NCBI RefSeq assembly: GCF_022695985.1
Contig: NZ_JAAPBF010000001.1
Span: 62,001 to 126,000, forward strand
Source of the DNA: Streptomyces sp. NP-1717
Lineage (GTDB): Bacteria; Actinomycetota; Actinomycetes; Streptomycetales; Streptomycetaceae
Length of the DNA stretch: 64,000 nucleotides
Direction: 5' to 3'
Shown here: in pieces, positions 1 to 64,000 of the stretch
How positions within the stretch are numbered: the first letter of the stretch is position 1
Layout: each line of letters opens with the position of its first letter
Position numbers and translations under genes: made by a program
Notes under the pieces: generated by a model
Told to the model about the DNA's origin: nothing
Databases searched by the model: none
What the model saw: only the letters and a program-made list of their open reading frames with translations

Positions 1-29
1 AAGCACTTGCAGATCCTCTGGAGGGCGCC

Positions 30-1328
30 GTGAGGGCACGCTACGGAATCGTCCGCTCGGCGCTGGCGGGTGCCCTGCTCGCCGGGGTGGCCGTCGTGTC
101 CGCGGGCTGCGCGGCCGAGGAGAAGCCGACGCTGGTGGTGCTCGGTCCGTGGACCGGCGGCGAGGAGGCTCCTTTCAAGAAGATGCTCCAGGAGATGGGC
201 AGGAAGAACGGCAAGCACTATGTGTACGAGGGCACGCGCTCGCTGCGGGAGACGCTGGTCGCGCAGTTACGGACGGAGTCGCCGCCCGACGTGGCGATCC
301 TCAACGGCCCCGGCGAGTTGGCCGAGTACGCGTTCGAGGGGGACGCCCAGCCGCTCCCCTCGGACGTGGTGGGCCGGGCCATAGAGCCGTGGGCCCCGCG
401 TATCAGTGTCGCGGACAAGCACGGGGACATGCAGGAGCGCGCCTACTGGGTGCCGGTGCGGGTGGATCTCAAGTCCATCGTCTGGAGCAGGGCGGGCGAG
501 GAGAGGGCGGCGGACGAGGACGCCGTGTGGTGCCTGGGCATGGCGTCGGGTGCGACGTCGGGGTGGCCTGGCACGGACTGGATCGAGGACCTGCTGCTGC
601 AGCGGGAGGGCCCCGACGCGTACGAGCGGTGGGCCACCGGCGCCCTGGCGTGGACCGACAAGCGGGTGAAACGGGCGTGGCAGGACTGGGCCGCCCTGCT
701 CACCACCGATGTGGACAACGCCAAGGAGGCGATCACCAGACCGTTCGAGAGTCTCGGCAAGGACCGGTTCGGGCTGCTGAACAAGCCCGGCTACTGCACA
801 CGCGAGCATCAGGGTTCCTTCGCCCGCCGCCATTACGGTCTCGACGTGATGCCTGCCCCGACCTCCGACTTCGTCAAGGGGCTGCCCGCGGACCAGAACG
901 CGTTCGAGGTGTCGGGTGACATGGCGGCGGTGTTCAAACCGAGCGACGCGGCGTGGGAGTTGGTGATCGAACTCACCTCGCAGAGTGCCCGGAACGAATG
1001 GGTCAGGGCGGCGGAACCGGAGGAGCAGCCGTTCTTCCCGTCCGGTGCGGCGGGAGCGAAGGGCGCGACCCCGGCGTCGAGGGAGATCCTGCGGATACTC
1101 AACGACGCGGAGCGGATCTGCCTCGACGCCTCCGATGCCATGCCGTCGACGCTGCGGGGTGCCTTCCAGCGGGCGGTGCTGGAGTTTCTGGAGAATCCGC
1201 GGGACGAGGCGGTGCTCGACGGTCTGCTCGCCCAGCTGGAGGCGGAGCGACTGCTCCAGAAGCGGGCGAAGGCGTTCGTCCTGGACGATCTGTGCGATGT
1301 GCCGCCCGGCAGGTCGCCGGAAGGGTGA
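30..1328 (+). CDS. Extracellular solute-binding-like lipoprotein
   Basis: A 432-residue exported lipoprotein, probably the substrate-capture component of an ABC importer. The N-terminus has arginines, a hydrophobic stretch and the lipobox VSAGC with the lipidated cysteine at residue 27. After it, LVVLGPWTGGEE begins the kind of alpha/beta fold seen in family 1 solute-binding proteins, and the length is normal for that family. The start is GTG, with GGAGGG just upstream at about positions 20-25. No permease or ATPase gene follows; the next gene is convergent, so any transporter partners would lie upstream of the window. The substrate cannot be read from sequence. Lipoprotein nature is well supported; the solute-binding role is inferred. 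Confidence 0.75.
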   Translation: MRARYGIVRSALAGALLAGVAVVSAGCAAEEKPTLVVLGPWTGGEEAPFKKMLQEMGRKNGKHYVYEGTRSLRETLVAQLRTESPPDVAILNGPGELAEYAFEGDAQPLPSDVVGRAIEPWAPRISVADKHGDMQERAYWVPVRVDLKSIVWSRAGEERAADEDAVWCLGMASGATSGWPGTDWIEDLLLQREGPDAYERWATGALAWTDKRVKRAWQDWAALLTTDVDNAKEAITRPFESLGKDRFGLLNKPGYCTREHQGSFARRHYGLDVMPAPTSDFVKGLPADQNAFEVSGDMAAVFKPSDAAWELVIELTSQSARNEWVRAAEPEEQPFFPSGAAGAKGATPASREILRILNDAERICLDASDAMPSTLRGAFQRAVLEFLENPRDEAVLDGLLAQLEAERLLQKRAKAFVLDDLCDVPPGRSPEG

Positions 1329-1338
1329 GGCCGTGGCC

Positions 1339-1400
1339 GGTCCGTCCTCGGTCGCCGGAAGGACCGCGAGCACCGCTCGTGCGGCGGCCGAGGACGGACC
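1339..1400. terminator. Bidirectional terminator hairpin
   Basis: Perfect 13-base arms, GGTCCGTCCTCGG at 1339-1351 and its complement at 1388-1400, flank a GC-rich loop that can itself fold. It lies between two convergent stop codons, as expected for a factor-independent terminator shared by both genes. There is no U-tract, which is common in Streptomyces. Confidence 0.65.
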
Positions 1401-1406
1401 CGGTCG

Positions 1407-2363
1407 TCAGGGAGTGATGGCGATGTTCGTCAGGCCGCGCCCGCCGGTGACCGTGTTGTTCGAGTGCACCGTGGTGCGGCAGCCGGCGGTGTCGGCGGTG
1501 ACGTTGATGGCGAGCTGCTTGTCGCCGGTGGCGCCGGTGAGATCCGACCTGTTGCCCCGGAAGACGGTGCCGCAGCCCCAGCCCGGCTGCTGGGTGTGGG
1601 TCTCGAAGCCGTTGTTGGTGGTGTTCTTCCCGGTGTTGTTCTCGACGAGCGTGTTGTTGCCCTTCACGTCGACCCAGGAGTCGTCGAAGTTGGCACCGGT
1701 CAGCCCGCGGCCGTCGAAGATGTTCCCGATGATCTTCGCTCCGGTGGTGCCCTCCTTGATGTCGATGGCCTCGCCGCCGACGTCGGGACCGATCGTGTTG
1801 CCGATGATCTGTGTGTTGTCGCTCTTGTCGGAGGTGCCGCCGGCCGAGCCGACGTACACGCCTTCGCCCATGCCCCGGCCGTCGTTGCCGGTGTCGTGGA
1901 TACGGGAGTTCTTGATGACGCCGTCGCGGCTGGAGTTGCGGAAGTGGACGCCTTCCATGTCCAGGTCGTGCACGACGACGGAGTCGATGACGACGCCGGC
2001 GGCACCGTCCGCCATGATCCCCTTCTGCGCGCCGGTGAGGGTGATGCCCTTCACGGTCCAGTACGAGGCGCCGTTGAGGTGCAGTACGTACCCGCCGCCC
2101 GCGTTGAGTACGGCCTTCTCCGAACCGGTGAGCGTGATCCGGGAGTTGGCGGTCCCGGCGACCAGCGCCTTGAAGTTTCCGGTGTAGTTGCCGTCCGCGA
2201 GCTGGATCGTGTCGCCGGGACGGGCGGCGGTGAGCGCCGCCTTGAGTTCGGCGGCGGTCTTCACGTCGATGACCGCCGCGTGGGCGGGTGCGGCGGCCAC
2301 GGACAGCACGCCGGCCGTCGTGGCGACGGCGAGGAGGGTGGGGAGCAGCCTTCGGGTACGCAT
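1407..2363 (-). CDS. Secreted right-handed parallel beta-helix protein
   Basis: A 318-residue secreted protein. A Sec signal peptide (MRTRRLLPTLL..., likely cleaved after AHA near residue 29) leads into AAELKAALTAARPGDTIQLADGNY, the usual opening coil of pectate-lyase-like beta-helices. Repeated short N/G-rich strands follow (IDSVVVHDL, IIGNTIG, IIGNIFDG, LVENNTG). The fold suggests binding or cleaving a polysaccharide outside the cell, but I see no motif that fixes a lyase family. I chose the ATG at 2363 because GGAAGG lies about 8 bases upstream; an in-frame start at 2402 would put 13 extra residues before the signal peptide. It is divergent from the SGNH hydrolase gene and convergent with the lipoprotein gene. 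Confidence 0.75.
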   Translation of the reverse strand: MRTRRLLPTLLAVATTAGVLSVAAAPAHAAVIDVKTAAELKAALTAARPGDTIQLADGNYTGNFKALVAGTANSRITLTGSEKAVLNAGGGYVLHLNGASYWTVKGITLTGAQKGIMADGAAGVVIDSVVVHDLDMEGVHFRNSSRDGVIKNSRIHDTGNDGRGMGEGVYVGSAGGTSDKSDNTQIIGNTIGPDVGGEAIDIKEGTTGAKIIGNIFDGRGLTGANFDDSWVDVKGNNTLVENNTGKNTTNNGFETHTQQPGWGCGTVFRGNRSDLTGATGDKQLAINVTADTAGCRTTVHSNNTVTGGRGLTNIAITP

Positions 2364-2593
2364 CGCAAGCGCCTTCCTGCGGAGAGAAACGTGGGGTCTC
2401 ATATGCGAACAGGGGACGAGCTTGTGAACACTGGAGCCGACTCGTCACCGTAGGGATACCAGCGAACCGCGTCAAGGTCCGTACCAATAGCGGGACTTCC
2501 GGCACCCCGGCAGCCTTCCGGCTCGCGACACGCCGACATTTCGGAAATCCCGACTCCTTGCAATGCACGCACGATCGATCGTACTTTTATGCC

Positions 2594-3283
2594 ATGACGA
2601 CAGCGGCGAACCCCCTCACCGAAGAGACCGATCCCCTCTGCCTCTCACCGGCGCGCGCCGCGGGGCTTCTCACCGGGGCCCCCTGGCGGCGGTTCGCGGT
2701 GGCCGGCGACAGTCTGGCCGCCGGGACCGGCGACCCGAGCCCCGGCTACGCGAGCCTGCCCTGGTGCGGCCGGGTCGCCGACGCCCTGCGCCGCGTCTGT
2801 CCGGAGCTGGCGTATCTGAACACCGGCACGATCGGAGCCACCACGTCCGACACGCTGGACCAACAGATGGACGAGATCGTCGCGTTCGCCCCGGACCTGC
2901 TCCATATCTCCTGCGGTGCCAACGACTTGTTCCGGCGGCGGCCCGACTTCGCGGTCATCGAGCGCACGGCGCGGCGCGTCTTCGAGCGGGCGGCGGGGAC
3001 CGGGGCGCGGCTGACGACGTTCACCCTCGGCAGGGCCTTCGACGTGCCGGCGTTCCCCGACTTCCCCCAACGGGTGCGGACGCTCAACGCCGTCACCGAG
3101 GCCCTGGCCGCGGAGCACGACGTGGTCCTCGTCGACATGTGGGACCACCCGCTCAACGCCCGTCCGGACCTGCTGAGCGCCGACCGGATCCACTTCTCGA
3201 CGTCCGGTCAGGCGGTGATGGCGTCCGAGGTGGTCAAGGGACTCGCGGCGACGATCGACGTACCGGCGGCCACCCCGGTATGA
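2594..3283 (+). CDS. SGNH/GDSL-family hydrolase
   Basis: A 229-residue cytoplasmic esterase or lipase-like protein with no signal peptide. The SGNH blocks are in order: FAVAGDSLAAG (nucleophile Ser about 40), the GTIGATT stretch, CGANDLF (block III, G-x-N-D), and SADRIHFS near the C-terminus supplying the catalytic Asp-x-x-His pair. Length matches small single-domain SGNH hydrolases. The ATG at 2594 has only a weak ribosome site. The 230-bp divergent region upstream contains a short perfect palindrome, ATTTCGGAAAT at 2538-2548, which could be an operator. The substrate is unknown. Confidence 0.85.
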   Translation: MTTAANPLTEETDPLCLSPARAAGLLTGAPWRRFAVAGDSLAAGTGDPSPGYASLPWCGRVADALRRVCPELAYLNTGTIGATTSDTLDQQMDEIVAFAPDLLHISCGANDLFRRRPDFAVIERTARRVFERAAGTGARLTTFTLGRAFDVPAFPDFPQRVRTLNAVTEALAAEHDVVLVDMWDHPLNARPDLLSADRIHFSTSGQAVMASEVVKGLAATIDVPAATPV

Positions 3284-3305
3284 GGGTGGCCACCGCCGGG
3301 CGCGT

Positions 3306-3327
3306 ACGACCTCCTCGTGGAGGTCGT
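3306..3327. terminator. Terminator hairpin between hydrolase and clpB
   Basis: A perfect 9-base stem, ACGACCTCC and GGAGGTCGT, with a 4-base loop (TCGT). It sits 23 bases after the SGNH hydrolase stop and 50 bases beyond the convergent clpB stop, so it could end both transcripts. Confidence 0.65.
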
Positions 3328-3376
3328 GGCGCGGGACGACGCGCACCTGATCGGGCCGTACCCATGGCATCGGCCG

Positions 3377-6016
3377 TCAGACGCCGGCGGTCTCGCGCTT
3401 CCGGCTCCCCGCGAACGTCACGACCAGTTCGCCGTTCTGGGCGTCGACCAGGATCGTCTCGCCGTCCTCGACGTCCCCGCGCAGCAGGGCCCGGCCGATG
3501 AGGGTCTCGACCTCGTGGGAGATGTAGCGGCGCAGCGGCCTGGCGCCGTAGACCGGGTCGAAGCCCTGGTGGGCGATGAGTTCGCGGGCGTGCGGGGTGA
3601 GGTCGACGCCGATCCGGCGTATCCCCAGGCGCTCGCGCAGTTCGTTGAACTGGAGCTCCACGATGCGCTCGATCCGGTCGAGGCCCAGCGGCTTGAAGAG
3701 CACGATGTCGTCCACCCGGTTGAGGAATTCGGGGCGGAAGTGGCCGCGCAGCTCGGCCGTCACGAGTTCGCGCGCCTCGGGCCTGATCTCACCGTCGGCG
3801 GTGGCGCCGTCCAGCAGATAGGAGGAACCGATGTTGGACGTCATGATGATCACCGTGTTGCGGAAGTCGACCGTCCTGCCCTGGGCGTCGGTGATGCGGC
3901 CGTCGTCCAGGATCTGAAGCAGGGTGTTGAAGACGTCGGCGTGGGCCTTCTCGATCTCGTCGAACAGGACGACGGAGTACGGCTTGCGGCGCACCGCCTC
4001 GGTGAGCTGGCCGCCCTCCTCGTATCCGACGTAGCCGGGAGGCGCGCCGACGAGCCTGCTGACCGTGTGCCGCTCCTGGTACTCGCTCATGTCCAGGCGG
4101 ACCATGTTCTCCTCGGAGTCGAAGAGGGCCGCGGCGAGCGTCTTGGCGAGTTCGGTCTTCCCCACTCCGGTCGGTCCCAGGAAGATGAACGACCCGATGG
4201 GCCTGCGCGGGTCACGGATGCCGGAGCGGGCCCGGATGATGGCGTCGGCGACCAGCCGGACGGCCTCGTCCTGGCCGATGACGCGCTCCTGGAGTATCTC
4301 GTCCAGGCGCAGCAGTTTCTCGCGCTCGCCCTCCTGGAGCCGTGTGACGGGGATGCCGGTCCAGGCGGCCACGATCTCGGCGATCTCGTCCTCGGTGACC
4401 ACCTCCCGGAGCAGGCTGGTCTCGCCCTGCTTGACGGCGAGTTGTTCCTCCTCGGCCGCGAGCCGGCGCTCCAGGTCGGCTGTCCTGCCGTAGCGCAGTT
4501 CGGCGGCCCGGTCGAGGTCGTAGTTCCGTTCGGCCTCCGCCGCCTCGCGCCGTACCTGTTCGAGCTCCTGGCGCAGGTCCTGGACCCGGCGGATGGCCTG
4601 GCGCTCGGCTTCCCACTGCGCGTGCGCGGCATCGGCCTCGCCGCGCAGATCGGCGAGCTCGCGGCGCAGTTCACCGAGCCGGACCTGGCTCGCGGCGTCC
4701 GGCTCCTTGGAGAGCGCGGCCTCCTCGATCTCCAGTCGGGTCACCCGGCGGGTGATCTCGTCCAGTGCGGCGGGCATGGAGTCGATCTCGGTACGCAGCC
4801 GGGCACAGGCCTCGTCCACGAGGTCGATGGCCTTGTCCGGGAGGAAGCGGTCGGAGATGTAGCGGTGGCTGAGGGTGGCCGCCGCGACCAGCGCGGTGTC
4901 CTGGATCCGTACGCCGTGGAAGACCTCCAGCCGCTCGCGCAGGCCGCGGAGGATGGAGACGGTGTCCTCGACGCTCGGTTCGTCCACGAGCACCTGCTGG
5001 AAGCGCCGTTCGAGGGCGCCGTCGGACTCAATGTGCCGACGGTACTCGTCCAGGGTGGTGGCGCCGATCATATGGAGTTCGCCCCGGGCGAGCATGGGCT
5101 TGAGCATGTTGCCCGCGTCCATCGCTCCTTCGGGGCCGCCTCCGGCGCCGACCACGGTGTGCAGTTCGTCCACGAAGAGCAGGATGCGCCCGGCGGCTGC
5201 CTTGACCTCGTTCAGTACGGCCTTGAGGCGTTCCTCGAACTCCCCGCGGTATTTGGCGCCCGCGACCAGGGACCCCATGTCGAGGGAGAAGACGGTCTTG
5301 TCGCGGAGCCCTTCGGGGACGTCGCCGCGCACGATGCGCTGGGCGAGTCCTTCCACGACGGCCGTCTTGCCGACTCCGGGGTCACCGATGAGGACGGGGT
5401 TGTTCTTCCGTTTGCGGCTGAGGATCTGGGTGACGCGGCGGATCTCGGCGTCGCGGCCGATGACCGGGTCGAGTGTGCCCTCACGGGCCTCGGCGACCAG
5501 GTCACGGCCGTACTTCTCCAGTGCCTCGTACGCCCCTTCGGGAGTCGCGGAGGTCACGCGCTGGTTGCCGCGGACCCGGGTGAGCGCGGCCAGGAAGGCG
5601 TCCGTGGTGACGCCGTGCTCCTTGAGGAGGCGGCCGGCGGGGGTGGCGGAGCCCTCGCCGGCGAGGGCGAGCACGAGGTGTTCGACGGAGACGTACTCGT
5701 CCTTGAGCCGGTGCGCCTCCTGTTCGGCGGTGTCCAGCAGCCGGCTGAGGCGCTGGGTGACGAAGACCTGTCCGGGCGTCGTTCCGGGGCCGGTGCTCCG
5801 GGGCCTGCGGGCGAGTTCGGCCTCCACGTCGGTGCGCAGCGCTGCGGTGTCGGCGCCCGCCTGGTCCAGCAGCCGGGGTACGAGTCCGTCCCGCTGGTCC
5901 AGGAGGGCGAGCAGCAGATGGTCGCCGTCGGTCTCGTTCTGCCCGAGCCGCAGGGCCACGGTCTGGGCGTCCTGGAGGGCTTCCTGGGACTTCTGGGTGA
6001 GCCGGTTCATGTCCAT
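3377..6016 (-). CDS. clpB: ClpB disaggregase (Hsp104-type AAA+ ATPase)
   Basis: An 879-residue hexameric disaggregase that extracts polypeptides from aggregates together with DnaK. An N-terminal Clp repeat domain (about 1-150) is followed by AAA-1 with Walker A GDPGVGKT at 211-218 and Walker B ILFVDELH. A long charged coiled coil (about 410-530) carries many Arg/Glu heptads; this M-domain binds DnaK in known ClpBs. AAA-2 has Walker A GPTGVGKT at 614-621 and [11 protein letters not shown]. The start [14 protein letters not shown] is the usual family opening and overlaps the cbpM-like stop by 10 bases, so translation is probably coupled. It is the last gene of the dnaK operon here, whereas model Streptomyces carry clpB separately. 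It may be a second paralogue. Confidence 0.95.
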
Positions 6017-6336
6017 GGCTGCTGATCACTCCCGGTACCGCTGCGGCGCAGCGCTGTTTCGAGGCGGCTGATGCGGTCGAGGAGGTCGACCACCACGCCG
6101 AGCGAGGCGTAGTTGAGGCAGAGGCCGACCCTGAGCCGTTCCAGACGGGCGAGGTCGAGCGGGGCGCTCTCGGCGAACCGGAGCCGCCCGGACGCCTCCC
6201 GGCGGGCGTCGAGCAGTCCGAGGGCGACGAACTTGCGCACGGTGTCGGGGTGCAGCCCCGATCGGCGGGCGACGGTCTCCAGCGAGAGCCCGGGGAGCGG
6301 CACCAGCGCGTAGACGGTGCGCCGTCGGGTGGTCAC
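6007..6336 (-). CDS. cbpM: CbpM-like chaperone modulator (MerR-type HTH)
   Basis: A 109-residue protein with a MerR_2-type helix-turn-helix ([24 protein letters not shown]) and a C-terminal helix rich in Leu and Arg ([23 protein letters not shown]). That pattern fits the CbpM family, which binds and modulates CbpA-type DnaJ proteins. It sits between a CbpA-type dnaJ and clpB. The gene starts with GTG in a 4-base overlap (GTGA, 6333-6336) with the dnaJ stop, behind a strong GAGGAGG. The position copies that of hspR in model Streptomyces operons, so repressor function cannot be excluded. However, the HspR signature I know (HPQTLRQYDRLGL) is not matched. Assignment as CbpM is by pattern only. 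Confidence 0.7.
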
Positions 6337-7310
6337 GATGTCCTCCTCGGGTCGAAGTCGGAGGCTCCGGCGAGCTGTTCGAAGAGGTCGCGCTCACGGT
6401 CGGTGGGGTGCGGCGGCACGGTGATCCGCAGTTCGGCGTAGAGGTCGCCGTCCGGTCCGCGCGGGTTGGGCAGGCCCTGGCCGCGCAGCCGGAGCCGGCG
6501 TCCGCTGGAGGAACCGGCCGGGACGGTGACCTTGGCGGTGCCCTGCGGTGTGGGGACGGGCAGGGTCGCTCCGAGCGCGGCTTCCCAGGGGGTGAGCGGG
6601 AGTTGGACGGAGAGGTCGCGGCCCTGGACGCGGAAGGTGTCGTGGGGCGCGAGGCGCACCCTCAGATAGAGGTCGCCCGCGGGTCCGTCGCCGCTGCCCC
6701 GGCCGCCCTGTCCGGCGAGGCGGATCCGCTGCCCGTCGGTGACGCCGCGCGGGATGTTGACGTCGTACGTCCGCTGCCCCCCGGGCCCGCCGAGGGTGAC
6801 GCCGCGGTGGCCGCCGCGGTACGCCTCCTCGACGGTGAGGCGCAGTTCGGCCTCCTGGTCGGCGCCGGGCATCCCGCCTCGCGCTCCCCGCGCGCCGAAC
6901 ATCCCGCCGAAGAGGTCTTCGAAGTCGATTCCGCCAGGCCCCTCGGCGCCGCCGAAGGGACCGCCGCCGTCGCCGTACCCCCGGACGTAACGTGCCCGTC
7001 CCCCGCCGCCGGGCCTGCCTCCGCCGCCCGCGCCCGCTCCGGCCGCCACGCGCCCGCCGTAGGCGCCGTACTCCTCGTAGCCTTCCGGTATCTGCCGGAA
7101 GTCGGCGCCGAACCGGTCGTAGCGCGCGCGGGTCTTCGGGTCGGACAGCACGCTGTACGCCTCGTTGAGTTCCTTGAAGCGTTCCTCGGCGCCGGGGTCC
7201 TTGTTGATGTCCGGGTGGTACTTCCGGGCACGGGCGCGGTACGCCTGCTGGATCTCCTCGGTGCTCGCGGTGCGCGGCACGCCGAGGGCCTCGTAGAGGT
7301 CGACTGCCAT
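6333..7310 (-). CDS. dnaJ: DnaJ-family co-chaperone, CbpA type without zinc finger
   Basis: A 325-residue Hsp40. The J-domain (1-70) has the HPD motif at 32-34 that stimulates DnaK ATPase. A Gly-rich linker (about 75-130, including GAGAGGGG and [12 protein letters not shown]) leads to two C-terminal beta-barrel substrate-binding domains ([15 protein letters not shown], then [20 protein letters not shown]). There is not a single CxxCxGxG motif, so this is a class B (CbpA/DnaJB-like) rather than the class A zinc-finger DnaJ of the main Streptomyces dnaK operon. It starts 7 bases after grpE and overlaps the cbpM-like gene by 4 bases. Confidence 0.9.
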
Positions 7311-7317
7311 GGGCTCG

Positions 7318-7914
7318 TCACTCCTGCCGCTTGCTGACGACGGCGGCCATCGGGCGCAGCTGGTGGCCGGGGGTGCCGTAGCCGGGGCGCAGGCACTGGA
7401 CGACCGTGCCCGGCTCGGTGCCGGGTTCGTCCACGACGGTGACGACTTCGTGTCTGAGCGGGTCGAAGGGGACTCCGGTTTCGTCGTCCCTCGGGTAGCC
7501 GAGGCGGTGGAGGACGTCGACGGCCTGGTCGCGTACTGCCCGGACCCCCTGGACGACGGAGCCGGTGTCCGACCCGGCGTGTGTCAGGGCGAGTTCGAGG
7601 TTGTCCAGCACGGGCAGCCAGTCGGTGCAGACGCGGGCGCGTTCCGCCTCGCGTTCGCGTGACAGCTCCTTCGCATGGCGTTTGCGGAGGTTGTCCAGGT
7701 CGGCGAGGGCGCGCCGCCAGCGGTCCCGCAGTTCCGTGGACCCGGGCGGTTCGGACTGCTCGGACGGCTCCGGCGTTTCGGTGGGCTCGGCCGCGGCGGG
7801 CTCGCTGGTCTCGGTGGTTTCGGTGGACGAGCCGGTCGGGCCGGTCGCGCCGGGTTCGTTCGGCGGCTCGCCTTCGGGCGGCGGTTCGCCCACCGGTTCC
7901 GGGGAGTTGGTCAT
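7318..7914 (-). CDS. grpE: GrpE nucleotide exchange factor
   Basis: A 198-residue protein. The first 65 residues are low-complexity Pro/Glu/Thr. The GrpE core follows: a long helix ([23 protein letters not shown]) and a beta domain near the end ([15 protein letters not shown]...[11 protein letters not shown]) that opens the DnaK nucleotide cleft. I chose the ATG at 7914, 10 bases after the dnaK stop. A longer in-frame start at 8025 would overlap dnaK by about 100 bases. The ribosome site is poor, so coupling to dnaK translation is likely. The acidic N-terminal tail is longer than in E. coli GrpE, as is usual in actinobacteria. Confidence 0.92.
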
Positions 7915-7924
7915 GGCGGCGGCT

Positions 7925-9838
7925 TCAGCTCTTGTCGAATTCGGCGTCGATGACGTCGTCGTCGGCGTCGCGGGATCGGGCGTCGTCCTCGGTCCCGGAC
8001 TTCTGTCCGTCGCCTCCTCCGTCACCCGTGCCCGGCGCCGGTCCGGCCTGACGGGCCGCCAGCGCCGCGTACACCTGCTGGAGTTCGGAGGTCAGCGACC
8101 TGGCCCTGGCCGGGTCGGCCTCGTCCTTGACGGCCTGACGGGCGTCGGTGACCAGCATCCGCGCACGGGCCTTCTCGTGTTCGGGCGCGGAGTCGCCGAG
8201 TTCGGTGAGGCTCCGCTCCACCTGGTAGGCGGCGGTGTCGAGTTCGTTGCGCGCGTCGACGGCCTCGCGCAGCGCCTGGTCCTCGCCCCGGTTGGCCTCG
8301 GCCTCGCCGACCATCCGCTCGACCTCGGAGGGGTCGAGGTTGGAGCCCTCGCTGATGGTGATGGACTGTTCCTTGCCGGTGGCCCTGTCCTTCGCGGTGA
8401 CGTCGAGTATGCCGTTGGCGTCGATGTCGAAGGTGACGTCGATCTGTGGCTCGCCCCGGGGCGCGGGGCGGATGTCGGTGAGCTGGAAGCGGCCCAGCAC
8501 CCGGTTGTCGGCGGCGCGTTCACGTTCGCCCTGCACCACCACGACGTCCACCGCGGGCTGTTCGTCCTCGGCGGTGGAGAACGTCTCGGAGCGGCGGACG
8601 GGGATCGTGGTGTTCCGTTCGATGATCTTCGTCATGACTCCGCCGCGCGTCTCGACGCCGAGGGAGAGCGGTGTGACGTCGAGCAGCAGGACGTCCTTGA
8701 CCTCGCCCTTGAGGACACCTGCCTGGATCGCGGCGCCGAGCGCCACGACCTCGTCGGGGTTGACGCTCATATTGGGGTCCTTGCCGCCGGTGAGCCGGCG
8801 GACCAGGGCCTGTACGGCGGGCATCCGGGTGGAGCCGCCGACCAGGATGACCTCGTCGATGTCCTGGTCGCTCACCTTGGCGTCGGCGAGCGCCTGCTGG
8901 ACGGGGTCGAGACACCGCTCCACGAGATCGGCGGTGATCTGCTCGAACGTGGACCGCATGACCGTCTCGGTCAGATGCTTGGGGCCGGAGGCGTCGGCGG
9001 TGACGAAGGGGAGACTGACCTGTGTCTGACTGACCGAGCTGAGTTCGGTCTTGGCCTTCTCGGCGGCTTCGAAGAGCCGTTGCAGGGCCTGCGGGTCCTG
9101 GCGCAGGTCGATGCCGTTCTCCCGCTGGAAGGTGTCCGCGAGGTGATCCACGAGACGGCGGTCGAAGTCGTCGCCGCCGAGGTGGCTGTCACCGGCGGTG
9201 GAACGCACCTCGACCACTCCGTCCCCGACGTCCAGGACGCTCACGTCGAAGGTGCCGCCGCCGAGGTCGAAGACGAGCACGGTCTCGTGCTGCTTCTTGT
9301 CCATCCCGTACGCGAGCGCGGCGGCCGTCGGCTCGTTGATGATGCGCAGCACTTCGAGGCCGGCGATCCGGCCGGCGTCCTTGGTGGCGGTGCGCTGCGC
9401 GTCGTTGAAGTAGGCGGGCACGGTGATGACGGCTTCGGTGACCCGTTCGCCCATGGACTTCCCGGCGTCGTCGGCGAGTTTGCGCAGCACGAGCGCGCTG
9501 ATCTCCTCGGGGGCGTACAGCTTGCCCCGTACGTCGATACGGGCGACGCCGCCGTCACCCTCGACCACGTCGTACGCGACGGCCTTGGCCTCGTCGGATA
9601 TCTCGTCGTAGTGGCGGCCGATGAAGCGCTTGGCCGAGTAGATGGTGCCCTTCGGGTTGAGGATCGCCTGGCGTCGGGCGAGTTGCCCGATCAGGCGCTC
9701 CCCCGTGTCGGTGTATCCGACGACGGAGGGTGTGGTGCGGGTGCCCTCCGCGTTCGGGAGCACGTTCGCCTCGCCGCCCTCCCACGCGGCGATCACCGAG
9801 TTGGTGGTACCGAGATCGATTCCTACTGCCCTGGCCAT
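7925..9838 (-). CDS. dnaK: DnaK (Hsp70) chaperone
   Basis: A 637-residue Hsp70. The nucleotide-binding domain shows all three signatures: [10 protein letters not shown] at 6-15, [15 protein letters not shown] near 190 and [14 protein letters not shown] near 330. A hydrophobic linker ([13 protein letters not shown]) leads to the substrate-binding domain and helical lid. The C-terminus [12 protein letters not shown] resembles the DDDVVDAE tail that binds partner chaperones. The ATG at 9838 is preceded by AGGAG at 7 bases. It heads the operon with grpE, dnaJ, cbpM-like and clpB. No HAIR element (CTTGAGT-N7-ACTCAAG) is visible upstream; an unrelated inverted repeat is present instead. It may be a secondary dnaK copy. 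Confidence 0.95.
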
Positions 9839-10000
9839 GGAAGAACTCCTCACAACTGCCGCTCCCAGGCGCTCGGCCGCCGGCGTGGGGTCCGCCGCGA
9901 CGGCGGGGCCGGGCCCGGTGGACCACACCGCGTCGACGAGGCCGTCACACGTCGGGGCCTCGTCCTCCTCGCCCCGCCGGCTGTGCGCCCGGTGGCCGGC

Positions 10001-10047
10001 GCATGCCATCACTGCCGTCCAGTTTCACATCATTTGCCATGGCATGC
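10001..10047. promoter_or_regulatory. Inverted repeat upstream of the dnaK operon
   Basis: GCATGCCAT at 10001-10009 and its exact complement ATGGCATGC at 10039-10047, 29 bases apart. The second arm overlaps the palindrome TGCCATGGCA at 10035-10044. The site lies 163-209 bases before the dnaK start in an otherwise featureless 231-bp spacer. It may be the operator of the chaperone operon. It does not resemble HAIR or CIRCE. Confidence 0.4.
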
Positions 10048-10069
10048 GAAAGGTGCGCGTCGTGTGAGG

Positions 10070-12424
10070 TCAGCGGCGGTGCCGGGGCGCGTTGGGCCGG
10101 CGCCCCGGCGGGTACTCCGGCGTGGGCGGAGCCACGACGGCGGGGATGGCGCGGGCCTCGGCGACTCCGCCGTGGACGGTGAGGGGGTCGCCGTAGTGGT
10201 GGATCCGCAGCGGGTCACCGGTGGGGAGGGTGTACGTGGCGGTGGTCGGGGTGATCTCGACACGGAGGTGGCGGTCCTGGAACTGCACCGTGAACGCGAG
10301 CCGGCTGATCTCCTCGGGGAGCCTCGGAGCGAAGTCGAGCCTGTTCCAGCCGTGCCGCATCCCGCCGAAGCCGACCACCAGCACCATCCAGGCACCGGCG
10401 AGCGAGGCGATGTGGAGTCCGTCGCGGGTGTTGTGCTCCAGATCCTCCAGGTCCATCAGGGCGGCCTCGGTCAGATAGTCGTAGGCCAGTCGCAGGTGTC
10501 CCGTCTCCACGGCCATGACCGCCTGGCAGCAGGCCGACAGGGAGGAGTCGCGGACGGTGAGGGGTTCGTAGTAGGCGAAGTTGCGCGCCTTGTGATCGGC
10601 GTCGAAGTACGAGCTGCACTTGACCATCGCGAGGACCAGGTCGGCCTGTTTGACGACCTGCTTGCGGTAGATGTCGAAGTACGGGAAGTGGAGCAGGAGC
10701 GGGTACTGGTCGGGGCGGGTGTTCTCGAAGTCCCACACCTGGTGCCGGGTGAATCCGGCGTCCTGCTCATGGACCCGCAGCTCACTGTTGTAGGGGATGC
10801 TCATGGCGTCGGCCGCGTCGCGCCATGTCGCGCTCTCCTCGTCGTCCACGCCGAGCCGGGCCGCGACGTCGGCGTTGCGCTCCACGATGTCCGCCGCCGC
10901 CGTCAGATTCGTCCGGGCCATCAGATTCGTGTACGTGTTGTCGTCCACGACGGCGCTGTACTCGTCGGGGCCGGTGACGCCGTCGATGTGGAAGGCGCCG
11001 TGGTGGTCGTGGTGTCCGAGCGATCTCCACAGGCGCGCCGTCTCCACCAGCAGTTCGACGGCGCAGTCGCGCTCGAACTCCTCGTCGTGCGTGGCGGACA
11101 GGTACCCCAGGGCCGCGTCGGCGATCCCGGCGTTCACATGGAAGGCGGCGGCGCCGGCGGGCCAGTAAGCCGAGCACTCCGAACCCTCGATGGTCCGCCA
11201 GGGGAACGCGGCTCCCCGCAGCCCGAGTTGCTCCGCGCGCTCTCGCGCGGCCGGCAGGGTGCTCTGGCGCCAGCGCAGCGCCTGTGCCACCGCGTCGGGC
11301 GAGGTGTAGGTGAGCAGCGGCAGGACGAACGCCTCCGTGTCCCAGAAGGCGTGCCCGTCGTAGCCGGAACCCGTCAACCCCTTGGCGGGGATGCCCCGTT
11401 GCTCGGCGCGGGCGCCGGCCTGGAGCACATGGAAGAGGGCGAACCGTACGGCCTGCTGGATCTTCTCGTCACCGTCCACCTGTACGTCGCCGCACTGCCA
11501 GAAGTCGCCGAGGTAGGCGCGCTGTTCGTCGGCGAGTCCCTGCCAGCCGACGCTCGCGGCTCCGGCGAGCGCCGCGTCCACCTGGTCGGCGACGGCGGGC
11601 AGCGACCGGGTGCTGGACCAGCCGTACGCGACGAGTTTGTCCAGGCGCAGGCTCTTCCCCGGGGCCAGGACGGAGGTGACGGTCAGCCGGGCGATGTCGT
11701 CGTCGGACTCGCATTCCGTCGTGGTCGGCTCGGGTCCGGTCACGACGTGGTCGGCCGCCGCGCCGACGCGCAGGCCGCTGCGGCGTGTGCGGTGCACCAG
11801 CCGCAGCCGGCTTCCGGAGGCGAACGTCTCCTCCGCTTCGAGCGGCGACTCCAGCGCGACGGCGGCGCGGGGGTCGGCCGCCGCGCCGGGCAGTTGTTCG
11901 TTGGCCACCAGCTCCGACTGGATGACGATGCGCACCTCGGTGTCGACCGCCTCGACCTGGTAGGAGACGGCGGCGACCGAGCGCTGGGTGAAGGACACGA
12001 GCCGGGTGGAGCGCACCCGTACGGTGCTTCCCGCCGGTGAGGTCCACTCGCAGGTGCGGTGCAGCAGACCGGTACGCAGGTCGAGGACCCGCTCGTGGGA
12101 GCGCAGTTGCCCGTAGCGCAGGTCGAAGGGCTCGTCGTCGACGAGCAGACGGATGATCTTGCCGTTGGTGACGTTGATGACGGTCTGGCCGGACTCCGGG
12201 TAGCCGTAGCCGGCCTCGGCGTAGGGCAGGGGGTGCAGTTCGTGGACACCGTTGAGGTAGGAGCCCGGCAGACCGTGGGGTTCGCCCTCGTCCAGGTTGC
12301 CGCGCCAGCCGATGTGGCCGTTGGAGAGGGCGAAGACCGACTCGCTCTGCGGGAGCACGTCGAGGTTGAGCTCCGTCTCCCGCAGCGACCAGGGCTCCAC
12401 CGCGTACATCGAGTCGGTGATCAT
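10070..12424 (-). CDS. Glycoside hydrolase family 65 phosphorylase/hydrolase
   Basis: A 784-residue (alpha/alpha)6-barrel enzyme of the maltose/trehalose/kojibiose phosphorylase family. An N-terminal beta-sandwich (to about 270) precedes the catalytic barrel. GYDGHAFWDTEAFVLPLLTY is the phosphate and substrate loop motif. GPDEYSAVVDDNTYTN contains Glu488, the position of the catalytic acid in family members (Glu487 in Lactobacillus brevis maltose phosphorylase). A small C-terminal beta domain ends the protein. The start overlaps the upstream HAD gene by 4 bases (ATGA). Pairing with beta-phosphoglucomutase strongly suggests phosphorolysis of an alpha-glucosyl disaccharide to beta-glucose 1-phosphate. 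Which disaccharide is unclear. Confidence 0.88.
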   Translation of the reverse strand: MITDSMYAVEPWSLRETELNLDVLPQSESVFALSNGHIGWRGNLDEGEPHGLPGSYLNGVHELHPLPYAEAGYGYPESGQTVINVTNGKIIRLLVDDEPFDLRYGQLRSHERVLDLRTGLLHRTCEWTSPAGSTVRVRSTRLVSFTQRSVAAVSYQVEAVDTEVRIVIQSELVANEQLPGAAADPRAAVALESPLEAEETFASGSRLRLVHRTRRSGLRVGAAADHVVTGPEPTTTECESDDDIARLTVTSVLAPGKSLRLDKLVAYGWSSTRSLPAVADQVDAALAGAASVGWQGLADEQRAYLGDFWQCGDVQVDGDEKIQQAVRFALFHVLQAGARAEQRGIPAKGLTGSGYDGHAFWDTEAFVLPLLTYTSPDAVAQALRWRQSTLPAARERAEQLGLRGAAFPWRTIEGSECSAYWPAGAAAFHVNAGIADAALGYLSATHDEEFERDCAVELLVETARLWRSLGHHDHHGAFHIDGVTGPDEYSAVVDDNTYTNLMARTNLTAAADIVERNADVAARLGVDDEESATWRDAADAMSIPYNSELRVHEQDAGFTRHQVWDFENTRPDQYPLLLHFPYFDIYRKQVVKQADLVLAMVKCSSYFDADHKARNFAYYEPLTVRDSSLSACCQAVMAVETGHLRLAYDYLTEAALMDLEDLEHNTRDGLHIASLAGAWMVLVVGFGGMRHGWNRLDFAPRLPEEISRLAFTVQFQDRHLRVEITPTTATYTLPTGDPLRIHHYGDPLTVHGGVAEARAIPAVVAPPTPEYPPGRRPNAPRHRR

Positions 12425-13170
12425 GCCGGCGGCTCCCGGTCGGCCAGGTCGGCCAGATCGGTGACGACCGTGTCGGCGCCGTGGGACCGCAGGGCGTCGG
12501 CCTGGCCCACCCGGTCGACGCCCACGACGTACCCGAAGTGTCCGGACCGGCCCGCCTCCATGCCCGCCAGCGCGTCCTCGAACACGGCGGCGGCCGACGC
12601 CTCGACCCCGAGGTCACCGGCCGCCGCGAGGAAGGGAGCGGGGTCGGGTTTGCCGGGCAGTCCGCGCTGCGCCGCGACGACTCCGTCGACACGGGTGTCG
12701 AAGAGGTCCTCGGCGTCGATCGCCCGGAGGATGTCACGGCAGTTGGTGCTGGAGGAGACCACGGCGGTACGCAGCCCGCCCGCCCGGACGGCCTTGATGT
12801 AGCGCAGCGAACCGCCGTACGCGTCGACGCCGCCGGCCTTGATCCGCTTCAGCAGCCGCTCGTTCTTGCGGTTGCCCAGCCCCTGGACGGTGGCACGGTC
12901 GGGCGGGTCGTCCGGTGTGCCTTCGGGCAGTTCGATACCGCGCGAGGCGAGGAAGGTGCGCACGCCGTCGGCGCGGGGAAGGCCGTCGACGTACCGGTTG
13001 TAGTCCGCGACGGCGTCGAACGGGCGGAATTCCCCGTCACCGCGCTCCCGCAGGAACTCGTCGAATGTCTCCTTCCAGGCGGCCGCGTGGACGACGGCCG
13101 TCTTGGTGATGACACCGTCGAGGTCGAAGAGACAGGCCTGGATTCTGTCCGGGAGGCCGAGTTTCGTCAT
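12421..13170 (-). CDS. pgmB: Beta-phosphoglucomutase-like HAD phosphatase
   Basis: A 249-residue HAD-superfamily protein. FDLDGVI (15-21) carries the nucleophile Asp16 and acid/base Asp18. AVVSSSTNC is motif II, a Lys within GLPGKPDP is motif III, and VFEDALAGMEAG is motif IV. A helical cap lies between residues about 30 and 115. It probably converts beta-glucose 1-phosphate to glucose 6-phosphate. I chose the ATG at 13170, with AGAAGG 8 bases upstream, over a GTG at 13179 that has no room for a ribosome site. The stop overlaps the GH65 start (ATGA), so the two are translated together. Confidence 0.85.
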   Translation of the reverse strand: MTKLGLPDRIQACLFDLDGVITKTAVVHAAAWKETFDEFLRERGDGEFRPFDAVADYNRYVDGLPRADGVRTFLASRGIELPEGTPDDPPDRATVQGLGNRKNERLLKRIKAGGVDAYGGSLRYIKAVRAGGLRTAVVSSSTNCRDILRAIDAEDLFDTRVDGVVAAQRGLPGKPDPAPFLAAAGDLGVEASAAAVFEDALAGMEAGRSGHFGYVVGVDRVGQADALRSHGADTVVTDLADLADREPPA

Positions 13171-13375
13171 GCGGGGCACCTTCTGCGTGGAAGGGAGCTG
13201 CGTTCCCGGTAATCGTAGGGCGGCCGGCCGGACCGGTCCTTGTGAACATTCGCCGCGCGGCCTTGGTCACGCGGGTAAAGGACCGGATGATCCCGCGGGA
13301 TTCCCGGAGGAAAGTCCGGGAGGGCACATCAGGAAAATCGCGGGGAATTCCCCCGGCGGGCCGACGGCCCTTCGC

Positions 13376-14716
13376 TCATTCGGCGGTCGCGGTGTACGGC
13401 TCGATGCCGGGCGGGATACGTACGGCGATCATCGCGATGTCGTCCGTGCCTGCGTCCCCCAGTGCCACGACGAGTTCGTCGCAGAAGGTCTCCAGCGATT
13501 CGCGGGCCAGTGCGGCGGCGTGTCTTCGCAGCCGCGTCATGCCGTCGTCGAACGTCTCGCTGCGGCGCTCGATCAGCCCGTCCGTGTACAGCAGGACCGT
13601 CGATCCCGGCGGCAGGGATTCTGTCGCGTCGGGGCGGATCGTGTCGGGCACGACGCCCAGCAGGATGCTCCGGCCGTCCTCCAGGAAGCGGGTGTCGCCG
13701 TCGCGGGTGATCAGCAGCGGGGCGGGGTGCCCGGCGACGGCGTACTCGAAGACCCAGGGGCTGTCCGGTTCGGGTTTGGCGAGCAGGCCGTAGAGGCAGG
13801 TGAGGGTCTGCCCCGGGTAGAGGATCTCGTTCGCGGCGTCCAGCCGGGCGAGGATCTTGCCCGGCGGTTCCTTGCGGTCGCAGGCGATGCCGCGCAGCAT
13901 GTTGCGCATCTGGCTCATGGCCACCGCGGCCTTGAGGTCGTGTCCGGTGACGTCGCCGATGATCAGGCTGAGGGCACCGTCGGGGAGCAGGAACGCGTCG
14001 TACCAGTCGCCGCCGACCTCGGCGCTCGCCCGCGCGGGGTCGTACCGTGCCGCGACCTCCAGCGGGCCCCCGTGGGGGAGGTCGGGCAGCAGAGAACGCT
14101 GGAGCCGTTCGGCCGTGTGGGCGATCTGGCCGTGCAGGCGTGCGCTGTCCACGGCCATGGCGACGCGGTGGGCCAGGTCCTCGATGAGCGGCAGCCGGTC
14201 GTCGTCGTCGAGCCTGTCCGGGTCGGTGCGCACCAGGGTCAGTACGCCCAGCACCTGGTGGCGGGCGCGCAGGGGGACCAGGACGGCGCGGTGCGCGCCC
14301 AGTTGCTCGAAGGTCCGCAGTTCGACGCGGTGCAGTGCGTCGGCGCCCTCGTCCGGGTCGGGGAACTCCTCCAGACGCAGCGGTCCGGCGCCCCGCAGGG
14401 CCCGCGCCAGCGGGGCCTCGGAGGTTTCCTCGGCCGGCGGCAGCAGCGCCTCCAGGAACCCGGAGGGCAGCACGTCCGGCTCCCGGTGCTCCACCACCGC
14501 GCGGCGCAATCGCACCTCGTTCTCGACCAGGTCGATCGCGCACCAGTCGGCGAGGGCGGGGACCAGCACCCTGCACAGTCGCCGGAGCCCCTGTTCGAGG
14601 TCGAGCGTGCTGGAGAGCGCCTCGGACGCGTTGGCCACAAGGGTCAGCCGGTCCAGGGCGTCCTGAAGGGCGCGGTCCACGTCGAAGGAGTCGTCACCGG
14701 TCGTCGAAGCGGTCAC
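13376..14716 (-). CDS. GAF-domain PP2C (SpoIIE/RsbU-type) phosphatase
   Basis: A 446-residue cytoplasmic serine phosphatase. A GAF-like sensor domain (about 20-195, LEQGLRRLCRVLVPALADWCAIDLV...) leads through a coiled coil (LHGQIAHTAERLQRSLLP) into the SpoIIE-type PP2C domain. Metal-binding motifs are intact: VGGDWYDAF, IGDVTGHDLKAA, AGHPAPLLI, LLYTDGLIERR and DDIAMIAVR. Such enzymes usually dephosphorylate an anti-sigma-factor antagonist in a partner-switching pathway, but no STAS or HATPase gene is nearby. Start GTG with GGAAGAAG upstream. A small hairpin (CACCCC-TGC-GGGGTG, 14754-14768) precedes it. Confidence 0.9.
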   Translation of the reverse strand: MTASTTGDDSFDVDRALQDALDRLTLVANASEALSSTLDLEQGLRRLCRVLVPALADWCAIDLVENEVRLRRAVVEHREPDVLPSGFLEALLPPAEETSEAPLARALRGAGPLRLEEFPDPDEGADALHRVELRTFEQLGAHRAVLVPLRARHQVLGVLTLVRTDPDRLDDDDRLPLIEDLAHRVAMAVDSARLHGQIAHTAERLQRSLLPDLPHGGPLEVAARYDPARASAEVGGDWYDAFLLPDGALSLIIGDVTGHDLKAAVAMSQMRNMLRGIACDRKEPPGKILARLDAANEILYPGQTLTCLYGLLAKPEPDSPWVFEYAVAGHPAPLLITRDGDTRFLEDGRSILLGVVPDTIRPDATESLPPGSTVLLYTDGLIERRSETFDDGMTRLRRHAAALARESLETFCDELVVALGDAGTDDIAMIAVRIPPGIEPYTATAE

Positions 14717-14824
14717 GTCGGGCTTCTTCCTCTGCGTACGACGCCGCGGTCCCCACCCCTGCGGGGTGCGCGTTTCGGCGTCCGGACGCGCCCGAGCGTA
14801 TCCCTCCGGCGCGCGGCGCCCCCT

Positions 14825-15319
14825 TCAGGAACCGAGCTGGTCGAGGAAGGCGTGGAGATTCGCCCGAGTGCGCTCGATCTGCTGCTCCACGGTCAGGCTC
14901 TCCTCCATACGACCGCCGGGCGCGGCGGCTTTCTTTCCGCGCAGATAGAGGGAACACGCGAGATCGGTGCACATGTACAGCCCGACCGAATTCCCTTCCC
15001 GGCCCGCCTTTCCCCGCTTGCGCGCGGTCATCAGCGACACTCCGCCGCCCGGGTGCGTGGTCAGACAGAGAGAGCACATGCTGCGATGCAGATAAGCGCG
15101 GCGGCGTGCCGGATAGCGCAGCGTCACACCCACGAGCGCGCCTTCTCTTTCGGCGACGAGATAGCCGCGGTCGGGCGCCGAGAGGTCGAGCCAGCCCAGG
15201 AAGTCCAGATCGCCCCAGGGCCGCTGGTCGAGGTCGCGCGGCAGCGGAAGCCGCGCCGCCTCGCCCTTGGAGCAATTGACGAACGATCTGCGGATGTCCT
15301 GCTCGGTCACGGCTTTCAT
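14825..15319 (-). CDS. FBP-domain (EF-G-binding-like) zinc-finger protein
   Basis: A 164-residue protein with the C-terminal treble-clef of the FBP/FusB-like family. Paired cysteines CSLC and CTDLAC (about residues 82-121) flank MTARKRGKAGREGNSVGLYMC, and a helix rich in Glu and Arg ends the protein. Family members bind elongation factor G. Outside Firmicutes they are widespread as single genes, and a link to fusidic acid tolerance is only a possibility. It is divergent from a TetR gene; the 111-bp spacer holds a palindrome. The ribosome site is weak, and a TAGCTT element 9-14 bases before the ATG could drive a nearly leaderless mRNA. Confidence 0.8.
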   Translation of the reverse strand: MKAVTEQDIRRSFVNCSKGEAARLPLPRDLDQRPWGDLDFLGWLDLSAPDRGYLVAEREGALVGVTLRYPARRRAYLHRSMCSLCLTTHPGGGVSLMTARKRGKAGREGNSVGLYMCTDLACSLYLRGKKAAAPGGRMEESLTVEQQIERTRANLHAFLDQLGS

Positions 15320-15338
15320 GGCCCCGAAGCTAACAGTT

Positions 15339-15353
15339 CCTAATCATATTAGG
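15339..15353. promoter_or_regulatory. Palindromic TetR operator candidate
   Basis: CCTAAT-CAT-ATTAGG, perfect 6-base arms, in an unusually AT-rich stretch between the FBP gene and the divergent tetR. A second related core, CCTAGG, lies at 15369-15374. The spacing would let the regulator cover both promoters. Confidence 0.5.
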
Positions 15354-15430
15354 CAAACAATTATTTCTCCTAGGTATGCTGGGGCGGAGCCGACGGGGCG
15401 AGCACAGCGGAACAGCGGGAGGTGGCGCCC

Positions 15431-16045
15431 ATGGCGCGCGCGGGACTGACGGTCGAGCGGCTGACCGAGGCGGCGGCCGATCTGGCGGACGAGGTGGGCT
15501 TCGAGAACGTCACCGTGGCCGCGCTCGCCCGGCGCTTCGGCGTGAAGGACGCGAGCCTCTACGCCCACCTCAAGAACGCGGCGGAGCTGCGGCTCAGGAT
15601 CGCGCTGGTGGCCGTGGACGAGTTCGCGGAGCGAGTCGGCACGGCGGTGGCGGGCCGGGCGGGCAAGGAGTGCCTCGTCGCGTTCGCCGACGCCTACCGG
15701 GCGTTCGCGCTGGAACGCCCCGGCCTCTACACGGCCACCCAGCTGCGGATCGAGCCGGTGCCCTCGCCCCCTCCCCCGGCGTATCTCCGCACCATCGAGC
15801 TGACGTACGGGATGCTCCGGGCGTACGGCCTCTCGGAGCCGGACCTGACCGACGCCGTACGGCTGCTGCGCAGCACCTTCCACGGCTTCAGCACGCTGGA
15901 GGTCAACGGCGGATTCGCGGCCGACCGTGACGTCCAGGCGTCCTGGGAGCGGACCGTCGAAGCGCTCCATGTCCTGCTGGAGCACTGGCCGCGTGCGGCG
16001 GCCACGGCGCCCACTGGCGCGGCCTCACCTCATAGGGTTACGTAG
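15431..16045 (+). CDS. TetR/AcrR-family regulator
   Basis: A 204-residue repressor. The N-terminal HTH ([39 protein letters not shown]) is classic. The C-terminal part contains FRSTFHG-like [16 protein letters not shown], the WHG-type ligand domain of a common actinobacterial TetR subfamily. I chose the ATG at 15431, with GGGAGG 8 bases upstream; a GTG at 15422 lies inside that ribosome site. Divergent from the FBP gene with a palindrome between, so autoregulation and control of the FBP gene are likely. It ends 34 bases before pgm, so the two could share a transcript. Confidence 0.88.
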
Positions 16046-16079
16046 GGCCCGGTCGACCGACACGATTTGGAGTTCGCCG

Positions 16080-17726
16080 ATGGTGCACGACAGGGCCGGG
16101 CAGCCGGCGCAGCCCGAAGATCTGGTGGACGTGGCACGGCTGGTGACGGCCTATTACGCGCTGCATCCGGATCCTGCCGAGCCCGCGCAGCGGGTCACAT
16201 TCGGTACGTCGGGGCACCGCGGCTCCGCCCTGGTGGCGGCGTTCAACGAGGACCACATCGCGGCCACCACCCAGGCCATCTGCGACTACCGGACCCGGCA
16301 GGGGACGGACGGGCCGCTGTTCCTGGGCGCCGACACCCACGCCCTGTCCGAGCCGGCCCGGGTCACGGCGCTGGAGGTACTGGCAGCCAACGGCGCGACC
16401 GTCCTGATCGACTCCGACGACGGCTACACGCCCACCCCCGCCGTGTCGCACGCGATCCTGACGTACAACCGGGGCCGCACCGGGGGCCTCGCCGACGGCA
16501 TCGTCGTCACGCCGTCGCACAACCCGCCGGCCGACGGCGGGTTCAAGTACAACCCGCCCAACGGCGGCCCGGCCGGCTCGGACGCCACCTCCTGGATCCA
16601 GGACCGCGCCAACGCCCTGATCGAGGCGGGCCTCAAGGAGGTCCGCCGGATCCCGTACGCGCGGGCGCTGGCCGCCGACACCACGGGGCGGCACGACTTC
16701 CTGGGCCGGTACGTCGACGACCTGCCGTCGGTCCTGGACCTGGACGCGGTCCGCGCGGCCGGGATCCGGATCGGCGCGGATCCGCTGGGGGGCGCGTCCG
16801 TTGCGTACTGGGGCCGTATCGCGGAGCGGCACCGGCTCGACCTCACGGTGGTGAACCCGCTCGCCGACCCGACCTGGCGGTTCATGACGCTGGACTGGGA
16901 CGGCAAGATCCGGATGGACTGCTCGTCGCCGCACGCGATGGCCTCGCTGATCGCGCAGCGCGACAAGTACACCATCGCCACCGGCAACGACGCCGACTCC
17001 GACCGGCACGGCATCGTCACGCCGGACGGCGGTCTGATGAATCCCAACCACTATCTGGCCGTCGCCATCCAGTACCTCTACGCGCACCGTGACAGCTGGC
17101 CGGCCGGTACGGGCATCGGCAAGACCCTGGTCTCCTCCTCGATGATCGACCGGGTCGCCGCCGACCTCGGCCGGACGCTCGTCGAAGTGCCCGTGGGATT
17201 CAAGTGGTTTGTCGACGGTCTGTACGACGGGAGTCTGGGCTTCGGCGGCGAGGAGAGCGCCGGCGCGTCGTTCCTGCGCCGTGACGGGAGCGTGTGGACG
17301 ACCGACAAGGACGGCATCCTGCTCGCCCTGCTGGCCTCCGAGATCACCGCGGTCACGGGCTCCACCCCCTCTCAGCACTACGCGGCGCTCGCCGACCGCT
17401 TCGGCGCCCCGGCCTATGCCCGCGTGGACGCCCCCGCGACGCGGCAGGAGAAGGCGGTCCTCGCGAAGCTGTCGGCCGACCAGGTCACCGCCGACACCCT
17501 GGCGGGCGAGCCCATCACCGCCGTCCTCACCGAGGCGCCGGGCAACGGGGCGGCGATCGGCGGCCTGAAGGTGTGCACCGACAGCGCCTGGTTCGCGGCG
17601 CGTCCGTCGGGCACCGAGGACGTGTACAAGGTGTACGCGGAGAGCTTCCGCGGCCCCGAGCACCTCGCTGAGGTGCAGGAGGAGGCGAAGACGCTGGTGT
17701 CCACGGCCCTGCGCGCGACGGCCTGA
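16080..17726 (+). CDS. pgm: Phosphoglucomutase (alpha-D-glucose-specific)
   Basis: A 548-residue enzyme that interconverts glucose 1-phosphate and glucose 6-phosphate, feeding glycogen, trehalose and cell-wall sugars. The four active-site loops are present: phosphoserine loop VTPSHNPP with Ser146 (same number as the E. coli Pgm phosphoserine), metal loop [10 protein letters not shown], sugar loop GGEESAGAS and phosphate-binding [10 protein letters not shown]. Length equals the E. coli type. ATG start with GGAG 7 bases upstream. It is the only obviously central-metabolic gene nearby and could receive the product of the GH65/HAD pair. Confidence 0.95.
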
Positions 17727-17794
17727 CGCGAGGCCGCCCGCGGGGGCGGGCCCACGAAGTATCGGCCCGGCCCGCGACGCCTCTCACCCCTGGG

Positions 17795-17920
17795 CCGTGT
17801 CCGACAATCCCGGCCGGTCGGCGACGCCTGGCACGGCAGCGCACCGCGTTGTCGTCGGACGGCACCGTAGGCCCAGTCCGAGCCCGGCCCTCCGCCTCGC
17901 GGTGCACGGCACCAGACCAG
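17795..17920 (-). repeat. Intergenic repeat, degenerate copy A
   Basis: Reading the minus strand from about 17918, GTCTGGTGC, GAGGCGGAGG, CGACAACGCGG and TGCCGTGCCAGGCGTCGC match, in order and spacing, the two copies at 24805-25144. The terminal inverted repeats are not clear; only a weak GGGCCGTGTCC remains near 17795. It lies in a 445-bp gap (17727-18171) between convergent genes, in which I see no gene. The short plus-strand frame beginning in the repeat is an artefact of it. Confidence 0.7.
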
Positions 17921-18171
17921 TCACTCCATGACGGGCGCCGGCCCCGCCGGGCTGCTGGTACCGCTCTCGACGGTCGACATCGTCGACACGGGCTCGGGCG
18001 CGTCAGTGGACTTCCCGGACGCCCGGCGTCCGCGCGCCGGCGATGTCGACCGCCCTGGCCTGCGGGCGGACGGAGCTGCCTGTCGGGTGCGGCCCAGGGC
18101 CGTGGAACGTACTCCCCCCGCGCCCGCTCCCTGACGAACCATCAACATCGTTGTCATGCAGTGGTGTTCAG

Positions 18172-19047
18172 TCACCGACCGGCCGGGGCGACCTCCACCG
18201 CGAGGTCGTTGTCGACCGTGTAGTACGGACGCACCGTCACCCCGCCGAGCGTGGCGGCCGGGTAGACGAAGACCGTCTTGCGGTCCGCGACGTCGTCCAG
18301 CAGGCGGGCCACCCGGATTCGCGGCGCGTCGGCGGCCGGGCGGACGTAGACGTCCCAGATCGCCGGTGCCGCTCCGGCCCCGCCCTGTCCGCCGTCCGCC
18401 GACAGGTCCCGGTAGTCGACGGTGAACGCGAAGTCCTGGTCCCCCTCGGGCCGGAGCGTGATCCGCCGCTCGGCGCCGTCACGGCCCCGCCGGTGCAGCG
18501 ACGCCGCCGCGCCCTCCCCCAGCCGGGCGCCGAACAGCCGCGCCGTCACGGTCATCGAGTCGCCCGAGAAGTCGATGCGCCCGGCCTCCGCGTGCGTGGC
18601 ACGCAGCCAGGCCCGTACGGCGAGACGGCCGTCCTTGGTGACGTACGGGATCCGGACGGCCAGCGGCGACGCCCGGCCGTCGCCGGCGCCGGACACCAGC
18701 GCGCGCAGATCGCGCAGGCCGGGCAGCAGCGGTAGGCGCTCCTCCCCCGGCGCGCCCAGGACGTACATGTCCCAGCGGCCCTCCTCAAGTGCGGGTGCCA
18801 CGTCCAGGACGGCCCGCCACCGGTCCTGGCCCGCGGGCTCCAGCGCGACGACGCGGCCGGTCTCCTGCTCCGACCGCCCCTTCGGCGGGCGCGGTCGGAG
18901 CAGCAGCCGGGGCCGCGCGGTGTCGGGCAGCGGCATCGTCACGCTCACGACGAACCGCCCCTCGGCGTCGACGGTCGCGTCCGCGCGCGGCTTGTCCACC
19001 GGCCCGTTCGGTCCGTCTTTCGTACCGCCGTTCGTACCGCCGTTCAT
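18172..19047 (-). CDS. Conserved protein paired with glycosyltransferase
   Basis: A 291-residue protein with no signal peptide or membrane helix. It starts with a short Gly/Asn/Lys-rich tail and then appears all-beta, with alternating segments such as RFVVSVTMPLP, WDMYVLGAPG, IWDVYVRPAADAP and VRPYYTVDNDLAVEV. The two WDxYV segments suggest a duplicated beta-sandwich. I do not recognise the family. It overlaps the upstream GT4 gene by 4 bases (ATGA at 19044-19047), so it is co-translated and probably assists or modifies the same glycan or glycolipid. It could itself be a transferase, but no catalytic motif is visible. Confidence 0.7.
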   Translation of the reverse strand: MNGGTNGGTKDGPNGPVDKPRADATVDAEGRFVVSVTMPLPDTARPRLLLRPRPPKGRSEQETGRVVALEPAGQDRWRAVLDVAPALEEGRWDMYVLGAPGEERLPLLPGLRDLRALVSGAGDGRASPLAVRIPYVTKDGRLAVRAWLRATHAEAGRIDFSGDSMTVTARLFGARLGEGAAASLHRRGRDGAERRITLRPEGDQDFAFTVDYRDLSADGGQGGAGAAPAIWDVYVRPAADAPRIRVARLLDDVADRKTVFVYPAATLGGVTVRPYYTVDNDLAVEVAPAGR

Positions 19048-20300
19048 CGCCGGGCCTTCCGTACGGTCCGCACGACGCTGCTGGCCGCGACGAGCGCGGT
19101 GTCCTTCGCCGCGTAGCCCCCGCTCACCAGCGCGTGGTCCGTGCCGCGCGCCGGTTGCCGGCCGTCGCGCCGGGCCGCCAGCAGTTCCTCGAACAGCCGC
19201 TCGGCCTGGGCCACGACGGGGCCGGGGGCGTAACGGCGGGAGTTCTCCAGCGCGGTGCGCCCCATCCGGCGGCGCAGTTCGTCGTCGCGTACGAGGTCCA
19301 GCAGGGCGCCGGCCAGCGCGTCCCGGTCGCCGACCGGGACCAGCCGGCCGTCCTCACCGGGGGTGATGATCTCGCCGGGGCCGTACTCGCAGTCGGTGCT
19401 CACGACGGGCAGCCCGCAGCGCATCGCCTCGACGATGGTCATGCCGAACGGCTCGAAGTTGGAGGTGGCCGCTCCGATCGAGCCCTTGACCCACTCGGCT
19501 TCCATCGGTGTCACGGCGCCCATCAGAAATACGTTGTTGTGCAGGCCGAGCCGGTCGATGAGCCCGCGCAGCCTCTCCCGCTCCTCGCCCTTGCCGTAGA
19601 TGCGCAGTTGCCAGTCGGGGTGCTCGGCGGCGACCGCGGCGAAGGCTTCGATCAGCAGGTCGAACCGCTTCACGGGCACCAGCCGTCCGGCGGCCATCAC
19701 GACGCGCTCGCGGCCGTCGGCCGGCGGGAGGGTCGGGGCGGGGACACTGTTGGGCAGCGCCCGCACGTGTACGCCCGGCAGCCGCATCTTGCGCCGGTAG
19801 GCGGCGGCGTCGGCCTCCGTCACGGGGGTGATCGCGTCCAGGCGCGGGTAGACCCGGCGCAGCGCGTTGCGCAGGCGCGGCGGGTGGTTGTTGAGCGTGA
19901 GGTGTTCCTGTCCGACGCGTACCGTCCGCTCGGGGGCCTGGAGGGCGAGGTGCACGTTGAGCCCGGGGCGGGTGCCCACGACGACGTCGGCGTCGAGCGA
20001 TGCCAGCGCTTCGCCGATGCGCTCGTCGGTGAGCGCGCTGTACTGGCGGTAGCGGTACTCGGACGAGGGGAAGATCTTCGCCGGTGTCAGATGCCGCGGG
20101 TCGTTCTTCTCGTGCCGCAGATCCACCAGCGGACGCAGCCGCACGCGCGGGTCGGGTGTGAGGTTCGGCCGCTCCCGGTGCCGGAGAGCCGAGATGATCT
20201 CCACGTCGTGCCGATCAGCCAGCGCGCGAGCCAAGTTGAACGTGGTCGTGATCGTCCCTCCTATCCCATACGCGTTGTGTATAAGAAATGAGATCTTCAT
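19044..20300 (-). CDS. Glycosyltransferase family 4 (GT-B fold)
   Basis: A 418-residue retaining glycosyltransferase. The N-terminal Rossmann domain opens with MKISFLIHNAYGIGGT, the donor-side GG loop. The C-terminal domain has VVMAAGRLVPVKRFDLLIEAF, IYGKGEERERL and the E-x7-E motif in EPFGMTIVEAM. It transfers a sugar from an activated donor to an unknown acceptor at the inner membrane face. I place the start at the ATG at 20300; another ATG three codons upstream (20309) is equally possible and neither has a good ribosome site. It is coupled to the beta-rich protein downstream. Confidence 0.85.
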   Translation of the reverse strand: MKISFLIHNAYGIGGTITTTFNLARALADRHDVEIISALRHRERPNLTPDPRVRLRPLVDLRHEKNDPRHLTPAKIFPSSEYRYRQYSALTDERIGEALASLDADVVVGTRPGLNVHLALQAPERTVRVGQEHLTLNNHPPRLRNALRRVYPRLDAITPVTEADAAAYRRKMRLPGVHVRALPNSVPAPTLPPADGRERVVMAAGRLVPVKRFDLLIEAFAAVAAEHPDWQLRIYGKGEERERLRGLIDRLGLHNNVFLMGAVTPMEAEWVKGSIGAATSNFEPFGMTIVEAMRCGLPVVSTDCEYGPGEIITPGEDGRLVPVGDRDALAGALLDLVRDDELRRRMGRTALENSRRYAPGPVVAQAERLFEELLAARRDGRQPARGTDHALVSGGYAAKDTALVAASSVVRTVRKARR

Positions 20301-20528
20301 GCCGTGCATGACGGGTTGCGCCCGATGAAGGTTGCTCGCGTAACCCCTTGGTAAGAAGAAAGGCGCCTCGCCGTGACCGGGCCGGCTGACGCGCCGTCGG
20401 ATGCGGACCATGCGCGAGACCGCCGGAGCATTTGCCGCATTACGCTGTTTTACCGGCAATATGATCGGGAAGGCGGCCCTGTGGACCGACCCCGCACTGC
20501 TGTCGAGGCAGCACGAGAAGGAGCGACC

Positions 20529-21356
20529 ATGACCGCGGTACCCGACATCACGCTGAACAACGGGGTGGAGATCCCCCAGCTCGGCTTCGGCACCTTCCAG
20601 ATCCCCTCGGCCGACACCCGGGAGGCGACGCTGGCGGCGCTGGAGGTCGGCTACCGGCACATCGACACCGCGCAGATGTACGGCAACGAGAAGGAGGTCG
20701 GCCAGGCGGTACGCGACTCCGGGCTCGACCGGGGCGACATCTTCGTCACCAGCAAGCTGAACAACCCCTTCCACGCCCCCGACGCCGCGCACGCCGCGTT
20801 CGACCAGAGCCTTGAGGACCTCGGGCTGGAACATCTCGATCTCTTCCTGATCCACTGGCCGCTGCCCGGCGTCGGGGACTTCGTGGAGACCTGGAAGGCG
20901 CTGGAGGAGATCTACCGCTCCGGCCGGGTGCGCGCCATCGGTGTCTCCAACTTCCAGCCGAACCACCTCCGCCGCCTCATGGCCGGCTCCGTGGTGGTTC
21001 CCGCCGTCAACCAGATCGAGGCGCACCCGTATCTGACCCAGGACGAGGTCAGGGCGTTCAACGCCGAACAGGGCATCGCGACCGAGGCCTGGTCCCCCAT
21101 CGCCAAGGGCAGGGTGCTGGAGGACCCGATCATCGCCCGTATCGCGAACGAGGCCGGCCGCACACCCGCGCAGGTCGCGCTCCGCTGGCACATCCAGCGC
21201 GGCGACATCGTCTTCCCGAAGTCGGTGACCCGCAAGCGGGTCGAGGAGAACTTCGCCCTGTTCGACTTCGAGCTGGGCGAGGCCGACATGGCCGACATCT
21301 CGGCCCTGAACCGGAACGAGCGCACCGGCCCCGACCCCGACCTCATGAACGGCTGA
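20529..21356 (+). CDS. Aldo/keto reductase
   Basis: A 275-residue NADPH-dependent TIM-barrel reductase of the AKR5 (2,5-diketogluconate reductase) type. Signature motifs are GYRHIDTAQMYGNEKEVG (catalytic Asp and Tyr), VTSKLNN (Lys) and LFLIHWPLP (His). The cofactor site includes VFPKSVTRKRVEEN. The start ATG has GAAGGAG upstream. A TATGAT box at 20460-20465 could be the -10 element, about 60 bases before the start. No neighbour indicates the substrate; it may be a general detoxifying reductase. Confidence 0.9.
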   Translation: MTAVPDITLNNGVEIPQLGFGTFQIPSADTREATLAALEVGYRHIDTAQMYGNEKEVGQAVRDSGLDRGDIFVTSKLNNPFHAPDAAHAAFDQSLEDLGLEHLDLFLIHWPLPGVGDFVETWKALEEIYRSGRVRAIGVSNFQPNHLRRLMAGSVVVPAVNQIEAHPYLTQDEVRAFNAEQGIATEAWSPIAKGRVLEDPIIARIANEAGRTPAQVALRWHIQRGDIVFPKSVTRKRVEENFALFDFELGEADMADISALNRNERTGPDPDLMNG

Positions 21357-21445
21357 CGCCCGGCCCCCTGCCCGGTCCATGACCGATGTTCCAACTCCGC
21401 AACCGTGGTCGGAGATCGGTCCGCGCATACGGCAAAATCTGTCGC

Positions 21446-22516
21446 ATGACCGAACAACGGGGCAGCGCACCACCACAGAGCGCCACGGACGAGACCCTCG
21501 CGGCTCTGGCTGTCCGCCTCCGCGCGTCGGACACCGGCGGCTGGACGCGGGACGCCACCCGGGCGCTGGTCGTCCGGCTCGGCTGGGGCTGGAGCGACAG
21601 TCCCGTCGTGGCCACCGGCCGCTCCACCGGTGACGCGCGGCTGCGCCCGGTCGGGAAGTACGAGGAGCGTCACGTGAGCGGGGAGGCGTACGTCGAACTG
21701 GCCGTCCCCGTACGGCACGCCGAGCCGGACGCCGCCTCCCAGGCGGAGGCGTTCCGGATCGCGAAGGACGAGCTGACCGGCGCGCTGGGCGAACCGTCGA
21801 TCATGGGTGTGCACGGCAGGCTCGCGCCGTTCCTCGGCACCGTGGGGAGCTGGGGCTCGCCGTACCTGCGCTGGCGCGGTGAGTCGGACACGCTCGAACT
21901 GCGCGCGGGGCGGACGGGGCCCGAACTGGTCCTTCAGCCGACCGATCCGGCGGAGAGCTGGTTCGTACGCCAGGGGAACGGCGAGGAGCACGGGATAACC
22001 GGCTTCTTCGGCTTCCGGTCCGACCCGTCGAACGGGGGTCTGACCTTCCCCGGCGGCTGGCGGGCCCACAGCTGGGAGTCGGTGACCAGGGCGCTCGCCG
22101 CCTTCCTGACCACGCTGCCGGCGGAGACGACCGCGCTCCGGACCCCGATGTGGATGCCGATCTACGGCCGCATCAAGGGGAAGGGCGCACCGATCCTGTT
22201 CGACATCGACTGCGGGGACCGGCTGATGATCGCCTCCTTCGCGGACGAGGAGATCGATCCGGCGTCGCTGGGCTGGGGCACGGCGGCCGAGTACCCGACG
22301 ACCGGCCGTCCCTGGCCCGACGCCCGCCACCCGCGGCTGCGCATCGACGCGGGCGGTCCCGGCGAGCCCTCCGGCGAGGCGCTGGCCGGGACGATCGTGG
22401 CGACCGCCCGGGCGATGGGCGTGGAGTCTCCCGAGGACCTGCTGATCGGCACCGAGGCCGGGGACGTGGGCGAGTACCGCGTGACGTACTACGGGCTGGG
22501 TCTGTCGATGGCGTGA
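21446..22516 (+). CDS. Hypothetical protein with two tandem related halves
   Basis: A 356-residue cytoplasmic protein I do not recognise. The first part (LAALAVRLRASDTGGWTRDATRALVVRLGWGW) resembles the short helical module at the start of several actinobacterial uncharacterised families, followed by mixed alpha/beta segments (WGSPYLRWRGESDTLELRAG). A second part starts near residue 190 (GGWRAHSWESVTRALAAFL) with beta-rich WMPIYGRIKGKGAPILFDIDCGDRLMIA. No catalytic motif stands out. The ATG at 21446 is chosen because upstream codons overlap the promoter region. It stands alone between a reductase and a methyltransferase. Confidence 0.65.
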   Translation: MTEQRGSAPPQSATDETLAALAVRLRASDTGGWTRDATRALVVRLGWGWSDSPVVATGRSTGDARLRPVGKYEERHVSGEAYVELAVPVRHAEPDAASQAEAFRIAKDELTGALGEPSIMGVHGRLAPFLGTVGSWGSPYLRWRGESDTLELRAGRTGPELVLQPTDPAESWFVRQGNGEEHGITGFFGFRSDPSNGGLTFPGGWRAHSWESVTRALAAFLTTLPAETTALRTPMWMPIYGRIKGKGAPILFDIDCGDRLMIASFADEEIDPASLGWGTAAEYPTTGRPWPDARHPRLRIDAGGPGEPSGEALAGTIVATARAMGVESPEDLLIGTEAGDVGEYRVTYYGLGLSMA

Positions 22517-22531
22517 GCGGCGATTCGCGTG

Positions 22532-22573
22532 GACCGGTCACGGTGGCCTCATCATCGTTGACCGGTCACCGTG
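22532..22573. repeat. Paired 14-base repeat before methyltransferase gene
   Basis: GACCGGTCACGGTG at 22532-22545 and GACCGGTCACCGTG at 22560-22573, 28 bases apart and differing at one base. The CACGGTG and CACCGTG ends are also complementary. Placed 39-80 bases before the methyltransferase start, they may be an operator pair or a hairpin ending the preceding gene. Confidence 0.4.
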
Positions 22574-22611
22574 CAGTGATCAACTCACCGCCGCTGTGGG
22601 AGACTTGCCGC

Positions 22612-23397
22612 ATGACGGCAGGGACGCCCAAACCTCAGGTGGACACCGGCAAGCCGCACCCGGCGCGGGTCTACGACTGGCTGCTCGGCGGCAAGGACCA
22701 CTACGAGGTCGACCGTCTGGTGGGCGAGAGACTGCCGCCCGAGTCCAAGGACGGCGCCCGCCAGAACCGGGCGTTCATGCACCGCGCCGCCGCCTGGCTG
22801 TCCGGCGCCGGAGTCACACAGTTCCTCGACATCGGCACCGGCATCCCCACCGAGCCCAACCTGCACCAGATCGTCCAGGCGTCCACGCCGGCCGCGCGCG
22901 TCGTCTACGCCGACAACGACCCCATCGTCCTGCGTCACGCCGAGGCCCTGCTCGTGAGCACGCCCCAGGGCTCGACCGACTACATCCAGGCCGATGTGCG
23001 CAAGCCGCAGGACATACTGCGACACGCCCGCGCCACCCTGGACTTCGACCGGCCGATCGCGCTGTCGCTGATCGCGCTCATGCACTTCGTCCCGGACGAC
23101 CAGGGCCCGTACGACATCGTCTCCAGCCTGGTCGACGTCCTGCCGTCGGGCAGCTATCTGGTGCTGTCGCACGCCGCGTCCGACATCGTCCCTGAGCTGT
23201 CGGACAAGGTCGTCGCCGAGTACGCGAAGGGCGGCATCAGGCTGGGATTCCGTACCCACGCCGGGGTCGGCCGCTTCTTCGACGGTCTCGAACTGGTCGA
23301 CCCCGGACTGGTGACGGCGCCCTCGTGGTTCAAGGACACGGACGCTCCCGCCGAGGAGATGAGCGGCATCTACGCGGGCGTGGCCCGCGTCCCGTAA
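22612..23397 (+). CDS. SAV2177/DUF574-type SAM methyltransferase
   Basis: A 261-residue protein of the large actinobacterial family of putative SAM-dependent methyltransferases. Family hallmarks are PHPARVYDWLLGGKDHYEVD near the start, RQNRAFMHRAAAWL, and the SAM-binding FLDIGTGIPTEPNLHQ. VVYADNDPIVLRHAEALL carries the acidic residue that would bind ribose hydroxyls. Start ATG with GGGAGA 8 bases upstream. The family is highly paralogous in Streptomyces and its substrates are mostly unknown. No neighbour clarifies its role. Confidence 0.88.
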   Translation: MTAGTPKPQVDTGKPHPARVYDWLLGGKDHYEVDRLVGERLPPESKDGARQNRAFMHRAAAWLSGAGVTQFLDIGTGIPTEPNLHQIVQASTPAARVVYADNDPIVLRHAEALLVSTPQGSTDYIQADVRKPQDILRHARATLDFDRPIALSLIALMHFVPDDQGPYDIVSSLVDVLPSGSYLVLSHAASDIVPELSDKVVAEYAKGGIRLGFRTHAGVGRFFDGLELVDPGLVTAPSWFKDTDAPAEEMSGIYAGVARVP

Positions 23398-23525
23398 CGC
23401 GATTCGCGTAACCGGCGGCTCGTGCGCGGCGGCGACGCGTCCGGGTCGCTGCACTCTCGCGCGGCCCGGTGCGGCTTACGCTGCGGTGGCTCCACTGCCG
23501 TCCAGCGGGAACGAGGTGCTGTGGG

Positions 23526-24326
23526 ATGCCGACGACCATGCGCAAGTGGGCATGGCTGCCCGTCCTGGTCCTTGGGCTCGGGCTCTACTTCCTCGTACAG
23601 GGCACCCTCATCGACACCGGCAATGTCAACTACGTACCGTCCATGATCCTGTTGGGCGCGGTCGTCGTCCCCCTCGCCTTCCTGACCTTCGTCGCCGGGC
23701 GTACGGGCGAGTGGCGGATCGGGCCGTTCGTGCTGGCGATCGCGGCGCTGTTCGGCGGCGTGGTCGGGATCGTGACCGCCGGACGGCTGGAGTTCGACAC
23801 ACTCCGCGGCCTGGGCACCTCGACCCTGATCGGCATCGGCCTGATCGAGGAGTCGTGCAAGCTCATCGTGCCGGTACTGATCCTGGTGTGGCAGTGGCGG
23901 CGCGGCACCGTGCACGTCGCGGACGGGCTGCTCATCGGGGTCGCGGCGGGGATGGGGTTCGCCGCGCTGGAGACGATGGGGTACGCCTTCACGGCGCTGC
24001 TGGCGTCCCAGGGGAACATCGGGGACGTCGAGGAGACCCTGTTCCTGCGCGGGCTGACCTCACCCGCCGCCCACATGGCGTGGACCGGGCTCATCTGCGG
24101 AGCGCTGTGGGCGGCCGTGGCGGCGCGGTGGTCGCTCGCCGCCACCGTACGACTCGTGATCACCTTTGTGTTCGCGGTCGCCCTGCACGCGCTGTGGGAC
24201 GGTGTCACCGGGCGCGCCGCGTACTTCCTCCTGGCCGCGGTCTCGCTCGGCTGGCTCCTCGTCGAACTCCACCGGAGCAACACCCTGACCTGGGACAGCC
24301 CGTCCGGAAGCGTACGACGCCCGTGA
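23526..24326 (+). CDS. PrsW-family intramembrane metalloprotease
   Basis: A 266-residue membrane protein with about seven or eight hydrophobic segments. The PrsW motifs are in order: IEESCK (EExxK, about 107-112), GFAALETMGYAF (FxxxE, Glu about 149), AAHMAW (His about 183) and ALHALWDG (His about 221). These side chains form the zinc site inside the bilayer. PrsW of Bacillus starts cleavage of an anti-sigma factor; here no sigma or anti-sigma gene is adjacent. ATG at 23526 behind GAGGTG; ATG at 23538 is an alternative start. Confidence 0.82.
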   Translation: MPTTMRKWAWLPVLVLGLGLYFLVQGTLIDTGNVNYVPSMILLGAVVVPLAFLTFVAGRTGEWRIGPFVLAIAALFGGVVGIVTAGRLEFDTLRGLGTSTLIGIGLIEESCKLIVPVLILVWQWRRGTVHVADGLLIGVAAGMGFAALETMGYAFTALLASQGNIGDVEETLFLRGLTSPAAHMAWTGLICGALWAAVAARWSLAATVRLVITFVFAVALHALWDGVTGRAAYFLLAAVSLGWLLVELHRSNTLTWDSPSGSVRRP

Positions 24327-24347
24327 GGGCGCGCTAGGTTGGCACCC

Positions 24348-24824
24348 ATGTACTCCACCCAGGTCTCCCGGCGTGTACGGGCCCCGCGAGCGGTTGTCTA
24401 CCGAGCCCTGCTGGACGGCGACGCGGTCGCAAAATGGCGCGTGCCCGCCGGTATGAGCAGTCAGGTGCATGAGTTCGACGGCCGGGAGGGCGGGCGGTTC
24501 CGTGTCTCGCTCACCTACGACGCGCCGACGGGCACCGGGAAGTCGGCGCCGAACACCGACACGTACCACGGGCACTTCGAACGCCTCGTACCGGACGAAC
24601 GGGTCGTGGAGGTCCTTGAGTTCGAGACTCCCGATCCCGCGATGCGCGGCAGCATGATGATCACGACCACGCTCAACGACGTGGACGGCGGTACGGAGGT
24701 GGTCCTGCTGCACGAGGGGGTCCCGGACACCGTGCCGACCGCGGACAACGAGACCGGTCAGCGCATGGCACTGGACAATCTCGCCCGGCTCGTCGAAGGG
24801 GGCCAGGGCCTGTCTTCAGAGTAG
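24348..24824 (+). CDS. SRPBCC (AHSA1-type) domain protein
   Basis: A 158-residue START-like fold protein (SRRVRAPRAVVYRALLDGDAVAKWRVPAGM...FETPDPAMRGSMMITTTLNDVDGGTEVVLLHEG...). Family members bind hydrophobic ligands or stimulate Hsp90; the function here is unknown. The ATG lacks a ribosome site. A TAGGTT element at 24335-24340, 8 bases before it, fits a leaderless promoter. The last seven codons (GQGLSSE) and the TAG stop lie inside the terminal inverted repeat of the intergenic repeat that begins at 24805, so the element has replaced the original C-terminus. Confidence 0.82.
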   Translation: MYSTQVSRRVRAPRAVVYRALLDGDAVAKWRVPAGMSSQVHEFDGREGGRFRVSLTYDAPTGTGKSAPNTDTYHGHFERLVPDERVVEVLEFETPDPAMRGSMMITTTLNDVDGGTEVVLLHEGVPDTVPTADNETGQRMALDNLARLVEGGQGLSSE

Positions 24825-24982
24825 CGCCGTCCGCCCGTAGGGCGGGGCCTGGGCGTCTGGTGCGGTGCATCGCAAGGCGGAGGACCGGCCTCGTACCGGG
24901 CCGTACTCGGCCGCGTCCGACAACGCGGCGAGGTGCCGTGCCAGGCGTCGCGGGCCAGGCGGGACTTTGAAGACAGGACCTA
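24805..24982 (+). repeat. Intergenic repeat, copy B
   Basis: About 178 bp with imperfect terminal inverted repeats. AGGGCCTGTCTTCA at 24805-24818 pairs with TGAAGACAGGACCT at the right end (24968-24981). The core shares GTCTGGTGC, CGCAAGGCGGAGGA, CGACAACGCGGCGAG and GTGCCAGG with copies A and C. Its left end lies inside the 3' end of the SRPBCC gene; its right end shares the CCTAGGGCC junction with copy C. No transposase is present, so it is a non-autonomous or structural repeat. Confidence 0.8.
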
Positions 24983-25144
24983 GGGCCTGTCTTTTGGATC
25001 AGGCCGGATCAGGGAGCGGGGTCTGGTGCGTGCGATCGCAAGGCGGAGGAGGGAGGCATGGCGGAGCCATGCCGACCGACGACATCGCGGCGAGCGTGCG
25101 TGCCAGGGACCGCGAGCCCGGCAAGATCCGAAAGACAGGCCCTA
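24981..25144 (+). repeat. Intergenic repeat, copy C (most complete)
   Basis: A 164-bp element bounded by 20-base terminal inverted repeats with one mismatch (TAGGGCCTGTCTTTTGGATC at 24981-25000 against 25125-25144). In the middle is a perfect hairpin, GGCATGGC-GGA-GCCATGCC, at 25055-25073. It follows copy B in the same orientation. A MITE-like palindromic element or a structured RNA is possible. The surrounding 378-bp gap contains no gene. Confidence 0.85.
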
Positions 25145-25202
25145 GCGGCCGGCCCGGTTGAACCGCGGCGGTACGCGAACGGCTCACGGTGGCGGCCACA
25201 CG

Positions 25203-25997
25203 CTACGAGCGGCGGCCGGGTTTGCCGCGCCTGCCGCTCTTCGCCCCGCCCGTACCGCCACCGCGGGAGTTCTTCCCCGTCGGCTTGCCGGCCGCGGGCT
25301 TGCGCCGCGCGCCGCCCGCGTCGGAACGCCCTGACTTCGCCTTCGACGCCTGCTGCTCCTGCGCCGGGGCCGGGCGGCGGCCCCGTGAGCTGTTGACGGT
25401 GCGCCCCCGGACGATCCCGATGAACTCCTCGACCAGGTCGGTGGTCCGCTCCTCCGGCCACGACAGGGCGACACGCGACTCGGGGGCGCCGGAGACCGGC
25501 CGGTAGGTGAGGTCCTTGCGGTGGTGCAGCCGGGCGAGCGACTGCGGGACGACGAGGAGGCCGATGCCCGCCGCGACCAGTTCGACGGCGTCCGCCGTCG
25601 TGGCGGGGCGCTCGTTCGCGGGCCGTCCGGGCAGCCGCCCCTCCCAGTCGAGGGTGTCGTCGAGCGGGTGCAGCACGATGTCGTCGGCGAGATCCGCGAC
25701 GGACACCTCGTCGGCCGCGGCCACCAGGTGGTCCTTCGGGACGACGACCACGGTCGTCTCGGTGTAGAGCGGGATCGCGCTGAGATCGGTCCGGTCGACC
25801 GGCAGGCGCAGGAATCCCGCGTCCGCGCCGCCCGCGCGCAGCGTGTCGGCCGCTTCCCCCGCCGCCACCGGGGTGAGGGTCAGCGGGATGTCGGGCAGCC
25901 GCTCGTTCCAGATCCGCACCCACTTGCCGGGGATCACTCCCGGGACGTACGCGAGGCGGAACATGGGGGACGCGAGGGGTACCTCCGAGCCTGTCAC
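25203..25997 (-). CDS. LysR-type effector-binding domain without HTH, basic tail
   Basis: A 264-residue protein. FRLAYVPGVIPGKWVRIWNERLP through LVEEFIGIVRGR (about 12-205) is a LysR-type substrate-binding domain with both alpha/beta lobes (ADAGFLRLPVDRTDLSAIPLYTETTVVVVPKDHLV). There is no winged helix-turn-helix before it, only about 11 residues. After residue 205 comes a disordered tail of about 58 residues rich in Lys, Arg, Gly and Ser (RRGKPGRRS at the end), which could bind nucleic acid. GTG start without a ribosome site. It is divergent from a DUF5997 gene; the pair could form one regulatory unit. Confidence 0.78.
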   Translation of the reverse strand: MTGSEVPLASPMFRLAYVPGVIPGKWVRIWNERLPDIPLTLTPVAAGEAADTLRAGGADAGFLRLPVDRTDLSAIPLYTETTVVVVPKDHLVAAADEVSVADLADDIVLHPLDDTLDWEGRLPGRPANERPATTADAVELVAAGIGLLVVPQSLARLHHRKDLTYRPVSGAPESRVALSWPEERTTDLVEEFIGIVRGRTVNSSRGRRPAPAQEQQASKAKSGRSDAGGARRKPAAGKPTGKNSRGGGTGGAKSGRRGKPGRRS

Positions 25998-26030
25998 GCC
26001 GCAAGGCTACCGGCCGTGGTCGGGAGCCCC

Positions 26031-26045
26031 GTATCGGCTCGATAC
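26031..26045. promoter_or_regulatory. Palindrome and promoter before DUF5997 gene
   Basis: GTATCG-GCT-CGATAC, perfect 6-base arms, inside the 58-bp divergent spacer. GATACT at 26041-26046 has the form of a -10 box and would start transcription about at the ATG at 26056, giving a leaderless mRNA. A protein bound here would block both directions. Confidence 0.5.
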
Positions 26046-26055
26046 TCTTGGCACC

Positions 26056-26460
26056 ATGACGTCGCACCAGACCACCCAGACCATGAAGCCCGCCACGGCG
26101 GCGAAGAAACTGGGTGTGTACCTCGAGGCCACCCCCGCCGAATTCCAGGAAGGCGTCGTCTCGCGCGGCGAGTTGAACGCGCTGCAGAGCGATCCGCCCG
26201 AGTGGCTGGTGGAGCTGCGGCGCGAGGGCCCGCATCCCCGGCCGGTGGTCGCGGCCAAGCTGGGTGTCTCCATCGCGGGTCTCGCCCGCGGCGGTGTGAC
26301 CGAGGCCCTCACGACGGAGCAGATCGAGGCGCTCAAGGCGGAGCTTCCCGCGTGGCTGCGGCGTGAGCGCGCCACGCAGGCCGAGGTCCGCAAGGAAGCG
26401 GCACGCATCAAGGAGAAGAACGCCGAGCGCGCCGACCAGGCCCGCCGCCCGCGCGCCTGA
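26056..26460 (+). CDS. DUF5997-family protein
   Basis: A 134-residue small basic protein. KPATAAKKLGVYLEATPAEFQEGVVSRGELNALQSDPPEWLVELRREGPHPR is the conserved N-terminal part, and RPVVAAKLGVSIAGLARGGVTEALTTEQIEAL looks like a helix-turn-helix. A charged C-terminal helix (RATQAEVRKEAARIKEKNAERADQ) follows. The ATG has no ribosome site, consistent with a leaderless transcript. Its constant neighbour here is an HTH-less LysR domain, so it may supply the DNA-binding half. That link is inference; the family is uncharacterised as far as I know. Confidence 0.8.
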   Translation: MTSHQTTQTMKPATAAKKLGVYLEATPAEFQEGVVSRGELNALQSDPPEWLVELRREGPHPRPVVAAKLGVSIAGLARGGVTEALTTEQIEALKAELPAWLRRERATQAEVRKEAARIKEKNAERADQARRPRA

Positions 26461-26482
26461 CCGGCGGCGGGACGGCGGCACG

Positions 26483-26510
26483 GCCGGGCGGGCGGACCCG
26501 GCCGCCCGGC
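26483..26510. terminator. Bidirectional terminator hairpin
   Basis: GCCGGGCGG at 26483-26491 and its complement at 26502-26510, a perfect 9-base GC stem with a 10-base loop. It lies in the 58-bp gap between the convergent DUF5997 and membrane-protein genes. Confidence 0.6.
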
Positions 26511-26518
26511 ACGGGGGC

Positions 26519-26956
26519 CTACCGGGCGACCGGCCTGGTGCGGTCCGTCAGCAGGGACCAGATCACGAAGACACCGATCGCGATGGCGATCACCGCCCAC
26601 ACGGGCTGGTAGGGCAGCCACATGAAGTTCGCGACGATGCTCACGGCCGCCATGCCCACTCCGAGCACCCGCGCCCACGACGCGCCGCTCATGATGCCCA
26701 GCCCGGTGAGGACCAGGAGCACGCCCACCACCAGATGGATCCAGCCCCACGAGGTCAGGGTGAACTGGTACGTGTAGCTGCCGTTGAGCGTGTACACGTT
26801 GTCGCGCGCGATGCTGACGACACCGTTCAGAACGGCCAGGACGCCGTCCACGAACAGCAGCACTCCGGCGAACATCGCGCCGCCGGTCGCCCACGTACTG
26901 TGTCCCTTTCCGGACCGTGTGTGATGTGCCCCCGAAGGGGACGCGGTCTGTGCCAT
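26519..26956 (-). CDS. Four-helix membrane protein (DUF7144-like)
   Basis: A 145-residue integral membrane protein. After a polar N-terminus there are four hydrophobic helices: GGAMFAGVLLFVDGVLAVLNGV, WGWIHLVVGVLLVLTGLGI, VLGVGMAAVSIVANFMWL and VWAVIAIAIGVFVIWSL. The extracytoplasmic loop between the first two (ARDNVYTLNGSYTYQFTLTSWGW) is typical of a common actinobacterial family annotated as DUF7144 or vacuolar-type. The function is unknown. I use the ATG at 26956, with AGGAGG 5 bases upstream. It stands alone, upstream of a 505-bp gap that holds only a pseudogene. Confidence 0.8.
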   Translation of the reverse strand: MAQTASPSGAHHTRSGKGHSTWATGGAMFAGVLLFVDGVLAVLNGVVSIARDNVYTLNGSYTYQFTLTSWGWIHLVVGVLLVLTGLGIMSGASWARVLGVGMAAVSIVANFMWLPYQPVWAVIAIAIGVFVIWSLLTDRTRPVAR

Positions 26957-27138
26957 CAGAGCCTCCTCGGCCGAGTGCGTGGCCCGCTCTCCGGACCACA
27001 CCGGCATGGGGCCGACAATCCGCCGCCCGCGCCCCCACGACCACCCGGACTGGTCCGTTCGGGTGAACGGTCACGGACCGGGACGGCGCGACGGCACGGA
27101 CCCGCTGTCACGACACGCTTCCGGACTCTCACGGAGAG

Positions 27139-27444
27139 TCACTCCTGGATGTGGATGGTGAGCGCCGGACAGACGGAGGCGGCGTGGCGGGGGTGGTGCG
27201 GTTCTCCAACTGCATTGGAGCGCCGAGCTGTTGGTGGTGCCACCGCGCCACTACCCACGGCGTACACGCCCTCGGCCGCCCGGCAACGGGAGTCGCGGAC
27301 CAGGCGGACTCCGCGCCCGATGTGCAGCTCGGTCAGCAACTCGGCTGCGCGGTGGCCCAGTTGGTTCGCCATGAGGGCGTGCTGGGGCCCCACGACGGTG
27401 ACGTCCAGGCCCAGGGGTGCGTGGTGATCAGGCGGGGGTGCGGG
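27139..27444 (-). pseudogene. Remnant of FAD-dependent ferredoxin reductase
   Basis: Minus-strand translation gives LGLDVTVVGPQHALMANQLG...LLTELHIGRGVRLV, matching the NAD-binding Rossmann segment of ferredoxin/rhodocoxin reductases (family form: LGLDVTVVE, then VLGERV and HRxHGVRL). It is followed almost at once by CRAAEGVYAVGSGAVA, the FAD-site motif normally about 100 residues later. NAV...RHAA then matches the TNAVEQxRHAA motif. The first 140 residues and the C-terminal domain are missing, and two internal deletions are required. It sits beside a TetR gene of the type often found with cytochrome P450/ferredoxin reductase genes. The rest of the 26957-27461 gap appears empty. Confidence 0.65.
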
Positions 27445-27461
27445 TCAGGTGGAAGTCGTGA

Positions 27462-28109
27462 TCAGGGACGGGTGACGGGTGCCAGCCACAGCCCGACGAT
27501 GGCGTCGATCAGGCCGGTCCCGGCGTCGCGCCAGCTCGACCGGGGAGTGGCGGCGCCGAGCGCGAGCGCCCGTTCCCGCTCGGCGCACATGTGGACCATC
27601 AGCTGACGGGCCATGTCACCGCGCTCCGCCTGTACTTCGGAGGACAAGTAGGGCAGGCACTCGTCGAGTCCCTGGATGATCCGGTGCAGCGAGGTCGAGT
27701 CGAGCGTATCGGTGACCACGACCGCGCGCAGGCCCGGGTCGGTCATGGCCTGCGCGGCGAACCGCGCGTACCACGTGGGGCTCCCGAGCTCCGCGAGGTG
27801 ATCGGTGATCGGGCGCACCAGACAGGCCACCCAGTCCCGTACGTCGGAGGAGTCCCCGGCCTCGATCACCATCCGCAGCCGGAGCTGCTCGACCGGCAGC
27901 GCGTGCTTGCGGACGATGGCCCGTACGAGGTCCGTCTTCGTACCGAAGTGGTAGCCGACCGCCGCGTTGTTTCCCTGGCCTGCCGCTTCACTGACCTGGC
28001 GGTTGGAAACCGCGAACACTCCGTGCTCGGCGAACAGCCGCTCCGCTGTGACGAGGATCAACTCGCGCGTCGCGTCGGCCCGTTCGCCGCGGCCGGTCTT
28101 CCCCGTCAC
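27462..28109 (-). CDS. TetR-family regulator
   Basis: A 215-residue repressor. The HTH is LILVTAERLFAEHGVFAVSNRQVSEAAGQGNNAAVGYHFGTKTDLV, and the C-terminal ligand domain includes SPTWYARFAAQAMTDPGLR and ECLPYLSSEVQAERGDMARQLMVHMCAERERAL. The closest architecture I know is that of TetR proteins beside ferredoxin reductase and P450 genes, in keeping with the adjacent reductase pseudogene. The start is uncertain: a GTG at 28109 overlaps by 4 bases (GTGA) the stop of a 13-codon ORF that has a strong ribosome site, and another GTG lies at 28115. Its target operon may be lost. Confidence 0.85.
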   Translation of the reverse strand: MTGKTGRGERADATRELILVTAERLFAEHGVFAVSNRQVSEAAGQGNNAAVGYHFGTKTDLVRAIVRKHALPVEQLRLRMVIEAGDSSDVRDWVACLVRPITDHLAELGSPTWYARFAAQAMTDPGLRAVVVTDTLDSTSLHRIIQGLDECLPYLSSEVQAERGDMARQLMVHMCAERERALALGAATPRSSWRDAGTGLIDAIVGLWLAPVTRP

Positions 28110-28147
28110 GGGCACGAGCCGGCACTTCGCGCGGGAGGGGGATCCAT
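28106..28147 (-). CDS. Possible 13-codon leader ORF before tetR
   Basis: ATG at 28147 is preceded by AGGAGG (28152-28157, spacing 4). It encodes MDPPPARSAGSCP and stops at 28106-28108 in a GTGA overlap with the likely tetR start. The tetR GTG has no ribosome site of its own, so this ORF could load ribosomes for coupled translation. There is no evidence yet that the peptide itself matters. Confidence 0.35.
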   Translation of the reverse strand: MDPPPARSAGSCP

Positions 28148-28365
28148 CGCGCCTCCTGATGGCCGGCTCCGGCGTACGTGATCAGTGAACCGCGCCCCGT
28201 CTTCTCATGCAAGCGACTGACTTAACCTCGACGCGGACGCGAACGGCGTATTCGGCAGTTCATCGCCCGGCTAACGGAGTGGTCTCTCCCGCCGTCCCGT
28301 TATCGAGGGGCACCCGATGTGTATAGACGCAGAGTCCGAAGTACCCCTGCAGAAAGGGAAGACCC

Positions 28366-28554
28366 ATGCGTCTCCGTACGACAGTCGCCGCCACCGCGCT
28401 CGCCGCTCTCACCCTTCTGGGCAGCGCGAGTGCCGCCTCAGCCGGCGAGCGGGGCGAGGAGCACGACGGCACCAACATCGTGAACAGCGAGATCGTCAAC
28501 ACCTGGATCGAGGACAGCTTCAACACCATCATCGTCTTCGGCAACCAGTTCTAA
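28366..28554 (+). CDS. Very small secreted peptide
   Basis: A 62-residue product. MRLRTTVAATALAALTLL and SASAASA form a clear Sec signal peptide, likely cleaved after ASA at about 27. That leaves a mature chain of about 35 residues that is acidic at the start (GERGEEHD) and then amphipathic and Asn-rich (NIVNSEIVNTWIEDSFNTIIVFGNQF). The last part alternates polar and hydrophobic residues, as in strand-forming peptides. There are no cysteines, so it is not a chaplin or lanthipeptide precursor. ATG with AAGGGAAG upstream and a GC-rich hairpin 16 bases after the stop. I do not recognise the family. Confidence 0.65.
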   Translation: MRLRTTVAATALAALTLLGSASAASAGERGEEHDGTNIVNSEIVNTWIEDSFNTIIVFGNQF

Positions 28555-28570
28555 GACTTCTCGTATGTAG

Positions 28571-28602
28571 CCGGCCTCTCGTGGTGATCCGCGAGGGGCC
28601 GG
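28571..28602 (+). terminator. Terminator after the small secreted peptide
   Basis: CCGGCCTCTCG at 28571-28581 pairs with CGAGGGGCCGG at 28592-28602 (one mismatch in 11), with a 10-base loop, 16 bases after the stop codon. Confidence 0.55.
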
Positions 28603-28616
28603 TGGACGTCCGTGGG

Positions 28617-28648
28617 GACCGGCCACCGGCCCTCTCCCCCGGCCGGTC
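28617..28648 (-). terminator. Terminator of the permease gene
   Basis: GACCGGCC at 28617-28624 and GGCCGGTC at 28641-28648, perfect 8-base arms directly beyond the stop codon of the minus-strand permease gene. Confidence 0.5.
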
Positions 28649-29953
28649 TCAGAGCGAGCCGGGGACGACGAACAGGCACCAGGTGACCAGGGGGCCCACC
28701 ACGGCGATCCCGAGACCCCAGGTCATGAGCCGGCGGAAGACCAAGTCCCGCTGATCGGTCGGGGTGTTCGCGGTGATCAGCGCGCCGCTGGTGGAGAAGG
28801 GCGACGCGTCCACCACCGACGCGGATATGGCCAGCGCGGTGATGAGACCCACGGCTCCCACCTGGCCGGTGAGCAGGAACGGCACGGCCAGGGGGATCAG
28901 GGCCCCGAGCATGCCGGTGGTCGAGGCGAAGGCCGACACCACGGCGCCGATGAGGCAGATCAGCAGGGCGCCGAGGAGCGGGGCCTGGATGTCCGCCACC
29001 CGTTCGCCGAGGTAGTCGATGGTGCCCATGCGCTCCATCTGGCTGACGTAGGTGACGATGCCGCAGACCAGCAGCACGGTGGACCACGCGCAGCGGTCCA
29101 CGGCGCCCTTGGCCGACTGCGGGGCGACCAGGGACAGGACGACCGCGACGGTGAGCGCCATCAGGCCCACGTCCAGGTCGAAGAAGAGCGCTCCGGCGAC
29201 CAGGCCGAGGATCCCGAGTAGGGTCAGCGCGCGCGGAAGGTCGAGGCCCGGGGGCTCCGGCGAGGGGGTCCCGCCGCTCGCTTCCGTGCCGCCGCCCCGC
29301 TCAGCCACACCGTCGCCGGCGCCGTCCCCGTCCGTCGTCGCGATTCGCCCGAGCAACTGCCGGCCGCCGAAGATCAGGAAGATGATGACGCATAGGCCGA
29401 CATTGAAGAGGAACGACGCCGTGAACAGCAGCGCGGGGTTGCCGGGGAGGTCGTTGCGTTCGACCACGTTGTTGGTGATGCCGCCGAACACGCCGATCGG
29501 CGAGAAGCCCCCGGCACTGGCCCCGTTGGCGATGAACAGCCCCATGAGCACGGGGCTTATGCCGTGCGACGCGGCGAAGCCGAGCCCGATCGGCGCCACG
29601 ATCCCGACCGCCGCCGGCGTGACCGCGCCGACCGCCGTGAGGACCGCGGTGACCAGGAACATGACCCAGGGGATGAGGGCGATCCGGCCGCGTACCGCCT
29701 TCACGGCCGCGTTGACGAGCCAGTCGACCGTGCCGTTGCTCTTCGCGATCCCGAACAGCAGGGTCACGCCGACCAGCACGACGAAGAGGTCGCCGGGGAA
29801 GCCGGAGAAGATGTCGTCCGTGGACTCGTCCACCACCGTGGAGCCGACGATGAACGCCGCCACGATGGCGAGCACGCCGAGGTGGACCGAGGAGAAGGTC
29901 GCGAGGGCGAAGATCAGTACCAGGGCGATGATGGAGATGACTTGATCTGACAC
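28649..29953 (-). CDS. SLC13/MatC-like anion permease
   Basis: A 434-residue membrane protein with about 11-12 helices in two halves, separated by a Gly/Pro/Asp-rich cytoplasmic loop (about 213-240, DGDGAGDGVAERGGG). Each half has a re-entrant-type motif (AVTPAAVGIVAPIGLGF and the later SAFASTTGMLGALIPLAVPFLLTG). The N-terminal half matches the MatC/dicarboxylate carrier type. It probably imports a small carboxylate. The gene lies downstream of, and in the same direction as, an IclR gene, 375 bp away, with its own promoter and a palindrome in the gap. Context with aminotransferase and 2-hydroxyacid dehydrogenase genes suggests glycolate, glyoxylate or a related acid. That is inference. Confidence 0.8.
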   Translation of the reverse strand: MSDQVISIIALVLIFALATFSSVHLGVLAIVAAFIVGSTVVDESTDDIFSGFPGDLFVVLVGVTLLFGIAKSNGTVDWLVNAAVKAVRGRIALIPWVMFLVTAVLTAVGAVTPAAVGIVAPIGLGFAASHGISPVLMGLFIANGASAGGFSPIGVFGGITNNVVERNDLPGNPALLFTASFLFNVGLCVIIFLIFGGRQLLGRIATTDGDGAGDGVAERGGGTEASGGTPSPEPPGLDLPRALTLLGILGLVAGALFFDLDVGLMALTVAVVLSLVAPQSAKGAVDRCAWSTVLLVCGIVTYVSQMERMGTIDYLGERVADIQAPLLGALLICLIGAVVSAFASTTGMLGALIPLAVPFLLTGQVGAVGLITALAISASVVDASPFSTSGALITANTPTDQRDLVFRRLMTWGLGIAVVGPLVTWCLFVVPGSL

Positions 29954-30132
29954 GAGGGCTCCCTTGCCGTCGGCCGAAGGGCATGTCGCGTTGCATCAGG
30001 GCGCGTCGGCGCGGCACGGGAGGTGCGCGCGGCACCGGAGATGCCGGAGTGCGAGGCGGCGCGCGAACGGTCCGCCCAGGTCCCGGACCGGGTCCCGGAG
30101 AAGCCCAGGAATGGGTGAATCATTCCGCCAGA

Positions 30133-30186
30133 CGGAAATCGATTTCCGCAGTGGGGAGTATTGAAGGGGTTTTCCGGCGGCGTCAA
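30133..30186 (-). promoter_or_regulatory. Promoter and 16-bp palindromic operator of the permease
   Basis: On the minus strand, TTGACG (30186-30181), an 18-base spacer and AATACT (30162-30157) form a promoter starting near 30150. The perfect palindrome CGGAAATCGATTTCCG at 30133-30148 covers the first transcribed bases, and a further TTCCG half-site lies next to it. GGAAAT/ATTTCC motifs are typical of several IclR-family sites. The remaining part of the 29954-30328 gap shows no gene; the leader is about 195 bases. Confidence 0.5.
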
Positions 30187-30328
30187 GGGTCCTGCCGGAA
30201 TCCCTCCGGACGGACAATGCGGCGGCGAGGCGGCCGGACCCTCTCGCTGTACGGCGCGGCACGGACGGTCCGGCCCTCGTCGCACGGACCGTCTCGGGTC
30301 GGCCAAGTCCGCTGCCGGACGGGCCCGT

Positions 30329-31081
30329 TCACCTCTCGCGTGAGTGGCCCAGCGCCGCGCTGACCTGCCGCGCCGTCTCGCTCACGAGCGCGCCGTGCAC
30401 GGCGGTCGACTCCGGGGTCATCCGGCTGGTCGGCATGTTGACGCTGATGCTCGCGACCGGCGTGCCCGACTCGCCGAGGACCGGGGCCGCGACGGCGGAG
30501 ACGTCGGAGCGCCATTCGCCGGTGTTGGTGGCGTACCCGCGCTCCCGGATCCGCGCCAGTTCGGCGCGCAGCACCTCCCGGTCGGTGACGGTGGCGTCGG
30601 TGAACTCCTCCAGCCCACCGGCGAGTTGACGCTCAATCACCTCCGGCGGGCTGGCGGCGAGCACGGCCTTGCCGTTCGCCGAGGCGTGGATGGGCAGATG
30701 GATGCCCAGGGGCAGGATGATCCGTACCGCCTTCGAGGTCTCCAGCCGCTCAATCAGCACCACATTGTCACCGTCCGGGACGGTCAGATGGACCGTCTCG
30801 TCGGTGCGTCTGCGCAGGTCCTCCATGAGCGGCACGGCCACGTCGCGCAGGCTCAGCTCACCGGTGGCGCGCCGGCCGACCTGGAGGGCCTTGATGGTCA
30901 GGACCCAGCGGGTGACCTCACCCGCGGCCGGGCGGATCCAGCCCGCGGTGTGCAGCGTGCGCAGTGCCCGCTGCGCGGAACTCTTGGGCAGGTCGAGGGC
31001 GCGGGCGAGGTCGGCGACACCCACCGGCTGACGTGCGGCGACCTCTTCCAGCACCCGAAGCGCGTTGAGAACGCTCTGCAT
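30329..31081 (-). CDS. IclR-family transcriptional regulator
   Basis: A 250-residue regulator. The N-terminal winged HTH is ALRVLEEVAARQPVGVADLARALDLPKSSAQRALRTL, and the C-terminal IclR effector domain is VHLTVPDGDNVVLIERLET...HASANGKAVLAASPPEVIERQL...RGYATNTGEWRSDVSAVAAPVLGESG. In the family this domain binds small organic acids such as glyoxylate. It lies between the permease (same strand) and the aminotransferase operon (divergent). A strong promoter and a 17-bp palindrome occupy the divergent spacer, so it most likely controls all three genes. Confidence 0.92.
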   Translation of the reverse strand: MQSVLNALRVLEEVAARQPVGVADLARALDLPKSSAQRALRTLHTAGWIRPAAGEVTRWVLTIKALQVGRRATGELSLRDVAVPLMEDLRRRTDETVHLTVPDGDNVVLIERLETSKAVRIILPLGIHLPIHASANGKAVLAASPPEVIERQLAGGLEEFTDATVTDREVLRAELARIRERGYATNTGEWRSDVSAVAAPVLGESGTPVASISVNMPTSRMTPESTAVHGALVSETARQVSAALGHSRER

Positions 31082-31084
31082 CCG

Positions 31085-31154
31085 TTGACTCCCGAGTGGT
31101 CGGCTCCTATAGTCCGTGTGCCATCAGACGACACATCGTGCCACATTGTGGCAC
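31085..31154 (+). promoter_or_regulatory. Strong promoter and IclR operator of aminotransferase operon
   Basis: TTGACT at 31085-31090, a 17-base spacer and TATAGT at 31108-31113 make a near-consensus vegetative promoter starting near 31120. GTGCCACA-T-TGTGGCAC (perfect 8-base arms) lies at 31138-31154, about +19 to +35, where a bound repressor would block elongation. The spacer belongs to the divergent IclR gene. Confidence 0.6.
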
Positions 31155-31177
31155 AGATTCCAAGGGGGTTGACCCTT

Positions 31178-32344
31178 GTGACCACTCGCACCGGGCGGCA
31201 CTTCTTGCAGATCCCGGGCCCGACCAACGTCCCCGACCAGGTGCTCCGCGCCATGTCGGCGCCGACGATGGACCATCGGGGCCCCGAATTCGCCGCGTTC
31301 ACCACGGACTTGCTCACCCGCCTCGGACCGGTCTTCGGCACCACCGGACCCGTCGTGGTCTTCCCCGGCTCCGGCACCGGCGCCTGGGAGGCCGCACTCG
31401 TCAACACCCTCAGCGCCGGTGACCGGGTCCTGCACGTGGAGACCGGCCACTTCGCCACGCTCTGGCAGCGCATGGCCACCGAACTCGGTCTCCACGTCGA
31501 CTTCCTGCCGGGCGACTGGCGGCACGGCGCCGACCCGGAGGCCGTCGCCGGACACCTGGCGGCCGACACCGCCCATACGGTCAAGGCCGTCTGTGTCGTG
31601 CACAACGAGACATCGACCGGTGTCACCAGCCGGGTCGCCGAGATCAGGCGGGCGATGGACGCGACGGGACACCCGGCGCTGCTCCTCGTCGACACCATCT
31701 CCTCGCTCGGCTCGATCGACTACCGGCACGACGAATGGGGCGTCGACGTCACGGTGGCCGGCTCCCAGAAGGGGCTGATGCTGCCACCGGGCCTGAGCTT
31801 CAACGCGGTCAGCGCGAAGGCCCTCGCCGCCTCCCGCACCTCGCGGCTGCGCACCTCGTACTGGGACTGGGGGCCGGTCATCGAGGCCAACAGCCGTGGC
31901 TTCTTCCCGTACACCCCCGCCACCAATCTCCTCTACGGGCTCGACGAGGCACTGCGGATGCTCGCGGACGAGGGACTGCCCGCGGTGTTCGCGCGGCACG
32001 ACCGGCATGCCGCCGCCACCCGAACGGCCGTGCGCGGCTGGGGACTTGAGGTGCTGTGCGTCGACGAACGGGAGCATTCGTCCGCGCTGACGGCGGTCCT
32101 CGTACCCGAGGGTGTCGACGCCGACAAGGTCCGGCGGATCATCCTCGACCGGTTCGACATGTCCCTGGGCGCCGGGCTCGGCAGGCTCGCGGGACGGATC
32201 TTCCGGATCGGCCACCTCGGGCACTTCAACGACCTGACGCTCGCGGGCACCCTCGCCGGGGTGCAGATGGGCCTTCGGCTGGCGGGCGTACGGGTGGATC
32301 CCGGCGGACTGACAGCGGCGCTGGACGTCCTGGGCGCGGAGTGA
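31178..32344 (+). CDS. Alanine/serine-glyoxylate-type aminotransferase
   Basis: A 388-residue class V PLP enzyme. It opens with RTGRHFLQIPGPTNVPDQVLRAM, the family start motif. FPGSGTGAWEAAL binds the cofactor phosphate, LLVDTISSLGS holds the Asp that pairs with the pyridine nitrogen, and SQKGLMLPPG carries the Schiff-base Lys198. It probably moves an amino group onto glyoxylate to make glycine. GTG start about 10 bases after AAGGGGG. The downstream flavin dehydrogenase starts after 28 bases, so the two are one operon: dehydrogenase makes a 2-oxo acid (glyoxylate) and this enzyme aminates it. Donor specificity (Ala, Ser) is not readable. Confidence 0.85.
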   Translation: MTTRTGRHFLQIPGPTNVPDQVLRAMSAPTMDHRGPEFAAFTTDLLTRLGPVFGTTGPVVVFPGSGTGAWEAALVNTLSAGDRVLHVETGHFATLWQRMATELGLHVDFLPGDWRHGADPEAVAGHLAADTAHTVKAVCVVHNETSTGVTSRVAEIRRAMDATGHPALLLVDTISSLGSIDYRHDEWGVDVTVAGSQKGLMLPPGLSFNAVSAKALAASRTSRLRTSYWDWGPVIEANSRGFFPYTPATNLLYGLDEALRMLADEGLPAVFARHDRHAAATRTAVRGWGLEVLCVDEREHSSALTAVLVPEGVDADKVRRIILDRFDMSLGAGLGRLAGRIFRIGHLGHFNDLTLAGTLAGVQMGLRLAGVRVDPGGLTAALDVLGAE

Positions 32345-32372
32345 ACACGGATCACCGAGGAGGTTGCCGAGC

Positions 32373-35363
32373 ATGACCGTCACCGGGGCCGGGCGCCCCA
32401 CCCACGACAGCGCGCGGAGCCAGGAGCTGGCCCGCGGTCTCCAGCGGGACCTGGCGAAGGATCTCGACGGGGAGGTTCAGTTCGACGACTACACACGGCA
32501 GTTGTTCGCCCGGGACGCGAGCATGTACGCCATCACCCCGCTCGGGGTCGTCTTCCCCCGGCACGCCGACGACGTCGCCGCAGCGGTCGCCGCCGCCGCT
32601 GCCCACGGGGTGTCCGTGGTACCGCGCGGCGCCGGGACGAGTCTGGCCGGCCAGACGGTGGGCCCCGGCCTGGTCCTGGATCTGTCCCGGCACATGAACC
32701 GCATCGTGGAGCTGGACGCCGGCAGCGGTACGGCGCTGGTCGAGCCCGGAGTCGTACAGGACCAGCTCAACCGTGCCGCGAGCCCGTGGGGGCTGATGTT
32801 CGGCCCGGACACCTCAACCAGCAACCGGGCCACCATCGGCGGGATGATCGGCAACAACTCGGCCGGCAGCGGATCGGTGCGTCACGGCATGACCATCGAC
32901 CACGTGCGCGAACTCGACGTGGTGCTCTCCGACGCGAGCCGGATCCGGCTGGACCGCGTCGACGAGGCCGAACGCGCGCGCCGGGCCACCCGGCCCACGC
33001 TGGAGGGCGCGCTCCACCGCGAACTGCCGGAGATCGTACGGGCCAACGCGACCGCCATCGCGGAGGGCTTCCCCGCCCACTGGCGCCGGGCCTGCGGCTA
33101 CCGGCTCGACCGGCTGGCGCGCGAGGACAGCTTCTTCGACCTGGCCAAGTTCGTCGTCGGCTCGGAGGGGACGCTGGCCGTCGCCACCAGCGCGCTGGTC
33201 GATCTGGTGCCCAGGCCGAGCCGTACGGTCATCGCCGTCGGCCACTTCACCTCCGTGGCCGGAGCGATCGACGCGACACAGGACGCGCTGGCCTGCGATC
33301 CGGCGGCCGTGGAGCTGATGGACCGGACGATCCTCGACCTGTCCCGCCGCAAGATCGAGTACGCGGCGCTCGGCGACCTGCTGAACGGAGAGCCCGAGGC
33401 GCTGCTCTTCGTCTCCTTCAGCGGTGACGACGAGGACGACCTGCTGGCACGGTTGAAGCGGCTCACCACGCTGTGGTCCCGGCACGGGCACGGCTACCAC
33501 ACCCTGCGCGCGGTCACCCCGGCCCAGCAGTCGTCCCTGCTGAAGGTCCGCAAGGCAGGTCTCGGTCTGCTGATGGCGGCCAGCGAGGGCACCCGGCGCC
33601 CGCTGGCGTTCGTCGAGGACACCGCGGTCGACCCCGTCCATCTCGGCGACTACACACGGAGGTTCAAGGAAGTCCTCGACCGGCACGGGATGACGGCCGG
33701 CTTCTACGGCCACTGCTCGGTCGGCTGTCTGCACATCCGGCCGTTCCTCGACCTGGCCGACCCGGCGGACGTGGTGAAGATGCGCGGCGTCGCCGTCGAG
33801 ATCAAGGATCTGGTCGCCGAGTACGGCGGGGTGAACTCCAGCGAACACGGCGACGGGCTGGCACGCAGCGAGTTCAACCGGGAGATCTTCGGTGACCGGC
33901 TGTACGAGGCGATGCGCCAGGTCAAGAAGCTGTTCGACCCCGGCAACGTGCTCAACCCCGGCAAGATCGTGGACGCGCAGCCGATGACGGAGAACCTTCG
34001 GGACGCGGCGCTGCCGCCCGCCGGACCCCTGCGGACCCGGCTCTCCTTCGAGGTCATCGGCAAGGGCGCGGGATCGGGCCCGGCCTCCGCCGACGGCACC
34101 GGCGCGATGCGCGCGGCGGCGGACCGGTGCATGAACATCGGGCTGTGCCGCAAGTCCGGCAGCGGCACCATGTGCCCCTCGTACATGGCCACTCGCAAGG
34201 AGGAGGATTCCACCCGCGGCCGGGCCGCCGCCCTCGTCAAGGCGCTGTCCGAACCCGACCCGCGCGCCGCGCTGGGCGACGAGCGCCTGCACGAGGTCCT
34301 CGACCTGTGTCTGATGTGCAAGGCGTGCAAGAGCGAATGCCCGCTCGGTGTCGACATGGCCACCCTCAAGAGCGAGGCGCTCTCGCACCACCACGACCGC
34401 CACGGAGTGCCGCTGCGCTCCCGCCTCTTCGGTTCGATCCGGCTGCTGAACCGGCTGGGCTCCGCGACCGCGCCGCTGTCCAACCTGCCGGGGCGCAGCG
34501 CGCTGCTGCGCCGGCTGATGGACCGTACGGTGGGCATCGCCCCTGCGCGGCCGCTGCCGGTCTTCGTACGCCACAACCTGTCGCGCTGGTTCCGGCGCCG
34601 CAGGCCCGCCGCCGGCCACGCGGTCACCCAGGGCACCGTCACCTATCTCGCCGACTCCTTCACCACGTTCACCGAGCCGGACATCGGCCGGGCCGCCATC
34701 CGCCTTCTGGAGCAGGCGGGTTGGGATGTACGGCTGGAGAGCGGCGTCTGCTGCGGCCGGTCCAGCCTCTCCAAGGGCCTGGTGGACGACGCGAAGGACA
34801 AGGCCCGCCGTCTCGCGGACACGCTGAGCACGTCGACCGAGGCCGGTTCGCCGGTCGTGGGCTGCGAGCCCTCGTGTCTGATGACACTGCGCGACGAGCA
34901 TCTGTCCCTGCTGCCGGACGATCCCGCGGTCAAGGACATCGCCGGGAGGGTGCGCCAGGTCGAGGAGCTGCTCGTCGAGGCGATCGACGACGGGCGGCTG
35001 CGACCGCGTGAGGACTCCTGGCTCGCCGGGCGCACGCTCGTCTACCACGGCCACTGCCACCAGAAGGCGGAGGTGGGCACGGGCGCGACGGTCGCGCTGC
35101 TGAGCCGTATCCCGGGTGTCTCGGTGGTCGAACTCGACGCCGGTTGCTGCGGGATGGCGGGGTCGTTCGGCTTCGAGTCGGAGCACTACGACGTGTCGAT
35201 GACGGTCGGCGGGGACCGGCTCTTCCCGGCGATCGAGGCCGAGCCGCCGGAGACGGTCGTGGTCGCCACCGGGGTGTCGTGCCGTCAGCAGATCTTCCAC
35301 GGTACGGCGCGCGACGCGTGGCACCCGGTCCAGCTGCTGTGGGAGGCGGTCACGTCCGGCTGA
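32373..35363 (+). CDS. Fused FAD-linked oxidase / Fe-S (GlcD-GlcF-like) 2-hydroxyacid dehydrogenase
   Basis: A 996-residue fusion. Residues about 45-270 are a PCMH-type FAD-binding domain (VVPRGAGTSLAGQTVGPGLVLD, GPDTSTSNRATIGGMIGNNSAG) and 280-545 the FAD-linked oxidase C-terminal domain (GHCSVGCLHIRPF, SSEHGDGLARSEFN). An iron-sulfur part follows: C586 starts CMNIGLCRKSGSGTMCPSY and C646 starts the C-x2-C-x2-C-x3-CP cluster CLMCKACKSECP. Two CCG domains end the protein (GVCCGRSS, GCEPSC; DAGCCGMAGSFG). This combines GlcD and GlcF functions or resembles fused D-lactate dehydrogenases. The likely role is membrane-associated oxidation of glycolate or another D-2-hydroxyacid. ATG behind GAGGAGG. 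Confidence 0.88.
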   Translation: MTVTGAGRPTHDSARSQELARGLQRDLAKDLDGEVQFDDYTRQLFARDASMYAITPLGVVFPRHADDVAAAVAAAAAHGVSVVPRGAGTSLAGQTVGPGLVLDLSRHMNRIVELDAGSGTALVEPGVVQDQLNRAASPWGLMFGPDTSTSNRATIGGMIGNNSAGSGSVRHGMTIDHVRELDVVLSDASRIRLDRVDEAERARRATRPTLEGALHRELPEIVRANATAIAEGFPAHWRRACGYRLDRLAREDSFFDLAKFVVGSEGTLAVATSALVDLVPRPSRTVIAVGHFTSVAGAIDATQDALACDPAAVELMDRTILDLSRRKIEYAALGDLLNGEPEALLFVSFSGDDEDDLLARLKRLTTLWSRHGHGYHTLRAVTPAQQSSLLKVRKAGLGLLMAASEGTRRPLAFVEDTAVDPVHLGDYTRRFKEVLDRHGMTAGFYGHCSVGCLHIRPFLDLADPADVVKMRGVAVEIKDLVAEYGGVNSSEHGDGLARSEFNREIFGDRLYEAMRQVKKLFDPGNVLNPGKIVDAQPMTENLRDAALPPAGPLRTRLSFEVIGKGAGSGPASADGTGAMRAAADRCMNIGLCRKSGSGTMCPSYMATRKEEDSTRGRAAALVKALSEPDPRAALGDERLHEVLDLCLMCKACKSECPLGVDMATLKSEALSHHHDRHGVPLRSRLFGSIRLLNRLGSATAPLSNLPGRSALLRRLMDRTVGIAPARPLPVFVRHNLSRWFRRRRPAAGHAVTQGTVTYLADSFTTFTEPDIGRAAIRLLEQAGWDVRLESGVCCGRSSLSKGLVDDAKDKARRLADTLSTSTEAGSPVVGCEPSCLMTLRDEHLSLLPDDPAVKDIAGRVRQVEELLVEAIDDGRLRPREDSWLAGRTLVYHGHCHQKAEVGTGATVALLSRIPGVSVVELDAGCCGMAGSFGFESEHYDVSMTVGGDRLFPAIEAEPPETVVVATGVSCRQQIFHGTARDAWHPVQLLWEAVTSG

Positions 35364-35368
35364 GTCTG

Positions 35369-35405
35369 CCGGGCCGGCCGGTGCCCCGTCCGGCGGCCGG
35401 CCCGG
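35369..35405. terminator. Terminator after the dehydrogenase
   Basis: CCGGGCCGGCC at 35369-35379 pairs perfectly with GGCCGGCCCGG at 35395-35405, 5 bases after the stop codon. The rest of the gap to 35634 looks empty. Confidence 0.65.
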
Positions 35406-35634
35406 TGTCGGGACGCGTACGCGTGGGGTGAGTGGGTCGGACAGCCCTGGTCACCGCCCTGGTGGAAGGCCGCCTCGTCGACCGGGGCGACCGGCGGTCC
35501 GCCCCGCAGCCGCTCGGCCCCTATCGGGATCGGCGATGAGGGCCCGGCCCGAAGCCGACGGGATCGGCGCCCGGCCCGAGCCGGTGGTCGGCCTCGTACC
35601 GGCACATGGCGCCGGCCGCCCGGCCGGCGCCCGG

Positions 35635-36201
35635 TCACCTCTGCGGACTGAGTCCCGCCACGGTCAGCCGGAAGAGCCGGTCCGCACGGGCCGCCGGGTC
35701 GGGGTGGTGTTCGGTGGCCAGCGCGATGCCGACGGCGAGTGTGATCAGGTCGGCGACGGTGACGTCCGCCGCCACCGCGCCGTCCCGCGCGGCGCGTCGC
35801 AGCAGGGGGACACCCGCCTCCTCCAGCGCCGCCGAGCAGGCGTTGTCGTGCACGGGGTCCGGCGGGGGCCCGTCGTAGGCGAGCGTGGCCGCCAGCCCGC
35901 GGGCGGACGCGCAGTAGGCGACGACGTCGCCCAGCCACTCCAGCAGCGCGGCCCTGCTGTCGTCCGCCCCGGTCAGATCGCGGGCGCGGTCGCTCAGGGC
36001 CTCGATCCGTTTCCGTGACACCGCCTCCAGCAGGGCGCGGCGGGTGGGAAAGTGCCGGCGCACGGTGGCAGAGCCGACCCCCGCGGTGCGGGCGATCTGT
36101 TCCAGGGACGCGTCCGCCCCGTGGGTGGCGACCTCCTCCTCGGCCACGGCGAGGATGCGCGTGTAGTTGCGCCGGGCGTCGGCGCGCTGATGGTCGGGCA
36201 T
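35635..36201 (-). CDS. TetR-family regulator (divergent from NmrA gene)
   Basis: A 188-residue repressor. The HTH is ILAVAEEEVATHGADASLEQIARTAGVGSATVRRHFPTRRALLEAV, followed by the TetR_C helix bundle that includes LAYDGPPPDPVHDNACSAALEEAGVPLLRRA. The ATG is preceded by GAGGTG at 10 bases. It faces the NmrA-like gene across 109 bp that hold two identical palindromes, a textbook layout for a regulator of one neighbouring oxidoreductase or sensor. The stop lies convergent with the dehydrogenase operon. Confidence 0.9.
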   Translation of the reverse strand: MPDHQRADARRNYTRILAVAEEEVATHGADASLEQIARTAGVGSATVRRHFPTRRALLEAVSRKRIEALSDRARDLTGADDSRAALLEWLGDVVAYCASARGLAATLAYDGPPPDPVHDNACSAALEEAGVPLLRRAARDGAVAADVTVADLITLAVGIALATEHHPDPAARADRLFRLTVAGLSPQR

Positions 36202-36221
36202 GACTGGCGTCACCTCAGGCT

Positions 36222-36279
36222 TTGTTAAACGGCGGGCCCCGCCGTATCGTACCGGAATGGAAACGGCGGGCCCCGCCGT
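36222..36279. promoter_or_regulatory. Promoter with twin TetR operators
   Basis: Two copies of the 17-bp palindrome ACGGCGGG-C-CCCGCCGT, at 36229-36245 and 36263-36279, 34 bp centre to centre. In the second copy the symmetry extends to 11-base arms. TTGTTA at 36222-36227 and TATCGT at 36245-36250, 17 bases apart, form a promoter for the plus-strand NmrA gene, with the first operator between the two boxes. Confidence 0.65.
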
Positions 36280-36310
36280 TTCGTTTCCCGGCGTCCCCCG
36301 GAGGATCAGC

Positions 36311-37234
36311 ATGTCCACAGATTCCGCACCCGTCCTGGTCACAGGCGCCACCGGCAGGCAGGGCGGCGCCACCGCCCGGGCCCTGATCTCGGCGGGGGTC
36401 CCCGTCCGCGCCCTGGTGCGCGACCGGGCCACCGAACGGGCCAGGGCCGTCGAAGCGCTCGGCGCCGAACTGGTCACCGGCGATCTGCACGACCGCGACT
36501 CCGTGGTGCGGGCCGCCAAAGGCGCTCGCGCCGTCTTCTCCGTACAGATGCCGGCCATGACCGGGGACGGCTTCGACTTCGAGGGGGAGGTGGCCCAGGG
36601 CGTCAACCTCGTCGAGGGCGCGAAGGCGGCCGGAGTACGGCAGTTCGTGCACACCTCGGTCACCGGCGCCGGGCAGCACACACGGGCGCCCGGCTGGGCC
36701 GAAGGCCGCTGGGCCTCGATGGAGCCCACCCTGGGCGCCAAGAGCGCGATCCAGGACCGGGTCCGCGAGGCCGGCTTCCCCCGCTGGACACTGCTCAAGC
36801 CGGGCACGTTCATGGAGAACTTCCTCCCGTCCATGAAGTTCCTGCTCCCTCGCGGTGTCGAGGGCGGCCTGGTGAGCGTCCTGAAGCCGGAGACCCGGCT
36901 GTCCCTGGTGGCGGTGGACGACATCGGCAGGGCGGCGGCCGCGGCCGTCGACGCGCCGGAGCGGTTCGACCGCGTCGAACTGGAGCTGGCGGGCGACCAC
37001 CTGTCGATGACGGAGATCGCCGGGGTCCTGTCCCGCGCCCTGGGCACACACCTGGCGGCGCCGGACATGACGGAGGAGGAGGCCCTCGCCGCCGGAATGC
37101 CGCCGATGGGCGCCACGCACGAGTGGATGAACGTGGTCGGGCAGCCGGCCCGTCCCGAGTTCGCGAGGGATCTCGGTATCCCGCTCACCCGCTTCGAGGA
37201 ATGGGCGCGGGCGCACCTGCGCACCACGGCCTGA
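36311..37234 (+). CDS. NmrA-like NAD(P)-binding protein
   Basis: A 307-residue Rossmann-fold protein of the atypical SDR/NmrA group. VLVTGATGRQGGATARALI is the dinucleotide-binding loop, VTGDLHDRDSV and AVFSVQMPAM follow, and QFVHTSVTGAG is the typical core strand. There is no YxxxK catalytic pair in place, so it may sense redox state or reduce quinones as QorB-like proteins do. ATG with GGAGG 7 bases upstream. Divergent from tetR with twin operators between, so expression is probably induced by the TetR ligand. Confidence 0.85.
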   Translation: MSTDSAPVLVTGATGRQGGATARALISAGVPVRALVRDRATERARAVEALGAELVTGDLHDRDSVVRAAKGARAVFSVQMPAMTGDGFDFEGEVAQGVNLVEGAKAAGVRQFVHTSVTGAGQHTRAPGWAEGRWASMEPTLGAKSAIQDRVREAGFPRWTLLKPGTFMENFLPSMKFLLPRGVEGGLVSVLKPETRLSLVAVDDIGRAAAAAVDAPERFDRVELELAGDHLSMTEIAGVLSRALGTHLAAPDMTEEEALAAGMPPMGATHEWMNVVGQPARPEFARDLGIPLTRFEEWARAHLRTTA

Positions 37235-37371
37235 TCCGCTTCCGGACCACGTCCGGCCCGTCGGCCGGCCCGGCCCGTTCCGGAAGATCCCGTTCAGCCC
37301 CGATCGAGCGAATCGCCCCATACTCTCGACCTCGGTCTCCGGGGGGAGGCCGGAACGACAAGGAGGGGACG

Positions 37372-37731
37372 ATGTCCAAGATTTCCAGACGCTCGCTGCT
37401 GGGGTACTCGGGTACGGCCGCGGCGGGGGCGGTACTCGCCTCGTCCGCGACGGCCCAGGCCGCGGGCAGCGACGCCGCGTCGGCTCAGGCGGCGGAAACC
37501 GGCGCCGCGGCGGTCGCGTTCGACAACGGCACCGAATTCACCGGCAGGACCAGCATCGGTCCCGTGGACGCTTCCATGACGCTGACGTTCAGCCTCCGGA
37601 TCGACGAGGCGCCCGCGGCCAACAGGATCACCGCCCTGGAGGTCGCTGAAGCGCTCTCGGAACTCGCCGAGGCGCGCGGCTGGCCCCCCGTCACGTTCTA
37701 CGGCACCCCGCCGCCCGCCCCGCTGAACTGA
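37372..37731 (+). CDS. Small exported protein with Tat-like signal
   Basis: A 119-residue protein. SRRSLLGYSGTAAAGAVLASSATAQAAG begins with a twin-arginine motif (SRRSLLG) and a mildly hydrophobic stretch, ending in AQA. The mature part of about 85 residues, AVAFDNGTEFTGRTSIGPVDASMTLTFSLRIDEAPAANRITALEVAEALSELAEARGWPPVTFYG, looks like one beta-alpha module. No cysteines and no recognised domain. The ribosome site AAGGAGGGG is very strong, suggesting high expression. A hairpin follows the stop. I do not recognise the family. Confidence 0.65.
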   Translation: MSKISRRSLLGYSGTAAAGAVLASSATAQAAGSDAASAQAAETGAAAVAFDNGTEFTGRTSIGPVDASMTLTFSLRIDEAPAANRITALEVAEALSELAEARGWPPVTFYGTPPPAPLN

Positions 37732-37755
37732 CGCCCGATCCCCGCGGCACCAGGT

Positions 37756-37788
37756 CGCCCCACCGGCACGGACACCGTCGGTGGGGCG
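37756..37788. terminator. Bidirectional terminator hairpin
   Basis: CGCCCCACCG at 37756-37765 and CGGTGGGGCG at 37779-37788, perfect 10-base arms, in the 75-bp gap between the convergent small exported protein and gntR. Confidence 0.65.
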
Positions 37789-37806
37789 CTCCGGGCCCCA
37801 CGGCGC

Positions 37807-38520
37807 TCACTCCCAGACGACGATGTTGCGCCGCACCGGGACCGCTCCGGAGTCCGAGGCGAACAGCTCCGGTGAGCGCTCCCTGATGCGCTCGACGTCG
37901 TCGAACACCGCCCGCAGATGGGCGCGCATGGCGGAGCGGGCCAGGGAGACGTCGCCCGCGAGGACCGCGTCGAGGATGTCGACGTGCTGGTCGGCGAAGC
38001 CGGACGACGACGCGGTGTCGTAGAGGCCGAGCCGCCGCGCGCGGTCGAGATGGCCCTTGGCCGAGACGACGGTCGCCCAGGCGTTGCCGTGGCCGCTCAG
38101 CCGCAGAAGTCCCTGATGGAACGCCTCGTCCAGCTCGAAGAAGTCCTCCAGGCCGAGACCCGGCCGGCGCTGCTCCTCCAGATTGCGGCGCAGCTCGTCG
38201 ACCAGATCGGGGTCCGGCTCGGCGGGCAGGTCTTCGAGGGAGGCCAACTCCACGGCCTCTCGGAGGAATTGGGCGTCCGCCACCTTGGCCGGGTCGACGC
38301 GCGAGACGAAGGACCCCACCTGCGGGAAGACCTGCACGAGGCCCTCCTCGGACAGCAGGATCAGACTCTCCCGGATCGGCGTGCGGCTCACCCCGAGGGA
38401 GGCGGCGAGTTCGTTCTCCGACAGCGCGGCGCCCGGGGGAAACTCAAGCGTCAGAACCTTGCGACGCAGCGTCGCGTAGACGGAACGGCGACTGGTCCGC
38501 TGCCGGTTCGATTGAGCCAT
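37807..38520 (-). CDS. GntR-family (FCD) regulator of the mannonate cluster
   Basis: A 237-residue regulator. The GntR winged HTH (VYATLRRKVLTLEFPPGAALSENELAASLGVSRTPIRESLILLSEEGLVQVFPQVGSFVSRV) is followed by the all-helical FCD ligand domain (AQFLREAVELASLE...ELDEAFHQGLLRLSGHGNAW...QHVDILDAVLAGDVSLARSAMRAHL). Its His and Asp residues form a metal/ligand site in this family. I use the ATG at 38520. It is divergent from manD; FCD regulators of hexuronate genes (UxuR, ExuR) bind D-fructuronate or related acids. The same is likely here. Confidence 0.9.
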   Translation of the reverse strand: MAQSNRQRTSRRSVYATLRRKVLTLEFPPGAALSENELAASLGVSRTPIRESLILLSEEGLVQVFPQVGSFVSRVDPAKVADAQFLREAVELASLEDLPAEPDPDLVDELRRNLEEQRRPGLGLEDFFELDEAFHQGLLRLSGHGNAWATVVSAKGHLDRARRLGLYDTASSSGFADQHVDILDAVLAGDVSLARSAMRAHLRAVFDDVERIRERSPELFASDSGAVPVRRNIVVWE

Positions 38521-38600
38521 GCGCTCATCGTATCGGGGCGCCGTGCCCATCGATGCCTCCCGTTCGACGGCTGCGCCGACCTCACCGGAGTCGACACCGC

Positions 38601-38641
38601 ACAAGTATTGCATCCCTTCGCGACCGATGCTTGTATACCAG
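38601..38641 (+). promoter_or_regulatory. Promoter and GntR operator of the mannonate operon
   Basis: TTGCAT at 38608-38613 and TTGTAT at 38631-38636, 17 bases apart, form a promoter. TTGTATACCA at 38631-38640 contains the GTATAC core seen in UxuR/FadR-type GntR sites and overlaps the -10 box. CAAGTATTG at 38602-38610 overlaps the -35 box. Occupation of either would stop initiation. Confidence 0.45.
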
Positions 38642-38750
38642 TCGTGTCGACCAGTGGAGGGTTCGCTTCCGCTCTGTCAGGCACCGTACGGATCGTCCGA
38701 AGAAGTGAACCGAGGCAACCGAAGTGGACCTGGTGGACCGGAGTGGACCT

Positions 38751-39959
38751 GTGAGCAAGATCGAACGCGTGGAGGTGTTCGTCGCCTCCCCCGGGCGGAC
38801 CTTCGTCACCCTGCGCATCACCACGTCGGACGGGGTCACCGGCCTCGGGGACGCCACGCTGAACGGCCGTGAACTGGCCGTCGCGAGCTATCTGCGGGAC
38901 CACCTCGTCCCCCTGCTCATCGGCAAGGACCCCGCCCGTATCGAGGACATGTGGCAGTACCTGTACCGGGGCGCGTACTGGCGGCGCGGCCCGGTCACCA
39001 TGACCGCGATCGCCGCCGTCGACACCGCCCTGTGGGACATCAAGGGCAAGACCGCCGGTCTGCCCGTCTACCAGCTGCTCGGCGGACGCTCACGCGACGG
39101 CGTCACGGTCTACTCGCACGCCAGCGGTACGGACATCCCGTCCCTGCTCGACGATGTCGACCGGTTCCTCGACCTCGGCTACAGAGCGGTGCGCGCGCAG
39201 GCCGCCGTACCCGGTGTCGGCGGCAGCTACGGAGTCCGCAAGGGCAAGGTGTACGAACCCGCCGCGACCTCGCTGCCCGACGAGCAGCCCTGGGACACCG
39301 AGGCGTACCTGCGATTCGCGCCGACCGCGCTGGAGGCCGTCCGGGAGCGTTTCGGCTTCGGCTTCCATCTGCTCCACGACGTGCACCACCGGCTCACCCC
39401 CATCGAGGCGGCCCGCTTCGGCAAGAGCGTCGAGGACAGCCAGTTGTACTGGATGGAGGATCCGACGCCCGCCGAGAACCAGGAGGCGTTCCGGCTCATC
39501 CGCCGACACACGACCACGCCGATCGCGGTGGGAGAGGTGCTGAACTCGATCTGGGACGTACAGCACCTGATCACCGAGCAGCTCATCGACTACGTACGCA
39601 CCACCGTCGTGCACGCCGGCGGCATCACCCATCTGCGCCGAATCTTCGACCTGGCCGCCCTCTACCAGGTGCGCACCGGCTCCCACGGGGCGACGGACCT
39701 CTCCCCCGTCTCCATGGCCGCCGCGGTGCACGTCGACATCGCCGTACCGAACTTCGGCATCCAGGAGTACATGGGGCACCCCGACGAGGCCGCCGAGGTC
39801 TTCCACAGCGGCGTGACCTTCGCGGACGGGATGCTGCACCCGTCGCAGGAGCCCGGGCTCGGGGTCACGTACGACGAGAAGGCGGCGGAGCGTTTCCCGT
39901 ACCAGGCACGCTATCTGCCGGTCGCGCGGCGTCTCGACGGGTCGGTGCACGACTGGTGA
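38751..39959 (+). CDS. manD: D-mannonate dehydratase (enolase superfamily)
   Basis: A 402-residue enzyme of the ManD/RspA type. It is close to E. coli RspA throughout the first 110 residues: [42 protein letters not shown] and [29 protein letters not shown]. Metal and acid/base segments follow ([42 protein letters not shown]). Enolase-superfamily ManD converts D-mannonate to 2-keto-3-deoxygluconate; some members act very weakly. GTG at 38751 has GGAG at 7 bases; an in-frame GTG at 38724 is the alternative. It is the first gene of a four-gene operon divergent from gntR. Confidence 0.88.
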
Positions 39960-41449
39960 ACGCCATGACCCCGACCCCGCCCGCGGGCACGGACCCGCCG
40001 CCGCTGGGACGTGCCACGCTCGGCCGGATCGCGCCCGGACGGCGCCCGGCCGTCGATCCCCGTGAACTGCGCCCGAGAATCGTCCACTTCGGACTCGGGG
40101 CCTTCCACCGGGCGCATCAGGCCCTCTACACCGAGCGTGCCTCGGCCCTCTCCGGTGAACCGTGGGGGATCGTCGCAGTCGCCCCTCGGTCGCTGCCCGT
40201 GGTGGCGGCGATGCGCGCGCAGGACTGTCTCTACTCGCTGACCGAACTCCGCCCCGAGGGACCCGCCGCCCGGGTGATCGGATCGGTCACCGACGCGCTC
40301 GGCATGCGTCCGGACGCCGGACGCGTCGACGCCCTGCTCGCCTCCCCGGAGGTCACCGTGCTGACGTCGACCATCACCGAGAAGGGCCACCACCGGCGGC
40401 CGGGCAGCGGCGAACTCGACACCCTGGCACCGGAGATCGCCGCGGATCTGGCGGCGCGGGACACCGGTGACCTCACCACGGTCGTCGGGCGGATCGCCGC
40501 CGGACTCACCCTGCGGATGCGCTCCGGCGGAGCCCCGGTCACCCTCCTGTCCTGCGACAACATGGCCGGGAACGGCTCCGCGCTCGCCACGGTCGTCCGG
40601 GGCTTCGTCGAAGCGTCGTCCTGGCCCGACCGCCGCGCCGTACTCGACTGGATGGCGGCCTCGGTCGCCTTTCCCGCGACGGTCGTCGACCGCATCGTGC
40701 CCGCGACGACGGACCAGGACCGGCGGACCGCCGACTCGGCACTGGGCGTGCGCGACGCCGTGCCCGTCGTCGGCGAGCCCTACCGGCAGTGGGTCCTGGA
40801 GGACTCCTTCGCCGGACCGCGACCGCCGTGGGAGCTGGACGGCGCGCTGTTCGTCCCCGATGTCGTCCCGTACCAGCTCACGAAGTTGCGGCTGCTCAAC
40901 GGGGCGCACTCCGCCCTCGCGTATCTCGGCGCGGCGGCGGGATGCGTGACGGTCGCCGACGCCCTGGCGACCGGCTGGGGCGAGCGGTTCGTCCGGGCCT
41001 TCTGCGCGGAGGCCGGGCCGACACTGCCGGCCGGCGGCCCCGATCCCCTGGGCTACGCGGACGATCTCGTCGAGCGGTTCCGGAACCCCGCTGTCCGGCA
41101 TCTGCTCCAGCAGATCGGATCCGACGGGTCGTTGAAGATTCCCGAGCGGTGGTTCGACGCCCTGCGGGTCCTTCGCGCGTCCCCGTCGCCCGCCCCGGTC
41201 CTCGAACTCGCCCTGGCCGCGTGGGTGAACGCCACCCGCGCCGCCGAGGGCGGCGGCCAGCTGTTCGGTACGACGGACCCCGCCTCGGCGACCCTGGCCG
41301 GCTGCTGGCACGGCACGACAAATCTCCCCGACACGGTCCGACGGCTGCTACGCGCCGTCGGAGCGGTGGACCTGGCCGAGGACGACGCCCTCGTCTCCAA
41401 CATCGCCGCCCGGATCCCCGCACTGCACGCCGGCCACATCGATTTCTGA
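39956..41449 (+). CDS. uxuB: Fructuronate reductase (mannitol dehydrogenase family)
   Basis: A 497-residue long-chain polyol dehydrogenase. [20 protein letters not shown] is the NAD-binding motif, STITEKGHH and [11 protein letters not shown] are family signatures, and [20 protein letters not shown] carries the catalytic Lys and surrounding residues. It interconverts D-fructuronate and D-mannonate, the step before ManD. Start GTG overlaps the manD stop by 4 bases (GTGA); an ATG at 39965 is an alternative. Coupling with manD supports the UxuB assignment over mannitol dehydrogenase. Confidence 0.88.
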
Positions 41450-41505
41450 CCCCATCCGCCCAAGGCCACGCCGTACAAGCACAGCCCTGAACAACGGAGT
41501 TCACC

Positions 41506-42903
41506 ATGACGGACACCACGCGGGCCGAGCCCGCAGGCTCCGCGAAGCGCACCACACGCGATCTCACCAGAGCCGCCGTATCCGGCTGGCTCGGCACGGC
41601 GATGGAGTTCATGGACTTCCAGCTCTACTCGCTGGCAGCCGCCATCGTCTTCAACAAGATCTTCTTCCCCGACGTCAGCCCCGCCATCGGCCTGATCGCC
41701 GCGATGGCGACCTACGGCGTCGGATACGTGGCCAGGCTCGCCGGAGCCGTCTACTTCGGGCGCATGGGCGACCGGATCGGCCGCAAGAAGGTGCTGTACC
41801 TGACCATCCTGCTGATGGGTGCGTCGACCACACTGATCGGCGCACTGCCCACGTACGCGACCATCGGCATCCTCGCGCCCATCCTGCTGGTCGTTCTGCG
41901 GCTCGTCCAGGGCTTCGGAGCGGGCGCCGAGATCGCCGGGGCCACCGTCATGCTCGCCGAGTACGCCCCCGCCAAGCGCCGGGGGCTCATCTCGTCGCTG
42001 GTGTCGCTCGGCACCAACTCCGGCACGCTGGCGGCCTCGGGCCTGTGGGCGATCCTGCTCGCCGTGCTCAGCGAGGAACAACTGCTGTCGTGGGGCTGGC
42101 GGTTGCCGTTCCTGCTGAGCTTCGCCCTGATGATCTTCGCGGTCTGGCTGCGCGGCAACCTCAAGGAGAGCCCGGTCTTCGAGGAGCGGGCGGACGTCGT
42201 GGACGGCGTCGCCATGTCACGTGAAGAGGTCGAATCGGCCCTCGACAACGCCTCTTTGGAGGAGAAGCGCGAGGGCGTGCTGGAGGCCGGGATCCGGCAG
42301 CGCAAGGGCAAGGCGTTCTTCCTCTCCCTCGGGCTGCGGTTCGGCCAGGCGGGCAACTCGGGCCTCATCCAGACGTTCCTCGTCGGCTACATCGCCACCA
42401 ACCTGGACGCCGGCCGGGCGGTCCCCACCGACGCGATCCTCTACGGCTCGCTGCTGGGCTTCGTCACCGTGCCCGTGGTGGGTCTGCTCGGCGACCGCTT
42501 CGGCCGCCGGCCGATGTACGTCGCGCTCACGCTGCTGACCATGGTCCTCGCCTTCCCGATGATGCTCATGATCACCTCCGGCAACACCGCCGCCCTGATG
42601 CTGGGGATGGTCCTGGCACTCAACATCGGTGTCCTCGGGCTGTTCTCGCTGGAGAGCGTGACGATGGCCGAACTGTTCGGCTCCCGCACCCGGTTCACCC
42701 AGCTCGCCCTGTCCAAGGAGATCGGCGGCATCCTCGCCACCGCCATCGGCCCGGTCATCGCCGCGTCACTCACCGCGGTCACCGGCAGTTGGTGGCCGAT
42801 CGCCGCGATGCTCGTCGTCTACTCGCTCATCACCCTGACGTCCGCCCTGCTCGCACCCGAGACGCGCGGGCGGGATCTGGTACGGCTGGAGGACGCGGCA
42901 TGA
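41506..42903 (+). CDS. MHS-type MFS carboxylate transporter
   Basis: A 465-residue, 12-helix symporter of the metabolite:H+ family (KgtP/ProP-like). GTAMEFMDFQLYSLAAAIVF opens the first helix; the loop-2 motif is GRMGDRIGRKKVL, and LRLVQGFGAGAEIAGATVMLAEYAP is helix 4. The second-half copy GDRFGRRPMYVAL is present, and a long acidic cytoplasmic loop lies between (about 220-265). It likely takes up a hexuronate or aldonate used by this cluster. ATG with GGAG upstream. The stop overlaps the dehydrogenase start (ATGA). Confidence 0.88.
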   Translation: MTDTTRAEPAGSAKRTTRDLTRAAVSGWLGTAMEFMDFQLYSLAAAIVFNKIFFPDVSPAIGLIAAMATYGVGYVARLAGAVYFGRMGDRIGRKKVLYLTILLMGASTTLIGALPTYATIGILAPILLVVLRLVQGFGAGAEIAGATVMLAEYAPAKRRGLISSLVSLGTNSGTLAASGLWAILLAVLSEEQLLSWGWRLPFLLSFALMIFAVWLRGNLKESPVFEERADVVDGVAMSREEVESALDNASLEEKREGVLEAGIRQRKGKAFFLSLGLRFGQAGNSGLIQTFLVGYIATNLDAGRAVPTDAILYGSLLGFVTVPVVGLLGDRFGRRPMYVALTLLTMVLAFPMMLMITSGNTAALMLGMVLALNIGVLGLFSLESVTMAELFGSRTRFTQLALSKEIGGILATAIGPVIAASLTAVTGSWWPIAAMLVVYSLITLTSALLAPETRGRDLVRLEDAA

Positions 42904-43937
42904 GGGCGGTCGTCGTCCACGGGGCACGCGATCTGCGGATCGACGAGCGCCCGCGGCCGGTCCCCGGTCCCGGGGAAGTCCTTGTCGCCATGGAGTGGGG
43001 CGGGATCTGCGGCTCCGACGTCGCGTACTGGAAGCACGGTGCCTCCGGGACCGCCTCGCTCGCCCATCCGCTGGTACTCGGCCATGAGATGGCCGGGCGG
43101 ATCGCCGGAACCGGCCCGGGTGTCGCCGGTCTGACGGAGGGCCGGCCGGTGACGGTCCATCCGGCGGAGCCGGTCGGCGACGAGCGGCTGCCCGACCGGA
43201 TCGCCGGTCGCACCAATCTCCACCGGCGCGTCCGGTACTTCGGGTCGGCCGCCTTCGACCCGCACACCGACGGCGGGTTCAGTGAGTACCGGGTGGTCCG
43301 CGCGGCGCAGATACGACCGCTGCCCGAGGGGGTCACCACCGAGCACGGCGCCCTCGCCGAACCTCTCGCCGTGGCCCTGCACGCCGTGCACCGCGCCGGG
43401 GACCTGCGAGGGAAGACCGTTCTGGTCAATGGCGCGGGCCCGATCGGAGCGCTGGTCGTGGCGGCGGCGAAGCATCGCGGGGCCGCCTCCGTGATCGCCT
43501 CGGACATCTCCGAGTCGTCGCTCGCCGTCGCCCGCGCCATGGGCGCGGACCGGACGGTCGACGTCTCCACGGGAGCCGGGCTGCCCGAGGACGTCGAGCT
43601 GTCCTTCGACGCCTCGGGCGCCCCGGCCGCGCTGGGGCCGGTCCTGCGGGCGACGGCGCGCGGCGGCACCCTCGTCCAGGTCGGGAACCTCCCCGGCACG
43701 GCCGTACCCGCGGTGCTCGGAGACCTCGTGACCAGGGAGATCACCTGGGTCGGCTCGTACCGCTTCGTCGGGGAGATCGACGACGCGCTGCTCGCGATGC
43801 GGGACGGGCTCGACGTGTCCCCCGTCATCAGTCACCGCTTCGACCTGGAGCGGGCGGACGAGGCCCTGGGCGTCGCGGCGGCGAGCGGGAGCAGCAAGGT
43901 GATGCTGCGGCTGGGCGGGGCGACGGCGGGCGGGTGA
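42900..43937 (+). CDS. idnD: L-idonate 5-dehydrogenase-like alcohol dehydrogenase
   Basis: A 345-residue MDR enzyme. Catalytic zinc ligands are Cys37 (GGICGSD) and His62-Glu63 (LGHEMAG). RRVRYFGSAAFDPHTDGGFSEY matches the IdnD-specific stretch of E. coli (MRFFGSAMYFPHVDGGF), and VNGAGPIGALVVAAAKHRG is the NAD loop. The four cysteines of the structural zinc lobe, present in E. coli IdnD, are absent; Cys37 is the only cysteine. The start overlaps the transporter gene by 4 bases. It would oxidise L-idonate, or a related gulonate, to feed the fructuronate/mannonate steps. Confidence 0.8.
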   Translation: MRAVVVHGARDLRIDERPRPVPGPGEVLVAMEWGGICGSDVAYWKHGASGTASLAHPLVLGHEMAGRIAGTGPGVAGLTEGRPVTVHPAEPVGDERLPDRIAGRTNLHRRVRYFGSAAFDPHTDGGFSEYRVVRAAQIRPLPEGVTTEHGALAEPLAVALHAVHRAGDLRGKTVLVNGAGPIGALVVAAAKHRGAASVIASDISESSLAVARAMGADRTVDVSTGAGLPEDVELSFDASGAPAALGPVLRATARGGTLVQVGNLPGTAVPAVLGDLVTREITWVGSYRFVGEIDDALLAMRDGLDVSPVISHRFDLERADEALGVAAASGSSKVMLRLGGATAGG

Positions 43938-43938
43938 G

Positions 43939-46032
43939 TCACGGGTGCGCCAGGGGTGAGCCCGCCGTGTCGTCGGGTTCGGTGTCCGTGCGTCCCGGTC
44001 GCCGCTGCGGCCGGTGCTTCCCACCCGGGTCGGGCGGTCCGGCGGCTTCGGTCTCTTCGGCAGGTTGTCCGGCCGCTTCGGTCGGGTGGACCGGGTCCGT
44101 CGCGACCACGACCACCTGGTCCTCCGCGCTCCACGCGCGCCGCTCGCCCTTGTGGGGGTTGAGCCGGACCCCGTGGTCCGGCGGCACCGTCCGCAGGTCG
44201 TGTCGGCGGTAGCCGATGGCGCACTCGCCGCGGTCGCGCGCCGCGGCCACGACCGTGGCGAAGGTGGCGTCGCTGCCCGGGCGGACGTACGTCCCGGCCG
44301 GACGAAGGCAGACCGTGCTGCCCCCGGCGGAGAACAACTCGTCGAACACGGCGGCCAGATGACGGTTCTGCGCGATCTGTGCCATGAGCAGTCCGGTCAG
44401 CTCTCCGCTGACGACGACGTCCGAGCCGGGGTTGACGGCGGCCAGGGGCCGGTTGCGGTCGTCGGTGAGTTCGCCGACGACACGAAGCTCCCGTCCGGTC
44501 CGCTCCTCCAGCAGCCGCAGGGCCAGCAGGGCGACCAGTGTCCAGTCGTCGGGGTGGTCGGGGCCGTCCGCCGGATCGGGGCCGAGGACGACCAGTCCGT
44601 CGTACGGGGTGAGGTCGAGCCCGAGCAGCGTCTCGGGCCGTGACAGGGCGGCGGTCCTGAACCGTACGACGGGCCGGGCGGCGTCGGGCTCCGGGGTGCG
44701 GTCGGGCTGCCGGGTGTGGTCGGACTGCGGGGTGTGGTCGGGCTCGGGCTCCCTCGGACCGGGTACGGCCCTGTCCGTGATCACATCCAGCGCGGAACCC
44801 GGTGGGGCCGTGCGCCGCAAGTGCTCCAGGACGAGGGGCGCCCGCCGGTTCCAGCCGAGCACCAGCAGACGTACGGCGGCATCCGCCGGCGGCGGACCGA
44901 CGGCGATCACCGACCGGTCGACGAGGTGCCGGCAGTCCGACGGCCGTGTCGTGCCGTCGTCGCGGGCGAGGACGATCAGCCGGCTTCCCGACGCGACGAC
45001 GGTGTCGGCGGGCGGGTTCAGCGACGCACGGCCCAGGGGGCTGAGCAGTCCCACCACGCACGAGTCGGCGTGTCCCAGGAGTGTCGCGCCGAAGGGGCCG
45101 CCGTGGAACGCGGTCGCGTCGGCGAGGTGGAACTCGTCTCCCGCGAAGTCGAGCAGATCGCGCAGTACGAGGGAGAGACCGGGGCGGCCGACGCACTGCG
45201 CGATCAGCCGTGCTGTGACCGTGTCGGTCTCCAGGACCGTGCCGCGCGGACCTGCGGCCAGCCTGGCCGGCGCGCGGTAACGGTCGTCGTGCACCGCGGC
45301 CAGCACGGGCGGTCCGCCCGTTCCCTCGCCGACGACCGCCCGCAGCGCCAGCAGGATCCGGAGGATCTCGGCGTCACCCGCCGGCTCCACGGACGGCAGC
45401 ACCAGCACGGTGCTCGCCTCGCGAGGGCTGACCAGCGCGAGTACGGCGGGGTCGCTCGCGGGACCGCTGCGGCAGATGAGCCGGGTGCGCCCGGCCGGGC
45501 CGATCCGAGCGGCCAGCGCACGCTCCATCTCGGTCTTGTCCCGGTCGGCGAGCAGGACGATCGCCCGCGGCCGGTGCCCGGCGTGGGCGGCGACCAGCTC
45601 ACCGACCACTGCCGAGACCTGGTCCGACCAGCCGAGCACCACGACATGGCCCCGCTCCAGGACCGTGGACCGTCCACGGCTCAACTCGGCCATCCGCTCG
45701 GCCAGACTCGTCGTGATCACTCCGATGAGTGTCGAGACGCACAGCAGGGCGACCAGCCCGAGCACCGCGGAGAGCACCATGCGCAGCGGCGTACCGGTGA
45801 GCGCGCCCAGGCGCAGCGTCTCCGCGCTGGTCCGCCACGCCGCGGTGAGCCGGCCCGAGAGCGACGGCGGCGAGCCGGGGTCCGTCCACACCAGCACCGC
45901 GCTCACCGGGACGACGACGGCCAGGCAGGTGATCACCAGCCAGCCCATCAGGGTGCCGGTGCTGCGGGCCAGCGTACGGTCGAACAGGTAACGCGCCCGG
46001 TCCCGCGGCGAATCCGGCCGGCGCCCCGTCAT
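43939..46032 (-). CDS. CASTOR/POLLUX-like ion channel with two RCK/TrkA domains
   Basis: A 697-residue membrane protein. Two hydrophobic helices near the N-terminus (TLMGWLVITCLAVVVPVSAVLV and PLRMVLSAVLGLVALLCVSTLIGVITTSLAERM) flank a pore-like segment (RLTAAWRTSAETLRLGALTGT). TrkA-N/RCK modules follow: GHVVVLGWSDQVSAVVGEL and RLLVLGWNRRAPLVLEHL. The layout matches bacterial relatives of the plant CASTOR/POLLUX channels, which pass K+ or Ca2+. A low-complexity Pro/Asp linker (DHTPQSDHTRQPDRTPEPD) interrupts the second module. ATG at 46032 has GGAG at 8 bases; GTG at 46047 has AAGGAG and is possible. The stop abuts idnD. Confidence 0.8.
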   Translation of the reverse strand: MTGRRPDSPRDRARYLFDRTLARSTGTLMGWLVITCLAVVVPVSAVLVWTDPGSPPSLSGRLTAAWRTSAETLRLGALTGTPLRMVLSAVLGLVALLCVSTLIGVITTSLAERMAELSRGRSTVLERGHVVVLGWSDQVSAVVGELVAAHAGHRPRAIVLLADRDKTEMERALAARIGPAGRTRLICRSGPASDPAVLALVSPREASTVLVLPSVEPAGDAEILRILLALRAVVGEGTGGPPVLAAVHDDRYRAPARLAAGPRGTVLETDTVTARLIAQCVGRPGLSLVLRDLLDFAGDEFHLADATAFHGGPFGATLLGHADSCVVGLLSPLGRASLNPPADTVVASGSRLIVLARDDGTTRPSDCRHLVDRSVIAVGPPPADAAVRLLVLGWNRRAPLVLEHLRRTAPPGSALDVITDRAVPGPREPEPDHTPQSDHTRQPDRTPEPDAARPVVRFRTAALSRPETLLGLDLTPYDGLVVLGPDPADGPDHPDDWTLVALLALRLLEERTGRELRVVGELTDDRNRPLAAVNPGSDVVVSGELTGLLMAQIAQNRHLAAVFDELFSAGGSTVCLRPAGTYVRPGSDATFATVVAAARDRGECAIGYRRHDLRTVPPDHGVRLNPHKGERRAWSAEDQVVVVATDPVHPTEAAGQPAEETEAAGPPDPGGKHRPQRRPGRTDTEPDDTAGSPLAHP

Positions 46033-46181
46033 TCGTGCCACTCCCACCCGCTCTCTCCTTCGACGGCGCTGGTCAGCCCGTACCCGCACAGTGCTGCGTC
46101 GGGTGGCGGAACACGCCGTGTTCGCGGACCGATTCACCCTTTCGGGCGGGCGGCCCGGAACCGGGCCGGGAACGGGGCCGG

Positions 46182-46766
46182 TCAGAGTCCGGGCGCGCCC
46201 CAGACGGGAAACCAGCGGGCGAGATCCTTCTCGATCCGCAGATCGTCCTCCAGAACGGCTCTGACCTGGAGTTCCCGCTGGTTGTCGCGTTTCTCTGCGT
46301 CGCCGGGCCGGGGCGCGAAGGGGTAGAAGGTGCCGCGCTTGTAGAGGTAGACGAGGGCGAGTGGGCGCTGTTCGGCGTCGCGGAAACTCATCAGTGAGCA
46401 GAGGAGCTGCGGGCCGAAGCCGCCGTCCTGGAGCAGTGTGTTGACCGCGTGCAGGTCGTTGACCAGCGTGGCCGTGTCGTCGGGCGCCTGTCGCGAGAGC
46501 AGCCAGGTGTACCCGTACGAGTCCTGGCTGAACTCCACGGGGTGGCCGTCGTGTCCGGTGTCCGCGTCGAGCAGTTCCTGTACGTCCTGTCTGACGCGGG
46601 CGAAGCCACCGCCCTCGACGCCGGCGAAACAGACCGAGCCGAGGCCGGTGGGGGTGTATCCGGCCCCGGCCTGGAGGGTGAGCGCGGCGGACGGGAGGGC
46701 GAACAGCTGGTCGAGGTCGGGGCGGACCGGTTTGCTCCTGCCGAGGATGGTGTCGAGAAGGCCCAC
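46182..46766 (-). CDS. pspAB: PspA-associated protein PspAB
   Basis: A 194-residue cytoplasmic protein. The opening MGLLDTILGRSKPVRPDLDQLFALPSAALTL and the segment FAGVEGGGFARVRQDVQELL match the PspAB family, which travels with the phage-shock protein PspA or the protease HtpX in actinobacteria. There is no transmembrane segment. GTG start with GAGGAG 8 bases upstream. It follows htpX by 46 bases on the same strand and is probably co-transcribed. Role: envelope stress response; its exact activity is unknown. Confidence 0.85.
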   Translation of the reverse strand: MGLLDTILGRSKPVRPDLDQLFALPSAALTLQAGAGYTPTGLGSVCFAGVEGGGFARVRQDVQELLDADTGHDGHPVEFSQDSYGYTWLLSRQAPDDTATLVNDLHAVNTLLQDGGFGPQLLCSLMSFRDAEQRPLALVYLYKRGTFYPFAPRPGDAEKRDNQRELQVRAVLEDDLRIEKDLARWFPVWGAPGL

Positions 46767-46812
46767 GGGACCAGCTCCTCACGTTGACGGTCGGACGGGG
46801 TCGGTGCCGGGG

Positions 46813-47718
46813 TCACGGGCGGCCGAGTTCGGCGGACATCCGGGCCAGCTGGTCCAGGCGCTGTTCGAGGGTGGGGTGGGAGGCGAGCAGCCGGCCGAGG
46901 CTTCCCTTGGAGGCGAAGGCGGGAACGAAGAAGAAGGCGTTGTACGGCTCCGCCTTCCGCAGGTCCTCCGTGGGGATCCGCGCCATCTGGCCGTCCACCT
47001 TGGTCAGCGCCGACGCGAGCGCCGAGGGCCGTCCGGTGAGCAGCGCGGCGGTCCGGTCCGCGGAGAGTTCGCGGTAGCGGGACAGCAGCCGGGTCAGCAG
47101 GAAGCCGATCGCGTAGACCACCGCGCTGACCAGGGGAATCAGCAGGATCACCAGACCGGCCGGTCCGGAGTCCCTGGCGCTTCTCGACAGCCCGCTGTAG
47201 AGCGCGATGCGGGTCAGCAGACCCGCGAGCACGCCCAGGAAGGAGGCGATGGTCATCACGGCGACGTCGCGGTGCGCGACGTGCGACATCTCGTGGGCGA
47301 GTACGCCCTCCAACTCCTCCGGTTCCAGCCTGCGCAGCAGCCCGGTGGTGGCACAGACCAGTGCGCTGCGTTCGCTCCGGCCGGTGGCGAAGGCGTTGGG
47401 TATGTCGCTGTTCGAGATGGCCACCTTGGGTTTGGGCATGTCGGCCAGTGCGCAGATGCGGTCGACGGCGCCGTGCAGTTCGGGTGCCTGCTCGGGGGTG
47501 ACCTCGCGCGCGCCCATGCCGAAGGCCGCGATCTTGTCGCTGAACCAGAACTGCGCGACGAACATCCCCACGACGAGGATCAGGATGATCGGCCAGAACT
47601 TTCCCAGTACGGCCAGCAGCACACCGACCAGGACCACGTACAGCAGACCGATCAGGAACATGGTGGTCACCATGCGTGTGGTCAGGCCGCGGTCCTGTGT
47701 GTAGCGGGTTCGTGTCAT
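46813..47718 (-). CDS. htpX: HtpX-type membrane zinc protease
   Basis: A 301-residue M48 peptidase. Two N-terminal helices (TTMFLIGLLYVVLVGVLLAVLGKF, WPIILILVVGMFVAQFWF) precede the catalytic HEMSH at 142-146. Two further helices and the third zinc ligand in SRYRELSADRTAA follow. The enzyme degrades damaged membrane proteins. I use the ATG at 47718 with GGAGG 6 bases upstream, rather than the adjoining GTG. It is upstream of pspAB and divergent from the EF-hand gene. The 284-bp divergent spacer is relatively AT-rich and carries several AGGAG-like motifs but no clear operator. Confidence 0.92.
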   Translation of the reverse strand: MTRTRYTQDRGLTTRMVTTMFLIGLLYVVLVGVLLAVLGKFWPIILILVVGMFVAQFWFSDKIAAFGMGAREVTPEQAPELHGAVDRICALADMPKPKVAISNSDIPNAFATGRSERSALVCATTGLLRRLEPEELEGVLAHEMSHVAHRDVAVMTIASFLGVLAGLLTRIALYSGLSRSARDSGPAGLVILLIPLVSAVVYAIGFLLTRLLSRYRELSADRTAALLTGRPSALASALTKVDGQMARIPTEDLRKAEPYNAFFFVPAFASKGSLGRLLASHPTLEQRLDQLARMSAELGRP

Positions 47719-48002
47719 CACTCGCCTCCATGAGCTCTACTCCTGTTATTTTCCTCCTTATCTCGGCAAAACGTCGTAAATGGAATGTAGGAGGCCCGGT
47801 CCTGGGCGGAAGACACCCCTGGGCGGGCGGTGCCTTCGATTTCCCGATCGCGATGGTTCATGCGCCGGCCGCCGGAATGCCCTCCTTCGTGTGCACCCGG
47901 CCCTCTTTCCGCGCCGCGGCCTGCGCGCCGGCCGGATAGTGGATCTGGCCCGGTCCCCCGTCGGGGCGACCGCAGGAAGGCCGGAAAGAAGGAGTGACCG
48001 CC

Positions 48003-48539
48003 ATGCGTACCGTCGAGGCGACCGACCGTGTCGAGCTCGTGTTCTCCCTGCTGGACAGCAACGGGAACGGCGTTCTGGACGCCGAGGACTTCGAGCTGCT
48101 GGGGAGCCGGGTGGTCGAGGTGGCGCCGTGGGCCGATGACGCCGCGAGAAGCGCGATGGTCGAAGCGTCGCGCCGGTACTGGCGGACGCTGGTCACCGAG
48201 CTGGACGCGAACGGCGACGGGCTGATCAGCCTGCAGGAGTTCACCGCCTGCGTCCTGACCCCGGAGCGGTTCGAGGCGACGATCGACGAGTTCGCCGAAG
48301 CGCTCGCCGCGCTGGGCGCCCCCGAGGGCGACGGCCTCGTCACCCGGCCCGCCTTCGTGGCCCTGATGATCGCCATCGGCTTCGAACGGCCGCGTATCGA
48401 GGCGCTGTTCGACGCCTTCGGTCCCGTGGACGGCGACCGGATTCCGGTCGCCACCTGGGCGGAGGGGATCAGGGACTACTACCGCCCCGAGAAGGCGGGC
48501 ATCCCCGGCGACCACCTGACCCCGGGCCCGGTGCGTTGA
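48003..48539 (+). CDS. EF-hand calcium-binding protein
   Basis: A 178-residue four-EF-hand protein of the calerythrin/CabD type. Two canonical loops are visible: DSNGNGVLDAED (about 18-29) and DANGDGLISLQE (about 68-79). The third (APEGDGLVTRPA) and fourth (GPVDGDRIPVAT) are degenerate. It binds Ca2+ in the cytoplasm as a buffer or sensor. ATG with AAGGAG 8 bases upstream. It is divergent from htpX and close to a possible Ca2+/K+ channel gene, which may be coincidence. Confidence 0.88.
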   Translation: MRTVEATDRVELVFSLLDSNGNGVLDAEDFELLGSRVVEVAPWADDAARSAMVEASRRYWRTLVTELDANGDGLISLQEFTACVLTPERFEATIDEFAEALAALGAPEGDGLVTRPAFVALMIAIGFERPRIEALFDAFGPVDGDRIPVATWAEGIRDYYRPEKAGIPGDHLTPGPVR

Positions 48540-48567
48540 CCCGTGCGGCGCGGCACCGGGTCAACGC
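48533..48567. terminator. Bidirectional terminator overlapping the EF-hand stop
   Basis: GCGTTGACCCG at 48533-48543 pairs perfectly with CGGGTCAACGC at 48557-48567. The left arm contains the EF-hand TGA stop. It also lies 18 bases beyond the convergent SRPBCC stop. Confidence 0.6.
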
Positions 48568-48584
48568 CTGCGGAGGACGGCTGC

Positions 48585-49001
48585 TCAGACCGCTGACAGG
48601 AAGGCGGTGAGGCCGTCCAGGAGCATATTGCTGCCGAACTCGGACTGGTCGCGCTCCTCGGTGCTCCCGAGGGTCTGGGACACGGTGATGCGGGTGCGGT
48701 CGCCGTCGGCGGCCAGGTCGACGGTCATCAGGGCGAGCTCCTCGCGGCCCGGGACGCTCATGCCGACCACCAGTCGCTTGTTCTCCACGACCTCGGTGTA
48801 GCGGCCGGACAGCGGGACGCGCGTGCCGCCGGGGATGACCATGACTGAGCTCCAGGCGCCGCCGGGCCGGACATCGAGGACGACATCCTCGGCGCCGGCC
48901 CACTGCGCGTACTGGTCGGCGCGGGTCCAGGCGGCCCAGACCTGCTCGACCGGAGCCTCCAGGGTGCGGGTGATGGTGTAGTCGAAACCGGCGGTGGTCA
49001 T
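48585..49001 (-). CDS. SRPBCC (AHSA1-type) domain protein
   Basis: A 138-residue START-like protein: DYTITRTLEAPVEQVWAAWTRADQYAQWAGAEDVVLDVRPGGAWSSVM, then RYTEVVENKRLVVGM and MLLDGLTAFLSAV. It binds an unknown small or hydrophobic ligand. ATG with AGAAGGAG 6 bases upstream. It is on the same strand as the MFS gene, which ends 117 bases before this start codon on the other side, so it is probably its own unit. The sequence is only distantly like the SRPBCC protein at 24348. Confidence 0.85.
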   Translation of the reverse strand: MTTAGFDYTITRTLEAPVEQVWAAWTRADQYAQWAGAEDVVLDVRPGGAWSSVMVIPGGTRVPLSGRYTEVVENKRLVVGMSVPGREELALMTVDLAADGDRTRITVSQTLGSTEERDQSEFGSNMLLDGLTAFLSAV

Positions 49002-49118
49002 GTCCGTCTCCTTCTGTTCGGCCCTGCGGGTGCGGGGCCGCGATTCCCTGTCACAGAGAACGTCGGAGCCGATGACACCTTCTCTACAGCGCCCGCGAGA
49101 TTTCTTTCGGCCGGGGGC

Positions 49119-50477
49119 TCATCGTCGGTAGGCGGTGGCGGCGACGGCGGGCAGGAGGGCGAGGGAGAGGACGCCGCCGGTGAGGGCGAGGGCTGGGTAG
49201 CTGGTGGCGGCGACCATGACGCCGGAGGTGATACCGCCCGTGGCACCGGCGATGGCGATGGAGACGTCGACCAGCCCCTGGGTCCTGGCGCGGGTGGCCA
49301 GCGGGACGGTGTCGGTGATGATCGCGGTGCCGGCCACGAGGCCGAAGTTCCAGCCGAGGCCGAGCAGGGCCAGGGCGAGGGCGAGGAGCGGGACGGAGTC
49401 GCCGGGTGCCGCCGCCGCGAGGACGCCGGCCGCCAGGAGGGTGGCGCCGGAGGCCGCGGCGATCTTCATGCCGCCGTAGCGGTCGACGAGCCGGCCGGTG
49501 AGCGGTGAGGGCAGGTACATGGCGCCGACGTGGATGGCGATGACGAGGCCGGAGGCGGCGGTGCCGTGGCCGTGGTCGTGCATGTGGACCGGCGTCATCG
49601 TCATGATCGCGACCATGACCACCTGGGTGAGGACCATGACGAGCGCGCCGAGGACCACTCCCCCGCGATGCTCGGCGGTGTCGGCGGTGTCGGCGGTGTC
49701 GGCGGTGTCGGCGGTGTCGGCGGTGCCGGTGGTGCCGGTGGTGCCGGTGGTGCCGGTGGTGCCGGTGGTGCCGGTGGTGGTCGTGCCGACGGTGGCTTCG
49801 GCCTTTTCCGTCTCGGCGAGAGTGCGGGCCAGGAGCAGCGGGTCGGGGCGCAGCCAGAGAGCGAGGACGAGCGCGGCCAGGGCGTAAGCGAGGCCGGAGA
49901 GCAGGAAGAGGCCGGCGAGATGGGGGATGCCGAGGCTTTCGGCGAGGTTGCCGGTGGGGACGGCGAGGTTGGGCCCGGCTACGCCGCCGAGGGTGGTGGC
50001 GACCAGGACGGTGGAGACGGAGCGGGCGCGGTGGCCGGGCGCGGCGAGGTCGGCTCCGGCGTAGCGGGCCTGGAGGTTGGTCGCGCTGCCGGCGCCGTAG
50101 ACGAACAGGGCGGTGAACAGCAGGACGGGGTTGTCGAGGACGGCGGCGGTGATGACGCCGGCCGAGCCGATGGCTCCGGTGAGGTAGCCGCTCGCGAGGC
50201 CGGGGCGGCGTCCGCGGGCCTGGGAGATCCGGCCGACACCGATGGCGGCGAGCGCGGAGCCGGCGGTGAACAGGGCGCTGGGCAGTCCGGCGAGGCCGGT
50301 GGAGCCGAGCATGTCCCGGGCCAGGAGGGCGCCGACGGTGACGCCGGCGGCGAGGCCCGCTCCGCTGAAAATCTGGGAGGCGACCAGGACACGCAGGATC
50401 CGGGTCTGGGCCTGGACCTGGACCCGGGCGGGGTCGGGTATGGAGGCCGTCCTGCCGGTGGGCGCGGTGCTGGTCAT
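49119..50477 (-). CDS. MFS exporter with repeat-bearing central loop
   Basis: A 452-residue, 12-helix drug/metabolite exporter type. First-half motifs are GVGRISQARGRRPGLASGYL (loop 2-3) and LVATTLGGVAGPNLAVPTG. The central cytoplasmic loop (about 230-270) carries six TGT and about six TAD/TAE tripeptides coded by 9-bp repeats. The second half has a His-rich segment (TPVHMHDHGHG) and GRLVDRYGGMK. I use the ATG at 50477; a frame extending to 50573 would add residues without a ribosome site. The substrate is unknown. Confidence 0.82.
   Translation of the reverse strand: MTSTAPTGRTASIPDPARVQVQAQTRILRVLVASQIFSGAGLAAGVTVGALLARDMLGSTGLAGLPSALFTAGSALAAIGVGRISQARGRRPGLASGYLTGAIGSAGVITAAVLDNPVLLFTALFVYGAGSATNLQARYAGADLAAPGHRARSVSTVLVATTLGGVAGPNLAVPTGNLAESLGIPHLAGLFLLSGLAYALAALVLALWLRPDPLLLARTLAETEKAEATVGTTTTGTTGTTGTTGTTGTTGTADTADTADTADTADTAEHRGGVVLGALVMVLTQVVMVAIMTMTPVHMHDHGHGTAASGLVIAIHVGAMYLPSPLTGRLVDRYGGMKIAAASGATLLAAGVLAAAAPGDSVPLLALALALLGLGWNFGLVAGTAIITDTVPLATRARTQGLVDVSIAIAGATGGITSGVMVAATSYPALALTGGVLSLALLPAVAATAYRR
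49671..49786 (-). repeat. 9-bp coding minisatellite
   Basis: On the plus strand about six units of TCGGCGGTG are followed by about six units of CCGGTGGTG. On the coding strand they give (TAD)n and (TGT)n tripeptides. Nine-base units keep the frame, so copy-number change would alter only loop length in the MFS protein. Confidence 0.85.
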
Positions 50478-51009
50478 GTCTCTTTTCCGGAGCGGCGGTG
50501 AGCGGTCGCGGGACGTCCGTGCGTGGTGTTCTCGGTCGTGCCCGGGTGTGCCACCGTCTCCACCGACCGTCAACGGGACAACATACCGCCGCGGTGAAGG
50601 CTGTCCAGGTGCGCGTCACGGTTTCGACCCATGAGCCAGACACCCGACGAATCCGCCGCCTGAGGCCCATTCAGATGACCCTGTCAGCATACGGTGAAAG
50701 CCGCACCCTCTGCTGAAGAACCGTTGATACAGCACGTTTGCGCAGACCCTTGACACGAGGGACGGGCGCCTCGACCATTCAGCAAACATAGGATGTAAGT
50801 GTGCGGTCCTGGCCCTCAGCTCGCCGGAGGCACCTTCACGGACGCACGCGAGTCGTCCAGCGGACGCAGTACCCGTTCGTCCTTCACCACCCGGGCCGGA
50901 GTCGCCGGCGCTGGAACGCCCTTGACGAAGCTCCGCGCCGCCCGGCCCTCCTCGCCACCCCTCGGTCACTCATGACCGCCCCGTCTCCGTACATGGGAAG
51001 GACCCGCCC
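50478..51009. other. 532-bp divergent intergenic region
   Basis: It lies between the minus-strand MFS gene and the plus-strand beta-helix gene. I see no gene. TTGACA at 50750-50755 is a perfect -35 box, but no good -10 box lies at 16-19 bases; TAGGAT at 50789-50794 is too far. CCATTCAG occurs twice, near 50667 and 50775. A minor relatively AT-rich stretch spans 50640-50800. Confidence 0.4.
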
Positions 51010-53682
51010 GTGTCATCACAAGGTTCGATCACCCGGAGGCTGCTGCGCCGCGTCGGCCCGATCGCAGCGGCCCTCGGTCTGATCCTGACGACACCCGTCG
51101 TCCAATCCGCCACCGCCGCGGCCTCCGTGACGCTCTACGCGTCGCCGTCCGGGACGGGTTCGTCCTGTTCCTCCTCCGCCCCGTGCTCGCTGTCCGGTGC
51201 CCAGCAGGCGGTTCGCACCCATCTCGCCGGGGACGGTTCCGCGGACGTCACCGTCCTGCTGACCGACGGTGTGTACCGCCTGTCGGACACCTGGTCCCTC
51301 GGCCCCGCGGACTCGGGCACGCAAGGTCACCCTGTTGTGTGGAGGGCCGCGCCGGGGGCACGCCCGGTGATCTCGGGGGCCTCGCCGGTCACCGGATGGA
51401 CGCAGCGCGGGTCGAGCGGGGTGTGGTCCGCCCCGGTACCCGTCACCAGTAACAGCCGCCAGCTCTACATCGACGGCCGTATGGTCCCGATAGCGCAGGC
51501 GACCCCGGCGAGCCTGGGATTCCGGGGCGCGTGGACCGGGACGTCGACGGGCTACACGATCTCCGGCGACCAGGCGGCGATGGCGTGGTTCGGCTCGCTG
51601 AGCGCGAGCCAGGTGGCGGGGGTCGAGTTCCGCTACCCCGGTGGCAACGGGCCGTGGACCGAGTCGAGATGCCGCGTGGCGAGCTTCTCGGCGGCGGCCG
51701 GAACGCTGCGGATGAGCCAGCCGTGCTGGACCAATGTGACCGCCCGCGCGGCCTACGCGCAGGCCAGCGGTGGCCTGCCGTCCATGTCGCCCGGCACGAT
51801 GCCCGCGGGCATCGAGAACGCGCAGGCGCTGCTCGGCTCCGGGCAGTGGTTCCTGGACGGCCCCGGCGGCACGCTGTACTACCGGCCTTCCGCGGGCCAG
51901 CAGATGTCCGCCCTCAAGGTGGAACTGCCGCGCCTCGAAACCCTGGTCCAGGGCGCCGGTACGCTCGCCGCGCCCCTCCACGACATCACCTTCAGCGGTC
52001 TGCAGTTCTCGTACGCGACCTGGAACGCCCCCTCGACCGGCGCCGGATTCGCCGACGTGCAGAGCAATCTGCGGATGACCGGAGCCAACAACCAGGGCAT
52101 GTGCGGGTTCTCCAATCCCCCGGGAAGCTGCCCCTGGGGAGCGCTGACCCAGCCCCTGGCGAACGTCTCGTTCACCGCCTCCGAGAACGTCACACTCACC
52201 GGCAACCGGTTCACCGGACTCGGCGGAGCCGGACTGGGCGTGATGTACGGGGCGGCCAACACCCTCATCCAGGGCAACGAGTTCACCGACATCGCCTCCA
52301 CCGCGCTCCTGCTCGGCTGCACCTACGACCCGCTGCCGACGAACCCGTCCGACGCCGCGGGGATCAAGCAGAACTGCACACCCAACGGAGCTCGGGAAAC
52401 CGCCGTGATCGGCACCAACGAGATCCTGACCGGTACCACCGTGGCGGACAACGTCATCCATCACATCGGCACCGACTACCCCTCGGCCAGCGGCATCACC
52501 CTGCTGTTCTCCCGGCACACCACCATCACCCGGAACAACCTGTACGACCTGCCCTACACGGGCATCACCGCCGGAGTCATCCAGGGTCACGTCAACCAGG
52601 CGAGCACCCCGCGGAACACCACGAACATCAACAGCTCGAACACCATCAGCAACAACATCCTCCACGACTACCTGTCCGAACGCAGCGACGGCGGCGCCGT
52701 CTACGTCGAGGGACACCAGGCGCAGTACGTGTACCAGGCGGACGGGACGACGATCGACCCGGTGCAGACCCTGGCCAAGGGCCTTCAGGTCACCGGGAAC
52801 GTCGCCTACAACGGCCCCACGACCAACTTCACCTACTACAACGACGCCGGCTCGGAGTGGATCAACTGGAAGGGCAACGTGGCCTTCCGCGCCGGGGACA
52901 AGTCACACGGCGGCTGCAGCCCGACGGGCCACTTCTGGATCACCGGCAACTACTTCTCCGCCGGCATCCAGTCGTACCCGTGCGCCCAGCCCGTCGACAC
53001 CCACGCGAGCGGGAACACGGCGATCCCGGCGACCCCCGGACCGTCCGACATCCCCCAGGCGCTGCTGCGCGGCGCGGGCGCCGGCTCGGGCTCGTACACA
53101 CCGCCCCTCTCCGTCGCCGCGAAGATCTTCTACGTGTCGCCCACGGCCAACGCGAGGGAGGTCCTCGTCGCCGGCGAGGGCTTCGGCCCGGCGACGCCGG
53201 TCTACATCGGCACCACCCAGGTGACCGGTGTGACCCGTCTGTCCAGCGGATTCATGATCGTCCCGATCCCGGCCGGCACCTCGGCCGGGTCGATCTCGGT
53301 CACTCCGCAGGTCCCGGGCTCCATCCGGCTCAACGACGACGACGGCGGTATCGCGTACAGCGGATTCTCCTACGCGGACGGCCGCTCGTACGGCGACTAC
53401 CGGAACGACGTCCACTACGCGACGGCGAACGGGTCGACCGCGTCGCTCACCTTCACGGGCACCAAGGTCACGGTGCACGGCGAGCTGCACACCGACCAGG
53501 GAAACATCGGCGTCAGCATCGACGGCGGACCGCAGCAGGTCGTCAGCACCGTGCCGGGCGACGGCGTGCGGCATGCGAACGTCGCGGTGTACACGTCCGG
53601 TGCGCTCTCCCCTGGCAGACACACCATCGTGGTGACCAAGCTGTCCGGTCAGTACAGCACCCTCGACGGATTCACCGTGTAG
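51010..53682 (+). CDS. Large secreted right-handed beta-helix protein
   Basis: An 890-residue secreted protein. A signal peptide (ITRRLLRRVGPIAAALGLIL...ATAAA, cleaved near 37) is followed by VTLYASPSGTGSSCSSSAPCSLSGAQQAV, the opening typical of large parallel beta-helix glycan-active enzymes. The helix core runs about 320-680 with repeats such as NVTLTGNRFTGLGGAG, TLIQGNEFTDIAST and TTITRNNLYDLPYTGI. An IPT-like domain (about 705-780, VLVAGEGFGPATPVYIG) and a C-terminal beta-sandwich (DVHYATANGSTASLTFTG...STLDGFTV) may bind carbohydrate. GTG start with GGAAGGA upstream. Probably acts on plant or fungal polysaccharide; the family is not identifiable by eye. Confidence 0.8.
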   Translation: MSSQGSITRRLLRRVGPIAAALGLILTTPVVQSATAAASVTLYASPSGTGSSCSSSAPCSLSGAQQAVRTHLAGDGSADVTVLLTDGVYRLSDTWSLGPADSGTQGHPVVWRAAPGARPVISGASPVTGWTQRGSSGVWSAPVPVTSNSRQLYIDGRMVPIAQATPASLGFRGAWTGTSTGYTISGDQAAMAWFGSLSASQVAGVEFRYPGGNGPWTESRCRVASFSAAAGTLRMSQPCWTNVTARAAYAQASGGLPSMSPGTMPAGIENAQALLGSGQWFLDGPGGTLYYRPSAGQQMSALKVELPRLETLVQGAGTLAAPLHDITFSGLQFSYATWNAPSTGAGFADVQSNLRMTGANNQGMCGFSNPPGSCPWGALTQPLANVSFTASENVTLTGNRFTGLGGAGLGVMYGAANTLIQGNEFTDIASTALLLGCTYDPLPTNPSDAAGIKQNCTPNGARETAVIGTNEILTGTTVADNVIHHIGTDYPSASGITLLFSRHTTITRNNLYDLPYTGITAGVIQGHVNQASTPRNTTNINSSNTISNNILHDYLSERSDGGAVYVEGHQAQYVYQADGTTIDPVQTLAKGLQVTGNVAYNGPTTNFTYYNDAGSEWINWKGNVAFRAGDKSHGGCSPTGHFWITGNYFSAGIQSYPCAQPVDTHASGNTAIPATPGPSDIPQALLRGAGAGSGSYTPPLSVAAKIFYVSPTANAREVLVAGEGFGPATPVYIGTTQVTGVTRLSSGFMIVPIPAGTSAGSISVTPQVPGSIRLNDDDGGIAYSGFSYADGRSYGDYRNDVHYATANGSTASLTFTGTKVTVHGELHTDQGNIGVSIDGGPQQVVSTVPGDGVRHANVAVYTSGALSPGRHTIVVTKLSGQYSTLDGFTV

Positions 53683-53727
53683 AGGCGGGCGAACGGCTTC
53701 GACGCAGCACCGGGACGCCAGCACCGA

Positions 53728-53769
53728 CCGGAGGAACGGCTGCCGCTGGATACGGCGCCGTTCCTCCGG
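53728..53769 (+). terminator. Strong terminator after the beta-helix gene
   Basis: CCGGAGGAACGGC at 53728-53740 and its exact complement at 53757-53769 form a 13-bp stem with a 16-base loop, 45 bases after the stop. Confidence 0.75.
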
Positions 53770-53820
53770 ATACCCGTGATGAACGTGGTCCTTGACTTCG
53801 CGTGCGCTCGAAGTCCTAAC

Positions 53821-53885
53821 GTCCGGAGCGTCCGGAGCGTCCGCGCGGAGACGCCGGATACCGGGATGCCGGGATGCCGGAACGC
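53821..53885. repeat. Short tandem repeats before the aldo/keto reductase
   Basis: GTCCGGAGC is repeated twice and begun a third time at 53821-53842, and CCGGGATG is repeated twice at about 53861-53876, with a diverged CCGGAACG third unit. They lie in the 335-bp gap 53683-54017, which has no gene. Confidence 0.5.
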
Positions 53886-54017
53886 CGCCGCGGCCGTCTC
53901 ATGAGAGGTAGCCGGTTCGGCGACCGGATCGCGGCGGCCGTGCGACGACGGGCGCCGCCCGGCCCCGGAGACGTCCTTCGGGGCGCCACGACACCACAGG
54001 TTGAAGGGCCACACGAA

Positions 54018-55013
54018 ATGAAGCAGCGCACACGCACACTCGGCGATCTGAAGGTCTCACCGCTCGGTCTCGGCTGCATGGGGATGTCGGCCTTCTACGG
54101 CACCACCGACGAGGCCGAGGGCATCAGGACGATCCAGCGTGCTCTCGAACTGGGAGTGACCTTCCTGGACACCGCCCAGGTGTACGGGCCGCTCACCAAC
54201 GAGTCGCTGGTCGGCCGCGCGGTGAAGGGCCATCGCGACGAGTACGTGATCGCCACGAAGTTCAATCTCCGCATGGACGGTGCCGTCCCCGGCGATCCGG
54301 GCACGGTCGGACGGCAGGACGGTTCGGCCGAGCACGTACGCAGCTCGATCGACGGGTCCCTGAAGCGGCTGGGCACCGACCACGTGGACCTGTACTACCA
54401 GCACCGCGTCGATCCGCAGGTGCCCATCGAGGAGACCGTCGGGGCGATGGCCGAACTGGTCGCCGCCGGAAAGGTGCGCCACATCGGCCTGAGCGAGGCG
54501 AGCGCGGAGACGATCCGGCGCGCCCACGCCGTGCACCCGATCGCGGCGGTACAGACGGAGTACTCGTTGTGGAGCCGGGACCCCGAGGCCGAGATCCTGC
54601 CCGTCTGCCGCGAGCTGGGCATCGGGTTCGTGCCGTACTCGCCGCTGGGCCGCGGATTCCTCGCGGGCAGGTTCTCCTCCCCCGAGGAACTCGACAAGGA
54701 CGACTTCCGGCGCAGCGGTCCGCGCTTCACCGGCGACAACCTCGACGCCAACCTCCGGCTCGCGGCGAAGGTGAAGGAGATCGCCACCGAGAAGGGCGTC
54801 ACGCCCGCTCAGCTCGCCATCGCGTGGGTGCTGGCGCAGGGCGAGGACCTGGTCCCGATCCCGGGCACCAAGCGCCGGACCTACCTCGAACAGAACGCCG
54901 GCGCGCTGGACGTGGAGCTGACGGCGGACGACCTCGCCCGCATCGACGCCGAAGTCCCCGAGGCCGCCGGACAGCGGTACGACGAGGCGGGTATGTCCAC
55001 CGTGAACCGGTAG
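54018..55013 (+). CDS. Aldo/keto reductase (AKR13/YakC type)
   Basis: A 331-residue TIM-barrel reductase. The opening is [23 protein letters not shown]. The catalytic residues are in [18 protein letters not shown] (Asp, Tyr), IATKFN (Lys) and [10 protein letters not shown] (His). [15 protein letters not shown] is the NADPH-binding end. It reduces aldehydes or ketones of unknown identity. ATG 9 bases after AAGGG. It is a stand-alone gene ended by a strong hairpin. Confidence 0.92.
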
Positions 55014-55056
55014 GCGCGCACCGAAGCGCAGCCTTCCGCCACCCGCAGCCACTCCT

Positions 55057-55087
55057 CGGGCGAGGGTGGTCGAGTGACCCTCGCCCG
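55057..55087. terminator. Bidirectional terminator hairpin
   Basis: CGGGCGAGGGT at 55057-55067 and ACCCTCGCCCG at 55077-55087, perfect 11-base arms, in the 82-bp convergent gap between the aldo/keto reductase and the POT transporter. Confidence 0.7.
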
Positions 55088-55095
55088 GGGAATGG

Positions 55096-56613
55096 TCAGC
55101 CTCCCGACCCCGCGCTGCCCGCGCCCAGCAGCCGTGCCACCGGTCTGCGGCCGGCGAACAGGGCCAGGCCGATACCGATGCCGCACGCGGCGACGACGGT
55201 GAAGTAGGAGGAGTTGTCGATCAGGGTGAACAGCTGGCCGAGCAGACCCGCCAGGGACGAACCCAGGGCGAGCGTGAGGAAGTTGAGGCCGACCATCTGG
55301 GAGCGGAACTTCTCGGGACCGATCCTCGTGGCGAGAGACAGGCCGATCGGTCCGACGAAGACCTCGGAGGAACCGGCCGCCATCATGAACAGGAGAATCA
55401 GTACGAGCGGGATGTCGGCGTCGCCCGTGGCTTCGGAGATGATCAGCAGGAACAGGTAGGCGCAGCCGATCTGGGTCAGTCCGACGGCGACCTTGGTCAC
55501 CGGACCCGGCTGGCGCTCCCCCAGGCGGTTGCACACCCGGGCGACGAGCGGGATGACGAGCACGAGCGCCAGCGGGCTGACGGTGGTGATCCAGGCGACC
55601 GGGAACGTCCAGCCGCCTATGTTCAGGTCGACGCGCTCGGTGATGAGGATCGATATCGCGGTGAACTTCTGGAACAGGAAGCCGAAGTACACCCCGGACG
55701 CCAGGAAGAGCGGCAGATAGCCGAGGACGCGCCGGCGTTCGTCGCGGCTGACCGACTTCGACGTGGTCATGGTGAGGAAGTACGCGGCCGCGGCCACCAG
55801 GGCCGTGACCGTCACCACGGTGGACAGGTTCTCCGCCCGTACCAGCCCTGTGGCGACGGCGGCGCCGACCACCGCCGCACACATCAGGGCGGCGACGGCG
55901 ACCAGTGGCCGACGGCCCGCCGGGAGCGGGTTGTTGACGACCCCGGCACGCTCGGGAAGCTTCCTCATCGAGCGGATGTACTGGATCAGCGCGGCGGCCA
56001 TGCCGATGGCCGCGAGACCGAATCCGTAGTGGAAGCCGAGTTCGTTCTGGGTGAGTCCGGTGGTGAGCGGGCCGAGCACCGCGCCGACGTTGATGGCCAG
56101 GTAGAAGTAGGAGAAACCGACGTCCCGGTAGCGCTCGTCGTCGTTCTGGTCCAGGACGAAGCCGACGATCGAGGTGATGTTCGTCTTCAGCGCACCGGTG
56201 CCCAGGACGATGCACCCGAGTCCGGCGCCCAGGCCGACCGTGCCGGGAACGAAGGCGAGCACGACGTGTCCGGCGGTGATGACGACGGCGCCGTACAGCA
56301 CCATGTCACGCGGGCTGACCAGCCGGTCCCCCAGCCACGCACCGACGATCTGGGACACGTACACCACACCGCCGTACGCGCCGACGAGGCCCGCGGCGAC
56401 GGCGGGGGCCAGCTCCAGGCCGCCGTCGGCCACCTCGTACAGCAGGTAGAAGGAGAGGATGCCCTGGAGACCGTAGAAGGAGTAGCGCTCCCACAGCTCG
56501 GTGAAGGCCATGTTCCACAGGCCGCGTGCGACGGGGCGTCCCGGCCCCTCGGCCGGCGCCTCGCGGACGTCGGGGTCCACTGTCACGGGGGGTGGTGGCG
56601 AGGTCTTTCTCAT
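55096..56613 (-). CDS. POT/PTR-family proton-coupled peptide transporter
   Basis: A 505-residue transporter with about 14 helices. The proton-coupling motif ExxERxxYYG appears as ELWERYSFYGLQG near residue 40. GALKTNITSIVGFVLDQNDDERYRDVGFSYFYLAINVGAVLG is the PTR2 signature region, and GPIGLSLATRIGPEKFRSQMVGLNFLTLALGSSLAGLL the second one. It imports di- or tripeptides or peptide-like compounds. It is the last gene of a LysR-linked set, 126 bases after the aminotransferase, with a GGAGCGCC-GGCGCTCC palindrome at 56666-56681 between. Uptake of a substrate for, or release of a product from, the upstream enzymes is possible. Confidence 0.9.
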   Translation of the reverse strand: MRKTSPPPPVTVDPDVREAPAEGPGRPVARGLWNMAFTELWERYSFYGLQGILSFYLLYEVADGGLELAPAVAAGLVGAYGGVVYVSQIVGAWLGDRLVSPRDMVLYGAVVITAGHVVLAFVPGTVGLGAGLGCIVLGTGALKTNITSIVGFVLDQNDDERYRDVGFSYFYLAINVGAVLGPLTTGLTQNELGFHYGFGLAAIGMAAALIQYIRSMRKLPERAGVVNNPLPAGRRPLVAVAALMCAAVVGAAVATGLVRAENLSTVVTVTALVAAAAYFLTMTTSKSVSRDERRRVLGYLPLFLASGVYFGFLFQKFTAISILITERVDLNIGGWTFPVAWITTVSPLALVLVIPLVARVCNRLGERQPGPVTKVAVGLTQIGCAYLFLLIISEATGDADIPLVLILLFMMAAGSSEVFVGPIGLSLATRIGPEKFRSQMVGLNFLTLALGSSLAGLLGQLFTLIDNSSYFTVVAACGIGIGLALFAGRRPVARLLGAGSAGSGG

Positions 56614-56739
56614 GAGCCGGGTCCTTCCGGTCGGAGCCGAAGCGAGGGATGAGAGAGGTGGTGCGGGAGCGCCGGCGCTCCGGTGGATGCCCGGCGCCGG
56701 CGGACAGCGGGGACGGGCGCGACGCCGTCGCCGGACCGG

Positions 56740-58041
56740 TTACTCGGCCGCCGTCCCGGCCAGCGCCCGATCGAGAGCGCTCAGTGTGCGGGCCACGTCG
56801 TCCTCCGAGTGGGCGGCGGAGACGTACCAGAGCCCGCTCTCCCTGGCGTGCACGCCGTCGCGTACGAGGTTCTCGGACAGCTCGCGCAGTGGCGCCTTAC
56901 GGCCCGCGAGCACATCGGCATAGGTGCGGACGGGGTGGGGCGCGCCCCAGTGCAGCCGGATCACCGCGCCCGCCCGGGAGGCCCGCAGGGGCACCCCGCG
57001 CCGGTCGGCGCACTCGTCGATGCCCGTCGCGAGTTCACCGGACAGGCGCTCCAGGCGCGGGTAGAGGGTGTCGCGCTCCGTCTCCAGTACGCCGAGGGTC
57101 GCGTTGGCGGCGACCACCGACAGCGCGTTGCCGTTGTACGTCCCGGCGTGCGCGACCGGCCCTTCCGCGACCCGCATGACCTCGGCCCGTCCCACGACGG
57201 CGCTGATCGGGAACCCCGAACCCAGGGCCTTGGCGAGGACGGTCAGGTCGGGGACCACTCCGAGCCGTTGCTGGGCTCCGCCGGGTCCCAGCCGGAAACC
57301 GGTCACGACCTCGTCGAACACCAGCAGGCACCCGTACCGGTCGCACAATCGGCGTGCCTCGGCCAGGTATCCGTCATCGGCGAACAGGTTGCCGCCGTTC
57401 ACCGCCACGGGCTCCATGATCACCGCGCCCACCTCGGCGCCGTGCCGCGCCAGCAGATCGGCCAGCGCCGCCGTGTCGTTCCACGGGCACACCAGCAGAT
57501 GGGGCCCGACCTCGCTGTGGTCCTCGGCGATCACCGGGCGGGGCACGGCGCCCGATCCCGCGGGGCTGCCCGGTCCGTTGGCGGTGACCGGGTCGAGCCA
57601 ACCGTGGTAGTGGCCCTCGAACTTGACGATCCCCTTGCGCCCGGTGGCCGCACGGGCGATGCGCAGCGCCGCCTGTACCGCCTCGCTTCCGGTCACGTTG
57701 AGCAGGACTCGTTCGGCGCTGGGCACCAGCCGGACGAGGCGTTCGGCGAGCTCGGCCTCGGCCTCGTGCTGGCCGCCGTAGAGAACGCCGGCGGCGAGCT
57801 GCCCGCGCACCGCGTCGATCACCGGCGGCGGCTGGTGGCCGAGCAGCATGGGGCCGTATCCGGCCACGTAGTCGATGTACTCGTTGCCGTCCGCGTCGGT
57901 GATCCGGCTGCCGCGGGCACCGGTGAAGGCCAGCGGTGTGGGGCGGAGCCCGGCCCGTTTGGCGGAGGTCACTCCTCGCGGAACGACCTGCCGCGCCCGG
58001 TCCATGTGGCGCAGCGACCGCGCGAACGCCTTCTCGGTCAT
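56740..58041 (-). CDS. Class III aminotransferase, GSA-aminomutase-like
   Basis: A 433-residue PLP enzyme. RGSRITDADGNEYIDYVAGYGPMLLGHQPPPVIDAV is the family opening. NVTGSEAVQAALRIARAATGRKGIVKFEGHYHGW binds cofactor phosphate, and LLVFDEVVTGFRLGPGGAQ contains the pyridine-binding Asp. LAKALGSGFPISAVVG holds Lys271. It resembles glutamate-1-semialdehyde aminomutase, but haem synthesis genes are absent here, so it more likely aminates a small aldehyde or keto acid. It overlaps the upstream ThDP gene by 4 bases (ATGA), so the two proteins are made in step and probably catalyse successive reactions. Confidence 0.85.
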   Translation of the reverse strand: MTEKAFARSLRHMDRARQVVPRGVTSAKRAGLRPTPLAFTGARGSRITDADGNEYIDYVAGYGPMLLGHQPPPVIDAVRGQLAAGVLYGGQHEAEAELAERLVRLVPSAERVLLNVTGSEAVQAALRIARAATGRKGIVKFEGHYHGWLDPVTANGPGSPAGSGAVPRPVIAEDHSEVGPHLLVCPWNDTAALADLLARHGAEVGAVIMEPVAVNGGNLFADDGYLAEARRLCDRYGCLLVFDEVVTGFRLGPGGAQQRLGVVPDLTVLAKALGSGFPISAVVGRAEVMRVAEGPVAHAGTYNGNALSVVAANATLGVLETERDTLYPRLERLSGELATGIDECADRRGVPLRASRAGAVIRLHWGAPHPVRTYADVLAGRKAPLRELSENLVRDGVHARESGLWYVSAAHSEDDVARTLSALDRALAGTAAE

Positions 58042-59759
58042 CGGTGTGTTCCTCCGGTCGGTTCGCCCAGCGTGGTGTCGCCGTCCCAGGCGGTGATCGG
58101 CGGATAGGCGTCCGGGTCGGTGATCACGTCGATCACCGTGACCACCGGCGCGGCGAGGGCCGTACGCAGGGTGCCGGCCAGCTCGGCGGCGGTGTCGACG
58201 CGTACGCCCCGTGCCCCGCACGCCCGGGCGATGGCCGCGTGGTCGACTGGTGCGAAGTCGACGGCGTCGGTGTGTGTCGCGAACTGGTGCAGTTCGGAGT
58301 GCTTCTGGTAGCCGAGGATCGCGTTGTTCAGCACGATGACGGTGATCGGCAGATCCATCCGGACGGCCGTCTCTATCTCCGCCCAGCAGTGGCCGAACCC
58401 GCCGTCGCCGACCACGGCGACCACCGGGCTGTCCGGGTGCGCGGCCTTCGCGCCCAGCGCCATGGGCATCCCCCAGCCGAGGCCCGCCAGGCCGCGCGGC
58501 GACAGGAAGCGCTGCCCGGCGCGCCGGGCGCGCAGGTGGTTGCTCATCCAGACCGAGCTGTAGCTGGCGTCGGCCACGACGATCGTGTCGGGGGTCAGCT
58601 GGGCGTCCAGGTCCCGCATGATCCGCTCGGGCCGGATCGGGGAGGCGTCCGATCCGGCCAGGGGGAGGATCTGTGCCCGATGCGCCTCCCGTCCCGCCTC
58701 GATGAGCGCGGCCAGTTCCTCGCGGCCGGCCGTGCGGGCGGCCGGCGAGTGGGTGCTCAGCTCGTCCAGCAGCGCCCGCAGGGTCAGCTTCGCGTCGCCG
58801 ACCAGCCGCACCGCCTCGTAGTTGCGCCCCACCTCGACGGGGTCCACGTCGAGATGGACGTACGTCGCCGAGGGCGGGAAAAGCCGCCAGCCGTCGGTGG
58901 CGTTCTCGTTGGTCCTGGTTCCCACGAAGAGCACCAGGTCGGCGTCGCGCACCAGGGGGCGGGCGTGGCGGGTCGATCCGTTGACCCCCATCGCGTAGCC
59001 GATCACGCCCACCGACAACGGGTGGGTCTCGTCCACCGCGCCCTTGCCCATCGCGGTGGTCGCCACCGCCAGTGAGGCCAGCTCCTGCAACTCGGCCAGT
59101 TCGGGCGCCGCTCCCGAACCGTGCACGCCTCCCCCGGCGACGATCAGCGGCCGCCGCGCCGCCGCGAGCAGTCCGGCCACCCGCTTGATCCGATCCGGTC
59201 CCGGCACGTACCGGTCGAGCGGGAAGTGGCCGTAGGCGGCGCGCCGCGTGGTGGCTTCCGGGACGGGTTCGGCCAGGACGTCCTTGGGCACCAGCAGGAC
59301 GACCGGGCCGGGGCGCCCGGAGGCCGCTTCGGTCATCGCCATGTCGACGTGGTCGTCGACCCTGGCCGGATCGTCGATCCGGTGGACCGCCTTGGCGCAG
59401 GCGCTGAACAGCTTCACATGGTCCAGCTCCTGGAAGGCGTTGCGGTCGCGGGCGGGCCTCGGTACCTCCTGGACGATGGCGAGCACCGGAACCGATGCCT
59501 TGAACGCCTCGGCGAGCGGGGGCACCAGGAGCGTCGCGGCGGGGCCGTTCTGCGCCGCGACCACCCCGACCCGGCCGGTCACCCTCGCGTAGCCGTCGGC
59601 CATCGCGCCACCGGCGTTCTCCGCGCGGTAGACGACCTGCCGTATCGACTGCTCCGGGGTCGCCAGGAAAAACAACGAAGGCAGGCTTTGCCCGAACACA
59701 TCGCGGACCCCGTGACGCCGCAACGCCGCCGCCAGACTTTCAGCGACCGTATTCCCCAT
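58038..59759 (-). CDS. Thiamine diphosphate-dependent (acetolactate synthase-like) enzyme
   Basis: A 573-residue enzyme with the three-domain ThDP fold. YRAENAGGAMADGYARVTGRVGV contains Glu47, which activates the cofactor. The central domain runs about 190-330 (PLIVAGGGVHGSGAAPELAEL). VVGDGGFGHCWAEIETAVRMDLPITVIVLNN is the ThDP/Mg2+ motif, with GDGG at 451-454. There is no acetolactate synthase small subunit gene, so it may be a 2-oxo-acid decarboxylase, carboligase or sulfoacetaldehyde acetyltransferase-like enzyme. The ATG at 59759 follows GGAGGAG. An upstream leader hairpin (CTCCGGC-AAT-GCCGGAG, 59781-59797) lies close to the ribosome site. Confidence 0.85.
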   Translation of the reverse strand: MGNTVAESLAAALRRHGVRDVFGQSLPSLFFLATPEQSIRQVVYRAENAGGAMADGYARVTGRVGVVAAQNGPAATLLVPPLAEAFKASVPVLAIVQEVPRPARDRNAFQELDHVKLFSACAKAVHRIDDPARVDDHVDMAMTEAASGRPGPVVLLVPKDVLAEPVPEATTRRAAYGHFPLDRYVPGPDRIKRVAGLLAAARRPLIVAGGGVHGSGAAPELAELQELASLAVATTAMGKGAVDETHPLSVGVIGYAMGVNGSTRHARPLVRDADLVLFVGTRTNENATDGWRLFPPSATYVHLDVDPVEVGRNYEAVRLVGDAKLTLRALLDELSTHSPAARTAGREELAALIEAGREAHRAQILPLAGSDASPIRPERIMRDLDAQLTPDTIVVADASYSSVWMSNHLRARRAGQRFLSPRGLAGLGWGMPMALGAKAAHPDSPVVAVVGDGGFGHCWAEIETAVRMDLPITVIVLNNAILGYQKHSELHQFATHTDAVDFAPVDHAAIARACGARGVRVDTAAELAGTLRTALAAPVVTVIDVITDPDAYPPITAWDGDTTLGEPTGGTHR

Positions 59760-59824
59760 TTTCGCTCCTCCGTCGAACTTCTCCGGCAATGCCGGAGATT
59801 CCAGCACGGAGAACTGGGAGGGGT

Positions 59825-59866
59825 CTAATAGACGTTTTCACCCGGGTCGATAAGTGTTCGTTATCG
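59825..59866 (-). promoter_or_regulatory. LysR-type promoter of the ThDP/aminotransferase operon
   Basis: On the minus strand, TTATCG (59853-59848), a 17-base spacer and TATTAG (59830-59825) form a promoter. The palindrome CGATAA-N7-TTATCG at 59848-59866 (ATAA-N7-TTAT, a T-N11-A site) includes that -35 box and the last codon of the LysR gene. Start of transcription is expected near 59818. Confidence 0.55.
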
Positions 59867-60760
59867 GTTCGGCCGGCCGTCGTCCACGTGCTCCCGGCAC
59901 AGCTCCACGAACCGGTCCACGGGTGCTCGCGCCGCATGCCGCCCCCAGGCGACGACCAGGGTGGTCGTCGGTGCGGGATCGGCGAACCGCCGGACGCACA
60001 CCCCGGGCGGGCAGAACCTGCGGGCACGGTGCTCGTCCAGGACGGCGATCCCGACACGGTTGGCGACCTCGCGCAGGATGTGCTCGGCATCGGGCTGTTC
60101 CAGCGCCACCCGCTGGGGCCGGTCGCCCCAGATCTGCCGCCGGATCTCGTCGTGATACCCGGGGCCCTGCTCTCGGGGCCAGTGGACCACTGGCTCTTCG
60201 ACGACGTCGGCGGGGGTGAGTCGCTCCCGGGCCGCCAGCGGGTGGTCGTCGGGCATCGCGATCACCAGTTCCTCCACGGCCACGACCAGCGACTCCACCG
60301 CTCGGTGGCGCACGGTCGAGCGCACGAACGCCACGTCGACCTCGCCCGCTTCGAGCAGTTCCAGGTTCCGGCTCGTCCAGGCCGCGGTCAGGGAGAGGCG
60401 GACCGCGGGGTGGCGCACACGGAACCGTTCCACGAGTTCGTGCATGTTCAGATCGGCGCCGGAGCGGGTGTAGGCGACCCGCAGCGACCCGGCCGGCCGC
60501 TCGGCGGCGGCCCGCACACGTTCGACGCACAGGCGGGCCTCGTCCAGGACCCGCTCGCCGTACTCACGCAATACCTCACCGGCCGCGGTGAGGGTGATCG
60601 CCCTGGCCCCCCGGTGAATCAAAGGGGTGCCCAGTTCGTGTTCCAGAACTTTGATCTGCTGCGACAATCCCGGCTGGGAAATGTGCAGTTCCTCGGCCGC
60701 CCGACCGAAATGAAGGACACGCGCAAGCACCAGAAAGTATTCCAGTCGCCGCAATTCCAC
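59861..60760 (-). CDS. LysR-family transcriptional regulator
   Basis: A 299-residue regulator. The HTH region is ELRRLEYFLVLARVLHFGRAAEELHISQPGLSQQIKVLEHELGTPLIHR, and the two-lobed effector domain starts at GSLRVAYTRSGADLNMHELVERFR. I use the GTG at 60760, giving the usual family start MELRRLEYF with AGGG 8 bases upstream. It lies directly upstream of, and in the same direction as, the ThDP enzyme gene. A T-N11-A palindrome at its 3' end covers the -35 box of that gene, so it most likely activates the ThDP/aminotransferase/POT set in response to a pathway compound. Confidence 0.9.
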   Translation of the reverse strand: MELRRLEYFLVLARVLHFGRAAEELHISQPGLSQQIKVLEHELGTPLIHRGARAITLTAAGEVLREYGERVLDEARLCVERVRAAAERPAGSLRVAYTRSGADLNMHELVERFRVRHPAVRLSLTAAWTSRNLELLEAGEVDVAFVRSTVRHRAVESLVVAVEELVIAMPDDHPLAARERLTPADVVEEPVVHWPREQGPGYHDEIRRQIWGDRPQRVALEQPDAEHILREVANRVGIAVLDEHRARRFCPPGVCVRRFADPAPTTTLVVAWGRHAARAPVDRFVELCREHVDDGRPNR

Positions 60761-60873
60761 GTCGCGCACCCTACAGGAACGGCCCACGGAAAGAGCCCGG
60801 TGGTCGCGGGGCCGTAGCGCCCGCGGGGGCGGCCCCGGGCCGCCGCGTCCCCCCGGGGCGTCACCCGGCCCGG

Positions 60874-61632
<759 letters not shown>

Positions 61633-61687
61633 GAGCTGTTCCTCCACCGTGCGGTCAACGGAGTACTCCGCGTTCCGCGCCTCGGAT

Positions 61688-61758
61688 GCGAGTCAAGCGA
61701 CTCGCCTTACATTCGCAGCGTAAGCAGACGCGTAGAGGCGAGTCAAGTGACTCGCCTC
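61688..61758. promoter_or_regulatory. Twin palindromic TetR operators, 50 bp apart
   Basis: Site 1 has 7-base arms GCGAGTC and GACTCGC (61688-61705). Site 2 has perfect 11-base arms, GAGGCGAGTCA and its complement, around AG (61735-61758). They share the core GCGAGTCAAG and their centres are exactly 50 bp apart. Both lie between the divergent SDR and tetR starts, so one repressor likely controls both. Confidence 0.7.
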
Positions 61759-61780
61759 GGGTCTGCGGCATACTGTCCGC

Positions 61781-62413
61781 ATGGCAGCCGAACTCTCCGC
61801 GCACCACCGCAGACTCGCCCAGCAGAAGCGTGCGGCGATCACCTCAGCGGCCACAGAACTGTTCCTGCACCGCGGCTACGACGGCACCTCACTGGCCCGG
61901 ATCGCCGAAACGGCCGAGGTCTCGAAGTCCACCCTGTTCAAGCAGTTCCCCACCAAGGCAGCCCTTTTCGAGGCCATCGTCACGGAGTCATGGCAGCGCG
62001 ACGCCGGCGACTCCACGCCACCACAGGCCGGCGATCTGCGCGCCGGGCTGACAGCCGTCGGCCACCGCTACGCCGACCTGATCGGCCGGCCCGGCATGGC
62101 AGCCCTGTTCCGGATCGTCATCGCCGAACTGCCCCGTTTCCCCGAACTGGGACGGATGCAGTTCCAGCTCGGCAAGCTGCCCTACTTCGCCTCCGTCCAG
62201 CACTACTTGGAATCCGAGCGCGAGGCGGGCAACGCCGATGTCCCCGACGCCGAGAGCGCCGCGACCCAGTTCCTCGGCATGATCTCCAACTACGTCCTGT
62301 GGCCCCGCCTGCTGCTGACCGACTGGAGCCCCACCGCCTCCGACGTCCACGACACCGTCGAACAGGCCGTCGAGACGATGCTCGCCCGATACACCCCCGC
62401 CCCGCCGGACTGA
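61781..62413 (+). CDS. TetR-family regulator (divergent from SDR)
   Basis: A 210-residue repressor. The HTH is AAITSAATELFLHRGYDGTSLARIAETAEVSKSTLFKQFPTKAALFEAIV. The C-terminal TetR_C domain includes GRPGMAALFRIVIAELPRFPELGRMQFQLGK. ATG at 61781 is about 23 bases after the second operator and has no obvious ribosome site, so it may be leaderless (TACTGT lies 9-14 bases upstream at 61771). It is likely to regulate itself and the SDR gene. Confidence 0.9.
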   Translation: MAAELSAHHRRLAQQKRAAITSAATELFLHRGYDGTSLARIAETAEVSKSTLFKQFPTKAALFEAIVTESWQRDAGDSTPPQAGDLRAGLTAVGHRYADLIGRPGMAALFRIVIAELPRFPELGRMQFQLGKLPYFASVQHYLESEREAGNADVPDAESAATQFLGMISNYVLWPRLLLTDWSPTASDVHDTVEQAVETMLARYTPAPPD

Positions 62414-62595
62414 CGGCATCACCAGGCGGAGTAGAGCCTCCCCGGCCACCCCCTTCGCGTCCGGATTCAAGGGGAACGCGAGAGGGTAGAAATCAGGTGG
62501 TTTATGCCGTTACGTAGATGATTGTCGCCTGAGAGCGCCCGGACGTCGGCGAAGCCCAGGGCGGCGCCCCGCGCGAGCAGGGAGGTGTCAGCGAG

Positions 62596-63717
62596 ATGAC
62601 CGGGATGCAGTTCGGGATCTTCACCGTGGGTGACGTGACCCCAGATCCGACCACCGGTGGTGCTCCTACGGAGGCGGAACGTATCCAGGCCACCGTGACC
62701 ATCGCGCGCAAGGCGGAGGAGGTCGGGCTCGACGTCTTCGCGACGGGTGAGCACCACAATCCCCCCTTCGTGCCGTCCTCGCCCACGACCCTGCTCGGCT
62801 ACATCGCCGCGCGGACCGAGCGGATCATCCTGTCGACGTCGACCACGCTCATCACCACCAACGATCCCGTCAAGATCGCGGAGGATTTCAGCGTCCTGCA
62901 GCACCTGTCCGGCGGGCGGACCGACGTGATGCTGGGGCGCGGGAACACCGGGCCCGTCTATCCGTGGTTCGGCCAGGACATCCGCCAGGCCATCCCCCTG
63001 ACCGTCGAGCACTACGGCCTGCTGCGGCGCCTGTGGCGTGAGGAGGTGGTCGACTGGGAGGGCAAACTCCGTTCGCCCCTCCAGGGCTTCACCCTCGCCC
63101 CCCGCCCCCTGGACGGCATCCCGCCGTTCGTCTGGCACGGCTCCATCCGCACGCCCGAGATCGCGGAGTTGGCCGCCTTCTACGGAGACGGGTTCTTCGC
63201 GAACCACATCTTCTGGCCCGCGTCGCACACCCGGAAGATGGTGGAGACGTACCGGCAGCGCTTCGCGCACTACGGGCACGGCTCGCCGGAGTCCGCCGTC
63301 GTCGGCCTCGGCGGGCAGGTGTTCATGCGCCCCAACAGCCAGGACGCGGTCCGCGAGTTCCGGCCCTACTTCGACAACGCGCCGGTGTACGGGCACGGGC
63401 CGTCCCTGGAGGAGTTCAGCTCGCTCACACCCCTGACGGTCGGCTCCCCCCAGCAGGTGATCGACCGGACGCTGGGCTTCCGTGAGTACGCGGGCGACTA
63501 CCAGCGCCAGTTGTTCCTCCTGGACCACGCGGGACTGCCGCTCAAGACGGTGCTGGAACAACTGGACCTGCTCGGCGAAGAGGTGGTGCCCATCCTCCGT
63601 AAGGAGTTCGCCGTCGGCAGGTCCCCCGAAGCGCCGGACGCCCCCACCCATCAGTCGCTCCTGCGGGAACGCGACAGGAGGGCGGCGGCGGCGAAGCCGC
63701 GACCGGCGGAAGGCTGA
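62596..63717 (+). CDS. CE1758-family luciferase-like FMN monooxygenase
   Basis: A 373-residue LLM-class flavin enzyme with a TIM-barrel fold. FGIFTVGDVTPDPTTGGAPTEAERIQATV, GLDVFATGEHHNPPFVPSSPTT and MLGRGNTGPVYPWFGQDIRQ closely fit the actinobacterial CE1758 family. That family is always followed by an FMN reductase of the CE1759 family, as here (34-bp gap). The reductase would supply FMNH2 for oxygenation of an unknown substrate. The ATG at 62596 has GGAGG 10 bases upstream; ATG at 62605 is possible. The 182-bp gap before it is empty of genes. Confidence 0.9.
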   Translation: MTGMQFGIFTVGDVTPDPTTGGAPTEAERIQATVTIARKAEEVGLDVFATGEHHNPPFVPSSPTTLLGYIAARTERIILSTSTTLITTNDPVKIAEDFSVLQHLSGGRTDVMLGRGNTGPVYPWFGQDIRQAIPLTVEHYGLLRRLWREEVVDWEGKLRSPLQGFTLAPRPLDGIPPFVWHGSIRTPEIAELAAFYGDGFFANHIFWPASHTRKMVETYRQRFAHYGHGSPESAVVGLGGQVFMRPNSQDAVREFRPYFDNAPVYGHGPSLEEFSSLTPLTVGSPQQVIDRTLGFREYAGDYQRQLFLLDHAGLPLKTVLEQLDLLGEEVVPILRKEFAVGRSPEAPDAPTHQSLLRERDRRAAAAKPRPAEG

Positions 63718-63751
63718 CAGGAGTGCCGAGCGGAGTGGGGAGTTGGATGCG

Positions 63752-64000
63752 GTGACGACCAAACTCACGATCATCTCCGGCGGGTTGCGGGAGCCGTCGT
63801 CGACGCGCATGCTCGCCAATCGCCTCGAAGCGTCGGTCCGTACGGAACTCGCCGCCGCAGGTGTCACGGTCGAGTCCTCGTTCGTCGAACTCCGCCCCCT
63901 GGGACACGCGGTCGTCGACGCGATGTTCAGCGGCTTCCCGGCCCCGCCCCTGGAGGAGGCGTTCGAGACGGTCGCGGACGCCGACGGGGTCATCGCGGTG
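63752..64000 (+). CDS. CE1759-family NAD(P)H-dependent FMN reductase (partial, cut by window end)
   Basis: The first 83 codons of a flavodoxin-fold reductase. KLTIISGGLREPSSTRMLANRLEASVRTEL is the FMN phosphate loop (GGLxxPSSTR), and VTVESSFVELRPLGHAVVDAM follows as in the CE1759 family. GTG at 63752 has GGGGAG 9 bases upstream. The frame is open to the window edge. Together with the LLM gene it forms a two-component flavin system. Confidence 0.85.
   Translation, partial: MTTKLTIISGGLREPSSTRMLANRLEASVRTELAAAGVTVESSFVELRPLGHAVVDAMFSGFPAPPLEEAFETVADADGVIAV

Follow-up and report, generated by a model that had tools for sequence, protein, structure and literature searches.

A dispersed MITE-like repeat of Streptomyces with a conserved folded core, frequently placed at stop codons

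What kind of element is the intergenic repeat that occurs three times in the window (the whole stretch of 64,000 nucleotides analysed here), for which the original prediction offered a MITE-like element, a REP-like structural repeat or an RNA element? The three predicted copies were all recovered, blastn within the 64-kb window pairing A with B at 80% across 111 bp (E 2.5e-22), B with C at 74% across 140 bp (E 2.6e-10) and A with C at 73% across 94 bp (E 1.4e-6). The ordered core attributed to them was likewise located in each by a covariance model of 38 sequences from which copies A, B and C were all excluded (B, E 9.9e-20; C, E 1.9e-16; A, E 6.7e-9), the remaining matches in the window up to E 1 being just those at E 0.8 and 0.89. 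Copy A (17795-17932, minus strand; core-model match 17812-17932, the repeat itself being given as 17795-17920) is a decayed member lying between convergent genes that end at 17726 (plus) and 18172 (minus); its nearest other match in the host genome, among the matches listed, is 82% identical.

Copies B and C are intact copies of the same dispersed repeat. Copy B (24804-24982, plus strand) is a whole element, GGG...ACC, bounded on the left by CA (24804-24805) in place of the expected TA and on the right by TA (24981-24982). Its left TIR (24806-24828, plus) begins GGGCCTGTCTTC and its right TIR occupies 24958-24980 (minus), while its folded core (24843-24960, plus) carries conserved motifs at 24870-24883 and 24921-24932. 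Copy C (24981-25144, plus strand) reads TA-GGGCCTGTC...GACAGGCCC-TA, 164 bp including both TA, with its folded core at 25008-25122 (plus) and conserved motifs at 25036-25049 and 25083-25094. The terminal inverted repeats and perfect central hairpin predicted for this copy are borne out by 28-nt arms (24980-25007 and 25118-25145) that are 89% complementary and by a hairpin at 25055-25073 (plus; GGCATGGC GGA GCCATGCC). A single TA (24981-24982) is common to the adjoining copies. They represent two subfamilies: the first 12 bases are identical (AGGGCCTGTCTT) and the core is common, while the remaining TIR and subterminal parts differ.

The repeat is a dispersed element of about 164-185 bp and, as predicted, is non-coding. 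A search with the two-motif core pattern returned 82 sites in the host genome, so that further copies do exist, and none with the reversed pattern as a control; at least 50 matches to copy C and at least 44 to copy B were found there, the two sets overlapping and including some fragments. The prediction that other Streptomyces have similar sequences also fits, the core motif being present in 105 of 150 genus genomes at a patchy 0 to 82 sites per genome. Within the order, 205 of 245 genomes contain a match to the core, as do 14 genomes from five families outside it. The phage records searched gave no match, and the two-motif pattern had no exact match in viral contigs. Among plasmids W01-W08 no clear full-length presence/absence polymorphism was seen; W06 and W08 each hold one extra partial match.

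Of 74 copies in the host genome, 31 have TA at both ends, 30 have it at a single end and 13 lack it altogether; C precedes the left TA in 36 of the 38 copies having it and G follows the right TA in 43 of 54. The target is thus CTAG, a presumed duplication of 2 bp (TA) being inseparable from one of 4 bp (CTAG) in these data. The window contains four CTAG sites where 67.6 would be expected, and two of the four are element ends. Empty sites, proposed as a check, were found at the window insertion site in genome G044, at five host loci with element-free orthologous sites in relatives, and at a plasmid site (L128) in five related plasmids, where divergence precludes a base-precise duplication. These empty sites come from species about 70-90% identical; neither a transposition event nor a target duplication was seen with single-base precision in a closely related genome.

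The search for a transposase with matching ends, also proposed as a check, led to the IS5 family. The TIR class is the same at both ends in 54 of the 74 host copies, mixed in 4 and unclassified at one end in 16. A broken IS5-type element of the host, with a disrupted reading frame and a left end lacking a flanking CTAG, has a right end (CCTAGGGGGTGTCCGCAAAGTCACGGG) that resembles MITE class GGGGGTGTCCGCGAAGTCCCG; it was the one IS with a matching TIR returned by two family searches of the host. No intact partner for the GGGCCTGTCTT classes was found there. A TIR pair was readable in 62 of 80 loci carrying relatives of its transposase, and CTAG, not required by the search, flanks both ends in 47 of these 62. 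IS TIRs resembling other MITE classes were TCTGTCTTCAAA (L190), CTGTTTTGTGGATCA (L173) and, more weakly, GTCTTGTCGATCA (L175). The resemblance is close for the GGGGGTGTCCGC class and looser for the others, and the four transposases tested all belong to the IS5 family NF033580. As partners, the host IS copies L078/L080 and L087 were rejected, their TIRs matching no MITE class; the L175 element is a weak partner for one C class, its TIR pair falling under the score used for IS loci, and L204 is truncated at the start of its contig. The core model matched 1 of 54 IS loci, within a MITE adjoining the IS end, and the core is therefore not part of the IS.

The MITE-like reading is well supported, because the TIRs resemble those of the IS5 family, the target is CTAG, empty sites exist and copy number is uneven; from the resemblance of the ends, mobility would be supplied by IS5 transposases. 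REP/BIME sequences are palindromes of 20-40 bp with an associated RAYT transposase, and a unit of about 165-185 bp with TIRs does not support the REP-like alternative. Two features nevertheless take the repeat beyond an ordinary MITE, namely its placement at stop codons and its conserved folded core.

In 37 of the 64 host copies with both neighbours called, the stop codon of a neighbouring gene is exactly the TAG formed by the element end. Of 47 element-free orthologues at five loci, 39 share this stop position and 8 terminate one codon off it (5 of the 28 rows of L032, namely L215, L220, L228, L233 and L241, and 1 of the 2 rows of L049, L235, were dropped as other loci). In other genomes and plasmids, 58 gene stops lie no more than 100 bp from a core, and 39 of them are TAG. 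An end coinciding with the stop codon of a neighbouring gene is likewise seen in 15 of 47 resolved IS copies (52 given, 80 fetched). Copy B is no exact case: the ORF at 24339-24824, whose product is presumably SRPBCC-like, reads into it and is terminated by a TAG at 24822-24824 within its left TIR. Orientation at stop codons shows no clear bias (16 sense, 23 antisense), which speaks against a cis-acting role in mRNA.

The core of about 100 nt is common to elements with different TIRs. Its internal loops are nearly invariant (motifs of 12-14 nt), while ends, inner hairpin and spacer length vary between families. Covariation was assessed in an alignment of 38 of 153 cores (4 double fetches having been removed beforehand), made up of 35 of 49 representatives sharing less than 88% identity, together with L320, L326 and L330; the 14 representatives excluded by hand were 11 from the host (copy A included) and 3 from the genus, several of them truncated or decayed (L219 is a host locus, though labelled genus in the core set). 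The stem covariation score was 0.360 against 0.115 (sd 0.010) for shuffles and at most 0.151 for slid controls, and both sides had changed in 18 of 28 pairs against 12.5 in shuffles. Across species, the contiguous outer stem has 181 G-U and 16 A-C pairs, with 13 columns leaning to G-U and 4 of the 18 in that register to A-C, so that one strand seems selected to fold; this would fit RNA or single-stranded DNA. The same bias within host copies is weak, the structure having been chosen without G-U pairs (B, 50:36; C, 8:7). Folding z-scores were -3.7 to -5.6 for five plus strands and -0.65 to -3.0 for their minus strands. The RNA-element reading is thus partly supported, since the core covaries and prefers a strand across families, with the reservation that strand preference suits single-stranded DNA as well. 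Rfam 15 gave no match up to E 1 in window positions 17500-25500; ten further loci gave four matches (E 0.003 to 0.97), all far below the gathering score and judged to be chance; the match to mir-1397 (E 0.32) lies over the L322 core. A kink-turn at the GA/AG step was rejected, as the polarity is wrong and Watson-Crick pairs stand there in some families.

We consider it quite probable that these repeats are non-autonomous IS5-family MITEs at CTAG and stop codons, carrying a core that works when folded. A DDE transposase of IS5 type, encoded by another element in the cell, would act on the 15-20 bp TIRs, inserting the element at CTAG with duplication of TA (or CTAG). Because each element end starts with GGG, a copy landing in the TA of a stop codon would restore TAG in frame, leaving the protein unchanged; elsewhere in these genomes CTAG is very scarce, and surviving copies would therefore gather at stop codons, often those of convergent genes. 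The core may have been kept across families while the surrounding TIRs came to match different IS5 lineages. It would act as a folded plus strand, presumably transcribed, with RNA likelier than single-stranded DNA, and may be retained because it helps the element to persist or spread.

That the core is instead read in single-stranded DNA form, as a site of recombination or replication providing a second route of movement in the manner of integron attC or REP hairpins, appears rather unlikely: the long imperfect hairpin, the favoured strand and the lack of a clear gene-orientation bias (fitting DNA better than mRNA) would suit it, but no evident attC-like or REP-like consensus was recognised in the core. 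A plain selfish MITE with passive filler, alike through horizontal spread and common descent, is improbable; inner sequence is usually kept by descent in MITEs and the uneven number of motif sites is expected of a selfish element, yet the loop motifs stay near-invariant while their surroundings differ, the stems change on both sides with G-U pairs kept, and the core is foreign to the IS. A use to the host, as a bidirectional transcription terminator or an mRNA stabiliser at the 3' ends of genes, is very doubtful. The neighbours of host copies are convergent in 25, divergent in 7 and tandem in 32 of 64 cases, compared with 32, 30 and 52 of 114 gene pairs at genus loci, and the hairpin is strong; however, the position follows from the CTAG target and is shared by IS copies, a terminator has no need of internal loops that are invariant, and folding of the minus strand is much poorer. 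It is most improbable that the arms owe their complementarity to template switching, a known process in bacterial palindromes, rather than to selection. Such switching would erase mismatches, whereas wobble pairs are retained and change orientation (UG 26, GU 9, CG 3 in columns 27:98); in the TIR stems, by comparison, 56 of the 74 host copies give a small G-U lean (24 to 10; columns 5 against 7).

Beyond the folded-core MITE favoured here, it is a tentative possibility that the core belongs to a new functional class of folded nucleic acid (a regulatory RNA, ribozyme or single-stranded DNA site) and is the true unit of inheritance, travelling through actinomycetes, swapping transposase ends and using stop codons as safe harbours. 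Eukaryotic CORE-SINEs similarly have a conserved central domain between different mobilising ends; the present repeats are bacterial DNA elements with DDE-transposase ends, and common ancestry is not suggested. With IS5-family IS (NCBIfam NF033580, transpos_IS5_3) they share TIRs, CTAG flanks and stop-codon endings, but they have no transposase gene, and the IS lack the core save at the single locus with an abutting MITE. Correia/NEMIS, RUP and ERIC are bacterial MITEs under 200 bp with TIRs, TA at their termini and a long stem-loop, and RUP shares its TIRs with IS630-Spn1 (PMC2229807). Compared with that account, the present family differs in having a single folded core with many different ends in several actinomycete families, and ends that rebuild a stop codon. 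Invariant loops and covarying stems are also typical of structured RNA families in Rfam, although no convincing match to these was obtained.

A folded motif with near-invariant loops in most genomes of the order offers RNA and DNA biochemistry a concrete target, and can serve as a marker for intergenic regions left blank by annotation. A constant core between different ends offers a bacterial system for asking what a non-autonomous element gains from its interior. Furthermore, targeting of stop codons would account for the many insertions that gene-dense genomes of high GC content carry without damage to proteins.

The original prediction of three copies of one intergenic repeat was borne out by sequence comparison and by BLAST inside the window. 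Two intact copies, B (24805-24982) and C (24981-25144), adjoin one another and have one TA in common; copy A (17795-17920) is decayed. A covariance model built without A, B and C matches these three in the 64 kb, with no other match below E 0.8. A simple GC3-based gene caller places convergent genes on either side of each of the three; its stops equal the annotated stops for the genes called on four annotated loci (L118, L126, L127 and L128), where it overlooks a few short annotated genes. In a relative (G044), the site orthologous to the position of B is empty.

Across the 8.03 Mb and 460 contigs of the host genome, copy C has 50 matches among those listed and copy B at least 44; for B, 40 of 292 first-look candidates were scored. 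A 16-nt core motif, allowing at most one mismatch, occurs at 82 sites in the host versus none for the reversed pattern. At least one such site was identified in 105 of 150 genomes of the genus, with numbers ranging from 0 to 82 per genome, the maximum being that of the host. Seventy-four full-length host copies, taken from fetched loci, carry terminal inverted repeats (TIRs) of the classes GGGGGTGTCCGCGAAGT, GGGCCTGTCTTCAAAGT, GGGCGTGTTTCGAAAGT, GGGCCTGTCTTTTGGATC and GGGGGTGTCTTGTCGATC along with rarer classes; the class is identical at both ends in 54 copies, four are mixed and 16 have an unclassified end. Abutting copies like B and C were also seen at L003, L008, L010 and L017. Together with the mixed ends, such junctions suggest recombination and that the CTAG at element ends has been used more than once. 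A palindrome of approximately 60 bp, in which two GGGGCCTGTCGTTTGGATC-type ends stand face to face as in a MITE devoid of a core, was noted at L071:1004-1061.

The repeats are a family of IS5-type MITEs, a known kind of element and in agreement with the MITE-like reading of the original prediction, with two unusual traits. TA flanks both ends of 31 of the 74 host copies, one end of 30 and neither end of 13, TA often having been lost at one end. Where present, the left TA is preceded by C in 36/38 cases and the right TA followed by G in 43/54. In an IS5-type element of the host (G000:C334, locus L083), the frame is broken, the right end (CCTAGGGGGTGTCCGCAAAGTCACGGG) closely resembles the largest MITE class and the left end lacks a CTAG flank. 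Genome contigs were scanned with a piece of its transposase, and a TIR pair was readable in 62 of the 80 relatives' loci taken as the best of 274. CTAG was found near both ends in 47 of these 62 and TAG in 51, neither having been a criterion when the pairs were read. TIRs related to other MITE classes occur at L190 (TCTGTCTTCAAA) and L173 (CTGTTTTGTGGATCA). Weaker, less certain candidate partners are L175 (GTCTTGTCGATCA), whose TIR pair falls under the score cut used for TIR reading, and L204 (GTCTGACAAAGGATC), which is interrupted by a contig start. All four transposases tested belong to the IS5 family (NF033580) and possess a DDE_Tnp_1 domain. At L141:2593-3621, an IS5-type element adjoins a core-bearing MITE (TIR GGGGGTGTCTTGTCGATC) at a shared CTAG, comparable to the junction of B and C. 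Elements with the same core and the TIR GGGCTGTCCCGT(A/C)ATCCC were observed at L048:18-179 and L128:2967-3126. As repeats at a host PF13359 transposase locus (L086; TCCCGTAAATGATGG) resemble this TIR, this class may be driven by a second transposase group.

The first unusual trait, residence in stop codons with the stop rebuilt by the element, is well shown. Both neighbouring genes were called for 64 of the 71 host copies outside the window, and in 37 of these 64 the TA target plus the element's first G give a TAG that coincides exactly with a neighbour's stop (left end 17, right end 20). Any other stop distance, from 30 bp before to 60 bp into the element, was seen at most once. Copy B is a near miss, the gene entering it having its stop at 24824. 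In a comparison set of 69 cores with both neighbours called, from other genus genomes, plasmids and other families, a gene stop lies within 100 bp of the core in 47. TAG accounts for 39 of these 58 stops, for 62/193 of all called stops in the same loci and for approximately 23/135 of the remainder, counts that are somewhat inflated by near-identical plasmid loci (L118-120, L121-123 and L124-125). In another family (L319, L320 and L321), TAG ends both convergent neighbours, one at each element end. The IS copies behave likewise: of 52 loci considered among the 80, 47 were resolved (five from one Micromonospora genome), and 15 of the 47 end in a neighbour's stop codon.

Joined flanks of 12 copies and half of a thirteenth were used to search 295 genus genomes, and orthologues were aligned at five of these loci. 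The stop falls at the identical codon in 22/23 orthologues at L032 (the remaining one ending one codon later), 6/6 at L045, 8/8 at L053 and 1/1 at L049; at L050 it does so in 2/9, with 7/9 ending one codon earlier. Element-free orthologues with CTAG itself at the site were identified for L032 (L217) and L045 (L246). These alignments indicate that the elements at the five loci inserted into the native stop or the next codon, leaving the protein unchanged or nearly so. The cause is likely a simple one, namely target choice: C and G usually flank the TA, as given above, and CTAG is strongly avoided. The window contains four CTAG versus 67.6 expected (dinucleotide shuffles, 64 kb), and two of the four are the ends of copy C. 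CTAG away from copies forms a called stop codon at 5/11 sites in 29 other genus loci, 3/25 near host copies and 0/2 in the window.

Rfam 15 gave no convincing match to the repeats; there were four sub-threshold matches, one of which (E 0.32) covers the L322 core. No description of such an element in Streptomyces was found, by title and opening lines of the abstract, among the literature matches listed, mostly from non-subscription journals, an absence that is weak evidence. The word Streptomyces is absent from the text of a 2024 MITE review (PMC10969869); a 2010 survey covering 104 RNA motifs (PMC2864571) and a 2007 review (PMC2229807) were also consulted.

The core itself extends well past the genus. 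Matches were obtained in 205/245 genomes and 7/8 genera of the order, and in 96/394 genomes of the class, including 33 from the host's genus; many weak matches in the class search may be due to chance. Twenty places from 14 genomes and five families outside the order, taken from the better matches, all possess the motifs TCGCAAGGCGGAGG and CAACGCGGCGAG, each with no more than two changes. By eye, most lie inside inverted repeats whose ends differ and have TAG or CTAG flanks. Outside the order, repeated GAG / CGA steps often precede the inner hairpin (for example, L329:1001-1085) and could form several tandem G.A pairs. A G.A/A.G step lies beside the CAA bulge, with CC/GG or GC/GC instead in some families.

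In a 38-sequence alignment, 88.1% of cells in the proposed structure are paired and 18 of 28 pairs show changes on both sides, a count less exposed to kinship than the covariation score. That score is 0.360 versus 0.115 (sd 0.010) for shuffles, which kin sequences may exceed even without structure, and at most 0.151 for slid controls, which a structure derived from the same sequences tends to outscore. Left to choose its own structure, RNAalifold places 23 pairs at the same outer and middle stems, and both sides vary in 15 of these. A set of 49 representatives with less than 88% identity has 156 G-U versus 12 A-C among its outer stem pairs. In the contiguous register, G-U and A-C number 181 versus 16 (columns 13 versus 4), of which 69 versus 9 come from 16 sequences outside the order. 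For the TIR stems of 56 of the 74 host copies the figures are 24 versus 10 (columns 5 versus 7), and host copies show a weak bias when the structure is picked without G-U pairs (50:36 and 8:7). Five plus strands gave folding z values of -3.7 to -5.6 and their minus strands -0.65 to -3.0. Covariation, G-U excess and the stronger folding of plus strands together argue that folding of one strand, as RNA or DNA, is probably under selection. A cis role on mRNA is unlikely, as the orientation of copies to genes has no clear preference (16 sense, 23 antisense). A deeply conserved folded core within elements of different ends is the second unusual trait of this MITE family, and it is the interesting part of the finding.
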